DNA of 64,000 bases from contig JAUIBT010000007.1 in assembly GCA_030428255.1 (NCBI GenBank), positions 1-64,000 on the forward strand. The letters are read 5' to 3'. Below are positions 1 to 64,000 of this stretch, piece after piece. Made by a program: the position numbers and the translations under genes. Below the pieces are notes generated by a model. That model was given only the letters and a program-made list of their open reading frames with translations, did no database searches and was not told the origin of the DNA. Every line of letters begins with the position of its first letter. Within the stretch, counting starts at the first letter, position 1. This stretch comes from Alphaproteobacteria bacterium (GTDB lineage Bacteria; Pseudomonadota; Alphaproteobacteria; UBA7985; JAUIBT01).

Positions 1-453
1 CAAAGGGCCCGTGACTTGCCGGCCTGGACACACATGTACAATTGGCACAGGCCACACGGCGCCCTAAAGTCCAAACCACCTATCAGTCGAATCGATCTCG
101 ATAGGGACAACCTGTTGAGGCACCACAGCTAGAGCGCCGGGCTTGGGCATGGTGCCGGGCTCGCCGCTCTGGTTTCTTGTACTTGAACGCCAGTCCATGA
201 TCGAAAGTGTTGTAAGTCTCTCGCGGTTTGCGCTGGTGCGTGTCTCACTGAATTGCATACAGACTACGCGCCCTATCCCATTGACTGATCCTCAAATCCA
301 GCCAAGCAGCTTTTGTACTCTTGACCTCGATTGCCTGGGTTTTGCTCCGCGCTCTTGGATCCTGATAGAGGAGGCAGGCCGCGCGCCGAGTGACCAAAAC
401 AAAAGGGCCCGCCGAATTCGGCGAGCCCTTTTTGCTGTTCGGCGCGACCGGAC
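1..453. other. Left-edge intergenic region, no gene recognised
   Basis: No open frame here has a recognisable motif. The longest plus-strand frame (from about 143) runs through the livM terminator and into livM on the opposite strand, so it is a chance frame. The only structure I can support is the terminator at 401-435. A gene may end or begin just outside the left edge, but nothing shows it. Confidence 0.5.
401..435 (-). terminator. Rho-independent terminator of the liv operon
   Basis: Inverted repeat AAAAGGGC..GCCG-AATT-CGGC..GCCCTTTTT with a long GC-rich stem, located about 20 bases past the livM stop codon. Read on the minus strand it ends in a T-rich tract. It closes the livGFHM transcription unit. 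Confidence 0.8.
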
Positions 454-1758
454 CTACTTTTCCGGCAACAAGCCGCGCGGACTAAAGCGCAGCATGAGCA
501 GCAAGAACAGGCCCATAGTCAGAAGGCGCATGTGGGCCGCATTGGCCAGTAGGTGATCCTTGAGAGCGGAACCATCGGTCAGGGGCGAAGTTAGGATGCT
601 CACCAGGAATTGGCCGAAGGGCTCGACCTGGACCCACAAGAACCAAACCAAGAAGCCGCCAAGAACAGCGCCCAGATTGTTGCCTGATCCGCCTACAATC
701 ACCATGACCCAAACTAGGAAGGTGAAGCGCAGCGGCTGGTAAGAGCTGGGCGTCAACTGGGCGTCCATCGTGGTCATCATGGCGCCCGCAATGCCACAAA
801 TGGCAGAGCCCAGCACGAAGACCTGCAGGTGACGTGCGGTGACGTTCTTGCCCATGGCGCGGGCCGAGACCTCGTTGTCGCGAATCGCGCGCATCATGCG
901 GCCCCAAGGGCTGTTGAGCGCATTTTGGGCCAGCCACAACAAAATCACCAAAACGATGGTGAACAAGATGCCGTAGTTGATCTTTACGTAAAGCGTCGAG
1001 GCCGTTGTGACATCCAAGCCAAATTGCGCCGCGCGCTCAATGAACCATGGCGCGACCTGCAGGTCGACCTCGTAGGGGACCGGGCGGGGGATGCCGATCA
1101 CGTTCTTTACGCCACGGCTCATCCAATCCTCGTTCTTGAGAACCGCGATGATGATCTCTGAGATGCCGAGTGTGGCTATCGCCAGGTAATCGGACCGCAG
1201 GCCCAAGGCTGTCTTGCCGATGACCCAGGCAACGCCAGCGGCCAGAACACCGCCGACCGGCCATGCCAGCAGAACTGGCAACCCCAGACCACCAAGGTAA
1301 CCCGTGGAGGCGGGATTGACCGCCTCAACTGCTTGGATGGCAGGTGTCGCGATGACGCGGGTCAAAAAGAATCCCACCAGCAAGACGCCCAGCATACACA
1401 GAACGCGCGCCGGACCCTTCGGCAAGCGCTTAAAGGCCAGCACTGCCAGCGCGATGGTTGCGGCCCCGATGGAGAGCCCCAGCAGAATTGACAGGCCGCC
1501 CGCGTCCCAAGCTTCGCGCACAGGCGGCATGGAGACCAAGACGGTCGCGAGGCCTCCCAGCGCGACAAAGCCCATGATCCCCACGTTCAAGAGGCCTGCG
1601 ATGCCCCATTGCAGATTGACGCCCAAGGCCATGACCGCAGAGATCAGGCCCATGTTGACGATCACCAAAGCGGTGTTCCAGCTTTGATATTGCCCGGTCC
1701 AAACGATCAGGGCCGCAATTCCAGCAAAATATAGCAGGGGTCTTAGTCGATCAATCAT
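454..1758 (-). CDS. livM: Branched-chain amino acid ABC transporter permease (LivM type)
   Basis: A 434-residue polytopic inner-membrane protein of the LivM family, one of two membrane subunits of a hydrophobic/branched-chain amino acid importer. Hydrophobic helices cover most of the chain, and the family's cytoplasmic loop with the EAA-like segment (NSPWGRMMRAIRDNEVSARA, roughly residues 283-302) contacts the ATPases. A central segment typical of LivM (SDYLAIATLGISEII) is also seen. The start overlaps the livH stop by four bases, indicating translational coupling, and it is the last gene of the operon, followed by a terminator. Substrate cannot be read from sequence: the family also handles amides, urea and aromatic acids. 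Confidence 0.92.
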   Translation of the reverse strand: MIDRLRPLLYFAGIAALIVWTGQYQSWNTALVIVNMGLISAVMALGVNLQWGIAGLLNVGIMGFVALGGLATVLVSMPPVREAWDAGGLSILLGLSIGAATIALAVLAFKRLPKGPARVLCMLGVLLVGFFLTRVIATPAIQAVEAVNPASTGYLGGLGLPVLLAWPVGGVLAAGVAWVIGKTALGLRSDYLAIATLGISEIIIAVLKNEDWMSRGVKNVIGIPRPVPYEVDLQVAPWFIERAAQFGLDVTTASTLYVKINYGILFTIVLVILLWLAQNALNSPWGRMMRAIRDNEVSARAMGKNVTARHLQVFVLGSAICGIAGAMMTTMDAQLTPSSYQPLRFTFLVWVMVIVGGSGNNLGAVLGGFLVWFLWVQVEPFGQFLVSILTSPLTDGSALKDHLLANAAHMRLLTMGLFLLLMLRFSPRGLLPEK

Positions 1759-2765
1759 AGCGCTTTCCCCCTAAACAGTCCCGTGGGTCGGAACAGCAGC
1801 ACAATCACCAGGATTACGAAGCTGACCGCGAATTTGTAGTCGGTTGTGAGCAGTTGCACCAAGCTACTAGGCTCCAAATTGTCCGGCAAGGCATAGACCA
1901 AGACCTTTTTCCAGGCATAAGTCACCGTCACCTCAGAAAAGGCGATCACAAAGCCTCCGGCAATGGCTCCGACCGGGTTGCCAAGTCCGCCAACGATCGC
2001 GGAGGCGAACAAAGGCAGCAGCAATTGGAAGTAAACGAAAGGCTTGAAGCTCTTATCCAGGCCATAGAGCACGCCTGCAATGGTCGCCAGGGCGGCGACG
2101 ATTAGCCAAGTCACCAGCACCACCCGCTCGGGGTTGATGCCAGAAAGCAGGGCCAGGTCCTCGTTGTCCGAAAAGGCGCGCATGGACTTGCCCGTGCGGG
2201 TCTTGTTGAGGAACCAGAACAAAATCACCACGACAATCACCGCAGTGACAACGGTCAGGCCCTGGGTCGTTTTGATAGCAAGGCCCTCTTTTAGTCCGGT
2301 TAAGGCCTTGAATTCGCGGACTGAAATGATGAAGCGTTGGCCATCGAAGAAACGTTGATCACCCGGGCCGATGATGAAGCGCACCAGGCCATTCATGATG
2401 AACATGACGCCCAAGGACACGATCAAATAGATCACAGGCGCGGATTTTTGCTTGCGATAGAAGCGGTAGACCATGCGGTCAATGGCGACCAGCAAGAGCG
2501 CGGTTGCGAAGATCGCGATGGGCAAGCTGAGCAAAGCGGTTGGCAGCGGGCCAAAGCTGATGCCTACGCTTTGCATCCACCAGGTACACAGGACTGCGAT
2601 CATTGTGCCAAAGGCCATGGTATCACCATGGGCAAAGTTCGAGAAGCGCAGCACGCCATAGACCAAGGTCACGCCAAGCGCGCCCAGAGCAAGCTGGCTG
2701 CCGTAGGCAATGGCAGGAATACCGACAAAGTTAGCGAAGACCACAAGGGCGTTTATGATTTCCAT
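1755..2765 (-). CDS. livH: Branched-chain amino acid ABC transporter permease (LivH type)
   Basis: A 336-residue LivH-family inner-membrane permease, partner of LivM. It shows the family N-terminal hallmark GALGVTLVYGVLRFSNFAHG, the EAA-like loop (TRTGKSMRAFSDNEDLALLSG), and the C-terminal glycine-rich segment FASAIVGGLGNPVGAIAGG. The length is slightly above the usual ~300 residues because of an extra loop around residues 140-170. Only three bases separate it from livF upstream, and it overlaps livM by four bases. Its role as a membrane channel subunit is well supported by family; the transported substrate is inference only. Confidence 0.92.
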   Translation of the reverse strand: MEIINALVVFANFVGIPAIAYGSQLALGALGVTLVYGVLRFSNFAHGDTMAFGTMIAVLCTWWMQSVGISFGPLPTALLSLPIAIFATALLLVAIDRMVYRFYRKQKSAPVIYLIVSLGVMFIMNGLVRFIIGPGDQRFFDGQRFIISVREFKALTGLKEGLAIKTTQGLTVVTAVIVVVILFWFLNKTRTGKSMRAFSDNEDLALLSGINPERVVLVTWLIVAALATIAGVLYGLDKSFKPFVYFQLLLPLFASAIVGGLGNPVGAIAGGFVIAFSEVTVTYAWKKVLVYALPDNLEPSSLVQLLTTDYKFAVSFVILVIVLLFRPTGLFRGKAL

Positions 2766-2768
2766 GAC

Positions 2769-3482
2769 TTAGCCCCCCAGGAATGATTTGCGTACTTCGG
2801 GATCGGCCAACAGCTCTTGACCGGTGCCCGTGTAGGCGTTGCGTCCTTGGACCAGAACGTAGCCTTTGTCCGCGATTTCAAGCGCTTGGCGCGCGTTTTG
2901 TTCAACCATCAAGATCGAGATGCCAGTGCGGGCCACCTCAATGATACGGTCGAACAGCTCGTCCATCACAATGGGGCTGACGCCCGCAGTTGGCTCGTCG
3001 AGCATCAAGACCTTCGGTTGGGTCATCAGCGCGCGACCGACTGCGACCTGTTGGCGTTGTCCGCCTGACAGCTCGCCTGCGTGCTGGCCGCGCTTTTCTT
3101 TCAGAATTGGGAACAGATCAAAGACCTGTGCCATGGTATCGTTGAAGTCATCGGTTCGGATGAAGGCGCCCATCTCCAAATTCTCCTCGACGGTCATCGA
3201 GGTGAAGATGTTTTGAGTTTGCGGCACAAAGCCCATACCTTTCAGTACACGATCCTGCGGGCTCAGCGATGTAATGTCTTCGCCGTTCAAGCGCACGGCC
3301 CCTTGGCGAACATCGAGCATTCCAAACACGGCCTTCATGGCGGTGGACTTGCCAGCACCGTTGGGGCCAACGATGACAGCGATTTCGCCCAAATTTACCG
3401 CGACGGTGCAGTCGTGCAAAATGTCAGGACCGTTGCCATAGCCGCCGGTCATGGCGTCGCCGATCAGAAAGGGTTCTGCCAT
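2769..3482 (-). CDS. livF: Branched-chain amino acid ABC transporter ATP-binding protein (LivF type)
   Basis: A 237-residue ABC ATPase of the LivF type. Walker A is GPNGAGKST, the signature is LSGGQRQQVAVGRALM, Walker B is VLMLDEPTAGVSP, and the switch residue lies in the MVEQN motif, where the usual H-loop histidine is replaced by glutamine as is normal for LivF. It would form the ATPase heterodimer with LivG on the cytoplasmic face. Its ATG overlaps the livG TAA by one base (TAATG), so translation is coupled. Confidence 0.93.
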   Translation of the reverse strand: MAEPFLIGDAMTGGYGNGPDILHDCTVAVNLGEIAVIVGPNGAGKSTAMKAVFGMLDVRQGAVRLNGEDITSLSPQDRVLKGMGFVPQTQNIFTSMTVEENLEMGAFIRTDDFNDTMAQVFDLFPILKEKRGQHAGELSGGQRQQVAVGRALMTQPKVLMLDEPTAGVSPIVMDELFDRIIEVARTGISILMVEQNARQALEIADKGYVLVQGRNAYTGTGQELLADPEVRKSFLGG

Positions 3483-4264
3483 TATGCTGCTCCTTTCTGC
3501 TTGTTTTTCAAGCCAGTGCCAAGATAGGCTTCGATGACATGCTCGTTGGCTTTGATCTCGTCCAGCGTGCCTTCAGCCAACACTTTGCCCTCGGCCATAC
3601 AGATGACCGGGTCGCAGAGGCGGCCGATGAAATCCATGTCGTGCTCAATAACGACGAAGGTGTAGCCGCGTTCTTTGTTCAAGCGGATGATCGCATCGCC
3701 GATGGTGTTGAGCAGGGTGCGGTTCACGCCCGCGCCAACTTCGTCCAGGAAGACGATTTTCGCATCGACCATCATGGTGCGACCCAGCTCCAACAGCTTC
3801 TTTTGGCCGCCAGAGACCTGACCTGCTTTGTGGTCAGCCAAATGGCTGATAGTGAGGAATTCCAGCACTTCGTCAGCCTTAGCGCGCAGGGCTTCTTCTT
3901 CCTCGGCGATTTTCTTGCGTGCGAACCAAGTGTTCCAGATCTTTTCGCCCGACTGGCCGGAGGGAACCATCATAAGGTTCTCGCGGCATGTCATTGAGCT
4001 GAATTCATGGGCGATCTGGAAGGTGCGCAGGACGCCCCGGTGGAAGAGTTCGTGCGGGGGGAGCCCCGTGATATCTTCGCCCTTGAGTGTGACACGCCCT
4101 GCCGTGGGGGCGTGAACGCCGGCGATCACATTAAAGAGCGTGGTTTTCCCGGCTCCGTTTGGGCCGATCAGGCCGGTAATGGAGCCTTCAGCAATCTCCA
4201 GGCTAGCGCCATCAACGGCATGGAAGCCGCCGAAATGCTTGTGCAGGTTTTCAACCTTGATCAC
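3482..4264 (-). CDS. livG: Branched-chain amino acid ABC transporter ATP-binding protein (LivG type)
   Basis: A 260-residue ABC ATPase of the LivG type: Walker A GPNGAGKTT, signature VSGGQKKLLELGR, Walker B IVFLDEVGAGVN and H-loop VVIEHDMDFI. The D-loop segment VGAGVN differs from the common PAAGLNP of LivG but keeps the catalytic Asp-Glu. It is the first gene of the livGFHM block, about 200 bases downstream of the binding-protein gene, with a terminator-like hairpin between. It should pair with LivF to power uptake. Confidence 0.92.
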   Translation of the reverse strand: MIKVENLHKHFGGFHAVDGASLEIAEGSITGLIGPNGAGKTTLFNVIAGVHAPTAGRVTLKGEDITGLPPHELFHRGVLRTFQIAHEFSSMTCRENLMMVPSGQSGEKIWNTWFARKKIAEEEEALRAKADEVLEFLTISHLADHKAGQVSGGQKKLLELGRTMMVDAKIVFLDEVGAGVNRTLLNTIGDAIIRLNKERGYTFVVIEHDMDFIGRLCDPVICMAEGKVLAEGTLDEIKANEHVIEAYLGTGLKNKQKGAA

Positions 4265-4416
4265 CTGTTCCCCTCCGGTCGTTTGTTATTCTTGTTGGCC
4301 ATTTCGTCAGCCCAATAGCATGCTTGGCTGCTGCGCCGCGCGTGGCCGCTGGCATATGTGCCTCTTGGCGACGCGATCGTACAACTGCGACTGCCTTGGG
4401 CTGGATGCCGTCTATA

Positions 4417-4449
4417 GAAAAACAGCCCGGACACGGAGTCCGAGCTGTC
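4417..4449 (-). terminator. Hairpin between SBP gene and livGFHM (attenuating terminator)
   Basis: Arms ACAGCCCGGAC (4422-4432) and GTCCGAGCTGT (4438-4448) form an 11-position stem with one mismatch; read on the minus strand the stem is followed by TTTTTC. It lies 20 bases after the SBP stop and ahead of livG in the same direction, so it probably trims readthrough and raises binding protein over membrane subunits. Confidence 0.75.
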
Positions 4450-4467
4450 TTTTGGTTGATCGCGATC

Positions 4468-5652
4468 TTAACGGAAGCGGACCGTTACGTCCTCACCGCC
4501 TTCAACTTTCATTTCGCGGTAGTTACCAGCTGCTTCGCCGGGGCCTACCAGCTCAACGCCCGTGCCACCTACGTAGTCGATGTCACCACCAGCGGCCAGG
4601 ATTTCCAGACCTTTGGCCAGTTCGCCGGACTGGATCGGCTCGCCGGGTGCGTTGGCAACCTTCATGACGTGCTCCTTGTAGACCGCAGGGTCAGAAGAAC
4701 CAGCAGACTGCATGGCCAGCAGGATCAGTGCCGCAGCGTCGTAAGACTCAGGTGCGAAGGGGGTAGATGGCTCGAAGCCGTTGCCGCCAGCAATTTCAGC
4801 AAAGCGTGCAGCCAGCTCTGGAGAGGGGCTTGGGTGCTGACCAGCAGAACCGTCGATTTCAGCACCGAAGTTCTTAATCAGCTGGGCAGAGATCATGCCG
4901 TCAACAAACTGGAAGGTGTCGAAGGCACCAGAATCCAGAGCTGCGCGAACCATGCCAGATCCACCTTGGTCGACGTAGCCAGCGACAACCAGACGATCAC
5001 CGCCTGCAGAAGCCAGCGCGCCGATTTCAGCAGAGTAGTCTGCCTTGCCATCTTCGTGCGGAGCGCTGAGGGTGATTGTACCGCCAGCAGCTTCATAAGA
5101 GGCTGCAAACGCGTCGGCCAGGCCCTTACCGTAGTCGTTGTTGGTGTAGGTCACTGCAGCGCTTGTGATGCCCTGCTCCATCATGATTTCAGCCATGATC
5201 TGGCCCTGACGCGCATCAGACGGTGCTGTACGGAAGAACAGGCCGTCATCCTCGGCAGTTGACAGGCCAGGCGAAGTCGCAGACGGCGAAATCATTACGA
5301 TGCCGTTCGGACGCGCAACGTTTTGCAGCATCGCACCGGTTACGCCTGAACAGTCACCACCAACAATGCCCTTTACGCCGTCTGCTGTAACCAAGCGCTC
5401 AGTGGCAGCAACTGCACCTGCAGAATCGATGCAGCCGGTGTCGCCATGCACAGAGGTAACAGTTGCACCGCCCAAAAGCATGCCACTGTCTGAGACTTCC
5501 TGAATCGCCAGGTCAGCAGCTGGGCCCATGTGAGCTACAGTGGATTCGATGGGGCCGGTGAAGCCCAAGATCACGCCGATCTTGATCTCTTCAGCGGCGG
5601 CTGCGCCAGCCATCAGTGCGCAGGCTGCGGTCGCAGTCAGAAGTTTTTTCAT
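4468..5652 (-). CDS. Branched-chain amino acid ABC transporter substrate-binding protein (LivK type)
   Basis: Periplasmic binding protein of the Leu/Ile/Val family (peripla_BP_6), 394 residues from the chosen start. That start begins MKKLLTATAAC, a clear Sec signal peptide with likely cleavage after the AAAA at residue 20. A longer in-frame ATG at 5742 adds 30 non-signal-like residues and is rejected; an AGGGAG-type ribosome site precedes 5652. Family landmarks include the mature N-terminus EEIKIGVILGFTGPIEST and VTYTNNDYGKGLADAF. It captures the ligand for LivHMGF. The exact ligand is unknown; first gene of the operon. Confidence 0.92.
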   Translation of the reverse strand: MKKLLTATAACALMAGAAAAEEIKIGVILGFTGPIESTVAHMGPAADLAIQEVSDSGMLLGGATVTSVHGDTGCIDSAGAVAATERLVTADGVKGIVGGDCSGVTGAMLQNVARPNGIVMISPSATSPGLSTAEDDGLFFRTAPSDARQGQIMAEIMMEQGITSAAVTYTNNDYGKGLADAFAASYEAAGGTITLSAPHEDGKADYSAEIGALASAGGDRLVVAGYVDQGGSGMVRAALDSGAFDTFQFVDGMISAQLIKNFGAEIDGSAGQHPSPSPELAARFAEIAGGNGFEPSTPFAPESYDAAALILLAMQSAGSSDPAVYKEHVMKVANAPGEPIQSGELAKGLEILAAGGDIDYVGGTGVELVGPGEAAGNYREMKVEGGEDVTVRFR

Positions 5653-5987
5653 GTTTATCTCCCTGTTGTCGGATGAAGGCGGGTTTTTATCCGCCCTCTC
5701 TATATGGCAGCCGCTTGTTCCCAAAAAGGTGCAGCGGTCCATGCCACGTTCAAAGCCTAAACGCTGGCTTTGTCAACAGCCAGTCAAAAATTCGCGGGAT
5801 AAGACAAATTTTTCCGACCGTTAGTCGCGTTCAATGACCGTTTCCTCAAAAATTTTTTCGAATCGAACAGGAGGGTTCGCAGGGGATGTGCGCGGGACCA
5901 AAGTTCCAAGTGCCAAAGAACCGATTGGGTTTGTTTGACCTCCAGTCGTGATTTGCTGCCAGGTACGGTGGCGGTTGCAAACAGGCT
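5653..5987. other. AT-rich leader between GntR gene and liv operon
   Basis: No gene. The stretch around 5780-5865 is locally AT-rich and presumably holds the promoter of the liv operon on the minus strand, but I cannot fix the boxes with confidence. I looked for a copy of the TGGT-N3-ACCA element seen at 6785-6801 and did not find one here. Confidence 0.45.
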
Positions 5988-6710
5988 TCAGTCTTGTTTG
6001 ACTTTGGGATAGTTCAGCATGCCCCGCTTGTGCAGCTCCAGGGCTGCGAGCGCGGCCGCCTCATCGCGCGCCTCAAGAGCGCGGCAAAACGCGGTGGCGG
6101 CTTCGTGCTGTAAGCCCGCTTCGGGTCGACTTTGCCGCTCCAAGCTTGCAACCCCGGTCAGATGAAGCAGCGTTTCCGCCAAGGCCCGGTTTACAAAGTG
6201 AAACATGGGCGAGCCGACGGCCTCGCACCAAGCATCGCGAAAATCTCGCGTAGCCTGCATCTGTTGAGCACCCGACGCGCCTTGATCGCCCATAACCATC
6301 AACGCGCGGTGCATACGTTCAAGTTGGGCCGGGGTGATGGCCTTAACCGCCCGCTTGGCGGCCCAGCTATCCAGGGTGAAGCGCAAGTCGATCAGCGTGC
6401 CCAGGTCCTCGCCATGGTGCTCAGCATAGCGCGCCAAGGCTTGGCCGGAAATCGGCAGGTGATCTGCGACCCGCGTGCCGCCGCCTTGCACTGCGCTGAT
6501 AAGACCTTGAGTCTTGAGCTGCTGGATCGCGCTGCGCAGGGAGGTGCGCGACACGCCCATAGCCTCGGCAAGCTCGCGCTCAGGCGGCAAGCGTTTGCCG
6601 ATGGGGAAAGCGCCCTCCTCGATGCAGCCCTGAATCACGAAAGCAATGCGCTCGCTCAATCCCGTTCCAGGTTCGTCGGCCAAGCGGGCCTTGAGGTCAA
6701 ATCTGAGCAT
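5988..6710 (-). CDS. GntR/FadR-family transcriptional regulator
   Basis: A FadR-subfamily regulator of 240 residues from the chosen start (MLRFDLKARL). The N-terminal winged helix is at about residues 20-80 (LPPERELAEAMGVSRTSLRS, then QGGGTRV in the wing), followed by an all-helical FCD ligand-binding domain. In the FCD domain two histidines of the usual metal site remain (LQHEAA and LELHKR), but the position normally His in the D-x-x-F-H motif reads DFRDAW, so the metal site may be altered. It lies upstream of, and in the same direction as, the liv operon. A FadR-type operator lies just upstream of its own gene. A longer start at 6755 is possible. Confidence 0.88.
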   Translation of the reverse strand: MLRFDLKARLADEPGTGLSERIAFVIQGCIEEGAFPIGKRLPPERELAEAMGVSRTSLRSAIQQLKTQGLISAVQGGGTRVADHLPISGQALARYAEHHGEDLGTLIDLRFTLDSWAAKRAVKAITPAQLERMHRALMVMGDQGASGAQQMQATRDFRDAWCEAVGSPMFHFVNRALAETLLHLTGVASLERQSRPEAGLQHEAATAFCRALEARDEAAALAALELHKRGMLNYPKVKQD

Positions 6711-6784
6711 AAATACTGAGCATAAATATAGGCGCGGTTGTTGGGGCAGGTACAAGACTGCACTTTGGTATCATAGGTCGAAGC

Positions 6785-6801
6785 AATTGGTTGGACCAGT
6801 G
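6785..6801. promoter_or_regulatory. FadR/PdhR-type GntR operator
   Basis: Seventeen bases AATTGGTTGGACCAGTG contain the exact core TGGT-N3-ACCA, the known recognition core of FadR/PdhR/LldR-type regulators. It sits about 75 bases upstream of the gntR start at 6710 and would suit autoregulation. Confidence 0.6.
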
Positions 6802-6815
6802 CTATTGTAGCGAAG

Positions 6816-8048
6816 TTACTGCGATGGCTGCTCAAGTGCCCATGCCAGGCAAGCCTTGGTGTCGGCTTGAAAGCCCCCCTGGGCCCACCATTCTTGCGTT
6901 GCGGCGAGCCGACGGCCCAGTGCCGGGCCCGGCGCAAGCCCCGCAGTGATAAGGTCACGGCCCTGAAGGGGAAACTGGGGGACTGGTATATCGCTCAGGC
7001 GTTCAAAGCGCCTGATGGTCCATAGTGTCGTGTCGGCCAGCAAGAGACTGTCGAGTGCGGCGCGGCGGCCATGACGGTAGAGCAGTCTGGCGTCGTCCTG
7101 GTTCAGATCGACCAGCGGCCATGCCAGCCGTTCGGCGTCATCATTCGACAGGCGTAGGCGCCGGGCGATCGCGCGGCGGTCCTGCGCCTCTGGCCCCAAC
7201 CAGGCACGCAAGATGAGCAACGGATCGGGCGTCGCCTTCAAGTCGGCAAAGCGCTGAAGGCAGGTAAGGGCGTGGTCGACCGGCCGGGCTCCGGGCCAGA
7301 TCGCCCGCATGATGCATCGCGCCTCCATGATTTCCAAGATCGGGCCGCAGGTTGGCAGCGACAACAGCTTTAGCAGTTCAGCTTGGATGCGCTCGCCAGA
7401 CAAATGCTCGAGCCCGGGCGCCAGCGCCTGACACACGGTCAGGGTTTCGCGCTCCAGCGGCTGGCGCGCATAGCTCGCGGCAAAGCGGAAGAAGCGCAAC
7501 AGGCGAAGGTAGTCCTCTTTGATGCGTTGGCTTGGGTCGCCTACAAAGCGCACCAGGCCCGCGCGAGCATCCGCGATCCCGGTACCAAGCGGATCATAGA
7601 TCTGCCCATCGAACCCGAGATAGAGCGCATTCATAGTCAGGTCCCGTCGCGCCGCATCGCATTGCCAGTCTTGGGTGAACCCAACCTCCGCGTGCCGCCC
7701 ATCGGTGCGCAGGTCTTTGCGCAAGCTGGTGATTTCGACTTTATGCCAGTCGCCGGGCTGGTCTGGCGATGGCAGCAGCGCGGTGATGGTTCCGTGCTTC
7801 AGGCCCGTTGCCAGATGGCGAATCTTGCTGGCTTGCAGGCGCTCTTGGACTTGGCCCGGGTCAAGTTGGCAGGCGATATCCACGTCGCCAAAAGGGCGCC
7901 CCAGCAGGGAATCGCGTACACAGCCGCCAACAAAGCGCGCGCGATCATGGCCCAGGGCGTCAAAGAGGGCCGGGTAGCCAGGATGTTGCATCCACGCGCG
8001 CAGATGTCGTTTTGTTGTCGGGGCAGGCGGGGCATGTGCTGCGGTCAT
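6816..8048 (-). CDS. cca: CCA tRNA nucleotidyltransferase / poly(A) polymerase family
   Basis: Class II nucleotidyltransferase, 410 residues from the chosen start MTAAHAPP. The N-terminal head holds VGGCVRDSLLG (residues 40-50) and the catalytic carboxylate pair in FGDVDIA (53-59), followed by the RRDLTMNALY flexible-loop motif and a PLGTGIADARAGLVRFVGDP segment. These are the hallmarks of enzymes that add or repair the 3' CCA of tRNA. The longer frame up to 8165 would overlap the upstream NUDIX gene, so 8048 is preferred: it lies 8 bases past the NUDIX stop. Alphaproteobacteria commonly have this NUDIX-cca pair. Confidence 0.93.
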   Translation of the reverse strand: MTAAHAPPAPTTKRHLRAWMQHPGYPALFDALGHDRARFVGGCVRDSLLGRPFGDVDIACQLDPGQVQERLQASKIRHLATGLKHGTITALLPSPDQPGDWHKVEITSLRKDLRTDGRHAEVGFTQDWQCDAARRDLTMNALYLGFDGQIYDPLGTGIADARAGLVRFVGDPSQRIKEDYLRLLRFFRFAASYARQPLERETLTVCQALAPGLEHLSGERIQAELLKLLSLPTCGPILEIMEARCIMRAIWPGARPVDHALTCLQRFADLKATPDPLLILRAWLGPEAQDRRAIARRLRLSNDDAERLAWPLVDLNQDDARLLYRHGRRAALDSLLLADTTLWTIRRFERLSDIPVPQFPLQGRDLITAGLAPGPALGRRLAATQEWWAQGGFQADTKACLAWALEQPSQ

Positions 8049-8056
8049 GATCGACC

Positions 8057-8743
8057 TTAGGCCCGCAGCAGGCGCGAGAGGTTGACCAAGATCCCAGCTG
8101 TAGCCCCCCAAATGTAGCGCTGTTGATAGGGTATGGCCCAAAAATAGCGCGTTTGTCCTTGCCAAATGCGCGAGTGACGTTGGTGGTTTTTGGGGTCCAA
8201 CAAAAAGGCCAGCGGCACTTCAAAGATCTCATCGACTTCGCTGGGATCAGCCTGGGTTTGCAGCGGCGCACGGGCAATGCCGATATAGGGCGCGATAGAA
8301 AACCCGGTCCCTGTCACGTAGGGAGGCAGGGCACCGACCATCTCAAACAGGTCAGGCGCAAGACCGACCTCCTCGTGGGTCTCCCGCAAGGCTGTGTAGG
8401 CAAGGTCGGGATCGCTGTCTTCGCTGCGTCCACCGGGAAAAGAAATTTGACCGGCGTGCTTGGCCAAGTGGCGCGCGCGCTGGGTCAACAGAACTTGCGG
8501 CTGACTGGCGTGCTCAATGATGGGGATCAGCACCGCTGCCTGGCGCAGGCTGGTTAAAGGCACAATACCAGGGTTCAGGTGGTGATCGCCGGCCATCAGC
8601 TCCAGGGTGCCTTTGGCCAGGCCAGCAACCTCGGCGGTCTCGGCGCGCTCCAGGATTCCGCCGCGCAAGGCCTCCACAACGCTCTGTGGGGCCGCCAGAT
8701 CGGGCCTTAGGTCCGGGTTTGAAGTCACCAGGTGGCTGGTCAC
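8057..8743 (-). CDS. NUDIX hydrolase, CoA pyrophosphatase type
   Basis: A 228-residue NUDIX protein. The segment LTQRARHLAKHAGQISFPGG (about 86-105) is the UPF0035-type signature of coenzyme A pyrophosphatases, and the NUDIX box follows (GGRSEDSDPDLAYTALRETH then EEVGL, about 104-128). The first Glu of the GX5E part reads Asp, while the REXXEE metal-binding core is intact. Family members cleave CoA or related nucleoside diphosphates to phosphopantetheine and 3',5'-ADP. The start overlaps the stop of the DUF1285 gene by four bases; cca follows 8 bases on. Confidence 0.9.
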   Translation of the reverse strand: MTSHLVTSNPDLRPDLAAPQSVVEALRGGILERAETAEVAGLAKGTLELMAGDHHLNPGIVPLTSLRQAAVLIPIIEHASQPQVLLTQRARHLAKHAGQISFPGGRSEDSDPDLAYTALRETHEEVGLAPDLFEMVGALPPYVTGTGFSIAPYIGIARAPLQTQADPSEVDEIFEVPLAFLLDPKNHQRHSRIWQGQTRYFWAIPYQQRYIWGATAGILVNLSRLLRA

Positions 8744-9282
8744 GCGGGGGTCTCCTGCTCGGGGTCAGTTTCGTCTAGGGCACCAAGGTCAAACCAGCCG
8801 CCGTTCGACAACAGCCACAAGTGGCCGTCGCGTTCTTCGCCAAGCTCAACCAAGTCGTAAAAGACAGTGGGTGTTAGCCGTGCGCGCAGCCCCTCGCGCA
8901 TACTAAGGTAAGGGCGCGGTTGGCCAGCACGCAGTTCGACGTCAAGGCGCACTGTTTGATCAAGTACGACCGCTTCATCAAGGTTGGTGGTCAAGGTGAC
9001 GGCTTGTTGGTCGGTTCCTTGCTGAGACACATGGGTCTGCGTTGCCAGAAAGGCAACCTCCTCGACCTCGATGCGCCCCTTTTCGACCGGCGTCACCAAC
9101 CAGTGCTGGCCGTCTGGCTCGCAGCGCAAGACACTGGCGAACAGCTTGACCAACTCAGGGCGACGAATGGGGCGACCTTCATGGAACCACTGTCCGTCAC
9201 GCGCGATCCTTATGTCATAGCGGCCAAGATCTTTGGCAATTTTGGGCCAGTCTTCGCGGGCCATTGGCTTTCGGCCGGGCAT
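8740..9282 (-). CDS. DUF1285 family protein
   Basis: Protein of unknown function, 180 residues from the chosen start MPGRKPMARE. It matches the DUF1285 pattern: an N-terminal DIRIARDGQWFHEGRPIRRP segment (the WxHxGxPI motif) and a later glycine-rich strand region ending DGHLWLLSNGGWFDLG. Alphaproteobacterial DUF1285 genes usually neighbour the NUDIX-cca pair, as here; the stop overlaps the NUDIX start. An earlier in-frame ATG at 9402 would run back into the GNAT gene, so it is rejected. No signal peptide is present. The biochemical role is not known. Confidence 0.88.
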   Translation of the reverse strand: MPGRKPMAREDWPKIAKDLGRYDIRIARDGQWFHEGRPIRRPELVKLFASVLRCEPDGQHWLVTPVEKGRIEVEEVAFLATQTHVSQQGTDQQAVTLTTNLDEAVVLDQTVRLDVELRAGQPRPYLSMREGLRARLTPTVFYDLVELGEERDGHLWLLSNGGWFDLGALDETDPEQETPA

Positions 9283-9370
9283 GGGGGCCTCGTTTTTAAA
9301 GGTCAGGCGGTGGCGCACCGCAAGGGGCGGCCGGTGCAATTCGGCCCGCGCGCAAACCGTCCCAAGTTGG

Positions 9371-9913
9371 TTAGCTGTAGGCAGGCTGCCCGGGCTCGCC
9401 AATCGCGCTAAGAGCCGTGCCTTCAGGCCAAGCCGATAGCGCGCCGCGCTGCAATTCCATCAATAAGAAGGACTTTTTCGCGCCCAGGTCAACCGGCAGC
9501 TCAAAGCGCGGTCGGGCGTTGGTGAAGGCATAGCGCCGGTAAATCGCGGGGCTATCGGTGACCAAGAAGCACAAGCCATAGCCCAGGGCGGCGGCATCGG
9601 TAAGGCCGCGCTCGATCAACACGCCACCGTCGCCTTGACCTTGGTGCGCGTCGGCGATGGCGATGGGACCCAGCAGGACCGCGCCCGGTGCCTCATGACT
9701 GCCGTTCAAGTTCAGCGGCCAAAACCGCAAACTGCCCTGCACCTGAGCGGTGGTATCTACCCCGACGTAGGATAGCGAGGGGACATGCTGGCCAGGCGTG
9801 CGCAGCGCGTAGACGCCCCTGCTGTGGCGATCATGGCCAAAGGCCTGATCCAGCAAGATTTCGATGCGCGGCCGGTCCTGAGGCAGCTCGGGTCGAACGA
9901 TCAGCGAGGGCAT
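9371..9913 (-). CDS. GNAT-family N-acetyltransferase
   Basis: A 180-residue protein with a single GNAT fold. The acetyl-CoA pyrophosphate-binding motif A is seen as LLGPIAIADAHQGQGDGGVL (about residues 79-98), with the family QGQGDG turn, followed by LGYGLCFLVTDSPAIYRRYAF, typical of YhbS-like acetyltransferases. The substrate is unknown. The gene follows the DUF924 gene by 15 bases and precedes the DUF1285 gene by about 90, so it may belong to one leftward unit. Confidence 0.88.
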   Translation of the reverse strand: MPSLIVRPELPQDRPRIEILLDQAFGHDRHSRGVYALRTPGQHVPSLSYVGVDTTAQVQGSLRFWPLNLNGSHEAPGAVLLGPIAIADAHQGQGDGGVLIERGLTDAAALGYGLCFLVTDSPAIYRRYAFTNARPRFELPVDLGAKKSFLLMELQRGALSAWPEGTALSAIGEPGQPAYS

Positions 9914-9928
9914 GGAGGCGTCGTGAGC

Positions 9929-10531
9929 CTAGAAAGAGGAGCCAGGTTCGCTCAAGAAGGCGCGCTCTTTGTCGCTCGAGGCACGGCCCAAAATGGCATT
10001 GCGGTGCGGAAAACGCCCGAAACGATCGACGATGGCCTGATGGCGCAGCGCATAGTCATAGGTCATGGCAAAGCGCTGCTCTAGCGCGGGATCTTGGGCG
10101 CAAGCTTCCTCTAGCAAGGCTTTGAACAAGGCGACCGAGCGTGCTTGCAGCGCGCGGTCTTCTGCATGCTCAAAGGGCATGTAGGCAAAGACGCGTCTGC
10201 CAAATTCAAACTGGCGGTCAAAGCCTTTATCGACCATGTGATGCGCCACGGTCCGGGCTTGCGGATCGCTGGCGAAGGCTCGCGGGGTGTCGCGGAACAT
10301 GTTGCGCGGCGCCTGATCCAAAAGGATGCACAGCGCCAAGCAGCCTTCTGCTGAGTCCAGCCAGCTCATCAAAGCGCCCGATTCAGCTTGCTGGTGCAAA
10401 TCGCCAAGCAGGTCGCGCACGCGCTGGTCAAAGGCTGAGTCCTTGACGAAGTGTTGCTTGGCTTCGGTGTCCACAAACCAAAATCGCAAGACATCGGCTT
10501 GGGATTGGGCAGGCGTCACGGTGTTGGTCAT
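9929..10531 (-). CDS. DUF924 family protein
   Basis: A 200-residue, largely helical cytoplasmic protein with the DUF924 signatures: N-terminal VLRFWF (residues 14-19), LDQAPRNMFRDTPRAFASD (71-89), YMPFEHAED, and C-terminal GRFPHRNAILGR. These tetratricopeptide-like proteins are widespread in Proteobacteria and their molecular role is unknown. The start codon overlaps the stop of the lipoprotein gene upstream by four bases (ATGA), so the two are likely cotranslated. Confidence 0.92.
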   Translation of the reverse strand: MTNTVTPAQSQADVLRFWFVDTEAKQHFVKDSAFDQRVRDLLGDLHQQAESGALMSWLDSAEGCLALCILLDQAPRNMFRDTPRAFASDPQARTVAHHMVDKGFDRQFEFGRRVFAYMPFEHAEDRALQARSVALFKALLEEACAQDPALEQRFAMTYDYALRHQAIVDRFGRFPHRNAILGRASSDKERAFLSEPGSSF

Positions 10532-10989
10532 GGATCGAGTCCCACTTCATAGAGCAAGGGTTCAGTTGTGGCATCATAGCGATGTTCAAAAAAGTCCGTC
10601 ACCTGAACACCTTGGCTGCCGGGCAAGAAACGCACTTCGCGCTCCAGGCGCTGCTTGGCAATGGCGCGCCCGCTGAGCGTTTTGACCTGAACAATGTAGG
10701 GAATTGTTGCGCTGGCCAGTCCTTCGCGCGCTGCAACGCGCAGCGTGATGCGTACAACATGGCGATTTGCGCCCGAGTCGGGCGGGCATTGCAAGCTAAT
10801 GTCATGAATTTGCGCAATCAGTGTCACACCCTGCTGGTCCCATGTGCGCAGCCGCCCGCCTGCGATGTAGCCCAGCTTGGCGCAACTTGCTTCAGGATTT
10901 TTCGTGTCGTTCACTGCGTTGCAAGAGGCCAAAAACAGCGCACCGGCAAACAGCAAACAAAGGCTAGCGAAACGTGTGATGTTCATCAT
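10528..10989 (-). CDS. Small putative lipoprotein
   Basis: A 153-residue protein whose N-terminus is a lipoprotein signal with lipobox LASC; the acylated Cys would be at about residue 22. No Asp follows at +2 (it is Asn), so outer-membrane sorting is plausible. The mature part contains two more cysteines and a beta-rich domain, with no family I can name with certainty. It may resemble small alphaproteobacterial lipoproteins of unknown function. Two adjacent ATGs (10989 and 10986) are possible starts. A much longer frame reaching 11352 overlaps the ispH upstream region and is not credible. Confidence 0.75.
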   Translation of the reverse strand: MMNITRFASLCLLFAGALFLASCNAVNDTKNPEASCAKLGYIAGGRLRTWDQQGVTLIAQIHDISLQCPPDSGANRHVVRITLRVAAREGLASATIPYIVQVKTLSGRAIAKQRLEREVRFLPGSQGVQVTDFFEHRYDATTEPLLYEVGLDP

Positions 10990-11175
10990 AGCGCTCTTAT
11001 ATCCTGATAGGCGGCGATGCAACAGGCCCTTAAAGGGGTTTTCCAGAGGGCCGTCATGGCCTATAGCAAGCGCCCGGTCAGTGCAATGCACAGGGTGGAC
11101 CAAAGGCGCGCTTTGCGCTCGGATCGCTGCGTGCGTGTGGGAACATCGGCCTATTCGGCCAGAAAGGACATCGCT

Positions 11176-12213
11176 ATGAGCCAGCCTCGCCCTGTGGATG
11201 GCGCGCAAGAGACCAGCGCGCGGCCCTCGCTGACCCTCGTACTTGCCAATCCGCGCGGCTTTTGTGCCGGGGTCGTGCGCGCCATTGATATCGTCGAGCG
11301 GGCCTTGGCGAAGTATGGAGCGCCGGTCTATGTGCGTCACGAGATCGTTCACAATCGCTTCGTGGTCGAATCGCTGCGTGCCAAGGGAGCGGTGTTCGTC
11401 GAGGAGCTGGACGAGGTGCCGCAGGACGTGCCAGTCATCTTTTCAGCCCATGGCGTGCCTAAATCGGTGCCCGAAGAGGCCTCGCGGCGTGCCTTGCACT
11501 ATATCGACGCCACATGCCCGCTGGTCTCCAAGGTCCACCGTGAGGCCGAACGCTTTTATGCACAAGGCAAGACCATGATCATGATCGGCCACGCGGGCCA
11601 CCCTGAGGTGATTGGCACCATGGGCCAACTGCCGCAAGGGGCGGTGGTGCTGGTCGAGACAAGCGAGGATGTGAACGCGCTGCCCTTTGCCGACGGTAAG
11701 GCGCTGGCCTATGTCACGCAAACCACCCTGTCGGTGGACGATACGGCCCACATTGTGGCGGCGCTACAGACCCGCTATCCCGACATACAAGCGCCGAAGG
11801 CAGAAGACATTTGCTATGCCACCACCAACCGCCAGGCGGCAGTCAAGGACACAGCAACCGACTGCGATCTCTATCTGGTGGTGGGGGCGCCCAATTCGTC
11901 CAATTCCAATCGGTTGGTGGAGGTGGCGCGGCGGCACGGGGCGCGTCAAGCGCTGTTGGTGCAGCGCGCCAGTGATTTGGATTGGGCAGCGATTGGCCAG
12001 CCTGAACGCGTGGGCATCTCTGCAGGAGCCTCAGCGCCAGAGACCCTGGTTGATGAGGTGATCGACGCCTTCCGCCAGCGCTTTAACGTTGAGATCGAAC
12101 GCCCGGTCACGCGCCAGGAGAACGTGCGCTTTAATATTCCGCTGGAGCTGCGCGAAACCTCTGCCGGTACGACTGCCAGTGGTTCAGAACAAACCCGCAC
12201 GCAGGACGCCTAG
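11176..12213 (+). CDS. ispH: 4-hydroxy-3-methylbut-2-enyl diphosphate reductase (IspH/LytB)
   Basis: Last enzyme of the MEP isoprenoid pathway, reducing HMBPP to IPP and DMAPP with a [4Fe-4S] cluster. The three cluster cysteines are visible at residues 30 (RGFCAGV), 114 (TCPLVSKVH) and 213 ([10 protein letters not shown]), with the substrate-binding HAGHPE motif and the SSNSNRL phosphate-binding segment. The chosen ATG at 11176 is preceded by AGAAAGGA and gives a 345-residue protein. An upstream in-frame ATG at 11017 adds unconserved residues. It is followed by rnhA after two bases. Many relatives have thrB in between; here it is missing. Confidence 0.95.
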
Positions 12214-12215
12214 GC

Positions 12216-12656
12216 ATGGCGCAGGGGGTGGAGATTTGGACGGACGGTGCCTGTTCTGGCAACCCAGGGCCGGGCGGCTGGGGGGCGGTGCTGCGCTTTG
12301 GTGCGGCAGAAAAGGAACTGTCGGGCGGTGAGGCGGAGACCACCAACAACCGCATGGAGCTGTTGGCGGCGATCAGCGCGCTGGAGGCACTGACCCGTCC
12401 GTGTCAGGTCGATCTAACCACCGACAGCCAATATGTGCGCAAAGGCATGACCGAGTGGCTGGCAGGCTGGAAGGCCAAAGGCTGGAAGACGGCCTCGAAA
12501 CAGCCGGTGAAGAACCAGGACTTATGGCAACGCTTGGACGCGCTGAATGCCAGGCACGATGTACGCTGGCACTGGGTTAAGGGTCACGCTGGGCACCCAG
12601 AAAACGAGCGCTGTGATGCGCTGGCTCGGGCGGAAATTGCCCGCCAGCGGGGGTAG
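12216..12656 (+). CDS. rnhA: Ribonuclease HI
   Basis: A 146-residue RNase H1, which removes RNA from RNA-DNA hybrids such as R-loops and primers. The four catalytic carboxylates fall at exactly the classical positions: Asp10 ([16 protein letters not shown]), Glu48 (NNRMELLA), Asp70 (TTDSQYV) and Asp134 (ERCDALAR), and the substrate-handle segment with [15 protein letters not shown] is present. It starts two bases after the ispH stop, so it is cotranscribed. No extra N- or C-terminal domain. Confidence 0.96.
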
Positions 12657-13284
12657 GCTAGGGCCAGAGTGCTGGCCTGGATGGGATCGCGCGCGCTCCA
12701 GAAAATCAGTCGAATGGCAGCAAGCAAACCACGCGATTCCGCCCTTGCGCGCGCGCCAGGGCTGTCTCATTTGTTGGCGAATCTTTATGCGATCAGTACG
12801 CTTGCAAAGGCGGTGTGCGCGGTATCATGGCCGTGAAACGATGCGGCGAGGAAGGCGGCCACGGCGCCCATGACCGCCGAAAGAAAGCCCTGCATTTAAG
12901 ACCCTAAGGCTGCCAACTTGGCGGCCGAAAACGCGTCAGCTGCGTTGCCACCGACAGCTCGAGCGCGCAAACCAAGGGGCGCACGGCTTAGGAGGTCGAG
13001 TGGACCGTCAGGTGATTGGCGTCCGATGCAGCCCGGCTTTGTACTTGGCAGGTACCCGTACTTGCCGTGTTTGGAAGCGGCCCGTGGCATCCCTGCGCGA
13101 GGTCCGAATTCCTAGCCTCACCCGCAGGCCTCACCCGCAGGCCTCAACGATTGGCGAGGGACTGAGCTGCCAAGATCTTGGCCAGGGCCGCGATGCTACC
13201 TCCCGGCTTTGAGGCCCTATAGAGCCTTGGGGTGTCGCTCCCTTTGGCGGGTGTGGGACAGGCGCGAGCGGCAGGGTGGCTGGG
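12657..13284. other. 628-base region with no recognisable gene
   Basis: Several small open frames exist in both directions, but none shows a motif, a ribosome site or a plausible composition. The stretch lies between two genes that converge (rnhA rightward, mrcA leftward). The only structure found is a short tandem repeat at 13115-13146. Such a long gap is unusual in this densely packed window and may be a decayed gene. Confidence 0.5.
13115..13146. repeat. Short tandem repeat, 13-base unit, about 2.5 copies
   Basis: GCCTCACCCGCAG is repeated exactly at 13115-13127 and 13128-13140, then a partial copy GCCTCA. It is noncoding as far as I can see. Confidence 0.85.
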
Positions 13285-15951
13285 CTAGCGATCTTGCTTT
13301 ACCGACTTGGGCGTGCGTTTGAAGACCGTACCACGCTTCTTTTTCTTAACCGGTGCCGATGGCCCCTGCGTAGGTTGGTTGAACAAGCCGAACAGTCCGC
13401 CGCTCGTCCCGACTTGCTGGTCTGGCAAAGGCCGCAACGGCGTTAGCGGCGTGGCAGCGGAGCGCGTACCTTGCTCTATTTGACCGGCGCCCTGATAGGC
13501 CAGCATCAGCTCGTTTAGCGCCTCTTCGATCTGGGCGTTGGTGGGCGGCTGGCTGAGAACCTGCAGGCGGTTTTCTTTCACATAGCCGCGCTGGCCACGA
13601 TGCAACACCTGGCAATAGCGCGAGGCGCAGCGACCGACAATGACCCGCGCACTGACCGGAAGAAGCAAGAGCTTTTCAGACTGGCTGGACGCACGGGCAT
13701 AGAGCGCAGCGCCCGCAGCATTGCGGATGCGCCCCGTGCGTTTGAATTCGCGCCGGATCTCAGCGATCAGTTCGTCGGTGACCTGGCGGCTATCGAGCCA
13801 ATCCCCACGGCTGGCCAGGGCCTCGTTGAAGGTTGCAGCGAAGATTGGTGCTGCGAGTGCACCGCCGGTCGCGCCGTTGCCGATGCGCTTGGGCGTGTCA
13901 TAGCCGACATAGACCCCGATCAACAGATCGCCCCAAAATCCAACAAACCAGGCATCTTTGTTGTCGTTGGTGGTGCCAGTCTTGCCAGCGACGGGAACGG
14001 TGAGTTGGCTGCGGATACGACGGGCCGTGCCGCGCTGCACCACGTCTTGCATGATGGAGCGCAGTTGATCGACGCTAGTACGCGTGATGCGCACCTGGGG
14101 CGAGTTGGCCCAAATTCGCTTGCGGCGCTCAAGCGGTGAGTCGGCCAGGCAATTCTGACAGGTCAGGCGCTTGGTATCCAAGATGCGCTCGCCCTGATGG
14201 TTCTCAACGATGTCAATCGTGGTGGGGTAGACGGGCTGGCCGCCATTGGCAATCATGGCATAGGCCCCCACCATGTCCACCATGGTCACAAGTCCGGCTC
14301 CAAGCGCGATGGAGAGATTCTTCGGCTGCTTCTCGCCGATGCCAAGGTAGTCAGAATAGGCGCGCACCCGCTTGACGCCCAACTGATAGGCGGTATTGAC
14401 CGCCGGAACATTGCGCGAGCGATACAGGGCACGGGCCAAGGAGGTTGAGCCCTCATAGCCGCCGTCATAGTTCTTGGGGCTCCAGCGCCGCCCGTTTCCG
14501 CTGGGGAAAGATACCGGTCGATCCGAGAGCGTCGAGGAGGGCGAAAAGCCGTTGTTGAGCGCGGTCAGGTAGACGATGGGCTTGAACGAAGAGCCAGGCT
14601 GACGCCAAGCCTGCGAGGCACGGTTGAAATTCGAGGTCACATAATCGTAGCCGCCGACCAGCGCCTTGATATGCCCGGTTGTCGGTTGCATGACCACCAT
14701 CGCGCCGTTCAACTTGGGCTCTTGATAGAGGATATAGGCGCGCTCGCTGTGATCCTTCTCATCCGGGTCAAGCGGCATGACGGTGATGATGTCGCCAGGC
14801 TTGAACACACGGCTTGCACTTGTGTTGCCCGAGCGCGTCCAGCCCAAGGACGAGGACGGGATGCGCCCACGGCGCGTATCGGCAAGCTGGATGGTCGCAA
14901 AGCGCGAGCTGGTCTCCAGCACGATAGCGTGCGCGACCTCATGCTGGGCCTTGATGTCTGGCTGAGTTGCCAGCCGGACCCGCCAGCGGTCTTTCTTCAG
15001 ATTGACGTGATCGACAGGACCGCGCCAGCCATTCTTGCGATCGTATTTTTCCAAAAAGCGGCGAAAGATAATCTCGGCGCGTTTTTGCAGGTGGTCATCA
15101 ACTGTGGTCACCACCTTAAGCTTGCCTTCGAACACCAAGTCTGCGCCCAGCAATTCGACCAGCTCGCGTTTGACCTGATCGTCGAAATAGTTGCGTGCAA
15201 CGCGCTCTTGCAACAATTCGTCCTTCACTGCTGGATCATAGCTGAGGGGTTTCAGCTTGGCGCGCAGGCCTTGCAGGCGGTTGACGTATCCGTTTTCCAC
15301 CATCTGGTCGATGATCCAGTCGCGCCGCTCCTTGGCCCGATCCTTTTTCTTTGGGTTGGCGTAAGTCGAAGGGGCCTTGGGCAAAGAGGCCAAGAAGGCG
15401 GCTTCTTCGATGGTTAGCTCTGACATGGGCTTAGAGAAATAGACCGCAGCTGCGCGCTTTATTCCATAGGCGCCACGGCCGAAATAAAGATCGTTGAGGT
15501 AAATCTCCATAATGCGCGGCTTGTCGAACTTCTCTTCGATCCGCAGCGCGATCAGGGCCTCGCGGGCTTTGCGGCGCACGGTGCGGCTGGCATCGGTGTA
15601 GCGGCGCTTTGCGAGCTGCTGGGTGATGGTTGAAGCGCCCAACAAGCGCTCGCCCGATCCCGCCCGCACGACGTTTTGCAACATGGCGCGCGCGAAGGCC
15701 ACCGAGTCCACACCGTCATGTTCCCAAAAGCGTTTGTCCTCGGCGGAGGTCATGGCATCCATGACCAGCTTGGGGATCTCATCGATCGTGGCAAACTCGC
15801 GGTTCTCGCGGAACAGGCTGAGGCGGCGCTCACCTTGTTGATCGACCACGGTGGTAATGCCCGGCGCGAAATAGCGATCCAGGTCTTCGACCGATGGCAG
15901 GTCTGCTGTAAGGTTAAGCCACCCCAAAAGTGCGGCGAGGAGATATTCCAT
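13285..15951 (-). CDS. mrcA: Penicillin-binding protein 1A (bifunctional transglycosylase/transpeptidase)
   Basis: Class A PBP of 888 residues that polymerises and crosslinks peptidoglycan in the periplasm. A short N-terminal hydrophobic anchor is followed by the GT51 domain: catalytic Glu71 in SAEDKRFWEHDG, GASTITQQLAKRRYT and RIMEIYLNDLYFGRGAYG. The transpeptidase domain has the active serine in QPGSSFKP (Ser454, Lys457), an SRN motif and KTGTTN at 657-662. The C-terminal 150 residues are unusual: an SH3b-like segment (ALYARASSQSEKLLLLPVS through QRGYVKENRLQVLS), a Q/T/P-rich stretch and a very basic tail. It stands alone, convergent to rnhA. Confidence 0.93.
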   Translation of the reverse strand: MEYLLAALLGWLNLTADLPSVEDLDRYFAPGITTVVDQQGERRLSLFRENREFATIDEIPKLVMDAMTSAEDKRFWEHDGVDSVAFARAMLQNVVRAGSGERLLGASTITQQLAKRRYTDASRTVRRKAREALIALRIEEKFDKPRIMEIYLNDLYFGRGAYGIKRAAAVYFSKPMSELTIEEAAFLASLPKAPSTYANPKKKDRAKERRDWIIDQMVENGYVNRLQGLRAKLKPLSYDPAVKDELLQERVARNYFDDQVKRELVELLGADLVFEGKLKVVTTVDDHLQKRAEIIFRRFLEKYDRKNGWRGPVDHVNLKKDRWRVRLATQPDIKAQHEVAHAIVLETSSRFATIQLADTRRGRIPSSSLGWTRSGNTSASRVFKPGDIITVMPLDPDEKDHSERAYILYQEPKLNGAMVVMQPTTGHIKALVGGYDYVTSNFNRASQAWRQPGSSFKPIVYLTALNNGFSPSSTLSDRPVSFPSGNGRRWSPKNYDGGYEGSTSLARALYRSRNVPAVNTAYQLGVKRVRAYSDYLGIGEKQPKNLSIALGAGLVTMVDMVGAYAMIANGGQPVYPTTIDIVENHQGERILDTKRLTCQNCLADSPLERRKRIWANSPQVRITRTSVDQLRSIMQDVVQRGTARRIRSQLTVPVAGKTGTTNDNKDAWFVGFWGDLLIGVYVGYDTPKRIGNGATGGALAAPIFAATFNEALASRGDWLDSRQVTDELIAEIRREFKRTGRIRNAAGAALYARASSQSEKLLLLPVSARVIVGRCASRYCQVLHRGQRGYVKENRLQVLSQPPTNAQIEEALNELMLAYQGAGQIEQGTRSAATPLTPLRPLPDQQVGTSGGLFGLFNQPTQGPSAPVKKKKRGTVFKRTPKSVKQDR

Positions 15952-16019
15952 CGGGGTTTAGATCCCTAACTTGCACACCGCCTTCGATGTGCTGACTATA
16001 AAACAGTGTATCATTGGGT

Positions 16020-16034
16020 TCGGGACAGTCCCGA
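16020..16034. repeat. Perfect short palindrome between mrcA and hisN
   Basis: TCGGGAC-A-GTCCCGA, 7-base arms with one central base, in the intergenic region between the divergent genes mrcA and the phosphatase. It could be an operator or an RNA stem; nothing else supports a specific role. Confidence 0.5.
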
Positions 16035-16093
16035 GTCCCCGCGGCACCTTATGGTGCTCTGGTTGGCGGCAAGTTTAAAAGCGCGGCGACGCT

Positions 16094-16125
16094 TTGACTT
16101 GAAGCTTGCTCCTTTGCTTTATAAA
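16094..16125 (+). promoter_or_regulatory. Candidate promoter of the hisN-like gene
   Basis: TTGACT at 16094-16099 and TTTATA at 16118-16123 (spacing 18) resemble sigma70 boxes about 30 bases before the start codon at 16153. Read by eye only. Confidence 0.4.
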
Positions 16126-16152
16126 CAGCTAGAGCCAGCATAAGGGAATTTT

Positions 16153-16968
16153 ATGACGATTACACAGCAATTTGACTCAAGCCACTTTGCCTTTGTGGCG
16201 CAGCTTTGTGACTTGGCGCGTCAAACGGCTTTGACCTATTTCCACAGCCCGCTGGAGGTCGACCACAAGAGTCCCGAGCAACCCGTCACCATCGCCGATC
16301 GCAGCATCGAACGCGCCATGCGAGAGCGAATCGAGGCGGCCTTCCCTGGCGATGGCATCTTTGGCGAAGAGTACGGCAAGACCGCAAGCCAAACCGGTCG
16401 CACATGGGTGCTGGATCCCATCGACGGCACCAAAGCCTTTATTACAGGCATGCCGACCTTTGCTTGCTTGATTGCCTTGTATCAAGAAGGCGAGGGTGTG
16501 GTGCTGTCGGCGATTGAAATGCCGGGCCTCGGCGAGCGCTGGCTTGCGGCCAAGGGGCAAGGCAGCTATTGGTTCAAGCCAGGCCTGGCACCGGAACGTT
16601 GCCAAGTGCGCAAGGCGGCCAGCCTGGCCGAGAGCCTGATTACCTCGACCACCATTGACATGTTTCATGGCGACGACTTGCGCGCCTACCAGGCGCTGTG
16701 CAGCCATTTGGTAGGGCGGCGCTTTGGCGGGGACGCTTACGGCTATGGCTTGTTGGCCTCCGGCTTCTTTGATTTCGTGATCGAAGCCGACCTTCAACCC
16801 TACGACTATCTGGCGCCAAGCTTGGTAATTGCGGAGGCAGGAGGGCTAATGACCGATTGGCAGGGTGGGGCTCTTGGCCTTGGCGGTGATGGCCGTGTCT
16901 TGGCAGCTGGCAGCGCTGAGCGCCACGCTGACGCCCTATCAAAACTGGCTTCAGATCACGCAAAATAA
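16153..16968 (+). CDS. hisN: Inositol monophosphatase family protein, probable histidinol-phosphatase
   Basis: A 271-residue member of the lithium-sensitive inositol monophosphatase family. Metal-binding residues are visible: Glu72 in FGEEYG, the WVLDPIDGTKAF motif (Asp88 and Asp91) and the downstream Asp in DLQPYDYLAP. GDAYGYGLLASGFFDFVIEA, the stretch around FGGDAYGY, is typical of the HisN-type subgroup that dephosphorylates L-histidinol phosphate in Alphaproteobacteria and Actinobacteria. Alternatives are inositol-1-phosphatase or SuhB-like activity; the subgroup call is by resemblance. It is monocistronic, with AAGGGA before the start. Confidence 0.82.
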   Translation: MTITQQFDSSHFAFVAQLCDLARQTALTYFHSPLEVDHKSPEQPVTIADRSIERAMRERIEAAFPGDGIFGEEYGKTASQTGRTWVLDPIDGTKAFITGMPTFACLIALYQEGEGVVLSAIEMPGLGERWLAAKGQGSYWFKPGLAPERCQVRKAASLAESLITSTTIDMFHGDDLRAYQALCSHLVGRRFGGDAYGYGLLASGFFDFVIEADLQPYDYLAPSLVIAEAGGLMTDWQGGALGLGGDGRVLAAGSAERHADALSKLASDHAK

Positions 16969-16993
16969 GAAAATATGCGATCCTAGGTTGCAG

Positions 16994-17015
16994 TTTGCGG
17001 TTTTGCAGCCGCAAA
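16994..17015 (+). terminator. Possible weak hairpin after the hisN-like gene
   Basis: TTTGCGG (16994-17000) and CCGCAAA (17009-17015) form a 7-base stem with an 8-base loop 25 bases downstream of the stop. There is no T-tract on the plus strand, so termination would be weak or factor-dependent. Confidence 0.35.
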
Positions 17016-17110
17016 AACGGCAATTTGGCGGCTGGCTGTTGTCAGTCTTGCAGCCTTAAGTAGAGTAGCTTCCAGATTTATAGGTTTCTTGCTCGTCTGG
17101 AACTCATTTC

Positions 17111-19258
17111 ATGTTTCGCATTTCTAAGTCACTGCTTCTGGGCTCTGTTCCCTGTCTGCCTCGTCGTCTGGCTGCTACCGCTGTATGCGCGGGCAGCTCG
17201 GCCTTGGCCCTGGCAAGTGGCGCTGGTTTGGCTCAAGCCGCCGACATTCACACAGTCCTTTCAAGCATGGCAGCTGGCAGTTACTCTGCGGGCTATACGA
17301 CGCTGCGCAGCGACTATCAGAGCCTGTCCGGCTCCGCACAGACCCAAGCGGCAGCACAGCTCAGCCCGGCCATCTATGATGCCTTGTTCGATTCGGTCTT
17401 CTCCAATCGCGAGATGTTGCATGACGTGATCGGTCGAACCTCAAGCCAGGGAACCGGTGCACGCTTCCTAGAAGGGTTGCCCAGCGCGTCCGCCGACGAC
17501 TGGGCGGACGAAGACCTTGCAGCTCTGGAGCTGTGGGGAGAGCAGGCAACTTCGTTTGACACCTGGTCGGCGTCGCTGAACCCAATCTATCAATTGGTCG
17601 GATTTGATGCTCAGCCCAACCCGGCGACCCAAGTTGGCGTATCCACCGGCATTTGTCAGGACGCCTTTGGCTCTTACCCCTGTACGCGCGGTGTCATTCA
17701 AGGCAGCCAAGCGCCAGCACCGCAACCGCCCATTCCCCAGCCGGGCGGCGGGTTGGTACCCTATGGTCTGAACAGCGGTCCTGTCGCTGGGCTTGGCCTT
17801 GCATCGCCCTATCCCATGATGGGCTACCCCATGCCAGGAATGGTGCCAGGAATGGTGCCCGGCATGATGCCCGGTATGGCTCCCGGCATGACCCCAGGTA
17901 TGACCCCAGGTATTCCGGGCGTCACCTGGCCAACCTTCCCGACCAATCCAGTTCTGGCTCCGGTCACTCCGGCAACAGGTGTAGCCGCGACAGGTGTGGC
18001 CGCGACAGGCGCGACCCAGCCAGTCCCAACAGGGCAGGCACCGCAAACGCCTGCGCCCGCCACAGGGCTGCCACAGCAGCAGCCCGCTCAGCCCGCCAGC
18101 CCCGATCAGCAGCAGGGAACGGATCAAGCGCAAACCAGCCAACCCGCGGCGTCAACACCATCGGATGCGGGCGCGACGCCCTTGGCTCCGATCCAGACCC
18201 AAGGGCAATTCCAACCGCTACAGCAGCCAAACCTGCCGCCCGCAGCCCAACAGCCTGCGCCGCGCCAGAACGTTCGGGCACAGCAGCCGCGACCCTCTTT
18301 GTTGCAGCGAATGTTCAATCCGCGCGGTCGTGAGCGCCAGCCCGCAGTCCAATCGCGTCAGGCATTTGCGGGACAAGATGCAGCCACGTCGGTCTACGTC
18401 GCGCCCTTTTATCTCAACCGCCAGTCAGACGATCAAAGCAACAGCCTGGGCCACGATGAATCTGGCTTTGGCGTCATGGTCGGCGCTGACCACAAGTGGT
18501 CGCCCCAGTTGTCCAGCGGCTTGGGCGCTTCCTACCTGACCAGCGAGTTGGACAGCAGCTATTTGAACGCTTCTGGAAGCATGCAGGGCTACGGCGTTAG
18601 TGCCTACTCGCACTTCGAAGGCGACGAGCTATTCTTCGATGTCAAAGCGTCGGGTAACTTCACCGCCAGCTCGGTCAAGCGCACCATTAGTCTGTCAACC
18701 GGCTTTAGCGATGTCGCGAAGGCCTCGCCAAACATGATTTCGGGCGCAGTTTCCGGAAAAGCCGGCATTTCCGTCTTGGACATGTTCAGCAGCGAGCGTT
18801 GCTTGAGCTGCCTGGCCCAAGACACTGATATACGGCCCTACTTTGGGCTCACCTTGCAGGGCGCGCGTATGGACAGCTTCACTGAAGCAGCCAGCGGTGG
18901 CAGCTCCTTGCAGGTGGAAGCAGAGACCGCTTGGGCCGTTGACTATGCCCTGGGCGTGTCGGTGGATACAAACATCGCCCTTGGACCCGTGATGGTCGTG
19001 CCCAACATGGACGTGTCCTATCACTACGATTGGCAGCAAGACCGCAGTTTCTCGGCGGCCTTTACTGGTCAGCCTTCAACCAGCTTTACCTACGACGGCC
19101 GTTCGCTCGATGGCTCCAGCTTGGGCTTGGGCGTAGGCGTGGATGTCATCTCCAGCGGCGTGGTGGATGGTTACATGCGCTACGACGGTCAGTACCGCAT
19201 CGGCGGTACGCAGAACACAACGCATGTCACAAGCTTTGGCTTGCGCTTGAACTTTTAA
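17111..19258 (+). CDS. Autotransporter-like outer-membrane beta-barrel protein with xPGM-repeat linker
   Basis: A 715-residue exported protein. Residues 1-43 are a signal peptide (cleavage after AQA). Residues ~45-110 form a helical block (AAQLSPAIYDALFDSVFSNR, EMLHDVIG) resembling the alpha-linker just before autotransporter barrels. Residues ~195-420 are low complexity: seven xPGM/xPGI tetrapeptides at 241-268 (MPGM VPGM VPGM MPGM APGM TPGM TPGI), ATGVAATGVAATG, then P/Q-rich sequence and a basic patch. Residues ~425-715 resemble an autotransporter barrel (GFGVMVGADHKW, final THVTSFGLRLNF with terminal Phe for BAM). No passenger domain is present. The barrel contains a CLSC pair. Function unknown. 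Confidence 0.8.
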   Translation: MFRISKSLLLGSVPCLPRRLAATAVCAGSSALALASGAGLAQAADIHTVLSSMAAGSYSAGYTTLRSDYQSLSGSAQTQAAAQLSPAIYDALFDSVFSNREMLHDVIGRTSSQGTGARFLEGLPSASADDWADEDLAALELWGEQATSFDTWSASLNPIYQLVGFDAQPNPATQVGVSTGICQDAFGSYPCTRGVIQGSQAPAPQPPIPQPGGGLVPYGLNSGPVAGLGLASPYPMMGYPMPGMVPGMVPGMMPGMAPGMTPGMTPGIPGVTWPTFPTNPVLAPVTPATGVAATGVAATGATQPVPTGQAPQTPAPATGLPQQQPAQPASPDQQQGTDQAQTSQPAASTPSDAGATPLAPIQTQGQFQPLQQPNLPPAAQQPAPRQNVRAQQPRPSLLQRMFNPRGRERQPAVQSRQAFAGQDAATSVYVAPFYLNRQSDDQSNSLGHDESGFGVMVGADHKWSPQLSSGLGASYLTSELDSSYLNASGSMQGYGVSAYSHFEGDELFFDVKASGNFTASSVKRTISLSTGFSDVAKASPNMISGAVSGKAGISVLDMFSSERCLSCLAQDTDIRPYFGLTLQGARMDSFTEAASGGSSLQVEAETAWAVDYALGVSVDTNIALGPVMVVPNMDVSYHYDWQQDRSFSAAFTGQPSTSFTYDGRSLDGSSLGLGVGVDVISSGVVDGYMRYDGQYRIGGTQNTTHVTSFGLRLNF

Positions 19259-19549
19259 CCAGGAGTTGTGACGGCTAGTAGAACTTAAGCTGTTATAACG
19301 AAACGATTTAAACTTTGATTAGAAAGGTAATCGCTATGACCTGAGGGACGAAAGAATGTGGCAAACTATCTTAAGTTGAGCCCATTTCTTCTATTTTAGA
19401 TCACATCTCGGCTCAATTTAAGCGATAGCAAGGGCCAAGATCGACACGTTTTCAAGATCCCGCTTTCCTTCTACCCCTTTCGCTGCAAGCGAGGGCCCAT
19501 CCCGCACCGGGATACCAAGGGGAAGCCACGCATTTTTTGGGAGATTTCC

Positions 19550-20779
19550 ATGCGGTACCCGTTGTGGCTGACAACAGCCCTGCTCGTAGTTTGTGCTGGC
19601 GCAGGTCAGGCAAACGAGACCCTGAACCAAGCGCAAGCCCAGGCAGCGCAGATGCAAGCTGCGCAGTTGCAAGCAGCGCAAATGCAATATCAAAACCAGG
19701 CCTACATGGCAGCAGCCCAGCAGCAAACTCAGCAAGTGCAGATGCCTGCCATGGCTGGCTTTGCTGGCGCTGGCGCTATGCCACAGGGCGCTGGTGATGC
19801 CGCGTCTATGGCGCAGTATTTCATGCCTTCGACCTACGCTGGCTACGCGGGTTACAATCCCTACGCCTACATGTACAGCGGCTATGGAACCATGGGCTAT
19901 TATCCCTATTACGGCGGCATGCCACAGCAACAGCAGCAGGGGGCAGCAGGCTCAGGATCAGCGTCATCTGACGCGACCAAGTCAGAGGATATCGATCGGA
20001 TCGTAGACGACATCGTCGAAAGGATCGCCGAAAAAGTGCCGAAGGCCCCCGAGGTTGTCACGCCTCCAACGCCGCAGCCCCCTCAGGTGCGCGTCGAGGT
20101 TCGTGACGTCGTGCGTACAGTGCCTGAGCGGTCAGTCCCCTACATCGGCATCAACGGCCAGGCTACCATGTGGGCGCCCTTCGATTATCGCTTTACAGAC
20201 ATTCCACTTTGGAGCCCAAGTTCTATCTACTACGGTAAAGGCAAGCCCAATGGTTACGGCTATGGCGGTCAAGGCGTCCTGGGTTTCGAGTGTTGCCGCT
20301 TGGGGCCAAATTCACGCACAAAATTGCGCTTTGAGGGTGAGGTTGGTTACAACCGATATGGCTCGCGCGACGTCGATGCAATCAACATCGGTCCAGATCT
20401 AACCTTGGGAACGGCAGACGACCGTCTTGAGGACCTTGATGGTGAGATCGCTGTCTGGTCCGGCGCTGCGAACTTCTATTTGGACTATGGCGTTGGCGCT
20501 TTGCACCCATATGTCGGAGTTGGTGTCGGTGGCGCGATGGGTGTTCTGGATATTAAATCCAAGGCCGATCCAAATATCGACCTTCGCGACACAGCCTATA
20601 TGGCGCAAGCAATGGTCGGAGCCAGCGTTGATATTGGTGCCAATCTGGCGGTCAATATGGGTTATCGCTTCCGCAACTTTGGTGAGTTCGGCGATTATGA
20701 ACGCGCGGACAACTACTATTGGGATTTGGAGCTGGATCAAGTCCATGCCTTCGAGGCTGGCTTGCGCATCAAGTTCTAA
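19550..20779 (+). CDS. Outer-membrane beta-barrel protein with Gln/Ala/Met-rich N-terminal segment
   Basis: A 409-residue exported protein. Signal peptide 1-21 (cleavage after GQA), then a Q/A/M-rich stretch to about residue 80 (QMQAAQLQAAQMQYQNQ), a Y/G-rich segment (AGYAGYNPYAYMYSGYGTMG), a short helix SEDIDRIVDDIVERIAEKV, a proline hinge, and from about 195 a small barrel domain with alternating strands (LRFEGEVGYNRYG, PYVGVGVGGAMG, NLAVNMGYRFRNFG) ending in AGLRIKF with terminal Phe. It most resembles OmpA/porin-like 8-strand barrels. It follows the other odd barrel gene in the same direction, with a 290-base gap, and ends at a strong terminator. Confidence 0.78.
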   Translation: MRYPLWLTTALLVVCAGAGQANETLNQAQAQAAQMQAAQLQAAQMQYQNQAYMAAAQQQTQQVQMPAMAGFAGAGAMPQGAGDAASMAQYFMPSTYAGYAGYNPYAYMYSGYGTMGYYPYYGGMPQQQQQGAAGSGSASSDATKSEDIDRIVDDIVERIAEKVPKAPEVVTPPTPQPPQVRVEVRDVVRTVPERSVPYIGINGQATMWAPFDYRFTDIPLWSPSSIYYGKGKPNGYGYGGQGVLGFECCRLGPNSRTKLRFEGEVGYNRYGSRDVDAINIGPDLTLGTADDRLEDLDGEIAVWSGAANFYLDYGVGALHPYVGVGVGGAMGVLDIKSKADPNIDLRDTAYMAQAMVGASVDIGANLAVNMGYRFRNFGEFGDYERADNYYWDLELDQVHAFEAGLRIKF

Positions 20780-20803
20780 GCAGGCGCATGCATCACACCA
20801 AGG

Positions 20804-20832
20804 AAAGGGGAGCCCAGAGGCTCCCCTTTTTT
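20804..20832 (+). terminator. Rho-independent terminator after the Q-rich barrel gene
   Basis: AAAGGGGAGCC (20804-20814) pairs with GGCTCCCCTTT (20819-20829) across a 4-base loop and is followed by more T residues. It lies 25 bases past the stop. Confidence 0.88.
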
Positions 20833-20909
20833 GTTGCCACGTCGCTGCGGCTTCAATGCTGGCACATAAGGCCATTGAACCGCCCCTATCAAAGGGCTAG
20901 ACCCTGCCT

Positions 20910-22700
20910 ATGTCCGGATTGCTCCATCTCTTGACCATGCGCCTTCGTCGAGACCGCCAGCCCCTGTTTGTGGCTGTGGTCGCGGTGGTCGTTGGCGTGT
21001 TGGTGGGATTGGCGGCGGTCGGTTTCATCAAGCTCTTGCAAGGCTTCCAGCTCGCCTTTTTCGGCATTGATTCGCGCTACCTTGCCTCGAACTTGCGCCA
21101 GGCCATGGCGGACAATGTTTGGGTCAAAGTCACCGTTGTGCTGGTGCCCTTGATCGGCGGTCTGCTGGTCGGCCTGCTCACCAGACTCACCATGCCAGAC
21201 GGCAGGCCCCAAGGCATCGCTGATGTGATCGAGGCCAACGCCATGCGAGGAGGCCATCTGTCAAGCCGGGTTGGTTGGCAAGCTGCCTTGCTGGCGGCAC
21301 TGTCGATGGGGTCGGGGGCCTCGGTCGGCCGCGAGGGACCGATTGTCCATTTCGGCGCCTCTATTGGTTCGCTGGTCGCGCGGACCTTGCACCTGACCCG
21401 TCACCATGCCCGTACCATGCTCACTTGCGGCGTGGCGGCGGCGATAGCGGCCTCTTTCAATGCGCCGCTTGCCGGGGTGTTTTTCGCGCTTGAGGTGGTG
21501 ATCGGCCACTATGGCTTTGCCGCCTTTGCTCCCATTGTCTTGTCGGCAGTCAGCGCGACGGCGGTCAGCCGCTTCTTGCTGGGCGATGAGACCGCCTTCG
21601 TCATTCCATCGCAGACCATTGCCAATGTATTGGAGACCCCGGCTTTCATGTTGTTGGGGGTCGCCAGTGGCATCGTCGCCCTGATCTTTATGGCCAGCGT
21701 CCGCCTGGCCAAGCGTGGTTTTGCACGTTCGGGCATCCCCTTGGCGTTGCGCCCTGCCGTAGCGGGCTTTTTGCTAGGGCTTATCGCGCTGGCGCTGCCC
21801 GAAGTCCTGGGGGTCGGCTATGAGGCCACTGACATGGCGCTTCACGGCCAGCTTGGCTTCTCCTTGGCGTTTGCCTTGTTGCTGGTCAAGATTTTGGCCT
21901 GCGCGCTGTGCTTGGGCGCGGGCTTCAGCGGCGGCGTTTTCGCCCCGGCCCTGTTCTTGGGCGCTATGCTGGGAACAGCCTTTGGCGCTGTCGCTGTCTC
22001 GCTGGTGGATGTGCCGACCTCGGCGCTGCCGGTCTACTCCATGGTTGGCATGGCCGCCGTGGGCGCGACGGTCTTAGGCTCGCCCATCTCCTCGATATTG
22101 ATGCTGTTCGAGCTGACGGGGGAATACTCGCTGTTGCTGGTTGTGATGGTGGCGGTGGTGATGGCCGTGTTCGTCACGCGATTGGCCGACATTCATTCCT
22201 TTTTCACCAGCCAGCTTGAGGATCGCGGCATTTTCGTTAAGGACGGGCACGATGTCTCGGTGCTGGAGCGCGTTTCGGTTGGCAGCATCATGGATCAGCA
22301 GGTCTGGACCTTGCCACCGGATGCGGACATGGTAACCGTGAAGCAGGCGCTTTTGACCTCAAACTGGGGGCGTTTGTGCGTGCTGGACGATCAGCATCGC
22401 TTGCTGGGGGTCATAAGCCTGACCCATGATCGAGACCGGCTGGAGGAAGAGGCGCTCACCGCCGGCGAGCTGGCCCACGATGGACCTTATCTGACACCAG
22501 ACATGACCTTGGCCGACGCTGTGCGGGTGTTGCGCAATTCTGACGAAGCCCACATTCCGGTGCTCAATTCTGAAGCGGTTCGCATCGTCGTCGGTCAGGT
22601 CCATGAGCATGATCTCAACCACGCCTACCATCAGGCGCTCTTGTCCCACGAGGGCTACGACGACATAGAACGCGTCTATCAAACAGAGCGGCGACGTTAA
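20910..22700 (+). CDS. ClC-family chloride channel/antiporter with CBS domains
   Basis: A 596-residue integral membrane protein. The ClC selectivity motifs are present: GSGASVGREGP (with the gating glutamate in GREGP) and GGVFAPALFLGA. A C-terminal cytoplasmic region of about 140 residues carries a pair of CBS modules (VSVGSIMDQQVWTLPPDADM; LTPDMTLADAVRVLRNSDEA), which usually bind nucleotides and regulate transport. Presence of the gating Glu suggests proton-coupled chloride exchange, though the proton-glutamate was not located. No fluoride-riboswitch-like leader was recognised. It starts after the terminator at 20832, so it has its own promoter. Confidence 0.9.
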   Translation: MSGLLHLLTMRLRRDRQPLFVAVVAVVVGVLVGLAAVGFIKLLQGFQLAFFGIDSRYLASNLRQAMADNVWVKVTVVLVPLIGGLLVGLLTRLTMPDGRPQGIADVIEANAMRGGHLSSRVGWQAALLAALSMGSGASVGREGPIVHFGASIGSLVARTLHLTRHHARTMLTCGVAAAIAASFNAPLAGVFFALEVVIGHYGFAAFAPIVLSAVSATAVSRFLLGDETAFVIPSQTIANVLETPAFMLLGVASGIVALIFMASVRLAKRGFARSGIPLALRPAVAGFLLGLIALALPEVLGVGYEATDMALHGQLGFSLAFALLLVKILACALCLGAGFSGGVFAPALFLGAMLGTAFGAVAVSLVDVPTSALPVYSMVGMAAVGATVLGSPISSILMLFELTGEYSLLLVVMVAVVMAVFVTRLADIHSFFTSQLEDRGIFVKDGHDVSVLERVSVGSIMDQQVWTLPPDADMVTVKQALLTSNWGRLCVLDDQHRLLGVISLTHDRDRLEEEALTAGELAHDGPYLTPDMTLADAVRVLRNSDEAHIPVLNSEAVRIVVGQVHEHDLNHAYHQALLSHEGYDDIERVYQTERRR

Positions 22701-22841
22701 AGGCGCAACAAAGGCGAGCTGGGAACAAGGCGCAGGCCTACGCGCGTCGCAAACGGACGCCTGGCATGTCGAGCTGGGCGAGTGCGGAAGGTAAGGGCGG
22801 GCTTTATTGGCGACCAATAAGAAACCAAGGGAGCGAAATCT

Positions 22842-23441
22842 ATGACGCCGGACATCCGCAAAATCATCACGATTGATGAGGAGACCTTGATCGAAGGCGA
22901 GAAGGCGGCGGCTTCGCCCTTGCGGCTATTTGCCGTGGCGGCAGTGGTGCGTAATCCTTGGGCCGGGCGTTTTGTCGAGGATCTCAAGCCTGAAATTCAA
23001 GCCTACGGCCCGATCCTGGGGGAACAGCTCACCCAGCGCATCATTGCGCTGGCTGGCGGCGGGGATGCCATTGAGGCTTACGGCAAGGCAGCGGTCGTGG
23101 GGCTTAGCGGTGAAATCGAGCACGGCTCGGCGCTGATCCACACCTTGCGCTTTGGCAATTTCTATCGCGAGGCGGTGGGGGCCAAGTCCTACCTAGCATT
23201 TGCCAACACCCGCGGCGGAGCCAACGCACCGATCCACGTTCCTTTGATGGACAAAAACGATGCGGGGCGGCGTTCACACTATCTGACCATGCAGTTTTCG
23301 ATTCCGGATGCACCGTGCGACGATGAAATCGTTGTGGTGCTGGCGGGCTCAAACGGTGGCCGCCCGCATCATCGGATCGGCGATCGTTATCAAGACCTGA
23401 AGGACTTGGGCCACGACCTTAACAATCCTGCGGGCGTCTAG
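22842..23441 (+). CDS. Amino acid synthesis family protein (PF06684, formerly DUF1185)
   Basis: A 199-residue cytoplasmic protein matching the AA_synth family: KIITIDEETLIEGEKAA near the N-terminus, RLFAVAAVVRNPWAGRFVED (28-47), AYGKAAVVGLSGEIEHGSAL, GANAPIHVPLMDKNDAGRRS and a C-terminal GGRPHHRIGD. From memory, structures of this family show a chorismate-mutase/YjgF-like fold and its function is unproved. It is the first gene of a tight five-gene operon (3 bases to the next gene), so a role in catabolism, for example handling an unstable imine or enamine, is more likely here than amino acid biosynthesis. Confidence 0.85.
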   Translation: MTPDIRKIITIDEETLIEGEKAAASPLRLFAVAAVVRNPWAGRFVEDLKPEIQAYGPILGEQLTQRIIALAGGGDAIEAYGKAAVVGLSGEIEHGSALIHTLRFGNFYREAVGAKSYLAFANTRGGANAPIHVPLMDKNDAGRRSHYLTMQFSIPDAPCDDEIVVVLAGSNGGRPHHRIGDRYQDLKDLGHDLNNPAGV

Positions 23442-23444
23442 TCC

Positions 23445-24323
23445 ATGGGTGTCAGCTTGCAGCGTCAGCACACCTCGGCGGGCCTAGCCTACCATCGCTG
23501 CGGCCCGAGCCAGGCTGCGGTCAGCCTGGTGCTGGTGCACGGCGTCGGATTGCGCTTGGAGTCCTGGCTGCCGCAGATCGAAGCCTTGAGCCAGCGCTAT
23601 GACGTTATCGCTCTGGACCTGCCCGGCCATGGCGCATCGGCGCGGCTGACCGACACCCGACCGCGTTTGGGAGCCTACGCAGAGGCTTTGGTCGAGGGCT
23701 TAGCGGAACTTTGCCCGCAGCCCTTCTATCTCATAGGGCACTCGCTGGGTGCGCTGATCACGCTGGAGTTCGCGGCGCGTTGGCCGGAGCGCTTGCTTGG
23801 TTTTACCGCCTTATCGGCCATCTACCAGCGCGACGAGGCCGCTCGGCAGGCGGTGATGGCCAGAGCTGAAGCCTTGCAACACGCCGCCGAGCAGGGGCAG
23901 GTTGCCGACCCCGAGCCCACCTTGCAGCGTTGGTTTGGCCACGCCAACACGCCAGATTTGGAACGCTGGGCTTCAGAGTGCCGAACGTGGCTGACCCAAG
24001 CAGACGGGCAGGGAAGTGCTTTGGGCTATGCACAGGCCTATCATACCTTTGCGCGGCAGTACGGGCCTGCGCCGGAACAGGTCGCGCAGTTGACTACGCC
24101 CTGCTTGTTTGCCACCGGCGCGTTGGATCCCAACTCGACACCTGCGATGAGCCAGGCTCTGGCAAGGGCCGCGCCGCAAGGGCAAGCTTTGGTGCTGCAA
24201 GGCGCGGCGCACATGGCACAACTGACCCACAGCGCAGACCTTCTCAAAGGCTTGAGCGCGCATCTGGACACAATCGTAAATACCAACCAAAGTGCTGCCT
24301 TGGGGGCGGGGCTGCACACATGA
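23445..24323 (+). CDS. Alpha/beta-fold hydrolase
   Basis: A 292-residue single-domain alpha/beta hydrolase of the 3-oxoadipate-enol-lactonase-like group. The oxyanion region is VLVHGVGLRLESW, the nucleophile elbow is GHSLG (in YLIGHSLGALITLEFAARWP), the acid lies near ATGALDPNSTP and the histidine in GAAHMAQLTHS. No signal peptide. It starts three bases after the PF06684 gene and is followed closely by the LLM flavoprotein, so it most likely cleaves an ester, lactone or amide intermediate in the same pathway. Confidence 0.88.
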   Translation: MGVSLQRQHTSAGLAYHRCGPSQAAVSLVLVHGVGLRLESWLPQIEALSQRYDVIALDLPGHGASARLTDTRPRLGAYAEALVEGLAELCPQPFYLIGHSLGALITLEFAARWPERLLGFTALSAIYQRDEAARQAVMARAEALQHAAEQGQVADPEPTLQRWFGHANTPDLERWASECRTWLTQADGQGSALGYAQAYHTFARQYGPAPEQVAQLTTPCLFATGALDPNSTPAMSQALARAAPQGQALVLQGAAHMAQLTHSADLLKGLSAHLDTIVNTNQSAALGAGLHT

Positions 24324-24348
24324 TGCTCTAGCAAAAAGGATTAATCGT

Positions 24349-25395
24349 ATGGAGCTGTCGCTTTTCGTACATATGGAACGCCCCTGGTCAGACCCAGGTC
24401 GGCAGCCCAGCTTTCGCCAGGCCTACCAAGACGTCCTTGAGCTTTGCTTGACCGCAGATCAGGGGCGCATGGACAAGGTTTGGACCGGCGAACACCACGG
24501 CATGGACTTCACCATCGCGCCCAACCCTTTCTTGAATTTGATTGATCTGGCGCGGCGCACCCAGCACGTGCGCCTTGGAACCTCGACCCTGAACGCGGCT
24601 CTTTGGAACCCAATCAAGGTCGCGGGCGAGGCGGCTATGAGCGATCTGATCATGGATGGCCGCCTTGAATTGGGGCTGGCGCGCGGGGCTTACAGCTTTG
24701 AATATGAACGCTTTGATGCCACCTTGGACGCCTGGCAAGCTGGGCAACGGCTGCGTGAAATCGTGCGCTGTGTCAAAGGTCTGTGGGCGGGCGATTATGC
24801 TCACGAAGGCGAATTCTGGCAGTTCCCGACCACCACCTGTATTCCGCAGCCAGAGCCCGGCAAGGAGCCGCCGATCTGGATAGCAGCGCGTGACCCCAAC
24901 TCGCACGATTTCGCGGTGGCCAACGGCTGTAACGTCAAGGTGACGCCGCTGTGGAAAGGCGTTGAAGAAGTGCAAGACCTGATGGGCAAGTTCCAGACCG
25001 CCTGTGCTGCCCACCCGCAAGCCAAGCCTAAAATCCTGTTGCTGCATCACGTCTATGTCGCCAAGGACGAGGCGGATGCGCGGCGCGCGGCCACGACGCT
25101 GCACCAGTGGTACACCACTTTTGGCGCTTGGTTCCAGAACAAGCGACCCGTGGTGCAAGGCCAGATCGAGCCGCTAACCGCCGAGGACTACGCCATCAAT
25201 CCGCTGGGCAGCGTTGACGACATCTTGGCAACCCAGGTGATCGGCACGGCCGCCCAAGTGCAGGACCGCTTGGCGCTGTATCAGGACATGGGGTATGACG
25301 AATTCGCATATTGGAGCGACAATGGCCTGAGCCACGCGGACAAGATGGGCTCACTCGAGCGCTTTATTGAGCAGGTCATGCCAGCCTTTCGCTGA
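24349..25395 (+). CDS. LLM-class flavin-dependent oxidoreductase (luciferase-like monooxygenase)
   Basis: Bacterial-luciferase-like FMN enzyme, 348 residues from the ATG at 24349, preceded by AAAAAGGA; an earlier start at 24292 would overlap the hydrolase gene. Landmarks are VWTGEHHGMDF near residue 45, RTQHVRLGTSTLNAALWNP, and GRLELGLARGAYSFEYERF. Such enzymes use reduced flavin and oxygen to hydroxylate or to open rings or cleave C-N and C-S bonds. A separate flavin reductase is usually required and none is seen in this operon, so it must be supplied from elsewhere. Substrate unknown. Confidence 0.88.
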   Translation: MELSLFVHMERPWSDPGRQPSFRQAYQDVLELCLTADQGRMDKVWTGEHHGMDFTIAPNPFLNLIDLARRTQHVRLGTSTLNAALWNPIKVAGEAAMSDLIMDGRLELGLARGAYSFEYERFDATLDAWQAGQRLREIVRCVKGLWAGDYAHEGEFWQFPTTTCIPQPEPGKEPPIWIAARDPNSHDFAVANGCNVKVTPLWKGVEEVQDLMGKFQTACAAHPQAKPKILLLHHVYVAKDEADARRAATTLHQWYTTFGAWFQNKRPVVQGQIEPLTAEDYAINPLGSVDDILATQVIGTAAQVQDRLALYQDMGYDEFAYWSDNGLSHADKMGSLERFIEQVMPAFR

Positions 25396-25421
25396 CCGCC
25401 TTGCAACAGGAGACATACGCC

Positions 25422-26891
25422 ATGGAACAGTTTCAGCTCTACATCGACGGGGCGTTTTGCGAGGCTGCCAGCGGTGCGCGCATGACCAGCGTCAACCCGG
25501 CAAATGGCCAGGTCTGGGCGGAATTTCCAGCCGCAGGGGCTGATGACGTTGAACGGGCGGTGGCGGGTGCCAAGCAGGCTCTGAACGATCCGGCTTGGCG
25601 CGGCCTGACGCAAACCGCACGCGGCAAACTGCTCTATCGGTTGGCCGAGCTGATCGAGGCACAGGCCGAGGCGCTGGGCTTGATCGAGGCGCGCGACAGC
25701 GGCAAGTTGCTGGCGGAGACAGCGGGCCAGGCGCGCTATGTCGGCGATTATTATCGCTACTTCGCGGGGCTGGCGGACAAGATCGAAGGCGCAACCCTGC
25801 CCATCGATAAGCCCGACATGTTTGTCTTCACCGAGCGCGAACCCATAGGAGTCGTGGCGGCCATCGTGCCCTGGAATGCCCAGATGTTTTTGACGGCGAC
25901 CAAACTTGGCCCAGCCCTGGCCGCTGGTTGCACGGTGGTGCTGAAAGCAGCGGAGGCTGCGCCCTGCACTATGTTGGCCTTTGCCAAGCTGATCGACCAA
26001 GCGGGCTTCCCGCCGGGTGTGGTGCAGGTCATCACCGGCGATGCTGAGGGCTGTGCCATTCCGCTGACCCGTCATCGCGATATCGATCGCATCGCCTTTA
26101 CCGGTGGACCTGAGACCGCAGCGCATGTGGTGCGCAACTCGGCAGAGAGCTTTGCCGTCACCAGCCTCGAGCTGGGCGGCAAGTCGCCTTTGTTGGTGTT
26201 TGAAGATGCCGACCTTGACAGCGCGGTCAACGGCTTGATCGCGGGCAACTTTGGTGCTTCGGGCCAGTCGTGTGTGGCGGCAACGCGCGGCCTGGTGCAA
26301 CGCTCGGTCTTTGATCAGGTGGTGGCCATGATCGAGCAGCGCTGCGCGGCGCTGGTGGTGGGCGACCCGGCTGACGCGGCGACCCAGATTGGCCCGCTCT
26401 GCACTCAGGATCAGATGGACCGCATCGCTGACACACTGGCCAAAGCGCAGGCCCAGGGCGCGCGCATCGTCTTTGGCGGCAAGGCCTTGGATCGACCCGG
26501 CAACTACATGGCCCCGACGCTAGTGGTCTGCCCGACGCCAGAAATCGAGACCCTGACCGTCGAGATGTTTGGCCCGGTCATGTCCTTGCTGCCCTTCGAC
26601 GATGAGGCCGAGGCGATTGCCCTGGCCAATGACAGCGACTTCGGGCTGGGATCGGGCGTCTTTACGCGGGACTTGGCGCGGGGGCATCGCGTGGCCAAAG
26701 CCATGCGCGCGGGCATTTGTTGGGTAAATACTTATCGCGCGGTGTCGCCGATTGCGCCTTTTGGCGGGCTCAACCGCTCTGGCTATGGCCGTGAGGCCGG
26801 GATCGACAGCATCCACGACTATACCCGCACCCGCACGACCTGGATCAATCTGTCCGACGCCCCGATGGCCAACCCCTTTGTTATTCGCTGA
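25422..26891 (+). CDS. Aldehyde dehydrogenase family protein
   Basis: NAD(P)-dependent aldehyde dehydrogenase, 489 residues from the ATG at 25422, which has ACAGGAGA before it; the upstream ATG at 25401 is less likely. Catalytic Cys284 (FGASGQSCVAATR) and general base Glu250 (SLELGGKSPLLVF) are present, as is the cofactor motif VVAAIVPWNAQMF. The C-terminus shows AVSPIAPFGGLNRSGYGREAG. It would oxidise an aldehyde released by the neighbouring oxidases to the acid. Fourth gene of the operon. Confidence 0.9.
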   Translation: MEQFQLYIDGAFCEAASGARMTSVNPANGQVWAEFPAAGADDVERAVAGAKQALNDPAWRGLTQTARGKLLYRLAELIEAQAEALGLIEARDSGKLLAETAGQARYVGDYYRYFAGLADKIEGATLPIDKPDMFVFTEREPIGVVAAIVPWNAQMFLTATKLGPALAAGCTVVLKAAEAAPCTMLAFAKLIDQAGFPPGVVQVITGDAEGCAIPLTRHRDIDRIAFTGGPETAAHVVRNSAESFAVTSLELGGKSPLLVFEDADLDSAVNGLIAGNFGASGQSCVAATRGLVQRSVFDQVVAMIEQRCAALVVGDPADAATQIGPLCTQDQMDRIADTLAKAQAQGARIVFGGKALDRPGNYMAPTLVVCPTPEIETLTVEMFGPVMSLLPFDDEAEAIALANDSDFGLGSGVFTRDLARGHRVAKAMRAGICWVNTYRAVSPIAPFGGLNRSGYGREAGIDSIHDYTRTRTTWINLSDAPMANPFVIR

Positions 26892-26911
26892 TCTTACGAG
26901 GTCGCCCAAGC

Positions 26912-28258
26912 ATGCAAGCCTTTCCGATTTCCGACAGTTCGCCCATTGAGCACAGCGCGGAGCTGCCGAGCTCAGCCGATGTCGTGGTGATCGGCGCTGG
27001 CGTTGTTGGGGTCTGCACAGCTCTGTTCCTGGCGCGCGCGGGCGCAAAGGTCCTGCTGTTGGAAAAGGGCCGGGTGGCGGGCGAGCAGTCCTCGCGCAAC
27101 TGGGGCTGGATTCGCGTCACCGGTCGCGACTTGGCCGAGGTTCCAATCGCACTCGAAGCGCAAGAGCTTTGGAAAAGCTTGGCTGAGCAGGTCCAAGGCG
27201 ATATCGGCCTGGCCCAGAAGGGCGTCGCCTATTTGGCAGACACTGAGGCTGATCTGAAGGAGTTCGGCCACTGGTTGAAAGGGGCCAAGCCTTTGGGCGT
27301 CACAAGCCAGATTTTGGACGCGGCGGCAACCCAAGCCTTGATCCCAACGGCGGAACGGGACTGGAAGGGCGCTATGTGGACCCCAACAGACATGCGCGCC
27401 GAGCCCTTTGTCGCTGTCCCCGCGATTGCCCGCTTGGCGGCGCAAGAGGGAGCCTTGATCCGCGAAGCCTGCGCCGTGCGCGCCATCGAGACCGAAGCCG
27501 GACGCGTTAGCGCGGTGGTCAGCGAACACGGGCGCATCGCCACCAACGCGGTTGTGCTGGCGGGTGGCGCTTGGTCGTCGTTGCTGTTGCGCAAACACGG
27601 TATCAGCCTGCCGCAGCTCTCGGTTCGCTCGACTGCGGGTCGTACCACCCCAGGGCTTGAGGTGTTTTCGGGCAACGCTGTGGATGGCAGGGTGGCCTTT
27701 CGTCGGCGAGCGGACGGCGGCTACACCATCGCTCAAGAGGTGCGCTGCGACCTCTATATTGGGCCCGACGCCTTTCGCGCCTTGCGCTATTTTGTGCGCA
27801 GCCTTTTGCGTCGCCCCGCGCCGGTCTCCTATCGTTTGGCGGCTCCGAATGGCTACCCAGATTCTTGGACGGTACAGCGCAATTGGCGCGCCGACCAGCC
27901 GTCGCCGTTTGAGAAAATCCGCGTGCTCAATCCGCCTCCCAATCAGGGGGCCATATCAAAGGCGCTGGCGTTCTTCCGTCAGACCTTCCCTGATATGGCT
28001 GAGACTGAGTTGGTGCAGGCTTGGGCGGGGATGATCGATTTTATGCCCGATATGGTGCCGGTTGTTGACCAGGTGGCCGCCATGCCTGGTCTTACCGTGG
28101 CGACGGGTATGACTGGGCACGGGTTTGGCATCGGCCCCGCCTTTGGTCGCATCGCTGCGGACTTGGTGCTGGGCAAGGCGCCTGGCCACGACATGCACCG
28201 TTTTCGGTTTGCCAGGTTTTCTGACGGCAGCCGCCTGCGACCTGGTCCGGGGCTGTGA
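26912..28258 (+). CDS. FAD-dependent oxidoreductase (D-amino acid oxidase/DAO family)
   Basis: A 448-residue flavoprotein. The dinucleotide-binding motif VVVIGAGVVGVCTALFLARA is at about residues 25-44, followed by LLLEKGRVAGEQSSRNWGW, a signature of a DAO subgroup acting on secondary amines or D-amino acids. The C-terminal DAO motif is DQVAAMPGLTVATGMTGHGF then GIGPAFG. No membrane segment. It closes the five-gene operon, 20 bases after the aldehyde dehydrogenase gene. It would oxidise a C-N bond to an imine, giving amine plus aldehyde or keto acid. The precise substrate is unknown. Confidence 0.87.
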   Translation: MQAFPISDSSPIEHSAELPSSADVVVIGAGVVGVCTALFLARAGAKVLLLEKGRVAGEQSSRNWGWIRVTGRDLAEVPIALEAQELWKSLAEQVQGDIGLAQKGVAYLADTEADLKEFGHWLKGAKPLGVTSQILDAAATQALIPTAERDWKGAMWTPTDMRAEPFVAVPAIARLAAQEGALIREACAVRAIETEAGRVSAVVSEHGRIATNAVVLAGGAWSSLLLRKHGISLPQLSVRSTAGRTTPGLEVFSGNAVDGRVAFRRRADGGYTIAQEVRCDLYIGPDAFRALRYFVRSLLRRPAPVSYRLAAPNGYPDSWTVQRNWRADQPSPFEKIRVLNPPPNQGAISKALAFFRQTFPDMAETELVQAWAGMIDFMPDMVPVVDQVAAMPGLTVATGMTGHGFGIGPAFGRIAADLVLGKAPGHDMHRFRFARFSDGSRLRPGPGL

Positions 28259-28265
28259 AGCTCGG

Positions 28266-29561
28266 CTAGGCGCTCAGCGCTGCGTCCAGATCTGCAATGA
28301 TATCCTCGGGGTCTTCCAGGCCAACCGACAAGCGAAACACCCCGTCGCCCGCAAAGTCGCGGTAGGCCGCTAGGTTCGCGCCTTCCAGGTGGAAAGAACT
28401 GTCCATCAAAGTTTGCGTCGGCATCCAGAAAATGAGGCTGCGGTGGTGGCCCAAAGACACGGCATAGTGGACAATCGACATGCGTTCGATCATGCGCTCT
28501 GCCAAGGCCTGTCCGGTGGCTGCATCCGCGACCTGAAAGGCCATCATGCCAGAAAAATTCTGCATTTGCCTTTGCGCCAAGGCGTGCTGCGGGTGGCTGG
28601 CGAGGCCGGGATACAAGACTTTTGTGACGCTTGGGTGCGCCTCCAGAGCCTGGGCAACCGCCATGGCCCCGCGCTGATGGGCCTCCATGCGCAGCGGTAA
28701 CGTGGCCGCGCCGCGCCCGATCAGCCAGGCGTTGAAGGGCGAAAGAATGCCGCCGTGATGGATGGCCGCTTCCATGCGCAAGCGGTCGATCAGCGCGCGC
28801 GATCCGGCGATGGCTCCGCCCAGAGCATCGCCATGACCGCCAATATACTTGGTGATGGAGTGCAGAATGAGATCGACCCCCAGCCCTGCGGAATCCTGGC
28901 CCAAGGGCGAGGCAAATGTGGCATCGCAGGACAGCAAGCCCCCGCAAGCATGGATTCGATCAGCCAGCGCGCGCAAATCGCACAAGCGCATAATGGGATT
29001 GCAGGGGCTCTCGGCGTGGATCAGCCTTGTGTTCGGGCGCAAGGCAGCATCAACAGCGTCCAGGTCGCTCAGGTTGACCAAGCTGACCTCAATGCCAAAG
29101 CGTGGCAAGGTCTCGCGCGCCAGCTCGGCAACGCCCGCATAGCAGACATCCGAGATGATGCAGTGGTCGCCGGCGCTCAAAAAAGTCAGAAACATGCCCG
29201 TGGCCGCCGCCATGCCAGAGGCAAAGCAGAGGCAGGCTTCTACGCCTTCCATGCCAGCGATTTTGGCCTCCAGCGAAGCCACGTTGGGGTTGCCCCAGCG
29301 CGCATAGACGTGGCGATGGGGATCATCGCTCATGTCGTGGGCCGAAAAGCCTGCGACCTGCTCGGCGACAAAGGTTGATGAAATGATCAGGCTGGGTGCT
29401 GAGGCACCCGTGACGGGATCTGGCTGCTCGCCGCCATGGATGGCTTGGGTCTGGCGTCCCGTCGAGCGCCCTTGGGCAGGTCTCGTCGCCAGGCTAGGTG
29501 CGTCTTTGTCAAGGCCTGCTTGATGCGCGGCAGGAGAGTTGGGCGGGGTCTGGCGGGCCAT
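28266..29561 (-). CDS. Trans-sulfuration family PLP-dependent enzyme (cystathionine gamma-synthase / methionine gamma-lyase-like)
   Basis: A 431-residue fold-type I PLP enzyme of the Cys/Met metabolism family, from the ATG at 29561 (a start at 29597 is also open). Signatures: HVYARWGNPNVASLEAKIAG, the ring-stacking segment GDHCIISDVCYAGVAELA, and the PLP lysine in LHSITKYIGGHGDALGG. The first 45 residues are a non-conserved polar extension. Substrate tyrosines and arginines cannot be assigned by eye, so synthase versus lyase is open. It converges on the FAD oxidoreductase with only 7 bases between stops and no terminator between them. Confidence 0.85.
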   Translation of the reverse strand: MARQTPPNSPAAHQAGLDKDAPSLATRPAQGRSTGRQTQAIHGGEQPDPVTGASAPSLIISSTFVAEQVAGFSAHDMSDDPHRHVYARWGNPNVASLEAKIAGMEGVEACLCFASGMAAATGMFLTFLSAGDHCIISDVCYAGVAELARETLPRFGIEVSLVNLSDLDAVDAALRPNTRLIHAESPCNPIMRLCDLRALADRIHACGGLLSCDATFASPLGQDSAGLGVDLILHSITKYIGGHGDALGGAIAGSRALIDRLRMEAAIHHGGILSPFNAWLIGRGAATLPLRMEAHQRGAMAVAQALEAHPSVTKVLYPGLASHPQHALAQRQMQNFSGMMAFQVADAATGQALAERMIERMSIVHYAVSLGHHRSLIFWMPTQTLMDSSFHLEGANLAAYRDFAGDGVFRLSVGLEDPEDIIADLDAALSA

Positions 29562-29759
29562 GGATCGGTCTTTCTTTGCTGCTTGCCTTGGACGCATGCC
29601 TGGATAGTTGCTATAGCTTAACGGCGAGGCAAGCCCGGAATGCCTGAGTCGTGGATAAAGCGCAGGCCAGGCTCATGGTTGCTTGCGAGCGCGTGCGCTG
29701 GCTGCCAATGTCACGCGAACCCATGACCGCCAGCACGCTGGCCCAGCGAAGGAACCCGC

Positions 29760-30317
29760 ATGTCGCCGCACCCCGCGTCTGACAAAACCCAACCCAAGGC
29801 CGAGACATCGAGTGAGGTTTCGGGTCGCACCCGCGTGGTTGAAGCTGGCCAAGCCGAGCACGACACTTGGGCCGTGGCGCGCTTTGAGGAAGATGAAGAG
29901 CAGGGCACGCGCATGGTGCGTATCAATACTGCGATGCTCGCGCGACGCGGGAAGCGCCACTTTGCAATCCGCTTGGGATTAGCGGTTCCAGGCTGCCCCT
30001 GGCTGGCAGAGGGCGAGGAAAGCGCTGAAGCCCTGGAGCTGGAAGCGCAAATTCATGCCTACATGTTGCAGAACAAGGCGGGCGTCCTGCCCGTGATCGT
30101 CTGTGAATCAGACATACGCGAGTATATCATCTATCTGACAGAGACAGAGGCGGGCGAAGCGCTGGTGGAGCGCTTGTCCAAGGATCATCCCGACCTGGAG
30201 CTGCACTACTATATGGCGCGCGACCCGGAGTGGGAGGCCTATTGGGCCCTGGCCGACAGTTTGGGTTTGTTGGATGGCGAGCCGGTCGAAGGACTGGCGC
30301 ATATCGCGAGCTGCTAG
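29760..30317 (+). CDS. DUF695 domain protein
   Basis: A 185-residue cytoplasmic protein of unknown function. The first 35 residues are polar and probably disordered. The rest fits DUF695: DTWAVARFEEDEEQGTRMVR then INTAMLARRGKRHFAIRLGL, and a C-terminal alpha/beta part with VLPVIVCESDIREYIIY and DLELHYYMARDPEWEAYWAL. No catalytic residues can be assigned. It is a single gene, convergent with the YeeE/YedE gene. A copy of a 35-base dispersed repeat begins at its stop codon. Confidence 0.82.
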   Translation: MSPHPASDKTQPKAETSSEVSGRTRVVEAGQAEHDTWAVARFEEDEEQGTRMVRINTAMLARRGKRHFAIRLGLAVPGCPWLAEGEESAEALELEAQIHAYMLQNKAGVLPVIVCESDIREYIIYLTETEAGEALVERLSKDHPDLELHYYMARDPEWEAYWALADSLGLLDGEPVEGLAHIASC

Positions 30318-30348
30318 CGCAAAGCCCGAGCAAACGCCGTCGATTGTG
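30314..30348 (+). repeat. Dispersed intergenic repeat, copy 1
   Basis: A 35-base stretch matching 43718-43752 at 30 of 35 positions by eye. It overlaps the DUF695 stop codon and lies between two convergent genes. Its core CGAGCAAACG..CGATTG can form a small imperfect hairpin. Confidence 0.65.
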
Positions 30349-30434
30349 AAGGTGATCTCACGTCAAGCTTAGGTGGCGCGAACCATGCACGCATGCGCGT
30401 ATCACGCAAAGGCCGGTTGCTCGGAGCCTTCAAA

Positions 30435-30485
30435 GGGTTAGCGCTGCTTAAGGGTTAGCGCCGCTTAAGGGTTAGCGCCGCTTGG
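30435..30485. repeat. Three tandem 17-base repeats at the 3' end of the YeeE/YedE gene
   Basis: The unit GGGTTAGCGCYGCTTAA occurs at 30435-30451, 30452-30468 and 30469-30485; the last copy ends in GG instead of AA. The third copy holds the stop codon and last codons of the YeeE/YedE gene (stop at 30472-30474), so the outer two are duplications of the gene end placed just beyond it. Confidence 0.88.
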
Positions 30486-31527
30486 GGAAGAAACGCAAAG
30501 CAACCGCCGAACCGGCGATGATCGCGCCAAACACCACCATTGATCCCGTCGACATCAGCGACATGCCCGTCAGACCTTGCCCCAAAGAGCAACCAAGCGC
30601 CGCAACACCGCCAAATCCCATTAGGATGGCTCCCAAGCCATAGCGCAGGGGTTCGGTCTCGCGCCCAAAGCCGTCGAAGTAGAGCCGACCGCCGATCAGT
30701 GCCGAGACAAAGCTGCCGCCCAAGGTGCCAAGCATGAGGCAGACGCCGTAGTTTGGGGCAATGCTGGAGGCAATGGTCACATACTGCAAAAGATTGGCCG
30801 CAGGGTTGGTGAAGTTCATCGACTGCGGTTGCAGCAGGCTGAAGCCATCATCCGCCAGGGAGGTGGTGATCCACCAGCCAAGGGGCACCATCAGCCCGAC
30901 CAGTAGGCCATAAACCAGATCACGGATATAGGCCTGTCGGCGCAGCGCAGCGATCACCACGAACAGCCCTAAGACCGCAATCAAAGCAACGGGGTAGTAG
31001 ACTGACAGGTCGGACAGCAGGGGTGCGGGGCTGGATTGCGCACCCAGCGACTGCAGCCAAACCCGCAAGGGCGACAGCACGCCAGTCATGCTGGCGTATG
31101 CGGTTAGCGAGAAAAGGATCAACACCCACAAGGAGCGCAGGTTCCCGCGGCTGGTCAAAACCGTGATGCGGGAAACACAGCCGCCTGCCAACGCCATGCC
31201 AAAGCCAAACATGAGCCCGCCGACCACGAGGGATATGGGAGCAAAGCGCGCCGTCTTTTGCAGAGCCTCTTCAGTATTGATCCAGCTCAAAGACTCAGCC
31301 AGTTGAGTGACCAGTATGGCAGCAATCACTGCGGTGAAAAATTGTGTGGTGCGACTGCCGGGACGGAACATCTCTGTACGTCGGTTTGGGGTTACCCATT
31401 CTTCGACGGCCGCCCTAAGGCAAAAGCCGCCCCGTTCAGCCGCGAAACCAAAGACAGCTCCAAGCGCGAGGGCGGAAATCAACACCCAAAACACGGCCTC
31501 GTCGAACGAGGGCAGACTTTCAAACAT
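30472..31527 (-). CDS. YeeE/YedE family sulfur-compound transporter
   Basis: An integral inner-membrane protein of about 351 residues, many hydrophobic helices, with the family's internal repeat. Each half has a conserved cysteine motif: GFAAERGGFCLRAA and GMALAGGCVSR in the first, and AALGCSLGQGLTGMSLMSTGS in the second. YeeE/YedE proteins move thiosulfate or related sulfur species through these cysteines. The start at 31527 (MFESLP) has AAGGA before it; a longer start at 31569 is less likely. It diverges from a cytochrome c gene across a palindrome fitting the SqrR/BigR box. Confidence 0.85.
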   Translation of the reverse strand: MFESLPSFDEAVFWVLISALALGAVFGFAAERGGFCLRAAVEEWVTPNRRTEMFRPGSRTTQFFTAVIAAILVTQLAESLSWINTEEALQKTARFAPISLVVGGLMFGFGMALAGGCVSRITVLTSRGNLRSLWVLILFSLTAYASMTGVLSPLRVWLQSLGAQSSPAPLLSDLSVYYPVALIAVLGLFVVIAALRRQAYIRDLVYGLLVGLMVPLGWWITTSLADDGFSLLQPQSMNFTNPAANLLQYVTIASSIAPNYGVCLMLGTLGGSFVSALIGGRLYFDGFGRETEPLRYGLGAILMGFGGVAALGCSLGQGLTGMSLMSTGSMVVFGAIIAGSAVALRFFPKRR

Positions 31528-31635
31528 TTGCGTCCTTCTCTTCGTTTTGTCATGCTCAACGGCACTCACCCCTTTGGTATCGCAAAGAGAGTGTTGGAAC
31601 GGCTAACCTCCCATGGCGCTACCTGGGGGCTTGCG

Positions 31636-31653
31636 TATTCGATTTATCGAATA
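31636..31653. promoter_or_regulatory. Perfect palindrome fitting the SqrR/BigR (sulfide-sensor) operator
   Basis: TATTCGAT-TT-ATCGAATA, 8-base perfect arms. It contains ATTC-N8-GAAT (31637-31652), the consensus I recall for the persulfide-responsive ArsR-family repressor SqrR. It lies in the divergent region between the YeeE/YedE transporter and the cytochrome c gene, next to a TATAAA-like box. Confidence 0.65.
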
Positions 31654-31720
31654 TAAAAGGGGAGGATTAACCCCGATTTTACCCGAAATTATCCCCTAAG
31701 ATATGAGGAGGAATACACAC

Positions 31721-32515
31721 ATGGCAAACAATAACTCACGACCAATCATAAGTGTAAACGGGGTGCTGGCCGCGGCCTTGCTGCTAGCCATCCTGTTCTG
31801 GGGGTTTCGCACGGTTCTTTTGAATGATCTGGGCGTATCGACCCACAACGCGGCTGGCGACGATCACGCAGCGGTTGTCCCCGTTGCGGCTGAAGCCCCC
31901 GCAGCCCAGCCCGAAAGCCCCAGCGTGCCCATGGCGGCGCCTCAGATCGCCGAGGTTGCAGAGCCTCAGAGTGAGTTTGCGCCAGACGGTTACACGGTGT
32001 TTGATCAAGGCGCCTATCAGCAATTGGCCGCTGCGGGTGTGAACTGGCAGGCCGACTACCAAGCCCCCGATTTTGACGCCGCACGCGGCGACGGCATGGC
32101 GGCTCCGATCCAGGTTGCCGATAGCAGCAACGAAACAAGCGAAGCCGAAGAGGGCGAAGAAGCCGAAGACGGGGGGGAGGCGAGCGAAGCAATGGCCGGA
32201 GACGCGGAAGCCGGGGCGAAGTTGGCCAAAAAGAAGTGTGGTGCTTGCCACAACTTTGGTGAAGGCGACAAGCACAAGACCGGCCCGACCCTGTACGGGG
32301 TCTACGGTGGCCCCGCCGCAAGCGTTGAAGGCTATACCAAGTACTCGACCGACCTGAAAGAGTGGGGCGGCGAGTGGACAGCCGAAAACCTGGATACTTT
32401 CCTGACCAAGCCCAAGGCGATGTTCAAGAAGACCCGTATGGGCTTTGCCGGCCTGAAAAAAGATGACGACCGCGCCAATGTCATTGCTTATCTAAAGAGC
32501 CTGAGCGCTGAATAG
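31721..32515 (+). CDS. Membrane-anchored c-type cytochrome
   Basis: A 264-residue protein from the ATG at 31721 (AGGAGGA at 31706-31712, ideal spacing). An N-terminal transmembrane anchor (VLAAALLLAILFWGFRTVLL) is followed by a long A/P/E-rich linker to about residue 160, then a class I cytochrome c domain at the C-terminus. Heme is bound at CGACH, with a likely axial Met in KKTRMGFAGLKK. This layout resembles the CycM-type electron carriers that link bc1 to oxidases, but the acidic linker is unusually long. It probably transfers electrons in the periplasm. It diverges from the sulfur transporter gene and may share its control. Confidence 0.87.
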   Translation: MANNNSRPIISVNGVLAAALLLAILFWGFRTVLLNDLGVSTHNAAGDDHAAVVPVAAEAPAAQPESPSVPMAAPQIAEVAEPQSEFAPDGYTVFDQGAYQQLAAAGVNWQADYQAPDFDAARGDGMAAPIQVADSSNETSEAEEGEEAEDGGEASEAMAGDAEAGAKLAKKKCGACHNFGEGDKHKTGPTLYGVYGGPAASVEGYTKYSTDLKEWGGEWTAENLDTFLTKPKAMFKKTRMGFAGLKKDDDRANVIAYLKSLSAE

Positions 32516-32540
32516 GCAGGCTTGATCGTTTCGACCCGAT

Positions 32541-32577
32541 AACCCGCTGCTTTGCACGCCAGAGCAGCGGGTTTTTT
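32541..32577 (+). terminator. Rho-independent terminator after the cytochrome c gene
   Basis: AACCCGCTGCT (32541-32551) pairs with AGCAGCGGGTT (32563-32573) and is followed by a T-tract. It is about 25 bases past the stop codon. Confidence 0.9.
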
Positions 32578-32698
32578 GTGGCCGCGTGCGCGCGTACCGG
32601 GGCCTGGATCATGGATGACGGCGCTTGCGGAAGATTGGCAAGTGGCGCACACTGTCGGCCTTAGACGCGAACACCAACACGGCAAGGGGAGGCAATCT

Positions 32699-33697
32699 AT
32701 GGCAAGTTGGGCATACTTAGCCTTAGGGCTGGTGCTGGCATTGATGCTGGTCTATGCCGCTGGGCCGCGCGAGCCGCGCCGCTGGCAGTGGTCGCGCCAC
32801 AAGATCCCCGACGAGCCCGAAGCGCTGGATGCCTATTTGGCCAACTGCGAGGCAGGCAAAGGCATCAAGCCGGGCTTGGAAAAGCAAATCGACTGGATTG
32901 GCGAACCCGGCACGCGGAGCGATCTGGTGCTGGTCTATTTTCACGGCTTTACCGCCTCTCGCTATGAGCTGGACCCGGTGCCGCAAAAGCTCGCTAAGGC
33001 CATGAAAGCCAACGCTTATTATGTACGCTTCGCAGGCCACGGCTTAGACGATGACGGCAAGGGTATCGCCAAGGTGCACTATTCGGACTGGATCAACGAT
33101 GTGCAGCAAGCGCTGAAAGTGGCCAGCAAGCTCGGCGACAAGATCGTTATCATGTCCTGTTCGACCGGCGGGTCGATGGCGACCTGGGCGGCTCAACACT
33201 TGCCGCAGTGCTTGGCGGGTTTGATCTTCGTCTCTCCCAATTACCAGATCAATCATCCCCTGTCGTTCTTGCTGACCAATCCCTGGGCGCGGGCCCTGTC
33301 CAAGCTGATCGAGCCGCCGCGCCGGGGATGGACGGGTGAACCCTGGTGGAGGCCTGAGCACTGGCAACGTGCAGCCTACATCGGCACCATGGAGCACGAC
33401 ACGCCCGCCGTTTTCCCCGTGGCAATCGCTGCCTTGACCGCCCGTCGCGCGCCGTTTGAGGACCTGAAGACGCCCGCGTTGTTCCTGGTCGATCCGGGCG
33501 ATAAGACCGTGCGCGCAGCGGTGACCCAACGCCAAGTATTTCCGCGCTGGGCCGGGCCTAAGCGCTTGATCGAGATCAAATGCGACCATACCAATCGGCA
33601 TGTCTTGTGCGGTGACTTGGCCTCGCCACGCACCAATGAAGCGGTTCTTGAAGCCTGCAAAACATTTGTGGATGACCTGTTGGCCGATCGCCTCTAA
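32699..33697 (+). CDS. Membrane-anchored alpha/beta hydrolase
   Basis: A 332-residue protein from the ATG at 32699, which has AAGGGGAGG before it; the longer frame from 32552 runs back into the cytochrome terminator. The N-terminus is a single hydrophobic anchor (WAYLALGLVLALMLVYAAG), likely facing the periplasm. Oxyanion region: VLVYFHGFTASRYEL. The nucleophile elbow reads SCSTGG, where the first Gly of GxSxG is Ser. An acid near LFLVDPGDKT and a His in CDHTNRHVL complete a plausible triad. Probable esterase or lipase; no substrate can be assigned. Confidence 0.8.
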   Translation: MASWAYLALGLVLALMLVYAAGPREPRRWQWSRHKIPDEPEALDAYLANCEAGKGIKPGLEKQIDWIGEPGTRSDLVLVYFHGFTASRYELDPVPQKLAKAMKANAYYVRFAGHGLDDDGKGIAKVHYSDWINDVQQALKVASKLGDKIVIMSCSTGGSMATWAAQHLPQCLAGLIFVSPNYQINHPLSFLLTNPWARALSKLIEPPRRGWTGEPWWRPEHWQRAAYIGTMEHDTPAVFPVAIAALTARRAPFEDLKTPALFLVDPGDKTVRAAVTQRQVFPRWAGPKRLIEIKCDHTNRHVLCGDLASPRTNEAVLEACKTFVDDLLADRL

Positions 33698-33768
33698 AGA
33701 CCAGCGCAAGAGCTGGAGACAAGCGCTCGGCCATTTTGCCCGTTGCTCGCGTGCGCAGGTGACGCTAC

Positions 33769-33792
33769 ACCGGGCCAACAACCGGGCCAACT
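33769..33792. repeat. Two tandem 12-base repeats upstream of kdsA
   Basis: ACCGGGCCAACA followed directly by ACCGGGCCAACT, about 60 bases before the kdsA start. Possibly slippage; no role seen. Confidence 0.6.
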
Positions 33793-33848
33793 TCTGACCA
33801 GGCGCGTTGCTGCGCGTCGGCCTGGACCTCTAGCCAAGCGATTGTTTC

Positions 33849-36058
<2,210 letters not shown>

Positions 36059-36073
36059 GGAGCCAGCCGATCC

Positions 36074-36601
36074 ATGGCAATCATCCGCGCACATGGTGGC
36101 AAGAGCCCGCGAATCCACCCCTCCGCCTTCGTGGCTGAGACGGCGGTGATCATCGGCGATGTCGAGATCGGGGCCGATGCTTCGATCTGGTACGGCTGCG
36201 TGCTGCGCGGAGATTTGAATGTCATCCGCATTGGGGCGGGCAGCAACATCCAGGACGGTACGGTGATCCATGTCGCCTCAGACCGTCCTGGCCAGACGCC
36301 CTATCCGACCTTGGTCGGCGCGGGCGTCACCGTCGGTCACATGGCGCTGTTGCACGCTTGCACGGTCGAAGACGGTGGCTTTGTTGGCATGAAGGCCTGC
36401 CTGCTTGACGGCTCTAAAATCGAGGCCGGTGGCATGCTGGCGGCGGGGGGATTGCTGACGCCTGGCAAGGTTGTTCCTGGCGGCGAACTGTGGGGCGGAT
36501 CACCCGCACGCTTCATGCGCAGCCTTGGTCCAGACCAAGATCGCAGCTTCAAGGAGTCGGCGGCGCACTACGTGCAGCTTGCAAAATCCTATACGGAATG
36601 A
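36074..36601 (+). CDS. Gamma-carbonic-anhydrase family protein (left-handed beta-helix)
   Basis: A 175-residue hexapeptide-repeat protein. The isoleucine/valine-rich turns of a left-handed beta-helix run from about residue 12 (PRIHPSAFVAETAVIIGDVE, IGADASIWYGCVLRGDLNVI) to 140. Metal-ligand histidines are suggested at DGTVIHVAS, VTVGHMALLHAC. Members either hydrate carbon dioxide or act as Zn-binding acyl-type proteins (PaaY/CaiE/YrdA group); which applies here cannot be told. It lies 15 bases after eno and is probably cotranscribed. Confidence 0.9.
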   Translation: MAIIRAHGGKSPRIHPSAFVAETAVIIGDVEIGADASIWYGCVLRGDLNVIRIGAGSNIQDGTVIHVASDRPGQTPYPTLVGAGVTVGHMALLHACTVEDGGFVGMKACLLDGSKIEAGGMLAAGGLLTPGKVVPGGELWGGSPARFMRSLGPDQDRSFKESAAHYVQLAKSYTE

Positions 36602-36690
36602 AACATTAGGTAGCGCGAATTGGCTCGCGCTTTGCAGCAAACCGCCTAAAAGAAGGCACATTTGCCGCTAAGCTCGGGATAAGTCTAGTG

Positions 36691-36719
36691 TCGGGCTTCA
36701 AAGCGGCTGCCCGAGTCTT
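36691..36719 (+). terminator. Weak terminator-like hairpin
   Basis: TCGGGC (36691-36696) and GCCCGA (36709-36714) form a 6-base stem followed by GTCTTTT, about 90 bases after the carbonic-anhydrase gene. Weak but placed to end the eno unit. Confidence 0.4.
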
Positions 36720-36780
36720 TTAGCTGGAAAATTACGAAGAGTACCAGTGCGATACGCTTAGAAAATTTTTGGGGATCCTT

Positions 36781-37764
36781 ATGCGCTCAAAGTCTACAAC
36801 CCTGGTTTTATTGTCCCTCGTAGGACTCATGCTGGTTTCCGGGTGTGGCCTGCGCAACCGGTTGCCGAAGTTCTCACGCAATTCAGACCAGACCCTCTAT
36901 CAAGATCCGTACCCAAGCTTGAGCTCTGTGCCGCCTGCGCCACAGACCAGCTCAGCCCAACAGGTCAATACGATCCAAGACGGCTTGAACACCACCGCGG
37001 CATCTGTGTCGGCGACCGGTCAGCAGCTCGCGAGCGCTCCGGCTCCGACTGTGAACAGCCCCGGCATGCCAGCCTTGCCCGCAACGGCGCAAGCCGGTGG
37101 CGTGCCTCAGGCCAGCGGTTCGCTGAACAACGCCAATGATCGCCTGGCCGCCATGCGCCAGCAGTATCAATCCAGCGGCGCACAGTTGAATCAGCAGGTC
37201 GCCAATCTGTCGTCTATTCCCACTGCCAGCCCATCGGCAGGCGTGGCCACGGCACCCAGCCTGGGCACACCAGGATTGGGCAGCGTTGGCGCTGCAACCA
37301 GCAGCACCAGCTTGGCACCGCCGACCAACATCGTCAGCCCCTCTGCGATTGACGGATCGACCGCCAGCCTGTCTCCGGCGCTGGGTGCGCCACAAGCGAG
37401 TTCTCAACCCAGTGGAGCCTCTGGAGCGCCCAACGTCGCCAAGCTCGCAGTGATCTATTTCCAAAACGGCTCGTCAAGCCTGTCGCGCCGCGATACCCTG
37501 ATCCTGAAGGACGTGGTGCAAATTCTGAAGCAAAAGGGCGGACGAATTGCCGTGATTGGTCACGCTTCGCAGGACGGAAAGACCAGCGAGGAGGTGAACC
37601 GAAAGATGTCCGCCAAGCGCGCGGGTGTGGTGGTGCGCTATCTGATGGAAACCCTCAAAGTGCCAAAGCAGCTTATCATTCCCCAAGCGCGCGGCACGGC
37701 AAACCAAGTGCCCGGCGGTGCAGACTACAACCGCCGCGTAGAGATCTTGCTGGTAGCCTCCTAA
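36781..37764 (+). CDS. OmpA-family lipoprotein with long low-complexity linker
   Basis: A 327-residue protein from the ATG at 36781 (GGGGAT before it; an upstream TTG at 36769 is possible). Lipobox LVSGC gives an acylated cysteine near residue 22. Residues ~40-220 are rich in Ser, Ala, Pro, Gln and Thr and look disordered. The C-terminal ~105 residues are an OmpA-like peptidoglycan-binding domain (VIYFQNGSSSLSRRDTLILK, IAVIGHASQDGKTSEEVNRK, then NRRVEILLV). It should tether the outer membrane to the wall, comparable to Pal-type proteins but outside a tol-pal cluster. Monocistronic, with a terminator behind it. Confidence 0.87.
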   Translation: MRSKSTTLVLLSLVGLMLVSGCGLRNRLPKFSRNSDQTLYQDPYPSLSSVPPAPQTSSAQQVNTIQDGLNTTAASVSATGQQLASAPAPTVNSPGMPALPATAQAGGVPQASGSLNNANDRLAAMRQQYQSSGAQLNQQVANLSSIPTASPSAGVATAPSLGTPGLGSVGAATSSTSLAPPTNIVSPSAIDGSTASLSPALGAPQASSQPSGASGAPNVAKLAVIYFQNGSSSLSRRDTLILKDVVQILKQKGGRIAVIGHASQDGKTSEEVNRKMSAKRAGVVVRYLMETLKVPKQLIIPQARGTANQVPGGADYNRRVEILLVAS

Positions 37765-37848
37765 CTGGGGCTGGCACCGCGATTTGGATCGTGACGGGGT
37801 GTGCCGCCGGACCGCCAAGCGAGCTAGGGCGGCTCACCAAAGCAAATC

Positions 37849-37876
37849 AAAGGGAGGGCCTGGCTCTCCCTTTTTG
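37849..37876 (+). terminator. Rho-independent terminator after the OmpA-like lipoprotein gene
   Basis: AAAGGGAG (37849-37856) pairs with CTCCCTTT (37866-37873), followed by further T residues. It lies 85 bases past the stop. Confidence 0.8.
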
Positions 37877-38051
37877 CTGTCTGTTTGATGGACTGCGGTT
37901 CTGGCGGGTAGCTTGGACGATTTGTCTTTTCTTCACCGCGCAATTTCTTTGGCACTGCGCGCCATCTGGGCTAAGCAAGGCACGGATTGGCGTTATGGCC
38001 CTTGGCGGGCGATAATGGCGCCTTTCAGATCCCAAGCCCAACCCTATTGTC

Positions 38052-39383
38052 ATGAAGGACCCATCCGTGTCGCCCGTGTCTTCTGCGCCGAACTCCACCA
38101 TTCGCATTGCTCTGGCCGGTCTAGGCACCGTTGGAATGGGTGTGCTGACGCTGCTGAAGCAGAACCAAGGGGTGATCCAAACGCGCACCGGCAAGACGCT
38201 GGAAGTGGTTGCGGTGTCCGCGCGCACGCGCAACAAGGATCGCGGCATGGATCTGTCGGGCTTGGCCTGGGAAGATGATCCAGTCGCGCTGGCGAAGCGC
38301 GATGACGTTGATGTTGTGCTGGAGATGGTCGGCGGTGAAACTGGAACCGCGTTGGAGCTGGTCGAGACCGCTATACGCGCGGGCAAGTCCGTGGTCACCG
38401 CCAACAAAGCCCTGTTGGCCCATGATGGAATGCGCTTGGCGCAACTGGCCGAAGACAACGGCGTCCAGTTGTTGTTTGAAGCGGCGGTCGCGGGTGGCAT
38501 TCCTGCAGTCAAGGGCCTGCGCGAAGGTCTGGCCGGCAATCAGATCGAGCTGGTCTACGGCATTTTGAATGGCACGTGTAACTACATTCTGACCAGCATG
38601 CGCGAGACCGGGCGCGGTTTTGATGCGGTCTTAGCCGAAGCCCAAGAGCTCGGCTACGCAGAAGCCGAGCCGAGCCTCGACGTTGACGGCTATGACGCCG
38701 CCCACAAGCTGACGCTCTTGGCCTCGCTGGCATTTGGTACAGAGCTTGATTTTGACAAGTTGCAGGTCGAAGGCATCCGGCGCATCAGCGCGCCCGATAT
38801 CATGATTGCTGAGGAACTGGGGTATCGCATCAAGCTGTTGGGTTTGGCGCGCCGCCTGGCTGACGGCAGCATCGAGCAATTCGTGCGTCCGGTGCTGGTG
38901 CCGCAAAGCTCTGAGATTGCCAAGGTCGAGGGCGTCTTTAACGCCGTAGTGGCCAACGGCAATTTTGTGGACGAGGTGATGATGGTCGGGCGCGGCGCGG
39001 GAGCGGGCCCAACCGCCTCGGCAGTGGTCGGCGATCTGATCGACCTGGCACGCGGGACATCGGTTCCGACTTTGGGTGTGCCCTGTCAGAACTTGGTGCC
39101 CGCCAAACTGGCCAAGAGCGAAGACCTCTACCGTGCGGTCTACATGCATCTGAGCATCCTGGACGAGCCCGGCGCTCTGGCCAAGGTGGCTGAGATTCTG
39201 GGCCGTTATGAAATCTCAATTGCAAGCTTGATCCAGCGCGAAGGCCGCTCCGGCTTGCCAGTGTCCTTGATCATCACCACTCATGAAGCGCGCTATGCGA
39301 ACATTCGTGCGGCGCGTGCAGAGCTGGATGCCTTGTCGATCATGGCCGAACCCTTGCACATGATGATCATTCAAGAGCTGTAG
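38052..39383 (+). CDS. hom: Homoserine dehydrogenase
   Basis: A 443-residue NAD(P)-dependent enzyme of the aspartate pathway, reducing aspartate semialdehyde to homoserine for threonine and methionine. The nucleotide-binding N-terminus is IRIALAGLGTVGMGVLTLL; the catalytic region has ANKALLAHDG, FEAAVAGGIPAVKGLREGL, NGTCNYILTSM and the lysine in DVDGYDAAHKLTLLASLAFG. A C-terminal ACT domain (MHLSILDEPGALAKVAEILG) suggests feedback control by threonine. recJ starts 9 bases later. In many Alphaproteobacteria glpX stands between hom and recJ; it is missing here. Confidence 0.96.
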   Translation: MKDPSVSPVSSAPNSTIRIALAGLGTVGMGVLTLLKQNQGVIQTRTGKTLEVVAVSARTRNKDRGMDLSGLAWEDDPVALAKRDDVDVVLEMVGGETGTALELVETAIRAGKSVVTANKALLAHDGMRLAQLAEDNGVQLLFEAAVAGGIPAVKGLREGLAGNQIELVYGILNGTCNYILTSMRETGRGFDAVLAEAQELGYAEAEPSLDVDGYDAAHKLTLLASLAFGTELDFDKLQVEGIRRISAPDIMIAEELGYRIKLLGLARRLADGSIEQFVRPVLVPQSSEIAKVEGVFNAVVANGNFVDEVMMVGRGAGAGPTASAVVGDLIDLARGTSVPTLGVPCQNLVPAKLAKSEDLYRAVYMHLSILDEPGALAKVAEILGRYEISIASLIQREGRSGLPVSLIITTHEARYANIRAARAELDALSIMAEPLHMMIIQEL

Positions 39384-39392
39384 GAGCCGAGC

Positions 39393-41198
39393 ATGCAGCA
39401 GCCAGCGCCCGCGACCGTAGCCAGCCAACGTCCGCTGGTGCTGGGGGTCGAGCGCTCGGCCAGCGGCAAGCGCTGGGAGTTTCGCGGGCAGAGCGCCCGC
39501 CAAGCCGAGTACTTGGCACAGCGCTTGGGCGTCTCGGCGACGCTGGGCGCGGTCCTCGAAGCGCGGCAGATTGACCCTGACTATGCCCCGCATTTCTTAG
39601 AGCCGCGTCTGCGCGAGCTGATGCCAGACCCAAGCTGCTTGCGCGACATGGACACCGCAGCAGACCTGCTGGCGCAAGCCTTGATCGCTGGCCAAAAGAT
39701 CGCTTTGTTCGGTGACTATGACGTGGATGGCATGTCCTCGACCGCTATGCTGCGCAAGGCTCTGCTGGACTTTGGCAGTGCGCCTTTGGTCTATCTGCCG
39801 GACCGCCAAACCGAAGGCTATGGCCCCAACGTGGCGGCCATGGAGACGCTTGCTGAGCAGGGCGCTGAGTTGCTGATCACCATCGACTGCGGCGTCAGTG
39901 CTTTTGAAGCTCTTGAGCGCGCTAGAGAACTGGGCATGCAGGTGCTGGTCTTAGATCACCACAAGGCCGACGCCTTGCTGCCGGCGCATGATGCTTTGGT
40001 CAATCCCAATCGCTTGGACGACGACTCTGGCCTTGGCTATCTGTGTGCAGGTGGCGTGGTGTTCTTGTTTCTGGTCGCCTTACAGCGCCGCCTGAAGGCC
40101 CTGGATTTCTTCCAAGGCGACAGACGCCCCTTGGACCTACGCAACGCGCTAGACTTGGCTGCTTTGGCGACAGTCTGCGATGTGGTGCCGCTAGTGGGGC
40201 TCAATCGCGTTTTGGTCAAGCAAGGCTTGGCGGTGCTGGCTCAACGCGAAAACCTTGGCCTGAATGCTTTGCTGGATTGCTCGCGCCTGCACGAGGCCAT
40301 CAACGCTTCGACCTTGGGCTTCCAGCTTGGCCCGCGCTTGAACGCCGCTGGGCGGATCGGCAGTGCAGGGCTGGGGCTGGAACTGCTGACCACCAACGAC
40401 AGCGCCCGCGCGCAGACCATCGCCCAAATGCTCGACCGGCAAAACGACGAGCGCAAGGCACTTGAGGCCGCGATGATTGAGCAAGCCGACGCGCAAGTAG
40501 CAGGGCAGAGCGGCCGGTTTCTGGTCGCTCAGCACGAAGATTGGCACGAAGGCGTCATTGGCATCGTAGCCGGGCGCTTGAAGGAGCGCTATCACCGCCC
40601 AGCGCTGGTGTTGACCTGGAACGGCGATCTGGCCAAGGGGTCTGCGCGCTCGATCCCCGGATTCGATTTGGGCGCTCTGGTGTTGCAGGCTAAGCACCGC
40701 GGCATGTTGGAAAGCGGTGGCGGTCACGCTATGGCGGCTGGCCTCAGCGTGACGCGGGCCAAGCTGCCCGAGTTTCTGGCCTTTGCTGAAGACATGATGA
40801 GCGGCTTGAGCGAGGAGACCTTGGTACCGCGCCTGGGTGTGGATGCGGTGATCGGCTTATCATCGATCAGCATGCGCTTGATCGACGAAGTGGGGCAGGC
40901 GGCGCCCTTTGGTCAAGCCAATCCAGAGCCGCGCTTTGCGCTCTCAGCGCTGACTATAGAGCACTTGGCGGCGGTCGGCGCGGGTAAGGAACATTTCCGC
41001 CTGCGCTTGAGCCAAGCTGGGCAGCGCTTCAAACTCAAGGCGATGGCGTTTCGCGCTGCGGGCACGCCCAGCGGCCAAGTGCTGCAAGCCGCTGCGCGCA
41101 GCGGTGAGGCCATAGCGGTGGCCGGACACCTGCGCGCCGACGCTTGGTCTGGCCCTCAGTCGGTCCAATTGCTGCTGGATGATGTTGCCACAGCCTAG
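39393..41198 (+). CDS. recJ: Single-stranded-DNA-specific exonuclease RecJ
   Basis: A 601-residue DHH-superfamily nuclease, degrading single-stranded DNA 5' to 3' in recombination and mismatch repair. Motifs: FGDYDVDGMSSTAML (metal site), ITIDCGVSAFEA, VLDHHKADALLPAHDALVNP (DHH motif), the DHHA1 module with ESGGGHAMAAGLSV, and a C-terminal OB-like RecJ domain. It follows hom closely, a conserved order. The ATG at 39393 has GGAGCCGAGC upstream, a weak ribosome site typical of coupled genes. Confidence 0.95.
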   Translation: MQQPAPATVASQRPLVLGVERSASGKRWEFRGQSARQAEYLAQRLGVSATLGAVLEARQIDPDYAPHFLEPRLRELMPDPSCLRDMDTAADLLAQALIAGQKIALFGDYDVDGMSSTAMLRKALLDFGSAPLVYLPDRQTEGYGPNVAAMETLAEQGAELLITIDCGVSAFEALERARELGMQVLVLDHHKADALLPAHDALVNPNRLDDDSGLGYLCAGGVVFLFLVALQRRLKALDFFQGDRRPLDLRNALDLAALATVCDVVPLVGLNRVLVKQGLAVLAQRENLGLNALLDCSRLHEAINASTLGFQLGPRLNAAGRIGSAGLGLELLTTNDSARAQTIAQMLDRQNDERKALEAAMIEQADAQVAGQSGRFLVAQHEDWHEGVIGIVAGRLKERYHRPALVLTWNGDLAKGSARSIPGFDLGALVLQAKHRGMLESGGGHAMAAGLSVTRAKLPEFLAFAEDMMSGLSEETLVPRLGVDAVIGLSSISMRLIDEVGQAAPFGQANPEPRFALSALTIEHLAAVGAGKEHFRLRLSQAGQRFKLKAMAFRAAGTPSGQVLQAAARSGEAIAVAGHLRADAWSGPQSVQLLLDDVATA

Positions 41199-41316
41199 CT
41201 AGGGCTCACATAGCGCGGGAATGGTGGATAAGAGGCGCTGTGCCATCTTTGCCTTGCCAGTGAACCAAGACAAGGGTTGCGCCGCGTACAGGAGCGCGCT
41301 ATAGAGCGGCTTCCTT

Positions 41317-41401
41317 GCGGGTGTGGCGGAATTGGTAGACGCGCCAGATTTAGGTTCTGGTGTCTTCGGGCGTGGGGGTTCAAGTCCCTCCACCCGCACC
41401 A
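41317..41401 (+). tRNA. tRNA-Leu (anticodon UAG)
   Basis: An 85-base cloverleaf with encoded 3' CCA. Acceptor arms GCGGGTG and CACCCGC pair, the D-loop reads ATTGGTAGAC, the anticodon stem CCAGA/TCTGG encloses loop TTTAGGT with anticodon TAG (41351-41353), a variable arm TGTCTTCGGGCGT follows, and the T-arm is GGGGGTTCAAGTCCCTC. The long variable arm is that of a class II tRNA, consistent with leucine. It reads CUA-family codons. It stands directly upstream of tig and could be processed from its transcript. Confidence 0.97.
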
Positions 41402-41431
41402 CACATAACAGCTTCCGAAGATTCAAACAGC

Positions 41432-42766
41432 ATGCAAATTACCGAAACGAAATCCGAAGGCCTTGCGCGCGCCTACGAGATCATCATTCCTGCAGCGACA
41501 ATCGCTGAGAAGGTCGATACGCGCCTCGGCGAGCTGTCACAAGAGATCAAGCTGCCCGGATTTCGTCCCGGCAAAGTGCCGATGAACTTGCTGCGTCAGC
41601 GCTATGCCAAATCTGTCATGGGCGAGGTGTTTGAGGCAAGTGTCAACGAAGGTGTTGCCAAGGCCATCGAAGACAACGACCTCAAGCCAGCAGCTCAGCC
41701 CAAGGTTGACGAAGTTGACTTCGACGAAGGTAAAGACCTGAAGTTCAGCGTTACTTTGGACATTCTGCCCAGCATCACGCCCATGGACTTCGCGGGCCTG
41801 ACCTTGGAGCGCGTGAAAGTTGAAGCGCCGGAGAGCGAAGTCAACGAGACGCTTGAGCGCATCGCTAGCCAGTCCAAGGACAGCGAGCCAGCCGAAGACG
41901 GCAAAGCAATCGAAGACGGCGATATCGCTGTGATCGACTTCAATGGCGAAGTGGACGGCGAGAGCTTGCCGGGCATGTCAGCCGAGGACTTCAATTTGGA
42001 AGTCGGCTCTGGCTCATTCGTCCCGGGCTTTGAAGAGCAGTTGATCGGCGCCAAGGCCGGCGAAGAGCGCAATATCGAGGTGAAGTTCCCCGAGGACTAC
42101 GGCGTTGAAAAGCTGTCAGGTGCTGATACCAAATTCCACGTTGTGATCAAAGAAGTGCGCGTCACCAAAGCCGCTGAGATCGACGACGAGCTGGCCAAGA
42201 AGGTCGGCCTTGAGAGCTTGGACCAGTTGAAAGAGAACATCGCCAAGGATATCGAACGCCACTACAGCGAGATGTCCGCGCAGGTGCTCAAGCGCCGTGT
42301 TCTGGACGCGATGGACGAGGGCCATAGCTTCGACCTGCCAGAAAGCTTGGTGGAAGCTGAGTTCAACGGCATCTGGGAGCAGATCGAAAAAGCCAAAGAA
42401 GCCGGTCAGCTTGATGAAGCTGAGGCTGCGAAGGACGAAGACGAGCTGAAGGCTGACTACCGCAAGATCGCTGAGCGCCGCGTTAAGCTGGGCTTGGTGA
42501 TGCAAGAAGTCGCAAGCGCGAACAAAATCACGGTCGAAGAAGACGACATGCGCGCGGCTCTGTTCCGTGAAGCCCGTCGCTACCCAGGCCAAGAGCAGGC
42601 CTTCTTGGAGTACATGCAAAAGACTCCAGAAGCCATGCGCAGCTTGTCAGCGCCTGTACTGGAGCAGAAGGTGGTCGACTTCGTAGCCGAATTGGCCGGT
42701 GCGAAGGAAAAGGTCATCAGCGTTGATGAAATGAAAGAACTGGTGGAAAGCCTGGAAGAAGCCTAA
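41432..42766 (+). CDS. tig: Trigger factor (ribosome-associated chaperone)
   Basis: A 444-residue chaperone with peptidyl-prolyl isomerase activity, binding nascent chains at the ribosome exit. From the ATG at 41432: N-terminal ribosome-binding domain with the signature GFRPGKVPMNLL, then the FKBP-like domain (IAVIDFNGEVDGESLPGM, FVPGFEEQLIGAKAGEER), then a helical C-terminal domain. An in-frame start at 41360 would lie inside the tRNA gene and is rejected. No clear Shine-Dalgarno sequence is seen, though the tRNA is only 30 bases upstream. clpP follows, as usual. Confidence 0.96.
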   Translation: MQITETKSEGLARAYEIIIPAATIAEKVDTRLGELSQEIKLPGFRPGKVPMNLLRQRYAKSVMGEVFEASVNEGVAKAIEDNDLKPAAQPKVDEVDFDEGKDLKFSVTLDILPSITPMDFAGLTLERVKVEAPESEVNETLERIASQSKDSEPAEDGKAIEDGDIAVIDFNGEVDGESLPGMSAEDFNLEVGSGSFVPGFEEQLIGAKAGEERNIEVKFPEDYGVEKLSGADTKFHVVIKEVRVTKAAEIDDELAKKVGLESLDQLKENIAKDIERHYSEMSAQVLKRRVLDAMDEGHSFDLPESLVEAEFNGIWEQIEKAKEAGQLDEAEAAKDEDELKADYRKIAERRVKLGLVMQEVASANKITVEEDDMRAALFREARRYPGQEQAFLEYMQKTPEAMRSLSAPVLEQKVVDFVAELAGAKEKVISVDEMKELVESLEEA

Positions 42767-42859
42767 GGCGTGCAGCGTCGCTTGGCTGACCCACGGCGGC
42801 ACCTTGGCAATTGAATCCGCTGGCCAGGGTATCGCTCTAGGTTGCTAGAAAACACAAAG

Positions 42860-42897
42860 AGGGCGCAAGGCCACACGGTCTTCTGCGCCCTTTTTTT
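42860..42897 (+). terminator. Rho-independent terminator after tig
   Basis: AGGGCGCA (42860-42867) pairs with TGCGCCCT (42884-42891), followed by a run of T. It lies about 95 bases past the tig stop and separates tig from clpP. Confidence 0.88.
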
Positions 42898-43041
42898 ATG
42901 TTCGTCTTGTTTTTGGCTGACTTCCGCAGCTTGCTGGTCACAAAGTGATTGAAACCTGGCGGCAAGACGCCACCTATTTGGAAGCGGGTCGCCCCAGGCT
43001 GGCACCGCACGCCATGATTTGATGCAAACCATAGGAAGACC

Positions 43042-43680
43042 ATGAGCTTAGAATTTCCCGGCTGGACGCCGCCCTCCTCGAACCTTGTCCCCATGGTGGT
43101 TGAGCAGACCAACCGCGGCGAACGGGCCTATGACATTTACTCGCGCATGCTCAAGGACCGGATTATTTTCATCACCGGGCCGATTGAAGATTACATGGCA
43201 TCGCTTGTCTGTGCCCAGTTGCTGTTCCTTGAGAGCGAAAACCCGAAGAAAGATATCTTTTTGTATATCAACAGCCCAGGCGGCTCGGTGTCCGCAGGCT
43301 TAGCGATGTACGATACCATGCAATACGTACGCCCGGATGTTTGTACGGTCTCTATAGGTCTGTCGGCGTCGGCGGGCTCTTTGCTGTTGATGGGCGGCGC
43401 TGCGGGCAAGCGCTATAGTCTGCCAAACTCAAAGATCATGGTGCATCAGCCGTCCGGCGGCGCGCAGGGCCAAGCCAGCGATATTGCTATCCAGGCGCAA
43501 GAAATCCTGAAGACCCGCAAGCGCCTGAACGAGCTCTATGCCCAACACACAGGCAAGAGCGAAGACGAGATCGAAAAGGCCATGGAGCGTGATACCTTCA
43601 TGACACCCGAGCAGGCCAAAGACTTTGGTTTGATTGACGAGGTTGTCACCCAGCGCCCCGCAGCGCCAGGTGAAGACTGA
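43042..43680 (+). CDS. clpP: ATP-dependent Clp protease proteolytic subunit
   Basis: A 212-residue self-compartmentalising serine protease, partner of ClpX/ClpA. The catalytic serine lies in [16 protein letters not shown] (Ser110) and the histidine in [11 protein letters not shown] (His135); an Asp near residue 184 would complete the triad. The N-terminal part before [20 protein letters not shown] is a short propeptide-like stretch. An alternative start at 43093 would give a processed-length form. clpX, normally the next gene, is absent: a convergent transaldolase gene lies downstream. Confidence 0.96.
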
Positions 43681-43717
43681 TGCAAGCGCCTCAGGCCCTT
43701 TGCGGAGGGTTTGAGGC

Positions 43718-43752
43718 CTAGCGAAGAGCCCGAGCAATCGCCCTCGATTGCG
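43718..43752 (+). repeat. Dispersed intergenic repeat, copy 2
   Basis: Thirty-five bases matching 30314-30348 at 30 positions by eye. It lies 38 bases past clpP, between convergent genes. The segment CAATCG-CCCT-CGATTG is a perfect hairpin and may act as the clpP terminator. Confidence 0.65.
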
Positions 43753-43852
43753 CCAAATCTGCTTGGGGCGCATTTGCGGCAATATCAAAGAGAAAGTGCG
43801 CCCGCATGGTGAGCAACCAGGTTGTGATCATAAAAGGGCGGGGCTTGCAGCG

Positions 43853-44503
43853 CTAGCGAGTCGCTTTGGCAGCGGCTTCAAAATCGGCTGTCGCCTGCAA
43901 ACTCGCTTCACAGCTCAAGAGCTGCTCGGCAACGGCGGGGGCCATAGTGAAGCTGTCGAAACCGCGCGCGGCCAAAGACACCACCTGTTCAGCGGAGCGC
44001 AGCGAGGCCACCAGCACCCGCGTGTTTGAGACCGGCATGGCCAACATGGCGTCAAGAATGCCGTCAGCATCTTGACCGCTTTCCAGCAAGCGACCGTAGT
44101 AAGGGGCGATGTAATCCGCCTCAAGCGCGCTGGCGACCAGCATCTGCTTGGCAGCATAGCAGGCGGTCATGGTGACGCGCTGGCCTTCGCGGCGCAGGAC
44201 GGCCGCCGCACGAATGCCTTCGGGCGTCAGAGGCACCTTCACCACCACACGGTTGGGATCAAGTGCGCCAAGCTTGCGGCCAAACTCCACCATGGCACTG
44301 GTACGCTCACCCACGGTTTGCAGTTGCAGCTCCTCCACGCCCAGCTCGGTGGCGGTTGCGAGCATGTCTTCGAAGCTGTCGAGGTTGTAGCGCCGCCCGG
44401 CGCGCTGCATCAGCACTGGATTGGTGGTGATGGCGCTGAACATTCCGGTCGGGATCAGATCTCGCCAAGCGGTCAGGTCGGCGCTGTCAAGCATGAGGTT
44501 CAT
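43853..44503 (-). CDS. Transaldolase family protein (fructose-6-phosphate aldolase/TalC-like)
   Basis: A 216-residue class I aldolase of the short transaldolase type, from MNLMLDSADL at 44503; a longer frame reaching 44575 overlaps the ROK gene. The Schiff-base lysine is in VVVKVPLTPEG, with TTNPVLMQRAG near residue 28 as the family N-terminal loop, and ADYIAPYYGRLLESGQDADG, which is typical of MipB/TalC/FSA enzymes. It interconverts sugar phosphates by transferring or releasing a three-carbon unit. It is the last gene of the leftward sugar unit, after the ATPase and ROK genes. Confidence 0.88.
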   Translation of the reverse strand: MNLMLDSADLTAWRDLIPTGMFSAITTNPVLMQRAGRRYNLDSFEDMLATATELGVEELQLQTVGERTSAMVEFGRKLGALDPNRVVVKVPLTPEGIRAAAVLRREGQRVTMTACYAAKQMLVASALEADYIAPYYGRLLESGQDADGILDAMLAMPVSNTRVLVASLRSAEQVVSLAARGFDSFTMAPAVAEQLLSCEASLQATADFEAAAKATR

Positions 44504-44564
44504 TGGGGATCCATGGGCTGCAATGAGAAGGGGACGCGGTTGTTCCTGGGCGAGGCCGACTGGG

Positions 44565-45797
44565 TCAAGCGGCAAAGTCCGCCACCTTTAACAAGACATC
44601 ACGATCAGGCGCGAAATTGGAATAGAGGGGTAAAATGGAGGCACCGATCACCCGCGCTTTGGGGCCAATGGAGCCGACCAGGATATGCGGTCGGGTCAGG
44701 CCTTGGGTGTTCATAACCTGCAACGCGCTTTCAACGGCGTGGCACAGGCGACCGACTAGGGCGCGTGAAAAGGCACCGTCGATCACCACGCCGCCAAAAT
44801 CAATCACCGACAAAGCGGAAACGCAGGCGTAGGCAATAGCGCGCGCAGCCTGTTCGATCCATTGGTCAATGATGGCCAGCGCTTCGGCACAAGGGACAGG
44901 TGCTAACAGCTCTTTTTCCGGGGTAAAGCCAGCCTTGCTCAGCATTTGCTCAAGCTGAAGGCGCGATGCGAGTTGGATGAGCTGTTTTGGGCTTGCATCG
45001 TCGGCCAAACATACCGGCATCGATCCCAATGCGCCCGCATTGCGGGAGGTGCCTTCGAACAGTTGCCCGTTCAAAATAACGCCGCCGCCAATGAAAGTGC
45101 CGACGAAAAAGTACAGACTGTTGCTGTGCTCCAGCGCTTGGCCAAACACAATTTCTGACACGCAGGCCGTGGTGGCGTCGTTCATCAGCCAAGTGGGCAG
45201 GGCTGTAGCCTCGCTCAGCGCTTTTTCGACATCCAAATCTTGCCAGGCCTGCGCCTCCTCGTGCGGCGCATTTAACTCCTCCACCCAGTCACCCAGGCCA
45301 AAGGGCATGGCGACTCCGACTCCGTACAGCCGCTCAGGTGAGTCGATTTCGGGATGCTGAGCAAACTGCGCCACCTTACGACGCAAGAAATCAAACACCA
45401 CTTCCACTGTGGGGAAGTCGTAGACGACTTCCTCATTGGCAAGAGTATCGCCAGAAAAATCGATGAGCTGCACTTCAGTAGAGCGGCGGCCAACCTTGAC
45501 TCCGATGGCGTAGGCACCCGACGGATTGATCGCGATGGGCACCGACGGCTGGCCGACTTTACCCTTTTGACGCTTGCCCTTTGCCAACAATCCCTCTGCG
45601 ATCAACCGATTGATAATGACCGAGATGGTTTGCGGCGTCAGGCTGGTCATGCGCGCAATCTCAGCCTTGGGCAAAGCACCAGCGCGGCGAATGAGCTGCA
45701 GAATTAGACGCTCGTTGTATTGCCGCACGCCGCCTTGGCTCCCGCCAAGGGTCGAGCGGTGGTCGCTTGTCTCGGTTAGTCGGTCGATTAGGGCCAT
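44565..45797 (-). CDS. ROK-family transcriptional regulator
   Basis: A 410-residue repressor of the ROK (NagC/Mlc/XylR) type. The N-terminal winged helix is at about residues 24-85 (ALPKAEIARMTSLTPQTISV, GQPSVPIAINPSGAYAIGVK), followed by a sugar-kinase-like ROK domain with the glycine-rich FVGTFIGGGVILNGQLFEGT and a DxGxxKI-like start. The zinc-binding cysteine cluster (GHxxxCxCGxxGC) of glucokinase-type ROK proteins is not seen, so it may lack structural zinc. It lies between the sugar ABC ATPase (42 bases upstream) and the transaldolase gene. A large palindrome at 46731-46765 is the natural operator candidate. Confidence 0.9.
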   Translation of the reverse strand: MALIDRLTETSDHRSTLGGSQGGVRQYNERLILQLIRRAGALPKAEIARMTSLTPQTISVIINRLIAEGLLAKGKRQKGKVGQPSVPIAINPSGAYAIGVKVGRRSTEVQLIDFSGDTLANEEVVYDFPTVEVVFDFLRRKVAQFAQHPEIDSPERLYGVGVAMPFGLGDWVEELNAPHEEAQAWQDLDVEKALSEATALPTWLMNDATTACVSEIVFGQALEHSNSLYFFVGTFIGGGVILNGQLFEGTSRNAGALGSMPVCLADDASPKQLIQLASRLQLEQMLSKAGFTPEKELLAPVPCAEALAIIDQWIEQAARAIAYACVSALSVIDFGGVVIDGAFSRALVGRLCHAVESALQVMNTQGLTRPHILVGSIGPKARVIGASILPLYSNFAPDRDVLLKVADFAA

Positions 45798-45839
45798 GGT
45801 GCTTGGGTCACTTGATTGGACGGGTGGAAAGACGAGCGC

Positions 45840-46616
45840 TTAGATATAGCTGGCGTTCTCGTGTACGCCTTGGCTATCAACTCCTGTAATCATCGCAACA
45901 ATCTCGTTGGGCTCGGTGTCTTTGACCAAGCGATTGCCAACAATGCGACCTTGTCGGAAAACCCAGATTCGGTCCACCAGATTGAAGACCTGACGCAGGT
46001 TGTGTGAGATAATGATAACCGGCGTACCTTTTTCTTTTAGGCCGCGGACAATGCCTTCAACGCGAGTGGTCTCTTGAATTCCTAAAGCCGCAGTGGGCTC
46101 GTCCAGGATGATCAGCTTGGCACCCCAGCCAGTTGCGCGGGTAATAGCAACGCACTGACGTTGACCGCCAGACATGCCCGCCATGGTGCCGTCAATGTCG
46201 GGGATCTTGACGCCAGTATTCTCCAGCAGCTCGGCTGCTTTTGCGCGCATATTGCCCTTCTTCAGCCAAGACAGGGGCCCCAGATTGAAGGCCACGTCTT
46301 CACGCCCCAGATAGATGTTTGCGGTGACGTTAAGGTGGTCGGCCAATGCCAGGTTTTGATAGACCGTTTCGATTCCAGCGCTGCGGGCGTCCATGGGGGC
46401 CTTGAAGCTCACTTGTTGGCCGTCGAATATGACTTCTCCACTGGTTGGAACTTCCACGCCAGTGACATTTCTAACAAAAGTAGACTTACCTGCACCGTTA
46501 TCGCCGACGATAGCGATGTGTTCACCTTGATGCAAGAAAAAGTCGGCATCGCTTAGCGCGTGAACGCCACCGTAGTTCTTTGTTAAGCCTTTGGTTTCTA
46601 GAATATAATTGGACAT
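45840..46616 (-). CDS. Sugar ABC transporter ATP-binding protein (FrcA type)
   Basis: A 258-residue, single-module ABC ATPase like the FrcA proteins of rhizobia, not the two-module RbsA/XylG type. Walker A GDNGAGKST, signature MSGGQRQCVAITRA, Walker B LIILDEPTAALG and H-loop IISHNL are all intact. The start MSNYILETKG at 46616 is preferred over the ATG at 46631. It would work as a homodimer with the permease encoded on the other side of the divergent promoter. First gene of the leftward unit ATPase-ROK-transaldolase. Confidence 0.92.
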   Translation of the reverse strand: MSNYILETKGLTKNYGGVHALSDADFFLHQGEHIAIVGDNGAGKSTFVRNVTGVEVPTSGEVIFDGQQVSFKAPMDARSAGIETVYQNLALADHLNVTANIYLGREDVAFNLGPLSWLKKGNMRAKAAELLENTGVKIPDIDGTMAGMSGGQRQCVAITRATGWGAKLIILDEPTAALGIQETTRVEGIVRGLKEKGTPVIIISHNLRQVFNLVDRIWVFRQGRIVGNRLVKDTEPNEIVAMITGVDSQGVHENASYI

Positions 46617-46730
46617 GGTTACTGCTCTCACCCTTGGAGGATATGCGCGTTGACTGGCCGTGGCTTTCTGCCTGAATCCCAGAGAAGGCGCTGCGATTTG
46701 ACTCTGGCATACACAGACAAATACGCAATC

Positions 46731-46765
46731 GTCAATATATAAATCAAATAGATTTACTTATTGAC
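46731..46765. promoter_or_regulatory. 35-base near-perfect palindrome in the divergent sugar promoter region
   Basis: Two nested inverted repeats share one centre at 46748: outer arms GTCAATA (46731-46737) / TATTGAC (46759-46765) and inner arms TAAATC (46740-46745) / GATTTA (46751-46756). By my count 14 of 17 base pairs match. TTGACA at 46761-46766 is a rightward -35 candidate and TTGACG, complementing 46730-46735, a leftward one, so a bound regulator would cover both. Confidence 0.75.
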
Positions 46766-46845
46766 AAGGCCATTTCGCTCTGGCATTGGGGGAGGGCAGT
46801 CGAAATCCGACATACGCATCTATTTTCCTTTTGGGAGGGTTCCTC

Positions 46846-47775
46846 ATGAAAACATTCGTTACCGCAGTTGCGGCTTTGGCCCTGGTTTCTGGCGTTGCGT
46901 CTGCGCAAAGCGTCAAGGTTGGCTACATCACCAAATCTGCCACCAACGCAGGTTGGATGATGATCAACGGCGGCGCAGCACAAGCAGCGAGCGACGATGG
47001 CAGCATCGAGCTGGTGACTGTCGGTCCGGCATTCCAAGGCGATCTTTCGTCTCAGTTGGAAGTGTTCGAAAACCTGGTGGCTCAAGGCATCGACGCAATT
47101 GCGATCGCTCCGGTTGACTCTTCTGGCGTTGCCGACGCCGTAGCCGCTGCCATGGCAGCAGGCACGCCGGTTGTTGCCGTTGATACCGGCGTTGTTGGCG
47201 CTGACGTCGCCTCTTTTGTTGCAACTGACAACGAAGCTGTTGCTACAATTCAGGGCAAAGTGGCTTGCGGCCTGATCTCTAACGGCGACAAGGTTATCTA
47301 TGTAACTGGCAACCAAGCGCAGTCTACCGGCCAAGAACGCCGCGATGGCTTCTACGCCGGTTTCGGCAAGGCCTGTGGTGACTCAGAAGTGCTGGTTGTG
47401 CCCACCGAGTGGAACTCGCAGCAAGCCCAAGAGGGTGTTGAGGCTGTTCTGAACGCCAACCCCGACGTCAAGATGGTTGTTAACGCTTGGGACGGCGGCA
47501 CCATGGGTGCAAAAGCGGCCCTGGAGAACCTGGGCTACGCTGCTGGCGACGTGAAGCTGGTTGGCTTTGACGGTGCAGGCGACGCGATCGTTGCTATGGA
47601 CGAAGGCTGGGTTCATGCGGACACCGCTCAGATGCTGGCCAAAATGGGTTACGAAGGCATCAAAGCTGCCGCTGCTGCTGCTCGTGGTCAGATGGTTGAA
47701 GCCCGCATCGACACCGGCACTTTCTTGGTGACCCCTGAGACATCTGCTGAGTACAAGGCACTGATTGGCATGTAA
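46846..47775 (+). CDS. Sugar ABC transporter substrate-binding protein
   Basis: A 309-residue periplasmic binding protein of the ribose/galactose (peripla_BP_4) family, from MKTFVTAVAALALVSGVASA at 46846, a signal peptide cleaved after ASA. GGGAGG precedes the start; the frame back to 46786 is not signal-like. Family features are VFENLVAQGIDAIAIAPVD and TEWNSQQAQEGVEAVLNANP, and a final GTFLVTPET. The sugar (hexose or pentose) cannot be read. A hairpin terminator lies between it and the permease gene. Confidence 0.93.
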   Translation: MKTFVTAVAALALVSGVASAQSVKVGYITKSATNAGWMMINGGAAQAASDDGSIELVTVGPAFQGDLSSQLEVFENLVAQGIDAIAIAPVDSSGVADAVAAAMAAGTPVVAVDTGVVGADVASFVATDNEAVATIQGKVACGLISNGDKVIYVTGNQAQSTGQERRDGFYAGFGKACGDSEVLVVPTEWNSQQAQEGVEAVLNANPDVKMVVNAWDGGTMGAKAALENLGYAAGDVKLVGFDGAGDAIVAMDEGWVHADTAQMLAKMGYEGIKAAAAAARGQMVEARIDTGTFLVTPETSAEYKALIGM

Positions 47776-47845
47776 TCAGCCTGAGAAGGTCGGCCTTTGG
47801 GTCGGCCTTCCCTGGACCCGGAACTGGGTTAGTTTCCGCCTCCTT

Positions 47846-47881
47846 GGGTTGCCCGCCAAACAGTCAGGCAACCCTTTTTTT
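47846..47881 (+). terminator. Terminator between the SBP and permease genes (attenuating)
   Basis: GGGTTGCC (47846-47853) pairs with GGCAACCC (47867-47874), followed by seven T. It lies 70 bases past the SBP gene and ahead of the permease gene in the same direction. A second hairpin with G-U pairs sits at about 47785-47808. Confidence 0.88.
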
Positions 47882-47948
47882 ACCCAAAATCAGCGCTTTG
47901 GCTTCGGTGAGCCGGGAAAATTAAGCGCAATCTGCGAGAGCCTTTTGT

Positions 47949-49547
47949 ATGTCTGCTTCTCAAGCCAATGCTGCTGCGCCCGTCGCAGCGAACGGGGGCC
48001 CCAAAGGAACGGGCGAATCCGCTACCAACGCCAAGCTTTTGCGCTGGGTTGTCCGATTTTTCAGCGCCGAATGGTCGGGGGCCTTGCTGGCCGTTGTTTT
48101 GATGGCCATCGGGATCGAGGTCTTCACCAGCGGAAAACCCTTCTTTCATCCCTCCAATCTCCTGACGATCTTCAATAACGCCGCAGCTCTGGGCATCGTA
48201 GCGGCCGGCATGACGCTTGTAATTTTGACCGCGGGTATCGACCTGTCGGTCGGCTCTTTGATGGGCATGAGCGCCGCACTGGTCGGCTACGTGGCGTCCT
48301 ATTGGGGCTTCGATCCTGGCTTGGCGATCCTGTCTGGCGTGGCCATGGGCTGTGCGGTTGGTTTGCTGCATGGCACGCTGGTGGCGCAGTTTGGCATGCC
48401 TGCCTTCATTGTCACCTTGGCCGGATTGTCGATCTGGCGTGGCACCGGCCACTTGTCAACTGGTGCTCAGGCGACCCCTAAGTTGGACGAGCTGTTCAAC
48501 TATTTTGGCCGCTTCAATCCCTTTTCGCCGTTGCGCGCTGCCTATAAGGCCGAAACCTTGCCCGATGGCCTGATGTGGCTGGGCGCGCTGGTCGATAGCC
48601 AGTGGCTGGAGTGGTTACGCACCTTCCAGATGTCCACCGTGTTCTTGTTTGCCTTCTACATCCTGTTGGCAATTTTGATGTCGAACACCAAGCTAGGCCT
48701 CTACGTTTACGCGATTGGTTCAAACGAAAAAGGTTCGCGCCAAGCAGGTATCAACGTCAAGCTCTACAAGATATTAGCCTACGTCTTCTGTTCGTTCTGT
48801 GCTGCGTTTGCCGCCATCTTGTTCTTGGGACGCGCGCCCTATGCCAAGTCTGACTATGGCATGATGTGGGAGCTAGACGCGATCGCTGCCGTGGTCATTG
48901 GCGGTACCTCGCTGTTCGGTGGTCGCGGATCAATTTGGGGCACGCTGCTGGGGGTCTTGCTGCTGAAGCTGATCAACAACGGCTTGACCTTGGCTCAGCT
49001 CAACACCTTTTGGCAGATGATTGTCACCGGCTTGATCATTTTAATCGCGGTCGGCCTGGACATCGTGCGTCAGAATAAGAATCCGCTGCGGGTTCGTCAG
49101 ATGTTGATCGCCGCCGCTGCGGCCTTGGCCTTCTTCGCCTTCATCACTCCAGGGTCCAAGCTGGTTTCGTCTTGGATCGTGCACACTGAGCATCATGCTG
49201 CGGTTAGCTTGCAAGAGGCCCTGAAGCCCCAATTCAAGCAGTTGGACCCCAAGCAGGCGCAACGCCTGCAAACGACCGAGGATTTGCAGGCCTACGCCGA
49301 TGACGCGGCTCAGGCGGTTGTCCCGGCCGTCGGGTTCGGCCTGCTGGCCATCGCAGCCGTGTTGGCTGTCTTCTTGGCAACACCTGTGTTGGTGTATGGC
49401 CTGATGGTCGCCTTTGGCCTTGGCATGCTGGCCGCCTTGCCTATGGGGCTTGGAGCCGTGGCGCCCTTCTTGTTGCTGGGTTTGGCCTTGCTTGCTGGCT
49501 CTCAAGCGGTTGGGCCGCTGTTCCGACGTGCGGCAAGTCTCAAATAG
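47949..49547 (+). CDS. Sugar ABC transporter permease with C-terminal extension
   Basis: A 532-residue permease of the RbsC/FrcC family (BPD_transp_2). The conserved core contains AAALGIVAAGMTLVILTAGI then DLSVGSLMG, PAFIVTLAGLSIWRG, and the coupling loop TKLGLYVYAIGSNEKGSRQA, ending near residue 370 with FWQMIVTGLIILIAVGLDIV. Usual family length is 320-400. The extra ~150 residues contain a periplasm- or cytoplasm-exposed helical segment (SLQEALKPQFKQLDPKQAQR) between one and about three added hydrophobic helices. It would channel the sugar captured by the SBP. The extension's function is unknown. Confidence 0.9.
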   Translation: MSASQANAAAPVAANGGPKGTGESATNAKLLRWVVRFFSAEWSGALLAVVLMAIGIEVFTSGKPFFHPSNLLTIFNNAAALGIVAAGMTLVILTAGIDLSVGSLMGMSAALVGYVASYWGFDPGLAILSGVAMGCAVGLLHGTLVAQFGMPAFIVTLAGLSIWRGTGHLSTGAQATPKLDELFNYFGRFNPFSPLRAAYKAETLPDGLMWLGALVDSQWLEWLRTFQMSTVFLFAFYILLAILMSNTKLGLYVYAIGSNEKGSRQAGINVKLYKILAYVFCSFCAAFAAILFLGRAPYAKSDYGMMWELDAIAAVVIGGTSLFGGRGSIWGTLLGVLLLKLINNGLTLAQLNTFWQMIVTGLIILIAVGLDIVRQNKNPLRVRQMLIAAAAALAFFAFITPGSKLVSSWIVHTEHHAAVSLQEALKPQFKQLDPKQAQRLQTTEDLQAYADDAAQAVVPAVGFGLLAIAAVLAVFLATPVLVYGLMVAFGLGMLAALPMGLGAVAPFLLLGLALLAGSQAVGPLFRRAASLK

Positions 49548-49583
49548 CCGTCGTCCTCCCTGTTGCCTCCCTGACCTTGACAG

Positions 49584-49615
49584 CGGGTCGCTCACGTTGA
49601 GCGGCCCGTTTTTTT
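49584..49615 (+). terminator. Rho-independent terminator of the sugar permease gene
   Basis: CGGGTCGCTC (49584-49593) pairs with GAGCGGCCCG (49599-49608) with one mismatch, 5-base loop, then seven T. Confidence 0.88.
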
Positions 49616-49689
49616 GGTGCTCTTCTGTCTGGTGGAGCAGGGAACTGCGGGCTATACCGCAAGGACACTGATGAACCCTGGGACCCGCC

Positions 49690-50697
49690 ATGACCTTTTC
49701 GATCACCAACATCCTCCAAGCTCGCCGCGTGCTGCGTGGCATAGCTGACGCGACGCCGCTTGTGCCGTCGCCCTTTATGAGCCGGGTTTGCGGGCAGGAT
49801 TTTTGGCTCAAACTGGAGATCGCCCAACCCATCGGTGCCTTCAAGCTGCGCGGGGCGATGAACGCTGTGGCCAACTTGCCAGAGGGGACCAAGGGCGTCA
49901 CATGCTGTTCGACCGGTAACCATGGACGCGGAGTCGCTTATGCTGCCGCTCGTCGGGGCATACGCGCGGTGATTTGCATGTCCAACCTGGTGCCGCAAGC
50001 CAAGGTCGACGGCATCAAGGCGCTGGGCGCTGAGGTGGTGATTTGCGGTCAGAGCCAGGACGAGGCTGAGGCCGAAAGCCGCCGCTTGGTGGCCGAGCAG
50101 GGCCTGGTCGAGATCTCGCCTTTTGACGATCCTTATGTCATCGCGGGGCAGGGAACTATTGGTTATGAGATGCTGGAGGCCTGCCCCGAACTGGACACCC
50201 TGTTGGTGCCGCTGTCGGGCGGCGGTCTGGCGGCAGGCGTTGCGGTGGCGGCCAAAGCGCTGGACCCGCGCATCAAGGTGATCGGCATTACCATGGAGCG
50301 CGGCGCGGCTATGCATGCCTCTCTGGCGGCGGGGCATCCGGTTGAAGTCGAGGAGGTCTCAAGCCTGGCTGACTCTCTGGGCGGAGGCATTGGTCAGGGC
50401 AACCGCCTGTCCTTTCCCTTGTGCCGCGACTACCTGGACGACACGGTACTGGTCAGCGAAGAAGAGATTCGCAGCGCCATGCAGACGCTGTTCTTTGAGG
50501 ACCGGTTGATCGCTGAAGGCGCGTCGGTCGTTGGTCTGGCCGCCACATTGGCGGGCAAGCTGCCCAAGCCTGCCGGGCCTGTCGGAACCATTCTGACCGG
50601 GCGCAATCTGGACATGCCGACATTTGCCAAGCTAGTCTCAGGCCAGGATGTAGAAATCGGCAGCTTGAGCCTGAAAGGACGCAGCTATGGCGCATGA
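49690..50697 (+). CDS. eutB: Threonine-dehydratase-like PLP enzyme, hydroxyectoine utilisation EutB type
   Basis: A 335-residue fold-type II PLP enzyme. The PLP lysine is Lys52 in GAFKLRGAMNAV, the phosphate loop is CCSTGNHGRGVAYAAARRGI, and the glycine loop is PLSGGGLAAG. RAVICMSNLVPQAKVDGIKA and ADSLGGGIGQGNR recall the EutB group, which acts in hydroxyectoine breakdown. Relatives include hydroxyaspartate and threonine dehydratases, so the name rests on resemblance and on the adjoining eutC and asnC genes. Its stop overlaps the eutC start by 11 bases. Confidence 0.82.
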   Translation: MTFSITNILQARRVLRGIADATPLVPSPFMSRVCGQDFWLKLEIAQPIGAFKLRGAMNAVANLPEGTKGVTCCSTGNHGRGVAYAAARRGIRAVICMSNLVPQAKVDGIKALGAEVVICGQSQDEAEAESRRLVAEQGLVEISPFDDPYVIAGQGTIGYEMLEACPELDTLLVPLSGGGLAAGVAVAAKALDPRIKVIGITMERGAAMHASLAAGHPVEVEEVSSLADSLGGGIGQGNRLSFPLCRDYLDDTVLVSEEEIRSAMQTLFFEDRLIAEGASVVGLAATLAGKLPKPAGPVGTILTGRNLDMPTFAKLVSGQDVEIGSLSLKGRSYGA

Positions 50698-51676
50698 GAT
50701 TCAGATCGTAACCGAAGCGCAACTGCGCGCCAGCTTGAGTCTGGACCTGACCTGCATTGACGTGGTTGAGAAGGCCTTTCGCGCCCTGGCCTCGGGCCGG
50801 GTGGTGATGCCGCCGATCATGTCGATGGAGCTGGCCGAAGCCAACGGTGAGGTGGACGTGAAGACCGCCTATATCCCAGGCTTTGACGGCTTTGCGATCA
50901 AGGTCAGCCCCGGCTTTTTCGACAATCCTAAGCTGGGCTTAGCAAGCCTGAACGGCTTGATGATTTTGTTTTCAGCTAAGACCGGTTTGGTCGAGGCGGT
51001 GTTCCTCGATAACGGCTATCTGACCGATTTGCGCACAGCGGCGGCGGGCGCAGTGGCTGCGCGTCATTTGGCTCCAGCAGAGGTGGAGACGGCGGGCGTC
51101 ATGGGCACCGGCGTCCAAGCGCGCTTGCAAATGCAGGCGGCGCATTTGGTGCGCCCCTTCAAGCGCGTGCTGGTCTGGGGGCGCGACCTGGACAAAGCCG
51201 CCGCCTGTGCGCGCGATTTGGCGGACAGCCTGGGCGTTGAGGCCGAGGCGGTCAGCGATCCCGCAGCCCTGGTGCGCGATAGTCAGCTTGTGGTCACCAC
51301 CACACCCGCGCGCGCACCCATTCTCAAGGCAGACTGGCTGCATGCGGGCCTGCACATCACCGCTATGGGATCAGACCAGGCCGGCAAGGGCGAGATCGAC
51401 CCGCAGGCCGTGGTGCGCGCCGACGCCTACATCTGCGATTCGGTCAGGCAGTGCCGTGTGTCTGGAGAACTGGAGGCCGCGCTCGCAGCGAACTTGTGGC
51501 CGCAAGACCGCGAGCTCGCAGAGTTGGGCCAGGTGGTCGAAGGCATGACCGCTGGCCGGCAAAGCGCGGATGACATCACCATCTGCGATCTGACTGGGAC
51601 TGGCGCTCAGGATACGGCGATCGCCACCCACGTGCGCGCGCTGATCCCAAGCGCTGGCACGGTCATTCAGGCCTAG
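50687..51676 (+). CDS. eutC: Ornithine-cyclodeaminase/mu-crystallin family protein, EutC type
   Basis: A 329-residue NAD(P)-binding protein of the OCD/mu-crystallin family. Typical segments: VDVKTAYIPGFDGFAIKVSP, GFFDNPKLGLASLNGLMILF, LDNGYLTDLRTAAAGAVAAR, the nucleotide-binding VMGTGVQARLQMQAA, and ITAMGSDQAGKGEIDP. Members reduce or deaminate cyclic imines. The EutC group acts with EutB in hydroxyectoine use. It overlaps eutB by 11 bases and precedes asnC by 4. Its exact reaction is not firmly established to my knowledge. Confidence 0.83.
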   Translation: MAHEIQIVTEAQLRASLSLDLTCIDVVEKAFRALASGRVVMPPIMSMELAEANGEVDVKTAYIPGFDGFAIKVSPGFFDNPKLGLASLNGLMILFSAKTGLVEAVFLDNGYLTDLRTAAAGAVAARHLAPAEVETAGVMGTGVQARLQMQAAHLVRPFKRVLVWGRDLDKAAACARDLADSLGVEAEAVSDPAALVRDSQLVVTTTPARAPILKADWLHAGLHITAMGSDQAGKGEIDPQAVVRADAYICDSVRQCRVSGELEAALAANLWPQDRELAELGQVVEGMTAGRQSADDITICDLTGTGAQDTAIATHVRALIPSAGTVIQA

Positions 51677-51680
51677 AGCG

Positions 51681-52181
51681 GTGACGCCGCTCGACAGCCG
51701 CGACCTGGCCATCTTGCAGATCCTCTCGCAAGAAGGCCGGATTACCAAAGCCGCGTTGGCCGAGCGCGTTGGCCTGTCGCCGACGCCCTGCTGGGAGCGG
51801 CTACATCGCTTGGAGCGGGCCGGATTGATCCAGGGCTACGGGGCTTTCATCAATCTGAAAGCCATCGCACCGCACGTCACGGTGTTCGTCGCCGCCGAAC
51901 TCAAGAGCCACACCGCCGACAGCTTTCAGCGGTTTGAGCGGCATGTGATGGCGCTGCCCCAGGTGACCGCCTGCTGGGCGTTGGGCGGCGGCTACGACTA
52001 CCTGCTGCAAATCGTCGAACGCGATATCGACGCCTATCAGCAGTTTGTGGACCGTTTGCTGGGGGCGGATGTCGGCCTGTCGCGCTATTTCACCTATATC
52101 GTGACCAAGCCGGTTAAGTCGGCGAGCGCGGCACCTTTGGCGCACTTGCTAGGGCGTAAGCGTGGGGAAGAATCATCTTAA
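51681..52181 (+). CDS. Lrp/AsnC-family transcriptional regulator
   Basis: A 166-residue regulator with GTG start, four bases after eutC. Helix-turn-helix at about residues 5-50 (DLAILQILSQEGRITKAALA, VGLSPTPCWERLHRLERAGL) and a C-terminal RAM/AsnC ligand domain (VTACWALGGGYDYLLQIVER). The cysteine in TPCWERL and this position beside eutBC match the DoeX/AsnC regulators of ectoine gene sets. It probably controls this operon and the aminotransferase gene in response to an ectoine-derived diamino acid; that is inference. Confidence 0.88.
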   Translation: MTPLDSRDLAILQILSQEGRITKAALAERVGLSPTPCWERLHRLERAGLIQGYGAFINLKAIAPHVTVFVAAELKSHTADSFQRFERHVMALPQVTACWALGGGYDYLLQIVERDIDAYQQFVDRLLGADVGLSRYFTYIVTKPVKSASAAPLAHLLGRKRGEESS

Positions 52182-52241
52182 TCTCGGCGCTCCGGCAGAC
52201 GTTTCGTCTACGCGCGCGCCTGCTTTACCTCTCCCAATTCC

Positions 52242-52268
52242 TTGCCCGCACCGTTAAGCTGCGGGCAA
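52242..52268 (+). promoter_or_regulatory. Stem-loop in the leader of the aminotransferase gene
   Basis: TTGCCCGCA (52242-52250) and TGCGGGCAA (52260-52268) form a 9-base perfect stem with a 9-base loop, 42 bases before the start codon and 60 after asnC. No T-tract follows, so it is an operator or a processing/attenuation element, not a standard terminator. Confidence 0.5.
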
Positions 52269-52309
52269 ACCTCTAACCTTGCCGCCTTGGCACCAGGGAG
52301 CCCTTTGCC

Positions 52310-53680
52310 ATGTTGAAAAACGACCATCTAGATGCTTGGGACCGCGAGTCCTTCTTTCACCCTTCGACCCATTTGGCCCAGCACGCGCGCGGCGAAACGC
52401 CAACGCGAGTGATCCGCACCGCCTCGGGCTGTCACATTGAAGATCGTGACGGCAAGCGTCTGCTGGATGCCTTTGCTGGCCTCTATTGCGTCAATGTTGG
52501 CTATGGCCGTCAAGAGATCGCAGAAGCCATTGCCGACCAGGCTAAAGAGCTGGCCTACTACCACTCTTACGTTGGTCACGGTACCGAGGCTTCGATCACC
52601 CTGGCCAAAATGATCATGGACCGTGCGCCGGCGCACATGTCCAAGGTCTACTTCGGTCTGGGCGGCTCAGACGCCAACGAGACCAACGTCAAGCTGGTTT
52701 GGTACTACAACAACATCTTGGGCCGTCCTGAGAAGAAGAAGATCATCTCACGCTGGCGCGGCTATCATGGCTCGGGTCTGATGACTGGCTCGCTGACCGG
52801 TTTAGAGCTGTTCCACAAGAAGTTTGATCTGCCGCTGACCCAAGTGTTGCACACCGAAACGCCTTACTACTACCGCCGCGCGGACTTGGGCCAGAGCGAA
52901 GAGCAGTTCGTTGCCCACTGCGTGGCCGAGTTGGAGGCGATGATCGCGCGCGAGGGCGCTGACACCATCGCGGCCTTCATCGGTGAGCCCGTGCTGGGCA
53001 CTGGCGGTATTGTGCCCCCGCCAGCGGGCTACTGGCCTGCCATTCAGGCGGTGTTGGACAAGCACGACATCTTGCTGATTGCCGATGAGGTCGTAACTGG
53101 TTTTGGCCGATTGGGGCAGATGTTCGGCTCAGATGTCTTTGGCATGCGCCCAGACATTATCACCATCGCCAAGGGCTTGACCTCAGCCTACGCACCGCTG
53201 TCGGGCTCGATCATCTCAGAGCGCATGTGGAGCGTGCTGGAGCAGGGCACCGATGAGAACGGAGCCATTGGCCACGGCTGGACCTACTCGGCTCACCCCA
53301 TCGGGGCGGCAGCCGGCGTCGCCAACTTGACCATGTTGGACAGCTTGGGGCTAATCGCCAATGCGGGCACGGTCGGCGGTTATCTGAACCAGACCATGGC
53401 GGTGGCTTTGGCTGATCATCCCAAGGTGGGCGACGTGCGCGGTCAAGGCATGCTCTGCGCGGTGGAGTTCGTTGAGGATAAAGATGAGCGCCGCTTCTTT
53501 GATGCCAGCGCCAAGATCGGGCCTCAGGTCTCAGCGGCCATGTTGGAGCGCGGCGTGATCGCACGGGCCATGCCTCAGGGCGACATTCTGGGCTTTGCGC
53601 CGCCCTTCTGCCTGACCAAGGCTGAGGCTGACGAAATCGTTGAAAAGACGGTTGATTCTGTCACGGCCGTCTTGGGCTAG
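52310..53680 (+). CDS. Class III aminotransferase (omega-amino acid/diaminobutyrate type)
   Basis: A 456-residue fold-type I PLP enzyme. The PLP lysine is Lys288 in [17 protein letters not shown]; the cofactor Asp is in [15 protein letters not shown]; the substrate region has [17 protein letters not shown] and [12 protein letters not shown]. Sequence type matches the aspartate-aminotransferase-family omega-transaminases acting on diamines, beta-alanine or taurine. Because it follows eutBC-asnC, it may be the transaminase (DoeD/Atf role) that removes the amino group of diaminobutyrate in ectoine breakdown. This substrate is inference. It may be transcribed with asnC or from its own leader. Confidence 0.88.
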
Positions 53681-53777
53681 GGCTCAGCCCTGCTGCGCGC
53701 CTGTCCTCGCGGCGAGCCTTGGAAAAGGCCGTGGGGACGGGGCGGCGTTTCGCGCCTGCCAACTGTCGTTTCACATC

Positions 53778-53815
53778 TTGACATAATTCCTTAACATGTT
53801 CATGATTAACATGTT
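53778..53815 (+). promoter_or_regulatory. Upstream promoter-like box and direct repeat TTAACATGTT
   Basis: TTGACA at 53778-53783 is a -35 match, with CATGAT at 53801-53806 as a weak -10. Overlapping it, TTAACATGTT occurs twice (53791-53800 and 53806-53815) separated by CATGA, a 15-base period. Each half-site includes the palindrome AACATGTT. It may bind a second regulator of the TRAP operon. Confidence 0.5.
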
Positions 53816-53842
53816 TCGCGTCTATCAACGTGTATTGAGAAC

Positions 53843-53865
53843 AATAGTTATTGACTATAACTATT
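53843..53865. promoter_or_regulatory. Operator 1 of the putative hydroxycinnamate regulon (TRAP promoter)
   Basis: Perfect inverted repeat AATAGTTAT-TGACT-ATAACTATT (9-base arms, 5-base spacer). It overlaps TATAAC (53856-53861), a -10 candidate for the TRAP operon with TTGAGA at 53835-53840 upstream, though the 15-base spacing is short. The region 53847-53870 matches 57088-57111 at 20 of 24 positions. Confidence 0.72.
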
Positions 53866-53971
53866 ATCACGTGTAGGACACGCAAAGATCGAGATGGTGG
53901 GTAAGGGGCGATCTTGCTGGACAAGCGTCAGGTGCCATGCCTTCATCGATGGGTCACTATAGGAGGAAACT

Positions 53972-55021
53972 ATGACCACTACTCGCAGAAGCTTGCTGAC
54001 CGCCACGGGTGTTGCACTGGTATCAGCTCTGTCACTTGGCATGATGGCGACAACCACCTTTGCAGCGGATGTCACCCTGCGTTTGCACCAGTTCCTGCCC
54101 GCACAAGCCAACGTGCCGAAGCACGTCCTGGACCCTTGGGCGGACAAAGTTGAGGCCGAATCTAACGGTCGCATCAAAATTCAACGCTTCCCGTCTATGC
54201 AGTTGGGTGGCAAGCCGCCTGAGTTGATCGACCAGGCAATTGACGGCGTTGCTGATATCGTTTGGACCGTAGCAGGTTACACGCCGGGCCGCTTCCCGCG
54301 CACCGAAGTGTTTGAGCTGCCCTTCACCATGACCAACGCTGAAGCTGTGTCTAAGGCGTACTGGACGTTGGCTGAAGAGACCATGCTGGACGCCGATTTC
54401 AAGGACTTCAAGGTGATTGGCGTTTGGGTTCACGGCCCGGGCTTGATCCACTCTAAGACCCCGATCGAGTCGGTTGCAGACCTGGACGGCGTGAAGCTGC
54501 GCGCACCGACTCGCGTGACCAACATCATGTTCAAGGGCCTGGGTGCCACTCCGGTTGGCATGCCAGTTCCCGCAGTTCCTGAGGCCCTGTCTAAGGGCGT
54601 GATCGATGCAACGGTTATTCCTTGGGAAGTGACCGGCGCTTTGAAAGTGCCTGAGTTGGTCAGCAACCACACCTCTTTTGGTGATGAGACGCTCTACACG
54701 ACCTCATTCATCTTCGCGATGAACAAGGACCGCTACAACGCGCTGCCCGACGACCTGAAGGCCGTCATCGACGCAAACTCTGGCCTGGAGTTCTCTGCCA
54801 TGGCTGGTAAGCAGATGCAGGCTGACGATGAGCCTTCGCACCAAGCCGCTATGAAGCGTGGCAACAACATCATCGAGCTGTCGCCTGAGCAAGTGGCTGA
54901 GTGGAAAGCTGCAACCGAGGAAGTTAAGGCGAACTGGGTCGCCGAGATGGACGCCAAAGGCCTGGACGGCACTGGCCTGATGGCACGCGCCATGGAGCTG
55001 ATCGAGCAGTACTCGAACTAA
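53972..55021 (+). CDS. dctP: TRAP transporter substrate-binding protein (DctP family)
   Basis: A 349-residue periplasmic solute receptor. The N-terminus MTTTRRSLLTATGVALVSAL has a twin-arginine-like RRSLL motif with a hydrophobic core, cleaved near FAA|DVT, so Tat or Sec export is possible. The DctP fold shows WADKVEAESNGRIKIQRFPS, AIDGVADIVWTVAGYTPGRF, and the ligand-carboxylate arginine region LRAPTRVTNIMFKGLGATPV. AGGAGGA precedes the ATG. TRAP receptors bind organic acids; next to a hydroxycinnamate-like catabolic operon, an aromatic acid is the likeliest ligand, but that is inference. Confidence 0.92.
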   Translation: MTTTRRSLLTATGVALVSALSLGMMATTTFAADVTLRLHQFLPAQANVPKHVLDPWADKVEAESNGRIKIQRFPSMQLGGKPPELIDQAIDGVADIVWTVAGYTPGRFPRTEVFELPFTMTNAEAVSKAYWTLAEETMLDADFKDFKVIGVWVHGPGLIHSKTPIESVADLDGVKLRAPTRVTNIMFKGLGATPVGMPVPAVPEALSKGVIDATVIPWEVTGALKVPELVSNHTSFGDETLYTTSFIFAMNKDRYNALPDDLKAVIDANSGLEFSAMAGKQMQADDEPSHQAAMKRGNNIIELSPEQVAEWKAATEEVKANWVAEMDAKGLDGTGLMARAMELIEQYSN

Positions 55022-55030
55022 GTTCGTAGC

Positions 55031-55077
55031 ACACACCGCCCTCCGGCCTCTGGTCGGGGGGCGCTTGTGTTATTTTC
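55031..55077 (+). terminator. Hairpin between dctP and dctQ (attenuating)
   Basis: Imperfect long stem between about 55031-55045 (ACACACCGCCCTCCG) and 55055-55070 (CGGGGGGCGCTTGTGT), followed by TATTTTCC. It lies just after dctP and ahead of dctQ in the same unit. Confidence 0.6.
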
Positions 55078-55104
55078 CTAGGGTTATTGAGTGGGGGAAG
55101 GCCG

Positions 55105-55689
55105 ATGTCGGTCTTTATGCTGCGCTTTGCACGCCTTTTCGCCTATACGGGCGGGATCGTGCTGACGGCGCTTGTCATACTAACGACGGTGAGCGTGACG
55201 GGCCGCGGCTTGAATACCCTCGCGCACCTAAACTGGGTGGAGGTCTACCTGCCTTGGCTGTCCCAGTGGTTACTGGGCATGGGTGTTGCGCCGATCAACG
55301 GCGACTTTGAACTGGTCGAAAACAGCATTGCCTTTGCCATCTTTGCCTTTCTGCCTTTGTGCCAGCTTTATGGTGGTCATGCGACCGTTGACATCTTCAC
55401 AAGCGGCTTGCCCAAGAGCGCGACCCGTTTCTTGAAGGCATTTTGGGAACTCCTGTTCGCGGCCATGCTGATCTTGATTACTTGGCGGCTCTACGAGGGC
55501 TTCCTTGGCAAGCTCGACAACAATGAAATTACCTACATTCTGCAAATCCCGGTTTGGTACGGCTACCTGGCGAGCCTGATTGGCGCGGGCGGGGCTTCAC
55601 TCGTTGGGGTTTATTGTGCCTATGCGCGCCTTGTCGAACTCTTTACCGGCCGCGTCTTGCTGGAACAAACTGAGGGAGTGGACCATTGA
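55105..55689 (+). CDS. dctQ: TRAP transporter small permease (DctQ family)
   Basis: A 194-residue inner-membrane protein from the ATG at 55105 (GGGGGAAGG before it; a TTG at 55087 is also open). Four hydrophobic helices with the DctQ landmarks GRGLNTLAHLNWVEVYLPWL and a final TM segment YGYLASLIGAGGASLVGVYC. It forms the membrane unit with DctM. The stop TGA overlaps the dctM TTG start (TTGA). Confidence 0.88.
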   Translation: MSVFMLRFARLFAYTGGIVLTALVILTTVSVTGRGLNTLAHLNWVEVYLPWLSQWLLGMGVAPINGDFELVENSIAFAIFAFLPLCQLYGGHATVDIFTSGLPKSATRFLKAFWELLFAAMLILITWRLYEGFLGKLDNNEITYILQIPVWYGYLASLIGAGGASLVGVYCAYARLVELFTGRVLLEQTEGVDH

Positions 55690-57011
55690 GTATGCTTGAA
55701 TTGGGCTATTGGTCCTTCCCCGTCCTGCTGCTGCTGATTTTTCTGCGCGCTCCCATTGGCCTCGCCATGCTGACAGTGGGCATCGGCGGCATGTATCTGG
55801 CCTTTGATTCCAGCTTTATGTTTATGGCCAAGCTGAAGACTGAAACCTACTCGACCTTCTCCAGCTACTCGCTGACCGTGGTTCCCATGTTCTTGCTGAT
55901 GGGACAGTTCGCGACCCTATCGGGCATGTCGAACTCGCTGTTTAAGGCGGCTGAATCCTGGCTTGGTCATCTGCGCGGCGGTGTCGCCATGGCGGGCATT
56001 GGTGCTTGCGCAGGCTTTGGTGCGATCTGCGGCAGCTCGCTGGCGACTGCAGCCACCATGGGCCGGGTGGCTCTGCCCGAAATGAAGCGCTATGGATATT
56101 CGGGTGGTTTTTCTGCTGCCACGCTGGCTGCTGGCGGCACGCTGGGCATCTTGATCCCGCCGTCGGTGATCCTTGTGATCTACGCCATTTTGACTGAGCA
56201 AAACATCGCCAAGCTGTTCTTGGCGGCCTTTGTGCCCGGCATCTTGGCGGCGATTGGCTATATGATCACCATCTCAATTTACGTGCGCTTGAACCCCGAT
56301 TCAGCGGGCACGCGCCCGCCCGTTGCTATGCCCGAGCGCTGGCGTGCTCTGATTGATGTTTGGCCGGTCATATTGGTGTTCGGCACCGTGGTCGGCGGCA
56401 TCTATTGGGGTTGGTTCACACCGACCGAAGGCGCGGCGATTGGCGTTGCTGGCACTGGTTTGGTGGCGCTCTTTTCTGGCAACATGACCTGGGCTTTGTT
56501 CAAGCAAGCCATCATCTCGACCGCAACCTCGACCGCAATGATATTCTTTATCGTGCTGGGCGCGGGCATTTATAACGGCTTCTTGGCTTTGTCACAGGTT
56601 CCCCAAGAACTATCGAGCTGGGTGGTGGGCCAAGGCTTTAGCCCCATGATCGTACTGGCGCTCATCTTGGTGTTTTACTTGGTGTTTGGCTGCCTGATGG
56701 ACAGCCTCAGTATGATCTTGCTGACCATTCCGATTTTCTTCCCGGTTGTCACCGCCCTGGATTTCGGCATGAGCCCCGAGCACTTCGCTATTTGGTTCGG
56801 CATCTTGGTTTTGATTGTGGTCGAGGTGGGGTTAATAACACCCCCGGTCGGGATGAACCTATTTATTATCAACGCGCTAGATCCCAAGACGCGCATGATC
56901 GACACTTATAAAGCGGTGGTGTGGTTCGTGGGGTCTGACCTGGTTCGGGTGATTATCTTGGTGCTGTTCCCCGCCATCACCTTGTTCCCACTCTTCATGC
57001 TTGCGAACTAG
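55686..57011 (+). CDS. dctM: TRAP transporter large permease (DctM family)
   Basis: A 441-residue polytopic protein, the transport channel of the TRAP system. Family segments: MFLLMGQFATLSGMSNSLF, FGAICGSSLATAATMGRVAL, then GTLGILIPPSVILVIYAI and LVFGCLMDSLSMILLTIPIF; the conserved C-terminal EVGLITPPVGMNLFIIN is present. Start taken at TTG 55686, giving spacing of 7 from GAGGGAG; ATG at 55692 is the alternative. Transport is driven by a sodium or proton gradient. It ends the TRAP operon, before the terminator at 57028. Confidence 0.93.
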   Translation: MSMLELGYWSFPVLLLLIFLRAPIGLAMLTVGIGGMYLAFDSSFMFMAKLKTETYSTFSSYSLTVVPMFLLMGQFATLSGMSNSLFKAAESWLGHLRGGVAMAGIGACAGFGAICGSSLATAATMGRVALPEMKRYGYSGGFSAATLAAGGTLGILIPPSVILVIYAILTEQNIAKLFLAAFVPGILAAIGYMITISIYVRLNPDSAGTRPPVAMPERWRALIDVWPVILVFGTVVGGIYWGWFTPTEGAAIGVAGTGLVALFSGNMTWALFKQAIISTATSTAMIFFIVLGAGIYNGFLALSQVPQELSSWVVGQGFSPMIVLALILVFYLVFGCLMDSLSMILLTIPIFFPVVTALDFGMSPEHFAIWFGILVLIVVEVGLITPPVGMNLFIINALDPKTRMIDTYKAVVWFVGSDLVRVIILVLFPAITLFPLFMLAN

Positions 57012-57027
57012 CCACGCGAGCATCAGC

Positions 57028-57076
57028 ACTGGAGATTGCCTTTCGGCTTTGGCTGTTGGTCAATCTCCAGTTTTTT
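57028..57076 (+). terminator. Rho-independent terminator of the TRAP operon
   Basis: ACTGGAGATTG (57028-57038) pairs exactly with CAATCTCCAGT (57061-57071) with a T-tract after. The loop is 22 bases. It separates the TRAP operon from the catabolic operon. Confidence 0.85.
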
Positions 57077-57111
57077 CGACCTAGATCGTTATTAACTATA
57101 ATTATCATCAA
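57075..57111. promoter_or_regulatory. Promoter and operator 2 of the putative hydroxycinnamate regulon
   Basis: TTCGAC (57075-57080) and TATAAT (57097-57102) with 16-base spacing form a good sigma70 promoter. Overlapping the -10 is ATCGTTAT-TAACT-ATAATTAT (57085-57105), an imperfect copy of the operator at 53843-53865 (20 of 24 identical over 57088-57111). The gene start is 34 bases downstream of the -10. Confidence 0.75.
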
Positions 57112-57135
57112 TCCCATCTAAATGGACCTCTAGCT

Positions 57136-57900
57136 ATGCAGATACAGGATCAGATCGCCCTGATTACCGGAGCAGCCAGCGGGCTCGGTGCCGCCACCGC
57201 CGAGCGCCTGGTTGCGCAAGGGGCCAAGGTCGCTCTCCTCGACTATAATCTGGAGGCCGCGCAGACTAAGGCCGAGGCTCTGGGTGCCTTCGCAGCCCAG
57301 GCGGATGTCAGCGAGGAAGCCGCTGTCGCCGTCGCGCTAGAGCAGGTCATCGCCAAGTTCGGTTCTGCGCCGCGCTTGGTGGTCAACTGCGCAGGCGTTG
57401 GCATGGCCGCGCGCATCGTTGGCCGTGAGGGCAAGCTGGCCTTTGATGTGTTCGAGCGCACTTTAAAGGTCAACCTGTTTGGCACCTACAACGTCATGAG
57501 CCACGCGGCCCGTGCAATGATGGCGCTGGAGCCCCTGGAGGGCGGCGAGCGCGGGGTCATCATCAACACCAGCTCGGTCGCCTGGCAGGACGGCCAGCTT
57601 GGCCAAGCCGCCTATGCCGCCTCAAAGGGGGCGATTGCCTCTATGTGCTTGCCCGCGGCGCGTGAATTCGCGTGCTCGGGCATCCGCGTGCTGGCCATTG
57701 CACCCGGCCTGTTCCGCACGCCGATGATGGAGGGGCTGCCCGAAGAGGTGGCCCAGCAGATTGCGGCAAACGTCCCTTATCCAGCCCGTTTGGGTGAGCC
57801 CGAGGAGTTCGCGCTGACCGTCCAGCAGCTGGCGGAAAACCCCTATGTGAATGGCACGACCCTGCGCTTGGACGGCGCGGTTCGCTTGCCGCCGCGCTAA
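57136..57900 (+). CDS. SDR-family dehydrogenase, probable 3-hydroxyacyl-CoA dehydrogenase
   Basis: A 254-residue short-chain dehydrogenase. Cofactor motif TGAASGLGAATAERL; NAD-binding NCAGVG; catalytic tetrad Asn/Ser/Tyr/Lys in KVNLFGTYN, INTSSVAWQDG and AAYAASKGAI. The Asp at LLDYN after strand 2 suggests NAD over NADP. Close in type to HSD17B10-like enzymes that oxidise 3-hydroxyacyl-CoA. In the presumed pathway it would oxidise the 3-hydroxy-3-arylpropionyl-CoA to the beta-keto ester, matching the Agrobacterium ferulate route. First gene of the catabolic operon. Confidence 0.88.
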   Translation: MQIQDQIALITGAASGLGAATAERLVAQGAKVALLDYNLEAAQTKAEALGAFAAQADVSEEAAVAVALEQVIAKFGSAPRLVVNCAGVGMAARIVGREGKLAFDVFERTLKVNLFGTYNVMSHAARAMMALEPLEGGERGVIINTSSVAWQDGQLGQAAYAASKGAIASMCLPAAREFACSGIRVLAIAPGLFRTPMMEGLPEEVAQQIAANVPYPARLGEPEEFALTVQQLAENPYVNGTTLRLDGAVRLPPR

Positions 57901-57939
57901 GCGGTCTCGGTCCTCAACCCGCCCTGAACAGGAGCTTTT

Positions 57940-58707
57940 ATGTCCTCAGATATTTTGCGTTGCGAGCTTGCCGATGGCATTGCCACCTTGACCATGAACC
58001 GTCCAGGCAAGCGCAATGCCATGTGTGAGGAGCTGTTGGTTGCCATCGACGGTTTCTTTTCAGCGCCGCCCAAAGAAGCAAAGGTTGTGGTTTTGACCGG
58101 CACCCAGGGTCATTTCTGCTCTGGCCTTGATCTGGCCGAGCACGTGCAGCGCAGCGCCGAAGACAACCTCTATCATTCGCGCCACTGGCACGCGGTGATG
58201 GACAAGATCCAGTATGGCGGTCTGCCGGTGGTCTCGGCCATGTTTGGTGCGGTGATCGGCGGCGGGTTGGAGTTGGCTGCTTCGACCCATGTGCGGATCG
58301 CTGAGCCTTCGAGCATCTTCCAATTGCCAGAGGGGCGGCGAGGCATCTTCGTCGGTGGCGGCGCGACAGTGCGCGTCGGCAAGATCTTGGGCGCAGATCG
58401 CATGACAGAGATGATGCTGACCGGCAGAAAATACACCGCTGATGAGGCCTTGGCCTTGGGCCTGACCCACTACGCGGTGGGCGAGGGCGAGGCGCTGGCC
58501 CTGGCTCAGCAGCTGGCTGGCAAGATCGCGCGCAATGCGCCTTTGTCCAACTACCTGATGATCCAGTCGATCGCGCGCATTACCGACATGGCGCGCAGCG
58601 ACGGCCTATTCACCGAATCGTTGGCGGCAGCCCTGTCGCAAACAACGCCCGACGCCGAAGAGGGCCTGCGGGCCTTTCTTGAAAAGCGCGCGCCCAAATT
58701 TCGATAG
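57940..58707 (+). CDS. Enoyl-CoA hydratase / crotonase family protein
   Basis: A 255-residue crotonase. Oxyanion hole segments are VVLTGTQGHFCSGLDLAEHV and AMFGAVIGGGLELAASTHVR; the catalytic Glu region is IFQLPEGRRGIFVGGGATVR. It is shorter than typical hydroxycinnamoyl-CoA hydratase/lyases (about 276) and I cannot see the lyase-specific signature, so simple hydration of an aryl-acryloyl-CoA is more likely. It acts on the product of the neighbouring CoA ligase. Spacing of 39 bases from the SDR gene. Confidence 0.88.
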   Translation: MSSDILRCELADGIATLTMNRPGKRNAMCEELLVAIDGFFSAPPKEAKVVVLTGTQGHFCSGLDLAEHVQRSAEDNLYHSRHWHAVMDKIQYGGLPVVSAMFGAVIGGGLELAASTHVRIAEPSSIFQLPEGRRGIFVGGGATVRVGKILGADRMTEMMLTGRKYTADEALALGLTHYAVGEGEALALAQQLAGKIARNAPLSNYLMIQSIARITDMARSDGLFTESLAAALSQTTPDAEEGLRAFLEKRAPKFR

Positions 58708-58724
58708 ACCCGGAGGACAGCGAC

Positions 58725-59230
58725 ATGCCCCAGATCTCAGGCAAAGTGGCGAAAAGAGCTGCCGGAAGGCCCGCGACCAAGGCGAACGCAGCGCAGGAGC
58801 CACGCCCCGTCAGCGATAAGACCCTGCGCAAGGCCTTGGGCTATCACATGAAGCGGGCCTTCAACGTGATCCAAACCGACTTGAGCGAGACCCTCAAACC
58901 GCTAGGGCTGCGCATGCTCACCTATACGGCCCTGGTCTTGATCGTAGACAACCCAGGCCTCAGCCAATCGCAACTGGCCGACGCCATGGACATCGAGCGC
59001 CCCAACTTGGTGGTGATCGTCGATGAGCTGGAGCAAAACGAGTTGATCTTGCGCGAACGTGTCCCCAGTGACCGGCGGACCTATGCGCTCAATGCCACCC
59101 TTGCCGGTCGCCAACTCTACGAGCGCGCCGTGGCCGCCGTCCTGAGCCATGAGGCGCGCCTCTTGGCACGCTTCGATGCCGGGCAACTCGAAGCAACCAA
59201 AACTGTGTTGCAAAGTATTCGTGCGGAGGG

Positions 59231-59234
<4 letters not shown>
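58725..59234 (+). CDS. MarR-family transcriptional regulator
   Basis: A 169-residue winged-helix regulator with a basic disordered N-terminal tail (about 40 residues). The wHTH is DNPGLSQSQLADAMDIERPN with wing ERVPSDRRTYALNATLAGRQ. In hydroxycinnamate clusters (FerR, HcaR, CouR) a MarR repressor released by the CoA thioester controls the genes. It lies inside the operon, and its stop overlaps the start of the CoA ligase gene by four bases. The repeated inverted repeats at 53843 and 57085 are its best operator candidates. Confidence 0.88.
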
Positions 59235-61129
<1,895 letters not shown>

Positions 61130-61139
61130 AAGAGCCACG

Positions 61140-62012
61140 ATGATTGACCTGGACAAAGTTCGCGCCATCGACTTCCACACCCACGCCGAAGAGCCCTGTG
61201 GCTGTCATGCCGACGACGGCTATGATGACCTGCAATCGACCATGGCCAAGTACTTCCGCGCGCCCTGGCAGCATCCGCCGACCGTCCCCGAGACCGCCCA
61301 GCACTACCGCGAGCAGAACATCGCCGCTGTGATTTTCCCGGTCGATGCCGAGCGTGAGACGGGCTATCGGCGCTATAAGAATGAGGAGGTGGCCGAACTG
61401 GCCGCCGAGCATACTGACGTGCTGATTCCCTTTGCCTCCATCGACCCTTGGAAGGGCAAGATGGGTGTGCGCGAGGCGCGCCGTCTGGTCGAAGACTTCG
61501 GCATCAAGGGCTTCAAGTTTCACCCCACCATGCAGGGCTTCTATCCCAACGAGCGCATGGCTTACCCGCTGTATGAGGCCATTCAAGAGGCAGGCGGCAT
61601 CGCGCTGTTCCACACCGGTCAGACCGGCGTCGGCTCGGGCATGGCGGGTGGCAATGGCATGCGCCTGAAGTACTCCAACCCCATGTATCTAGATGACGTG
61701 GCCGTGGATTTTCCGGATCTAAAGATCATCCTGGCGCACCCATCGTTCCCTTGGCAGGAAGAGGCGCTGGCGGTAGCGCAGCACAAGCCGAATGTCTACA
61801 TCGACCTGTCCGGCTGGTCGCCCAAATACTTCCCAGAGATTTTGGTGCGCTATTGCAATTCGATCCTGCGCAAGAAGGTGTTGTTTGGCTCGGATTGGCC
61901 AATGATCACGCCCGAGCGTTGGCTGGCAGACTTTGAGAAGATCGCCATCAAGGACGAGCTGCGCCCCGACATCATCAAAGGCAACGCAGCGCGCCTGTTG
62001 GGGCTGGTCTAA
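61140..62012 (+). CDS. Amidohydrolase-fold protein, possible beta-ketoacyl-CoA hydrolase
   Basis: A 290-residue TIM-barrel protein of the amidohydrolase 2 family. The metal-binding HxH is His13/His15 (DFHTHAEEP); another His in ILAHPSFPW and the Asp in FGSDWPM complete the site. It lacks long insertions. In the Agrobacterium fabrum ferulate pathway a protein of this family, I recall, cleaves the beta-ketoacyl-CoA intermediate to an aromatic acid and acetyl-CoA; its place in this operon fits that role. This remains inference. Ten bases after the ligase gene. Confidence 0.85.
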   Translation: MIDLDKVRAIDFHTHAEEPCGCHADDGYDDLQSTMAKYFRAPWQHPPTVPETAQHYREQNIAAVIFPVDAERETGYRRYKNEEVAELAAEHTDVLIPFASIDPWKGKMGVREARRLVEDFGIKGFKFHPTMQGFYPNERMAYPLYEAIQEAGGIALFHTGQTGVGSGMAGGNGMRLKYSNPMYLDDVAVDFPDLKIILAHPSFPWQEEALAVAQHKPNVYIDLSGWSPKYFPEILVRYCNSILRKKVLFGSDWPMITPERWLADFEKIAIKDELRPDIIKGNAARLLGLV

Positions 62013-62013
62013 G

Positions 62014-62481
62014 ATGAGTATCGCTTTGCCTCAGGTCAGTTTGAAGCCCTTTTGCCGGCTTGAGGTCGATCTGGGCCCCTTACAGGAAATGGGGCCAGGT
62101 CGCGCAGGACAGCGGCGCATTATCCCGATTATTGGCGGGCAGGTCAGCGGTGAGCTGCAAGGCCGCATCCTCAATCTTGGGGCGGATTGGCAGACCATTT
62201 TTGCCGATGGAACCGCAGATCTGGACACGCGTTATGCCTTTGAGACCCACGACGGCGCGCTGATCGAGGTCATCAACAAGGGCGTGCGCCACGGCCCGCC
62301 CGAGGTCATAGCGGCCTTGGCACGCGGTGAGGACCAGCCCGCTGACCGCTATTACATGCGCACCCATGCCCGCCTTGAGAGCGGTGATCCGCGCTATGCC
62401 TGGGTCAATCGCATGCTGTTTGTCGGGGCTGGCGTGCGCCGGGCCTCGCAAGTCATCATCCAGCTTTATCTTGTGGAGTAA
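62014..62481 (+). CDS. DUF3237 family protein
   Basis: A 155-residue small beta-barrel-like protein from the ATG at 62014, one base after the amidohydrolase stop. Typical DUF3237 features: FCRLEVDLGPLQEMGPGRAG, IGGQVSGELQGRILNLGADW and YYMRTHARLESGDPRYAWVN. Function unknown; the family often sits in aromatic-acid and CoA-ester catabolic operons. A longer start at 61933 would lie inside the amidohydrolase gene. Confidence 0.85.
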   Translation: MSIALPQVSLKPFCRLEVDLGPLQEMGPGRAGQRRIIPIIGGQVSGELQGRILNLGADWQTIFADGTADLDTRYAFETHDGALIEVINKGVRHGPPEVIAALARGEDQPADRYYMRTHARLESGDPRYAWVNRMLFVGAGVRRASQVIIQLYLVE

Positions 62482-62489
62482 TCCTTGCG

Positions 62490-64000
62490 ATGAAAGCCTT
62501 TGCCGCCCCGCTCGACGATATTCTATTCAGCCTCACTCATGCCGCGGGTGCCGACCAGCTTGGTGATTGGGACGCTGACTTCGCAGCAGAGATCGCAGGC
62601 CATTTCGCGGCCTTTGCCGAGGGGGAGATTGCGCCGCTAGACGAGCCCGGCGACCGCCAAGGCTGCCGGTTAGAACAGGGCCGTGTGGTCATGCCCGATG
62701 GCTTTAAGGCCTGCTATGACGCCTATGTTGCACAGGGTTGGTGCGGGCTGACCGCGCCCGAGGCCTTTGGCGGTCAAGGGCTGAGCAGCCTGGCGCTGGC
62801 CATGACGTCTGAGATATTTTCGGGTGCCAACCATGCCTTACAAATGGTCACGGGCCTGGTGCCGGGGGCGATCCGCACCCTGCTGAGTTTTGGCAGCGAC
62901 GATCAGCAGGCGCGCTTTATCCCGCAACTGGCCTCGGGTCAGGCGCTGGCCACCATGTGCTTGACCGAGCCTGGTGCGGGCTCCGACCTGTCGCGCGTGC
63001 GCTGTAGGGCTGTGCGCGATGGCAACACCTGGCGCATTTCGGGCGAGAAAATCTTCATTTCCGGCGGGGATCAGGACTTGAGCCCCCAGATCCAGCATTT
63101 GGTGCTGGCGCGCACCAGCGACGAGGGCATTAAGGGCTTGTCGCTGTTCATGTGCCACAGCCATAGGGCAGATGGCGCGCGCAATGCGGTCAGCGTCACT
63201 CGCATTGAAGACAAGATGGGCCTGCATGCCTCGCCGACCTGCCAGCTCGCCTTCGACGGTGCTGAGGCTGAGCTGATCGGCAAGGAAGGCCAGGGCCTGA
63301 TGGCTATGTTCACCATGATGAACCATGCCCGCGCTGATGTGGCCTTGCAGGGTGTAGCGCACGCTGCGCGGGCCCGTGACCTGGCCGCTAGTTACGCCGC
63401 CGAGCGCGTGCAAGGACGTGGCGCAGATGGCGCGCCCGCGACCTTGGATCAACACGCTGACGTGCGCCGGCTGCTGGACGAGATCGACGCGCTGGGCGTC
63501 AGCGCGCGGGCGCTGGCCCACCTCTGCTTGGTAATGCTGGAGCGCGGCGATGCGCCCGATCTGGTGGATTTCCTGACCCCCATTGCCAAGGTCACCTGCA
63601 CCGAAGCGGGCATGCGCGCCGCAGAACTGGGCACGCAAGTGCTGGGTGGCTATGGCTATTTGAGCGAATACCGCCTGGAGCAGAGCTATCGCGATGTGCG
63701 CATTACGGCCATCTATGAAGGGGCCAACGCCATTCACGAACGGGTCTTGGCAACGCGCTTGTTGCCGGGCAAAGCGGGGGCCGCTTTTGAGGCCTTCGTT
63801 GCCAGGGAAGCCGCGCGCTTTAGCGGCTCGGACATCGCAGACGGCCTGGCGCTGTGGCAAGCGGCAAAGGCTCGCATCGAGGCGGCGGCGGACGCCACAC
63901 CTGCTGCGCACAGCTTTATGGCGCTGACCAGCGATCTGGTAATGCGCTGCCTTTGGGCCCGAATTGCGGCGGCAGCGGACGCCCACCCGGAGCCAGCGCG
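62490..64000 (+). CDS. Acyl-CoA dehydrogenase (partial, runs off the window)
   Basis: Open from the ATG at 62490 to the window end (503 codons with no stop), so truncated at the right edge. It is a long-type (DmdC-like) acyl-CoA dehydrogenase: helical N-terminus, then YVAQGWCGLTAPEAFGGQGL, MCLTEPGAGSDLSRVR (FAD/substrate-binding), ISGEKIFISGGDQD, and AELGTQVLGGYGYLSEYRLE near the end of the window; the catalytic glutamate lies in ITAIYEGANAI. It may dehydrogenate arylpropanoyl-CoA, feeding saturated substrates into the same pathway. Eight bases after the DUF3237 gene. Confidence 0.9.
   Translation, partial: MKAFAAPLDDILFSLTHAAGADQLGDWDADFAAEIAGHFAAFAEGEIAPLDEPGDRQGCRLEQGRVVMPDGFKACYDAYVAQGWCGLTAPEAFGGQGLSSLALAMTSEIFSGANHALQMVTGLVPGAIRTLLSFGSDDQQARFIPQLASGQALATMCLTEPGAGSDLSRVRCRAVRDGNTWRISGEKIFISGGDQDLSPQIQHLVLARTSDEGIKGLSLFMCHSHRADGARNAVSVTRIEDKMGLHASPTCQLAFDGAEAELIGKEGQGLMAMFTMMNHARADVALQGVAHAARARDLAASYAAERVQGRGADGAPATLDQHADVRRLLDEIDALGVSARALAHLCLVMLERGDAPDLVDFLTPIAKVTCTEAGMRAAELGTQVLGGYGYLSEYRLEQSYRDVRITAIYEGANAIHERVLATRLLPGKAGAAFEAFVAREAARFSGSDIADGLALWQAAKARIEAAADATPAAHSFMALTSDLVMRCLWARIAAAADAHPEPA

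Follow-up and report, generated by a model that had tools for sequence, protein, structure and literature searches.

The closest described systems are SoxR of Hyphomicrobium denitrificans, SqrR of Rhodobacter capsulatus and YgaV of Escherichia coli. PMC10451225 defines SoxR by the linkage of its gene to sox and describes a Cys50-Cys116 polysulfide bridge in the H. denitrificans protein. The sequence ATTC-N8-GAAT is quoted in PMC9774250 as the recognition sequence of R. capsulatus SqrR, and regulators related to sHdrR and SoxR have already been proposed (PMC12423496) to act on YeeE-family transporters. In Bradyrhizobium, thiosulfate electrons travel mainly via cytochrome c550 (CycA) to an aa3 oxidase (PMC5748708).

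In this study, we analyzed a 64-kb stretch of alphaproteobacterial DNA (the window), in which a palindrome separates a YeeE/YedE transporter gene from a cytochrome c gene. Judged from sequence comparison, this palindrome is very probably the binding site of a persulfide-sensing ArsR-family repressor, and it ties the transporter-cytochrome pair to the sox genes. The source genome (G000; 3.5 Mb, 58 contigs) was compared with the two other genomes of its genus, G001 and G002, by means of pattern searches and of the sequence surrounding their matches.

The palindrome and the divergent gene pair

In the 18-mer TATTCGATTTATCGAATA, two 8-bp arms form a perfect inverted repeat around a central TT (Table 1). 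A sequence-only reading had described it as a perfect palindrome containing ATTC-N8-GAAT; the core and the arms bear out this description, but the middle two bases are not self-complementary, because the arms flank TT. The core, at 31637-31652, is the sole copy of the motif in the window. The same reading had placed the site between a YeeE/YedE transporter and a cytochrome c, which agrees with the divergent PF04143 and PF00034 open reading frames on its two sides, and the SqrR consensus that it gave is the one quoted in PMC9774250.

Table 1. Features of the window and further operator sites in the source genome
Feature	Contig	Position	Strand	Evidence or remark
yeeE1, YeeE/YedE-family (Sulf_transp) transporter, 351 aa	window	30472..31527	-	PF04143, 1.3e-51
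Putative cytochrome promoter	window	31631..31657	+	TTGCGT (31631-31636), TATAAA (31652-31657), 15-nt spacer
Predicted SoxR/SqrR-type operator, TATTCGAT-TT-ATCGAATA	window	31636..31653	.	sequence, held-out matrix, sister-genome conservation
Class I cytochrome c, N-terminal membrane anchor, one CxxCH, 264 aa	window	31721..32515	+	PF00034
soxX sites, two	C3	upstream of soxX		exact ATTC-N8-GAAT
soxB site, one	C3	upstream of soxB		exact ATTC-N8-GAAT
soxR/soxC site, one	C10	between ArsR gene and soxC		exact ATTC-N8-GAAT
pmp/pdo sites, two	C40	between pmp-type YeeE half-transporters (pmpAB) and persulfide dioxygenase		
soxT2 site, one	C36	upstream of second full-length YeeE		exact ATTC-N8-GAAT

The operator lies 109 bp upstream of the yeeE1 start, which was taken at ATG 31527 (the listed open reading frame opens at GTG 31569). 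On the other side, promoter-like elements of the cytochrome gene extend into it; the ATG of that gene (31721) is preceded by AGGAGG, and the TTGC-T and ATATAAAA flanks of the operator are kept in G002. A sigma-70 consensus scan reported no promoter at the operator and was thus silent on TTGCGT and TATAAA, which is why we list the cytochrome promoter as putative.

The yeeE1 protein is 82% identical to its G002 orthologue, and in a tree of 41 YeeE proteins these two formed a long-branch lineage of their own. Assignment of yeeE1 to SoxT1 or SoxT2 was rejected because the tree placed it apart from both reference groups; the C36 paralogue grouped with reference SoxT2 (support 99/99). Models and structures of TsuA matched yeeE1 weakly, the model matches falling below the cut-off. 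The cytochrome is of the cy/c552/c550-like type, with cytochrome cy (6xkw) and c552 (3m97) as its nearest solved structures in the PDB. It matched the CycA model weakly (72 bits, cut-off 240), and it has a 61% identical orthologue in G002 and homologues at 45-48% in G004 and G006.

Significance, conservation and regulon of the predicted operator

Under dinucleotide shuffling, 0.74 copies of ATTC-N8-GAAT were expected by chance in the 64-kb window, and 56 of 100 shuffles contained at least one copy. The motif count was therefore rejected as evidence, and the significance of the site rests on a held-out matrix, on sister-genome conservation and on the regulon. The shuffle probability of finding the motif inside the 192-bp intergenic region was 0.008.

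We built a symmetric weight matrix from 21 sites at seven sulfur-gene promoters in the three genomes of the genus, with the window site and its G002 orthologue excluded from the training set. The window site scored 33.9 bits, and the runner-up among all positions in the 64 kb reached 4.4; the scan was run on the given strand, which suffices because the matrix is symmetric. When only the positions outside ATTC and GAAT were scored, the window site ranked top among all sites compared (16.7, versus 6.2 for the orthologous site in G002). Matches outside the regulon mostly had negative non-core scores, the positive exceptions being those on C44 and at C22:75138; the soxT2 site, a regulon member, also scored negatively. 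Among 4352 palindromic combinations of half-site and spacer, only ATTC with a spacer of 8 matched all five other G000 promoters as well as the window site, a result that serves as a consistency check and not as an independent test, since those promoters were found partly through the motif. The outcome is an operator model for this lineage that has been checked on held-out sequence.

In G002, the operator occupies the same place in the orthologous intergenic region and lies within its best conserved stretch, the ribosome-binding region of the cytochrome gene aside. Immediately after the transporter-cytochrome pair of that genome comes soxS, and after it soxXYZAB, which has sites of its own. The pair is thus part of a sox cluster in the sister genome and not an isolated sulfide-response locus. 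In G000, soxXYZAB lies on a separate contig and does not adjoin the pair; no orthologue of the pair was found in G001. In G006, which belongs to another family of the order, the 45% cytochrome homologue adjoins soxR and has a one-mismatch site upstream, and the 48% homologue in G004 has a similar one-mismatch site. The adjacency in G002, together with these homologues, indicates that the cytochrome belongs to a sox setting in the order. On G006 contig C404, sites (L183:1508 and 3297) were also seen beside the cytochrome c-soxR genes, upstream of a hemA-like (5-aminolevulinate synthase) open reading frame and of a rhodanese/pmp-like group.

The search of G000 for further sites returned 25 matches, against 5 for a reversed-pattern control, which is a weak control. 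When the surroundings of the matches were read, eight of the 25, the window site included, were found at sulfur genes (Table 1). SoxX, SoxA, SoxB and SoxC pass the curated NCBIfam cut-offs, and the C40 persulfide dioxygenase is similar to the MBL portion of Blh and scores 401 bits against that model, below its cut-off of 625. Exact sites also stand at the orthologous sulfur promoters of G001 and G002, and all three genomes carry a copy between the ArsR gene and soxC. The reactive-sulfur control proposed by the sequence-only reading thus gains support from the motif at the sox, pmpAB, persulfide dioxygenase and soxT2 promoters. No site within one mismatch was present in the 7 kb read around a cytochrome paralogue on C33, and two sox regions of Rhodobacterales (Paracoccus and Rhodobacter), taken as positive controls, contained no exact ATTC-N8-GAAT. 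We examined 80 YeeE loci in other genome records and found an exact site in the 450 bp upstream of only 5; the arrangement of transporter and site is therefore not general.

Three further groups of matches were observed. The motif lies between trmL and petABC (bc1 complex) in each genome of the genus (L019:4139, that is, G000 C22:75138; L170:5164 in G001; L155:3881 in G002), where its GAAT half shares bases with the start codon of trmL; the conservation may thus have a different cause. It is also found in all three upstream of an M20 amidohydrolase gene (L026:4629, that is, G000 C44:40628; L176:908 in G001; L177:3231 in G002), with poor matrix scores in G001 and G002 and with a small DUF1476-like open reading frame on the opposite side; DUF1476 we take to be the F1Fo ATPase zeta subunit. 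A good-scoring site precedes a pntA-like gene (NAD(P) transhydrogenase subunit alpha) in G001 (L175:2817) and G002 (L178:3509), and no exact match was seen there in G000.

The candidate regulator

The sequence-only reading had noted that no sqrR-like gene lies in the window and that the regulator would act from elsewhere. Consistent with this, the window contig contained no ArsR match, and the genome search, a test that the proposed operator survived, yielded a single clear member of the SqrR/BigR/SoxR/YgaV group of ArsR proteins (self-match 3.6e-88, next best 9.8e-4). Its gene, on C10 (154987-155403; L010:8988-9404), is divergent from soxC-soxD, and the linkage to soxC recurs in G001 and G002. 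The best PDB matches of the protein were YgaV (1e-17) and SqrR (1e-15), with HlyU also among them. It passes the HTH_metalloreg model (78.1 bits, cut-off 55) and falls short of the NCBIfam BigR model NF040642 (66.1 bits, cut-off 155).

Because the gene is divergent from soxC and other sites stand at sox genes, the regulator is best called SoxR, with a role in thiosulfate oxidation, and not a regulator of sqr; it also has the sox linkage by which SoxR is defined. The SqrR/BigR label given earlier thus holds for the operator and the class of mechanism but probably not for the name. The regulator acting on the operator is therefore likely a SoxR-type sulfane-sulfur repressor.

The first conserved cysteine (Cys41 in SqrR, Cys50 in H. 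denitrificans SoxR) corresponds to Cys68, a residue shared by every aligned sequence. The second conserved cysteine, located in the last helix (SqrR Cys107, H. denitrificans SoxR Cys116), is absent from the regulator in all three genomes, which have Leu134 or Met instead and carry Cys130 (-4) and Cys137 (+3) around the canonical position (L010, L134, L135). The canonical cysteine is kept by relatives that belong to a different family in the order. The idea that the displacement is wholly unprecedented was rejected, as a SoxR of Paracoccus ferrooxidans has the +3 cysteine only. With the second cysteine displaced, the published Cys50-Cys116 bridge geometry cannot simply be assumed for the regulator, which is a natural case for testing whether sensing strictly needs two cysteines in that geometry.

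Proposed mechanism and comparison with known systems

Drawing on the models for H. denitrificans SoxR (PMC10451225) and SqrR/YgaV (PMC9774250), we propose by analogy that a homodimeric SoxR-type ArsR repressor, encoded on C10, would bind the operator when reduced, that is, when oxidisable sulfur is absent, and would repress the cytochrome gene and probably the transporter gene as well. Cytoplasmic sulfane sulfur would lead to cysteine polysulfidation, upon which SoxR would leave the operator. The transporter and the cytochrome would then be induced along with soxXYZAB, soxCD, soxT2, pmpAB and the persulfide dioxygenase gene. The role of the transporter would be the uptake of a sulfur species, and the anchored cytochrome would serve as electron carrier between the periplasmic Sox enzymes and a terminal oxidase. 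We consider it highly likely that such a SoxR-type operator, repressing the cytochrome and probably the transporter and allowing their co-induction with the sox regulon, explains the locus as a whole; control of the transporter by the same operator is the less certain part.

The alternatives differ in how much of this they would change. If the operator served the cytochrome gene only, yeeE1 would have a separate promoter and regulation. The site abuts the promoter-like elements kept in G002, and the homologous cytochromes of G004 and G006 have their near-match sites without this transporter alongside, both of which favor this reading; the divergent pair nevertheless shares one short intergenic region, and this arrangement is kept in G002, so that we regard exclusive service to the cytochrome as somewhat unlikely. 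A strict SqrR/BigR system, in which the pair would belong to a sulfide-stress or detoxification switch and serve sulfide handling in place of lithotrophic thiosulfate oxidation, would account for the identity of the operator with the SqrR consensus and for the motif at BigR-like targets (the Blh-similar dioxygenase and PmpAB). This reading appears very unlikely, given that the sole clear homologue falls below the BigR cut-off and is encoded divergently from soxC, that half of the sulfur-gene sites stand at promoters of sox enzymes and that in the sister genome the pair stands next to sox.

Several families of transcription factors could bind a palindrome of this size, and one of these could in principle occupy the site. 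The motif is, however, the published SqrR site and recurs between the ArsR gene and soxC throughout the genus, which makes another family highly improbable. That the palindrome is a functionless product of chance would agree with the expected motif count but is contradicted by the held-out matrix score and by conservation, and we consider it scarcely credible. Beyond the SoxR-type reading preferred here, a wider claim would be that in this uncultured genus SoxR senses sulfane sulfur through a second cysteine that has moved to C130 or C137, and that its regulon extends past the sox enzymes to electron transfer. It would then take in the sulfur-dedicated anchored cytochrome c, a YeeE outside the SoxT1 and SoxT2 groups and, possibly, the transhydrogenase and the bc1 complex. 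We offer this extension only tentatively and regard it as rather unlikely.

Compared with Bradyrhizobium c550 (PMC5748708), the window cytochrome is likewise a class I cytochrome c and shows the weak match to the CycA model, whereas its membrane anchor and the SoxR-type operator on its gene set it apart. By analogy, we infer that it may have a c550-like role as electron carrier, and an anchored cytochrome c made together with Sox suggests a candidate answer to the question of where Sox electrons go. Similar to SoxT1, SoxT2 and TsuA (PMC11582611), yeeE1 belongs to the YeeE Pfam family in its full-length form of approximately 350 aa, and it resembles SoxT in its sox linkage in the sister genome; it differs in its long-branch lineage, the true SoxT2 being the C36 paralogue.

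The regulator shares with H. denitrificans SoxR (PMC10451225, PMC12423496) the sox linkage, the ArsR family and the first conserved cysteine, and the targets of that protein, among them sox genes and a SoxT transporter of the YeeE type, are similar to those predicted here. In contrast, the second cysteine is non-canonical in our regulator, and the targets given in the main text of these papers include neither such a cytochrome c nor the yeeE1 lineage. R. capsulatus SqrR and E. coli YgaV are alike in the ATTC-N8-GAAT operator (PMC9774250) and are both among the nearest PDB sequences, but the gene context here is sox and the second cysteine is displaced. The switch is of a known kind, in which the transporter lineage and the displaced SoxR cysteine are the uncommon elements, and an anonymous transporter-cytochrome pair now has its place in a thiosulfate-oxidation regulon.
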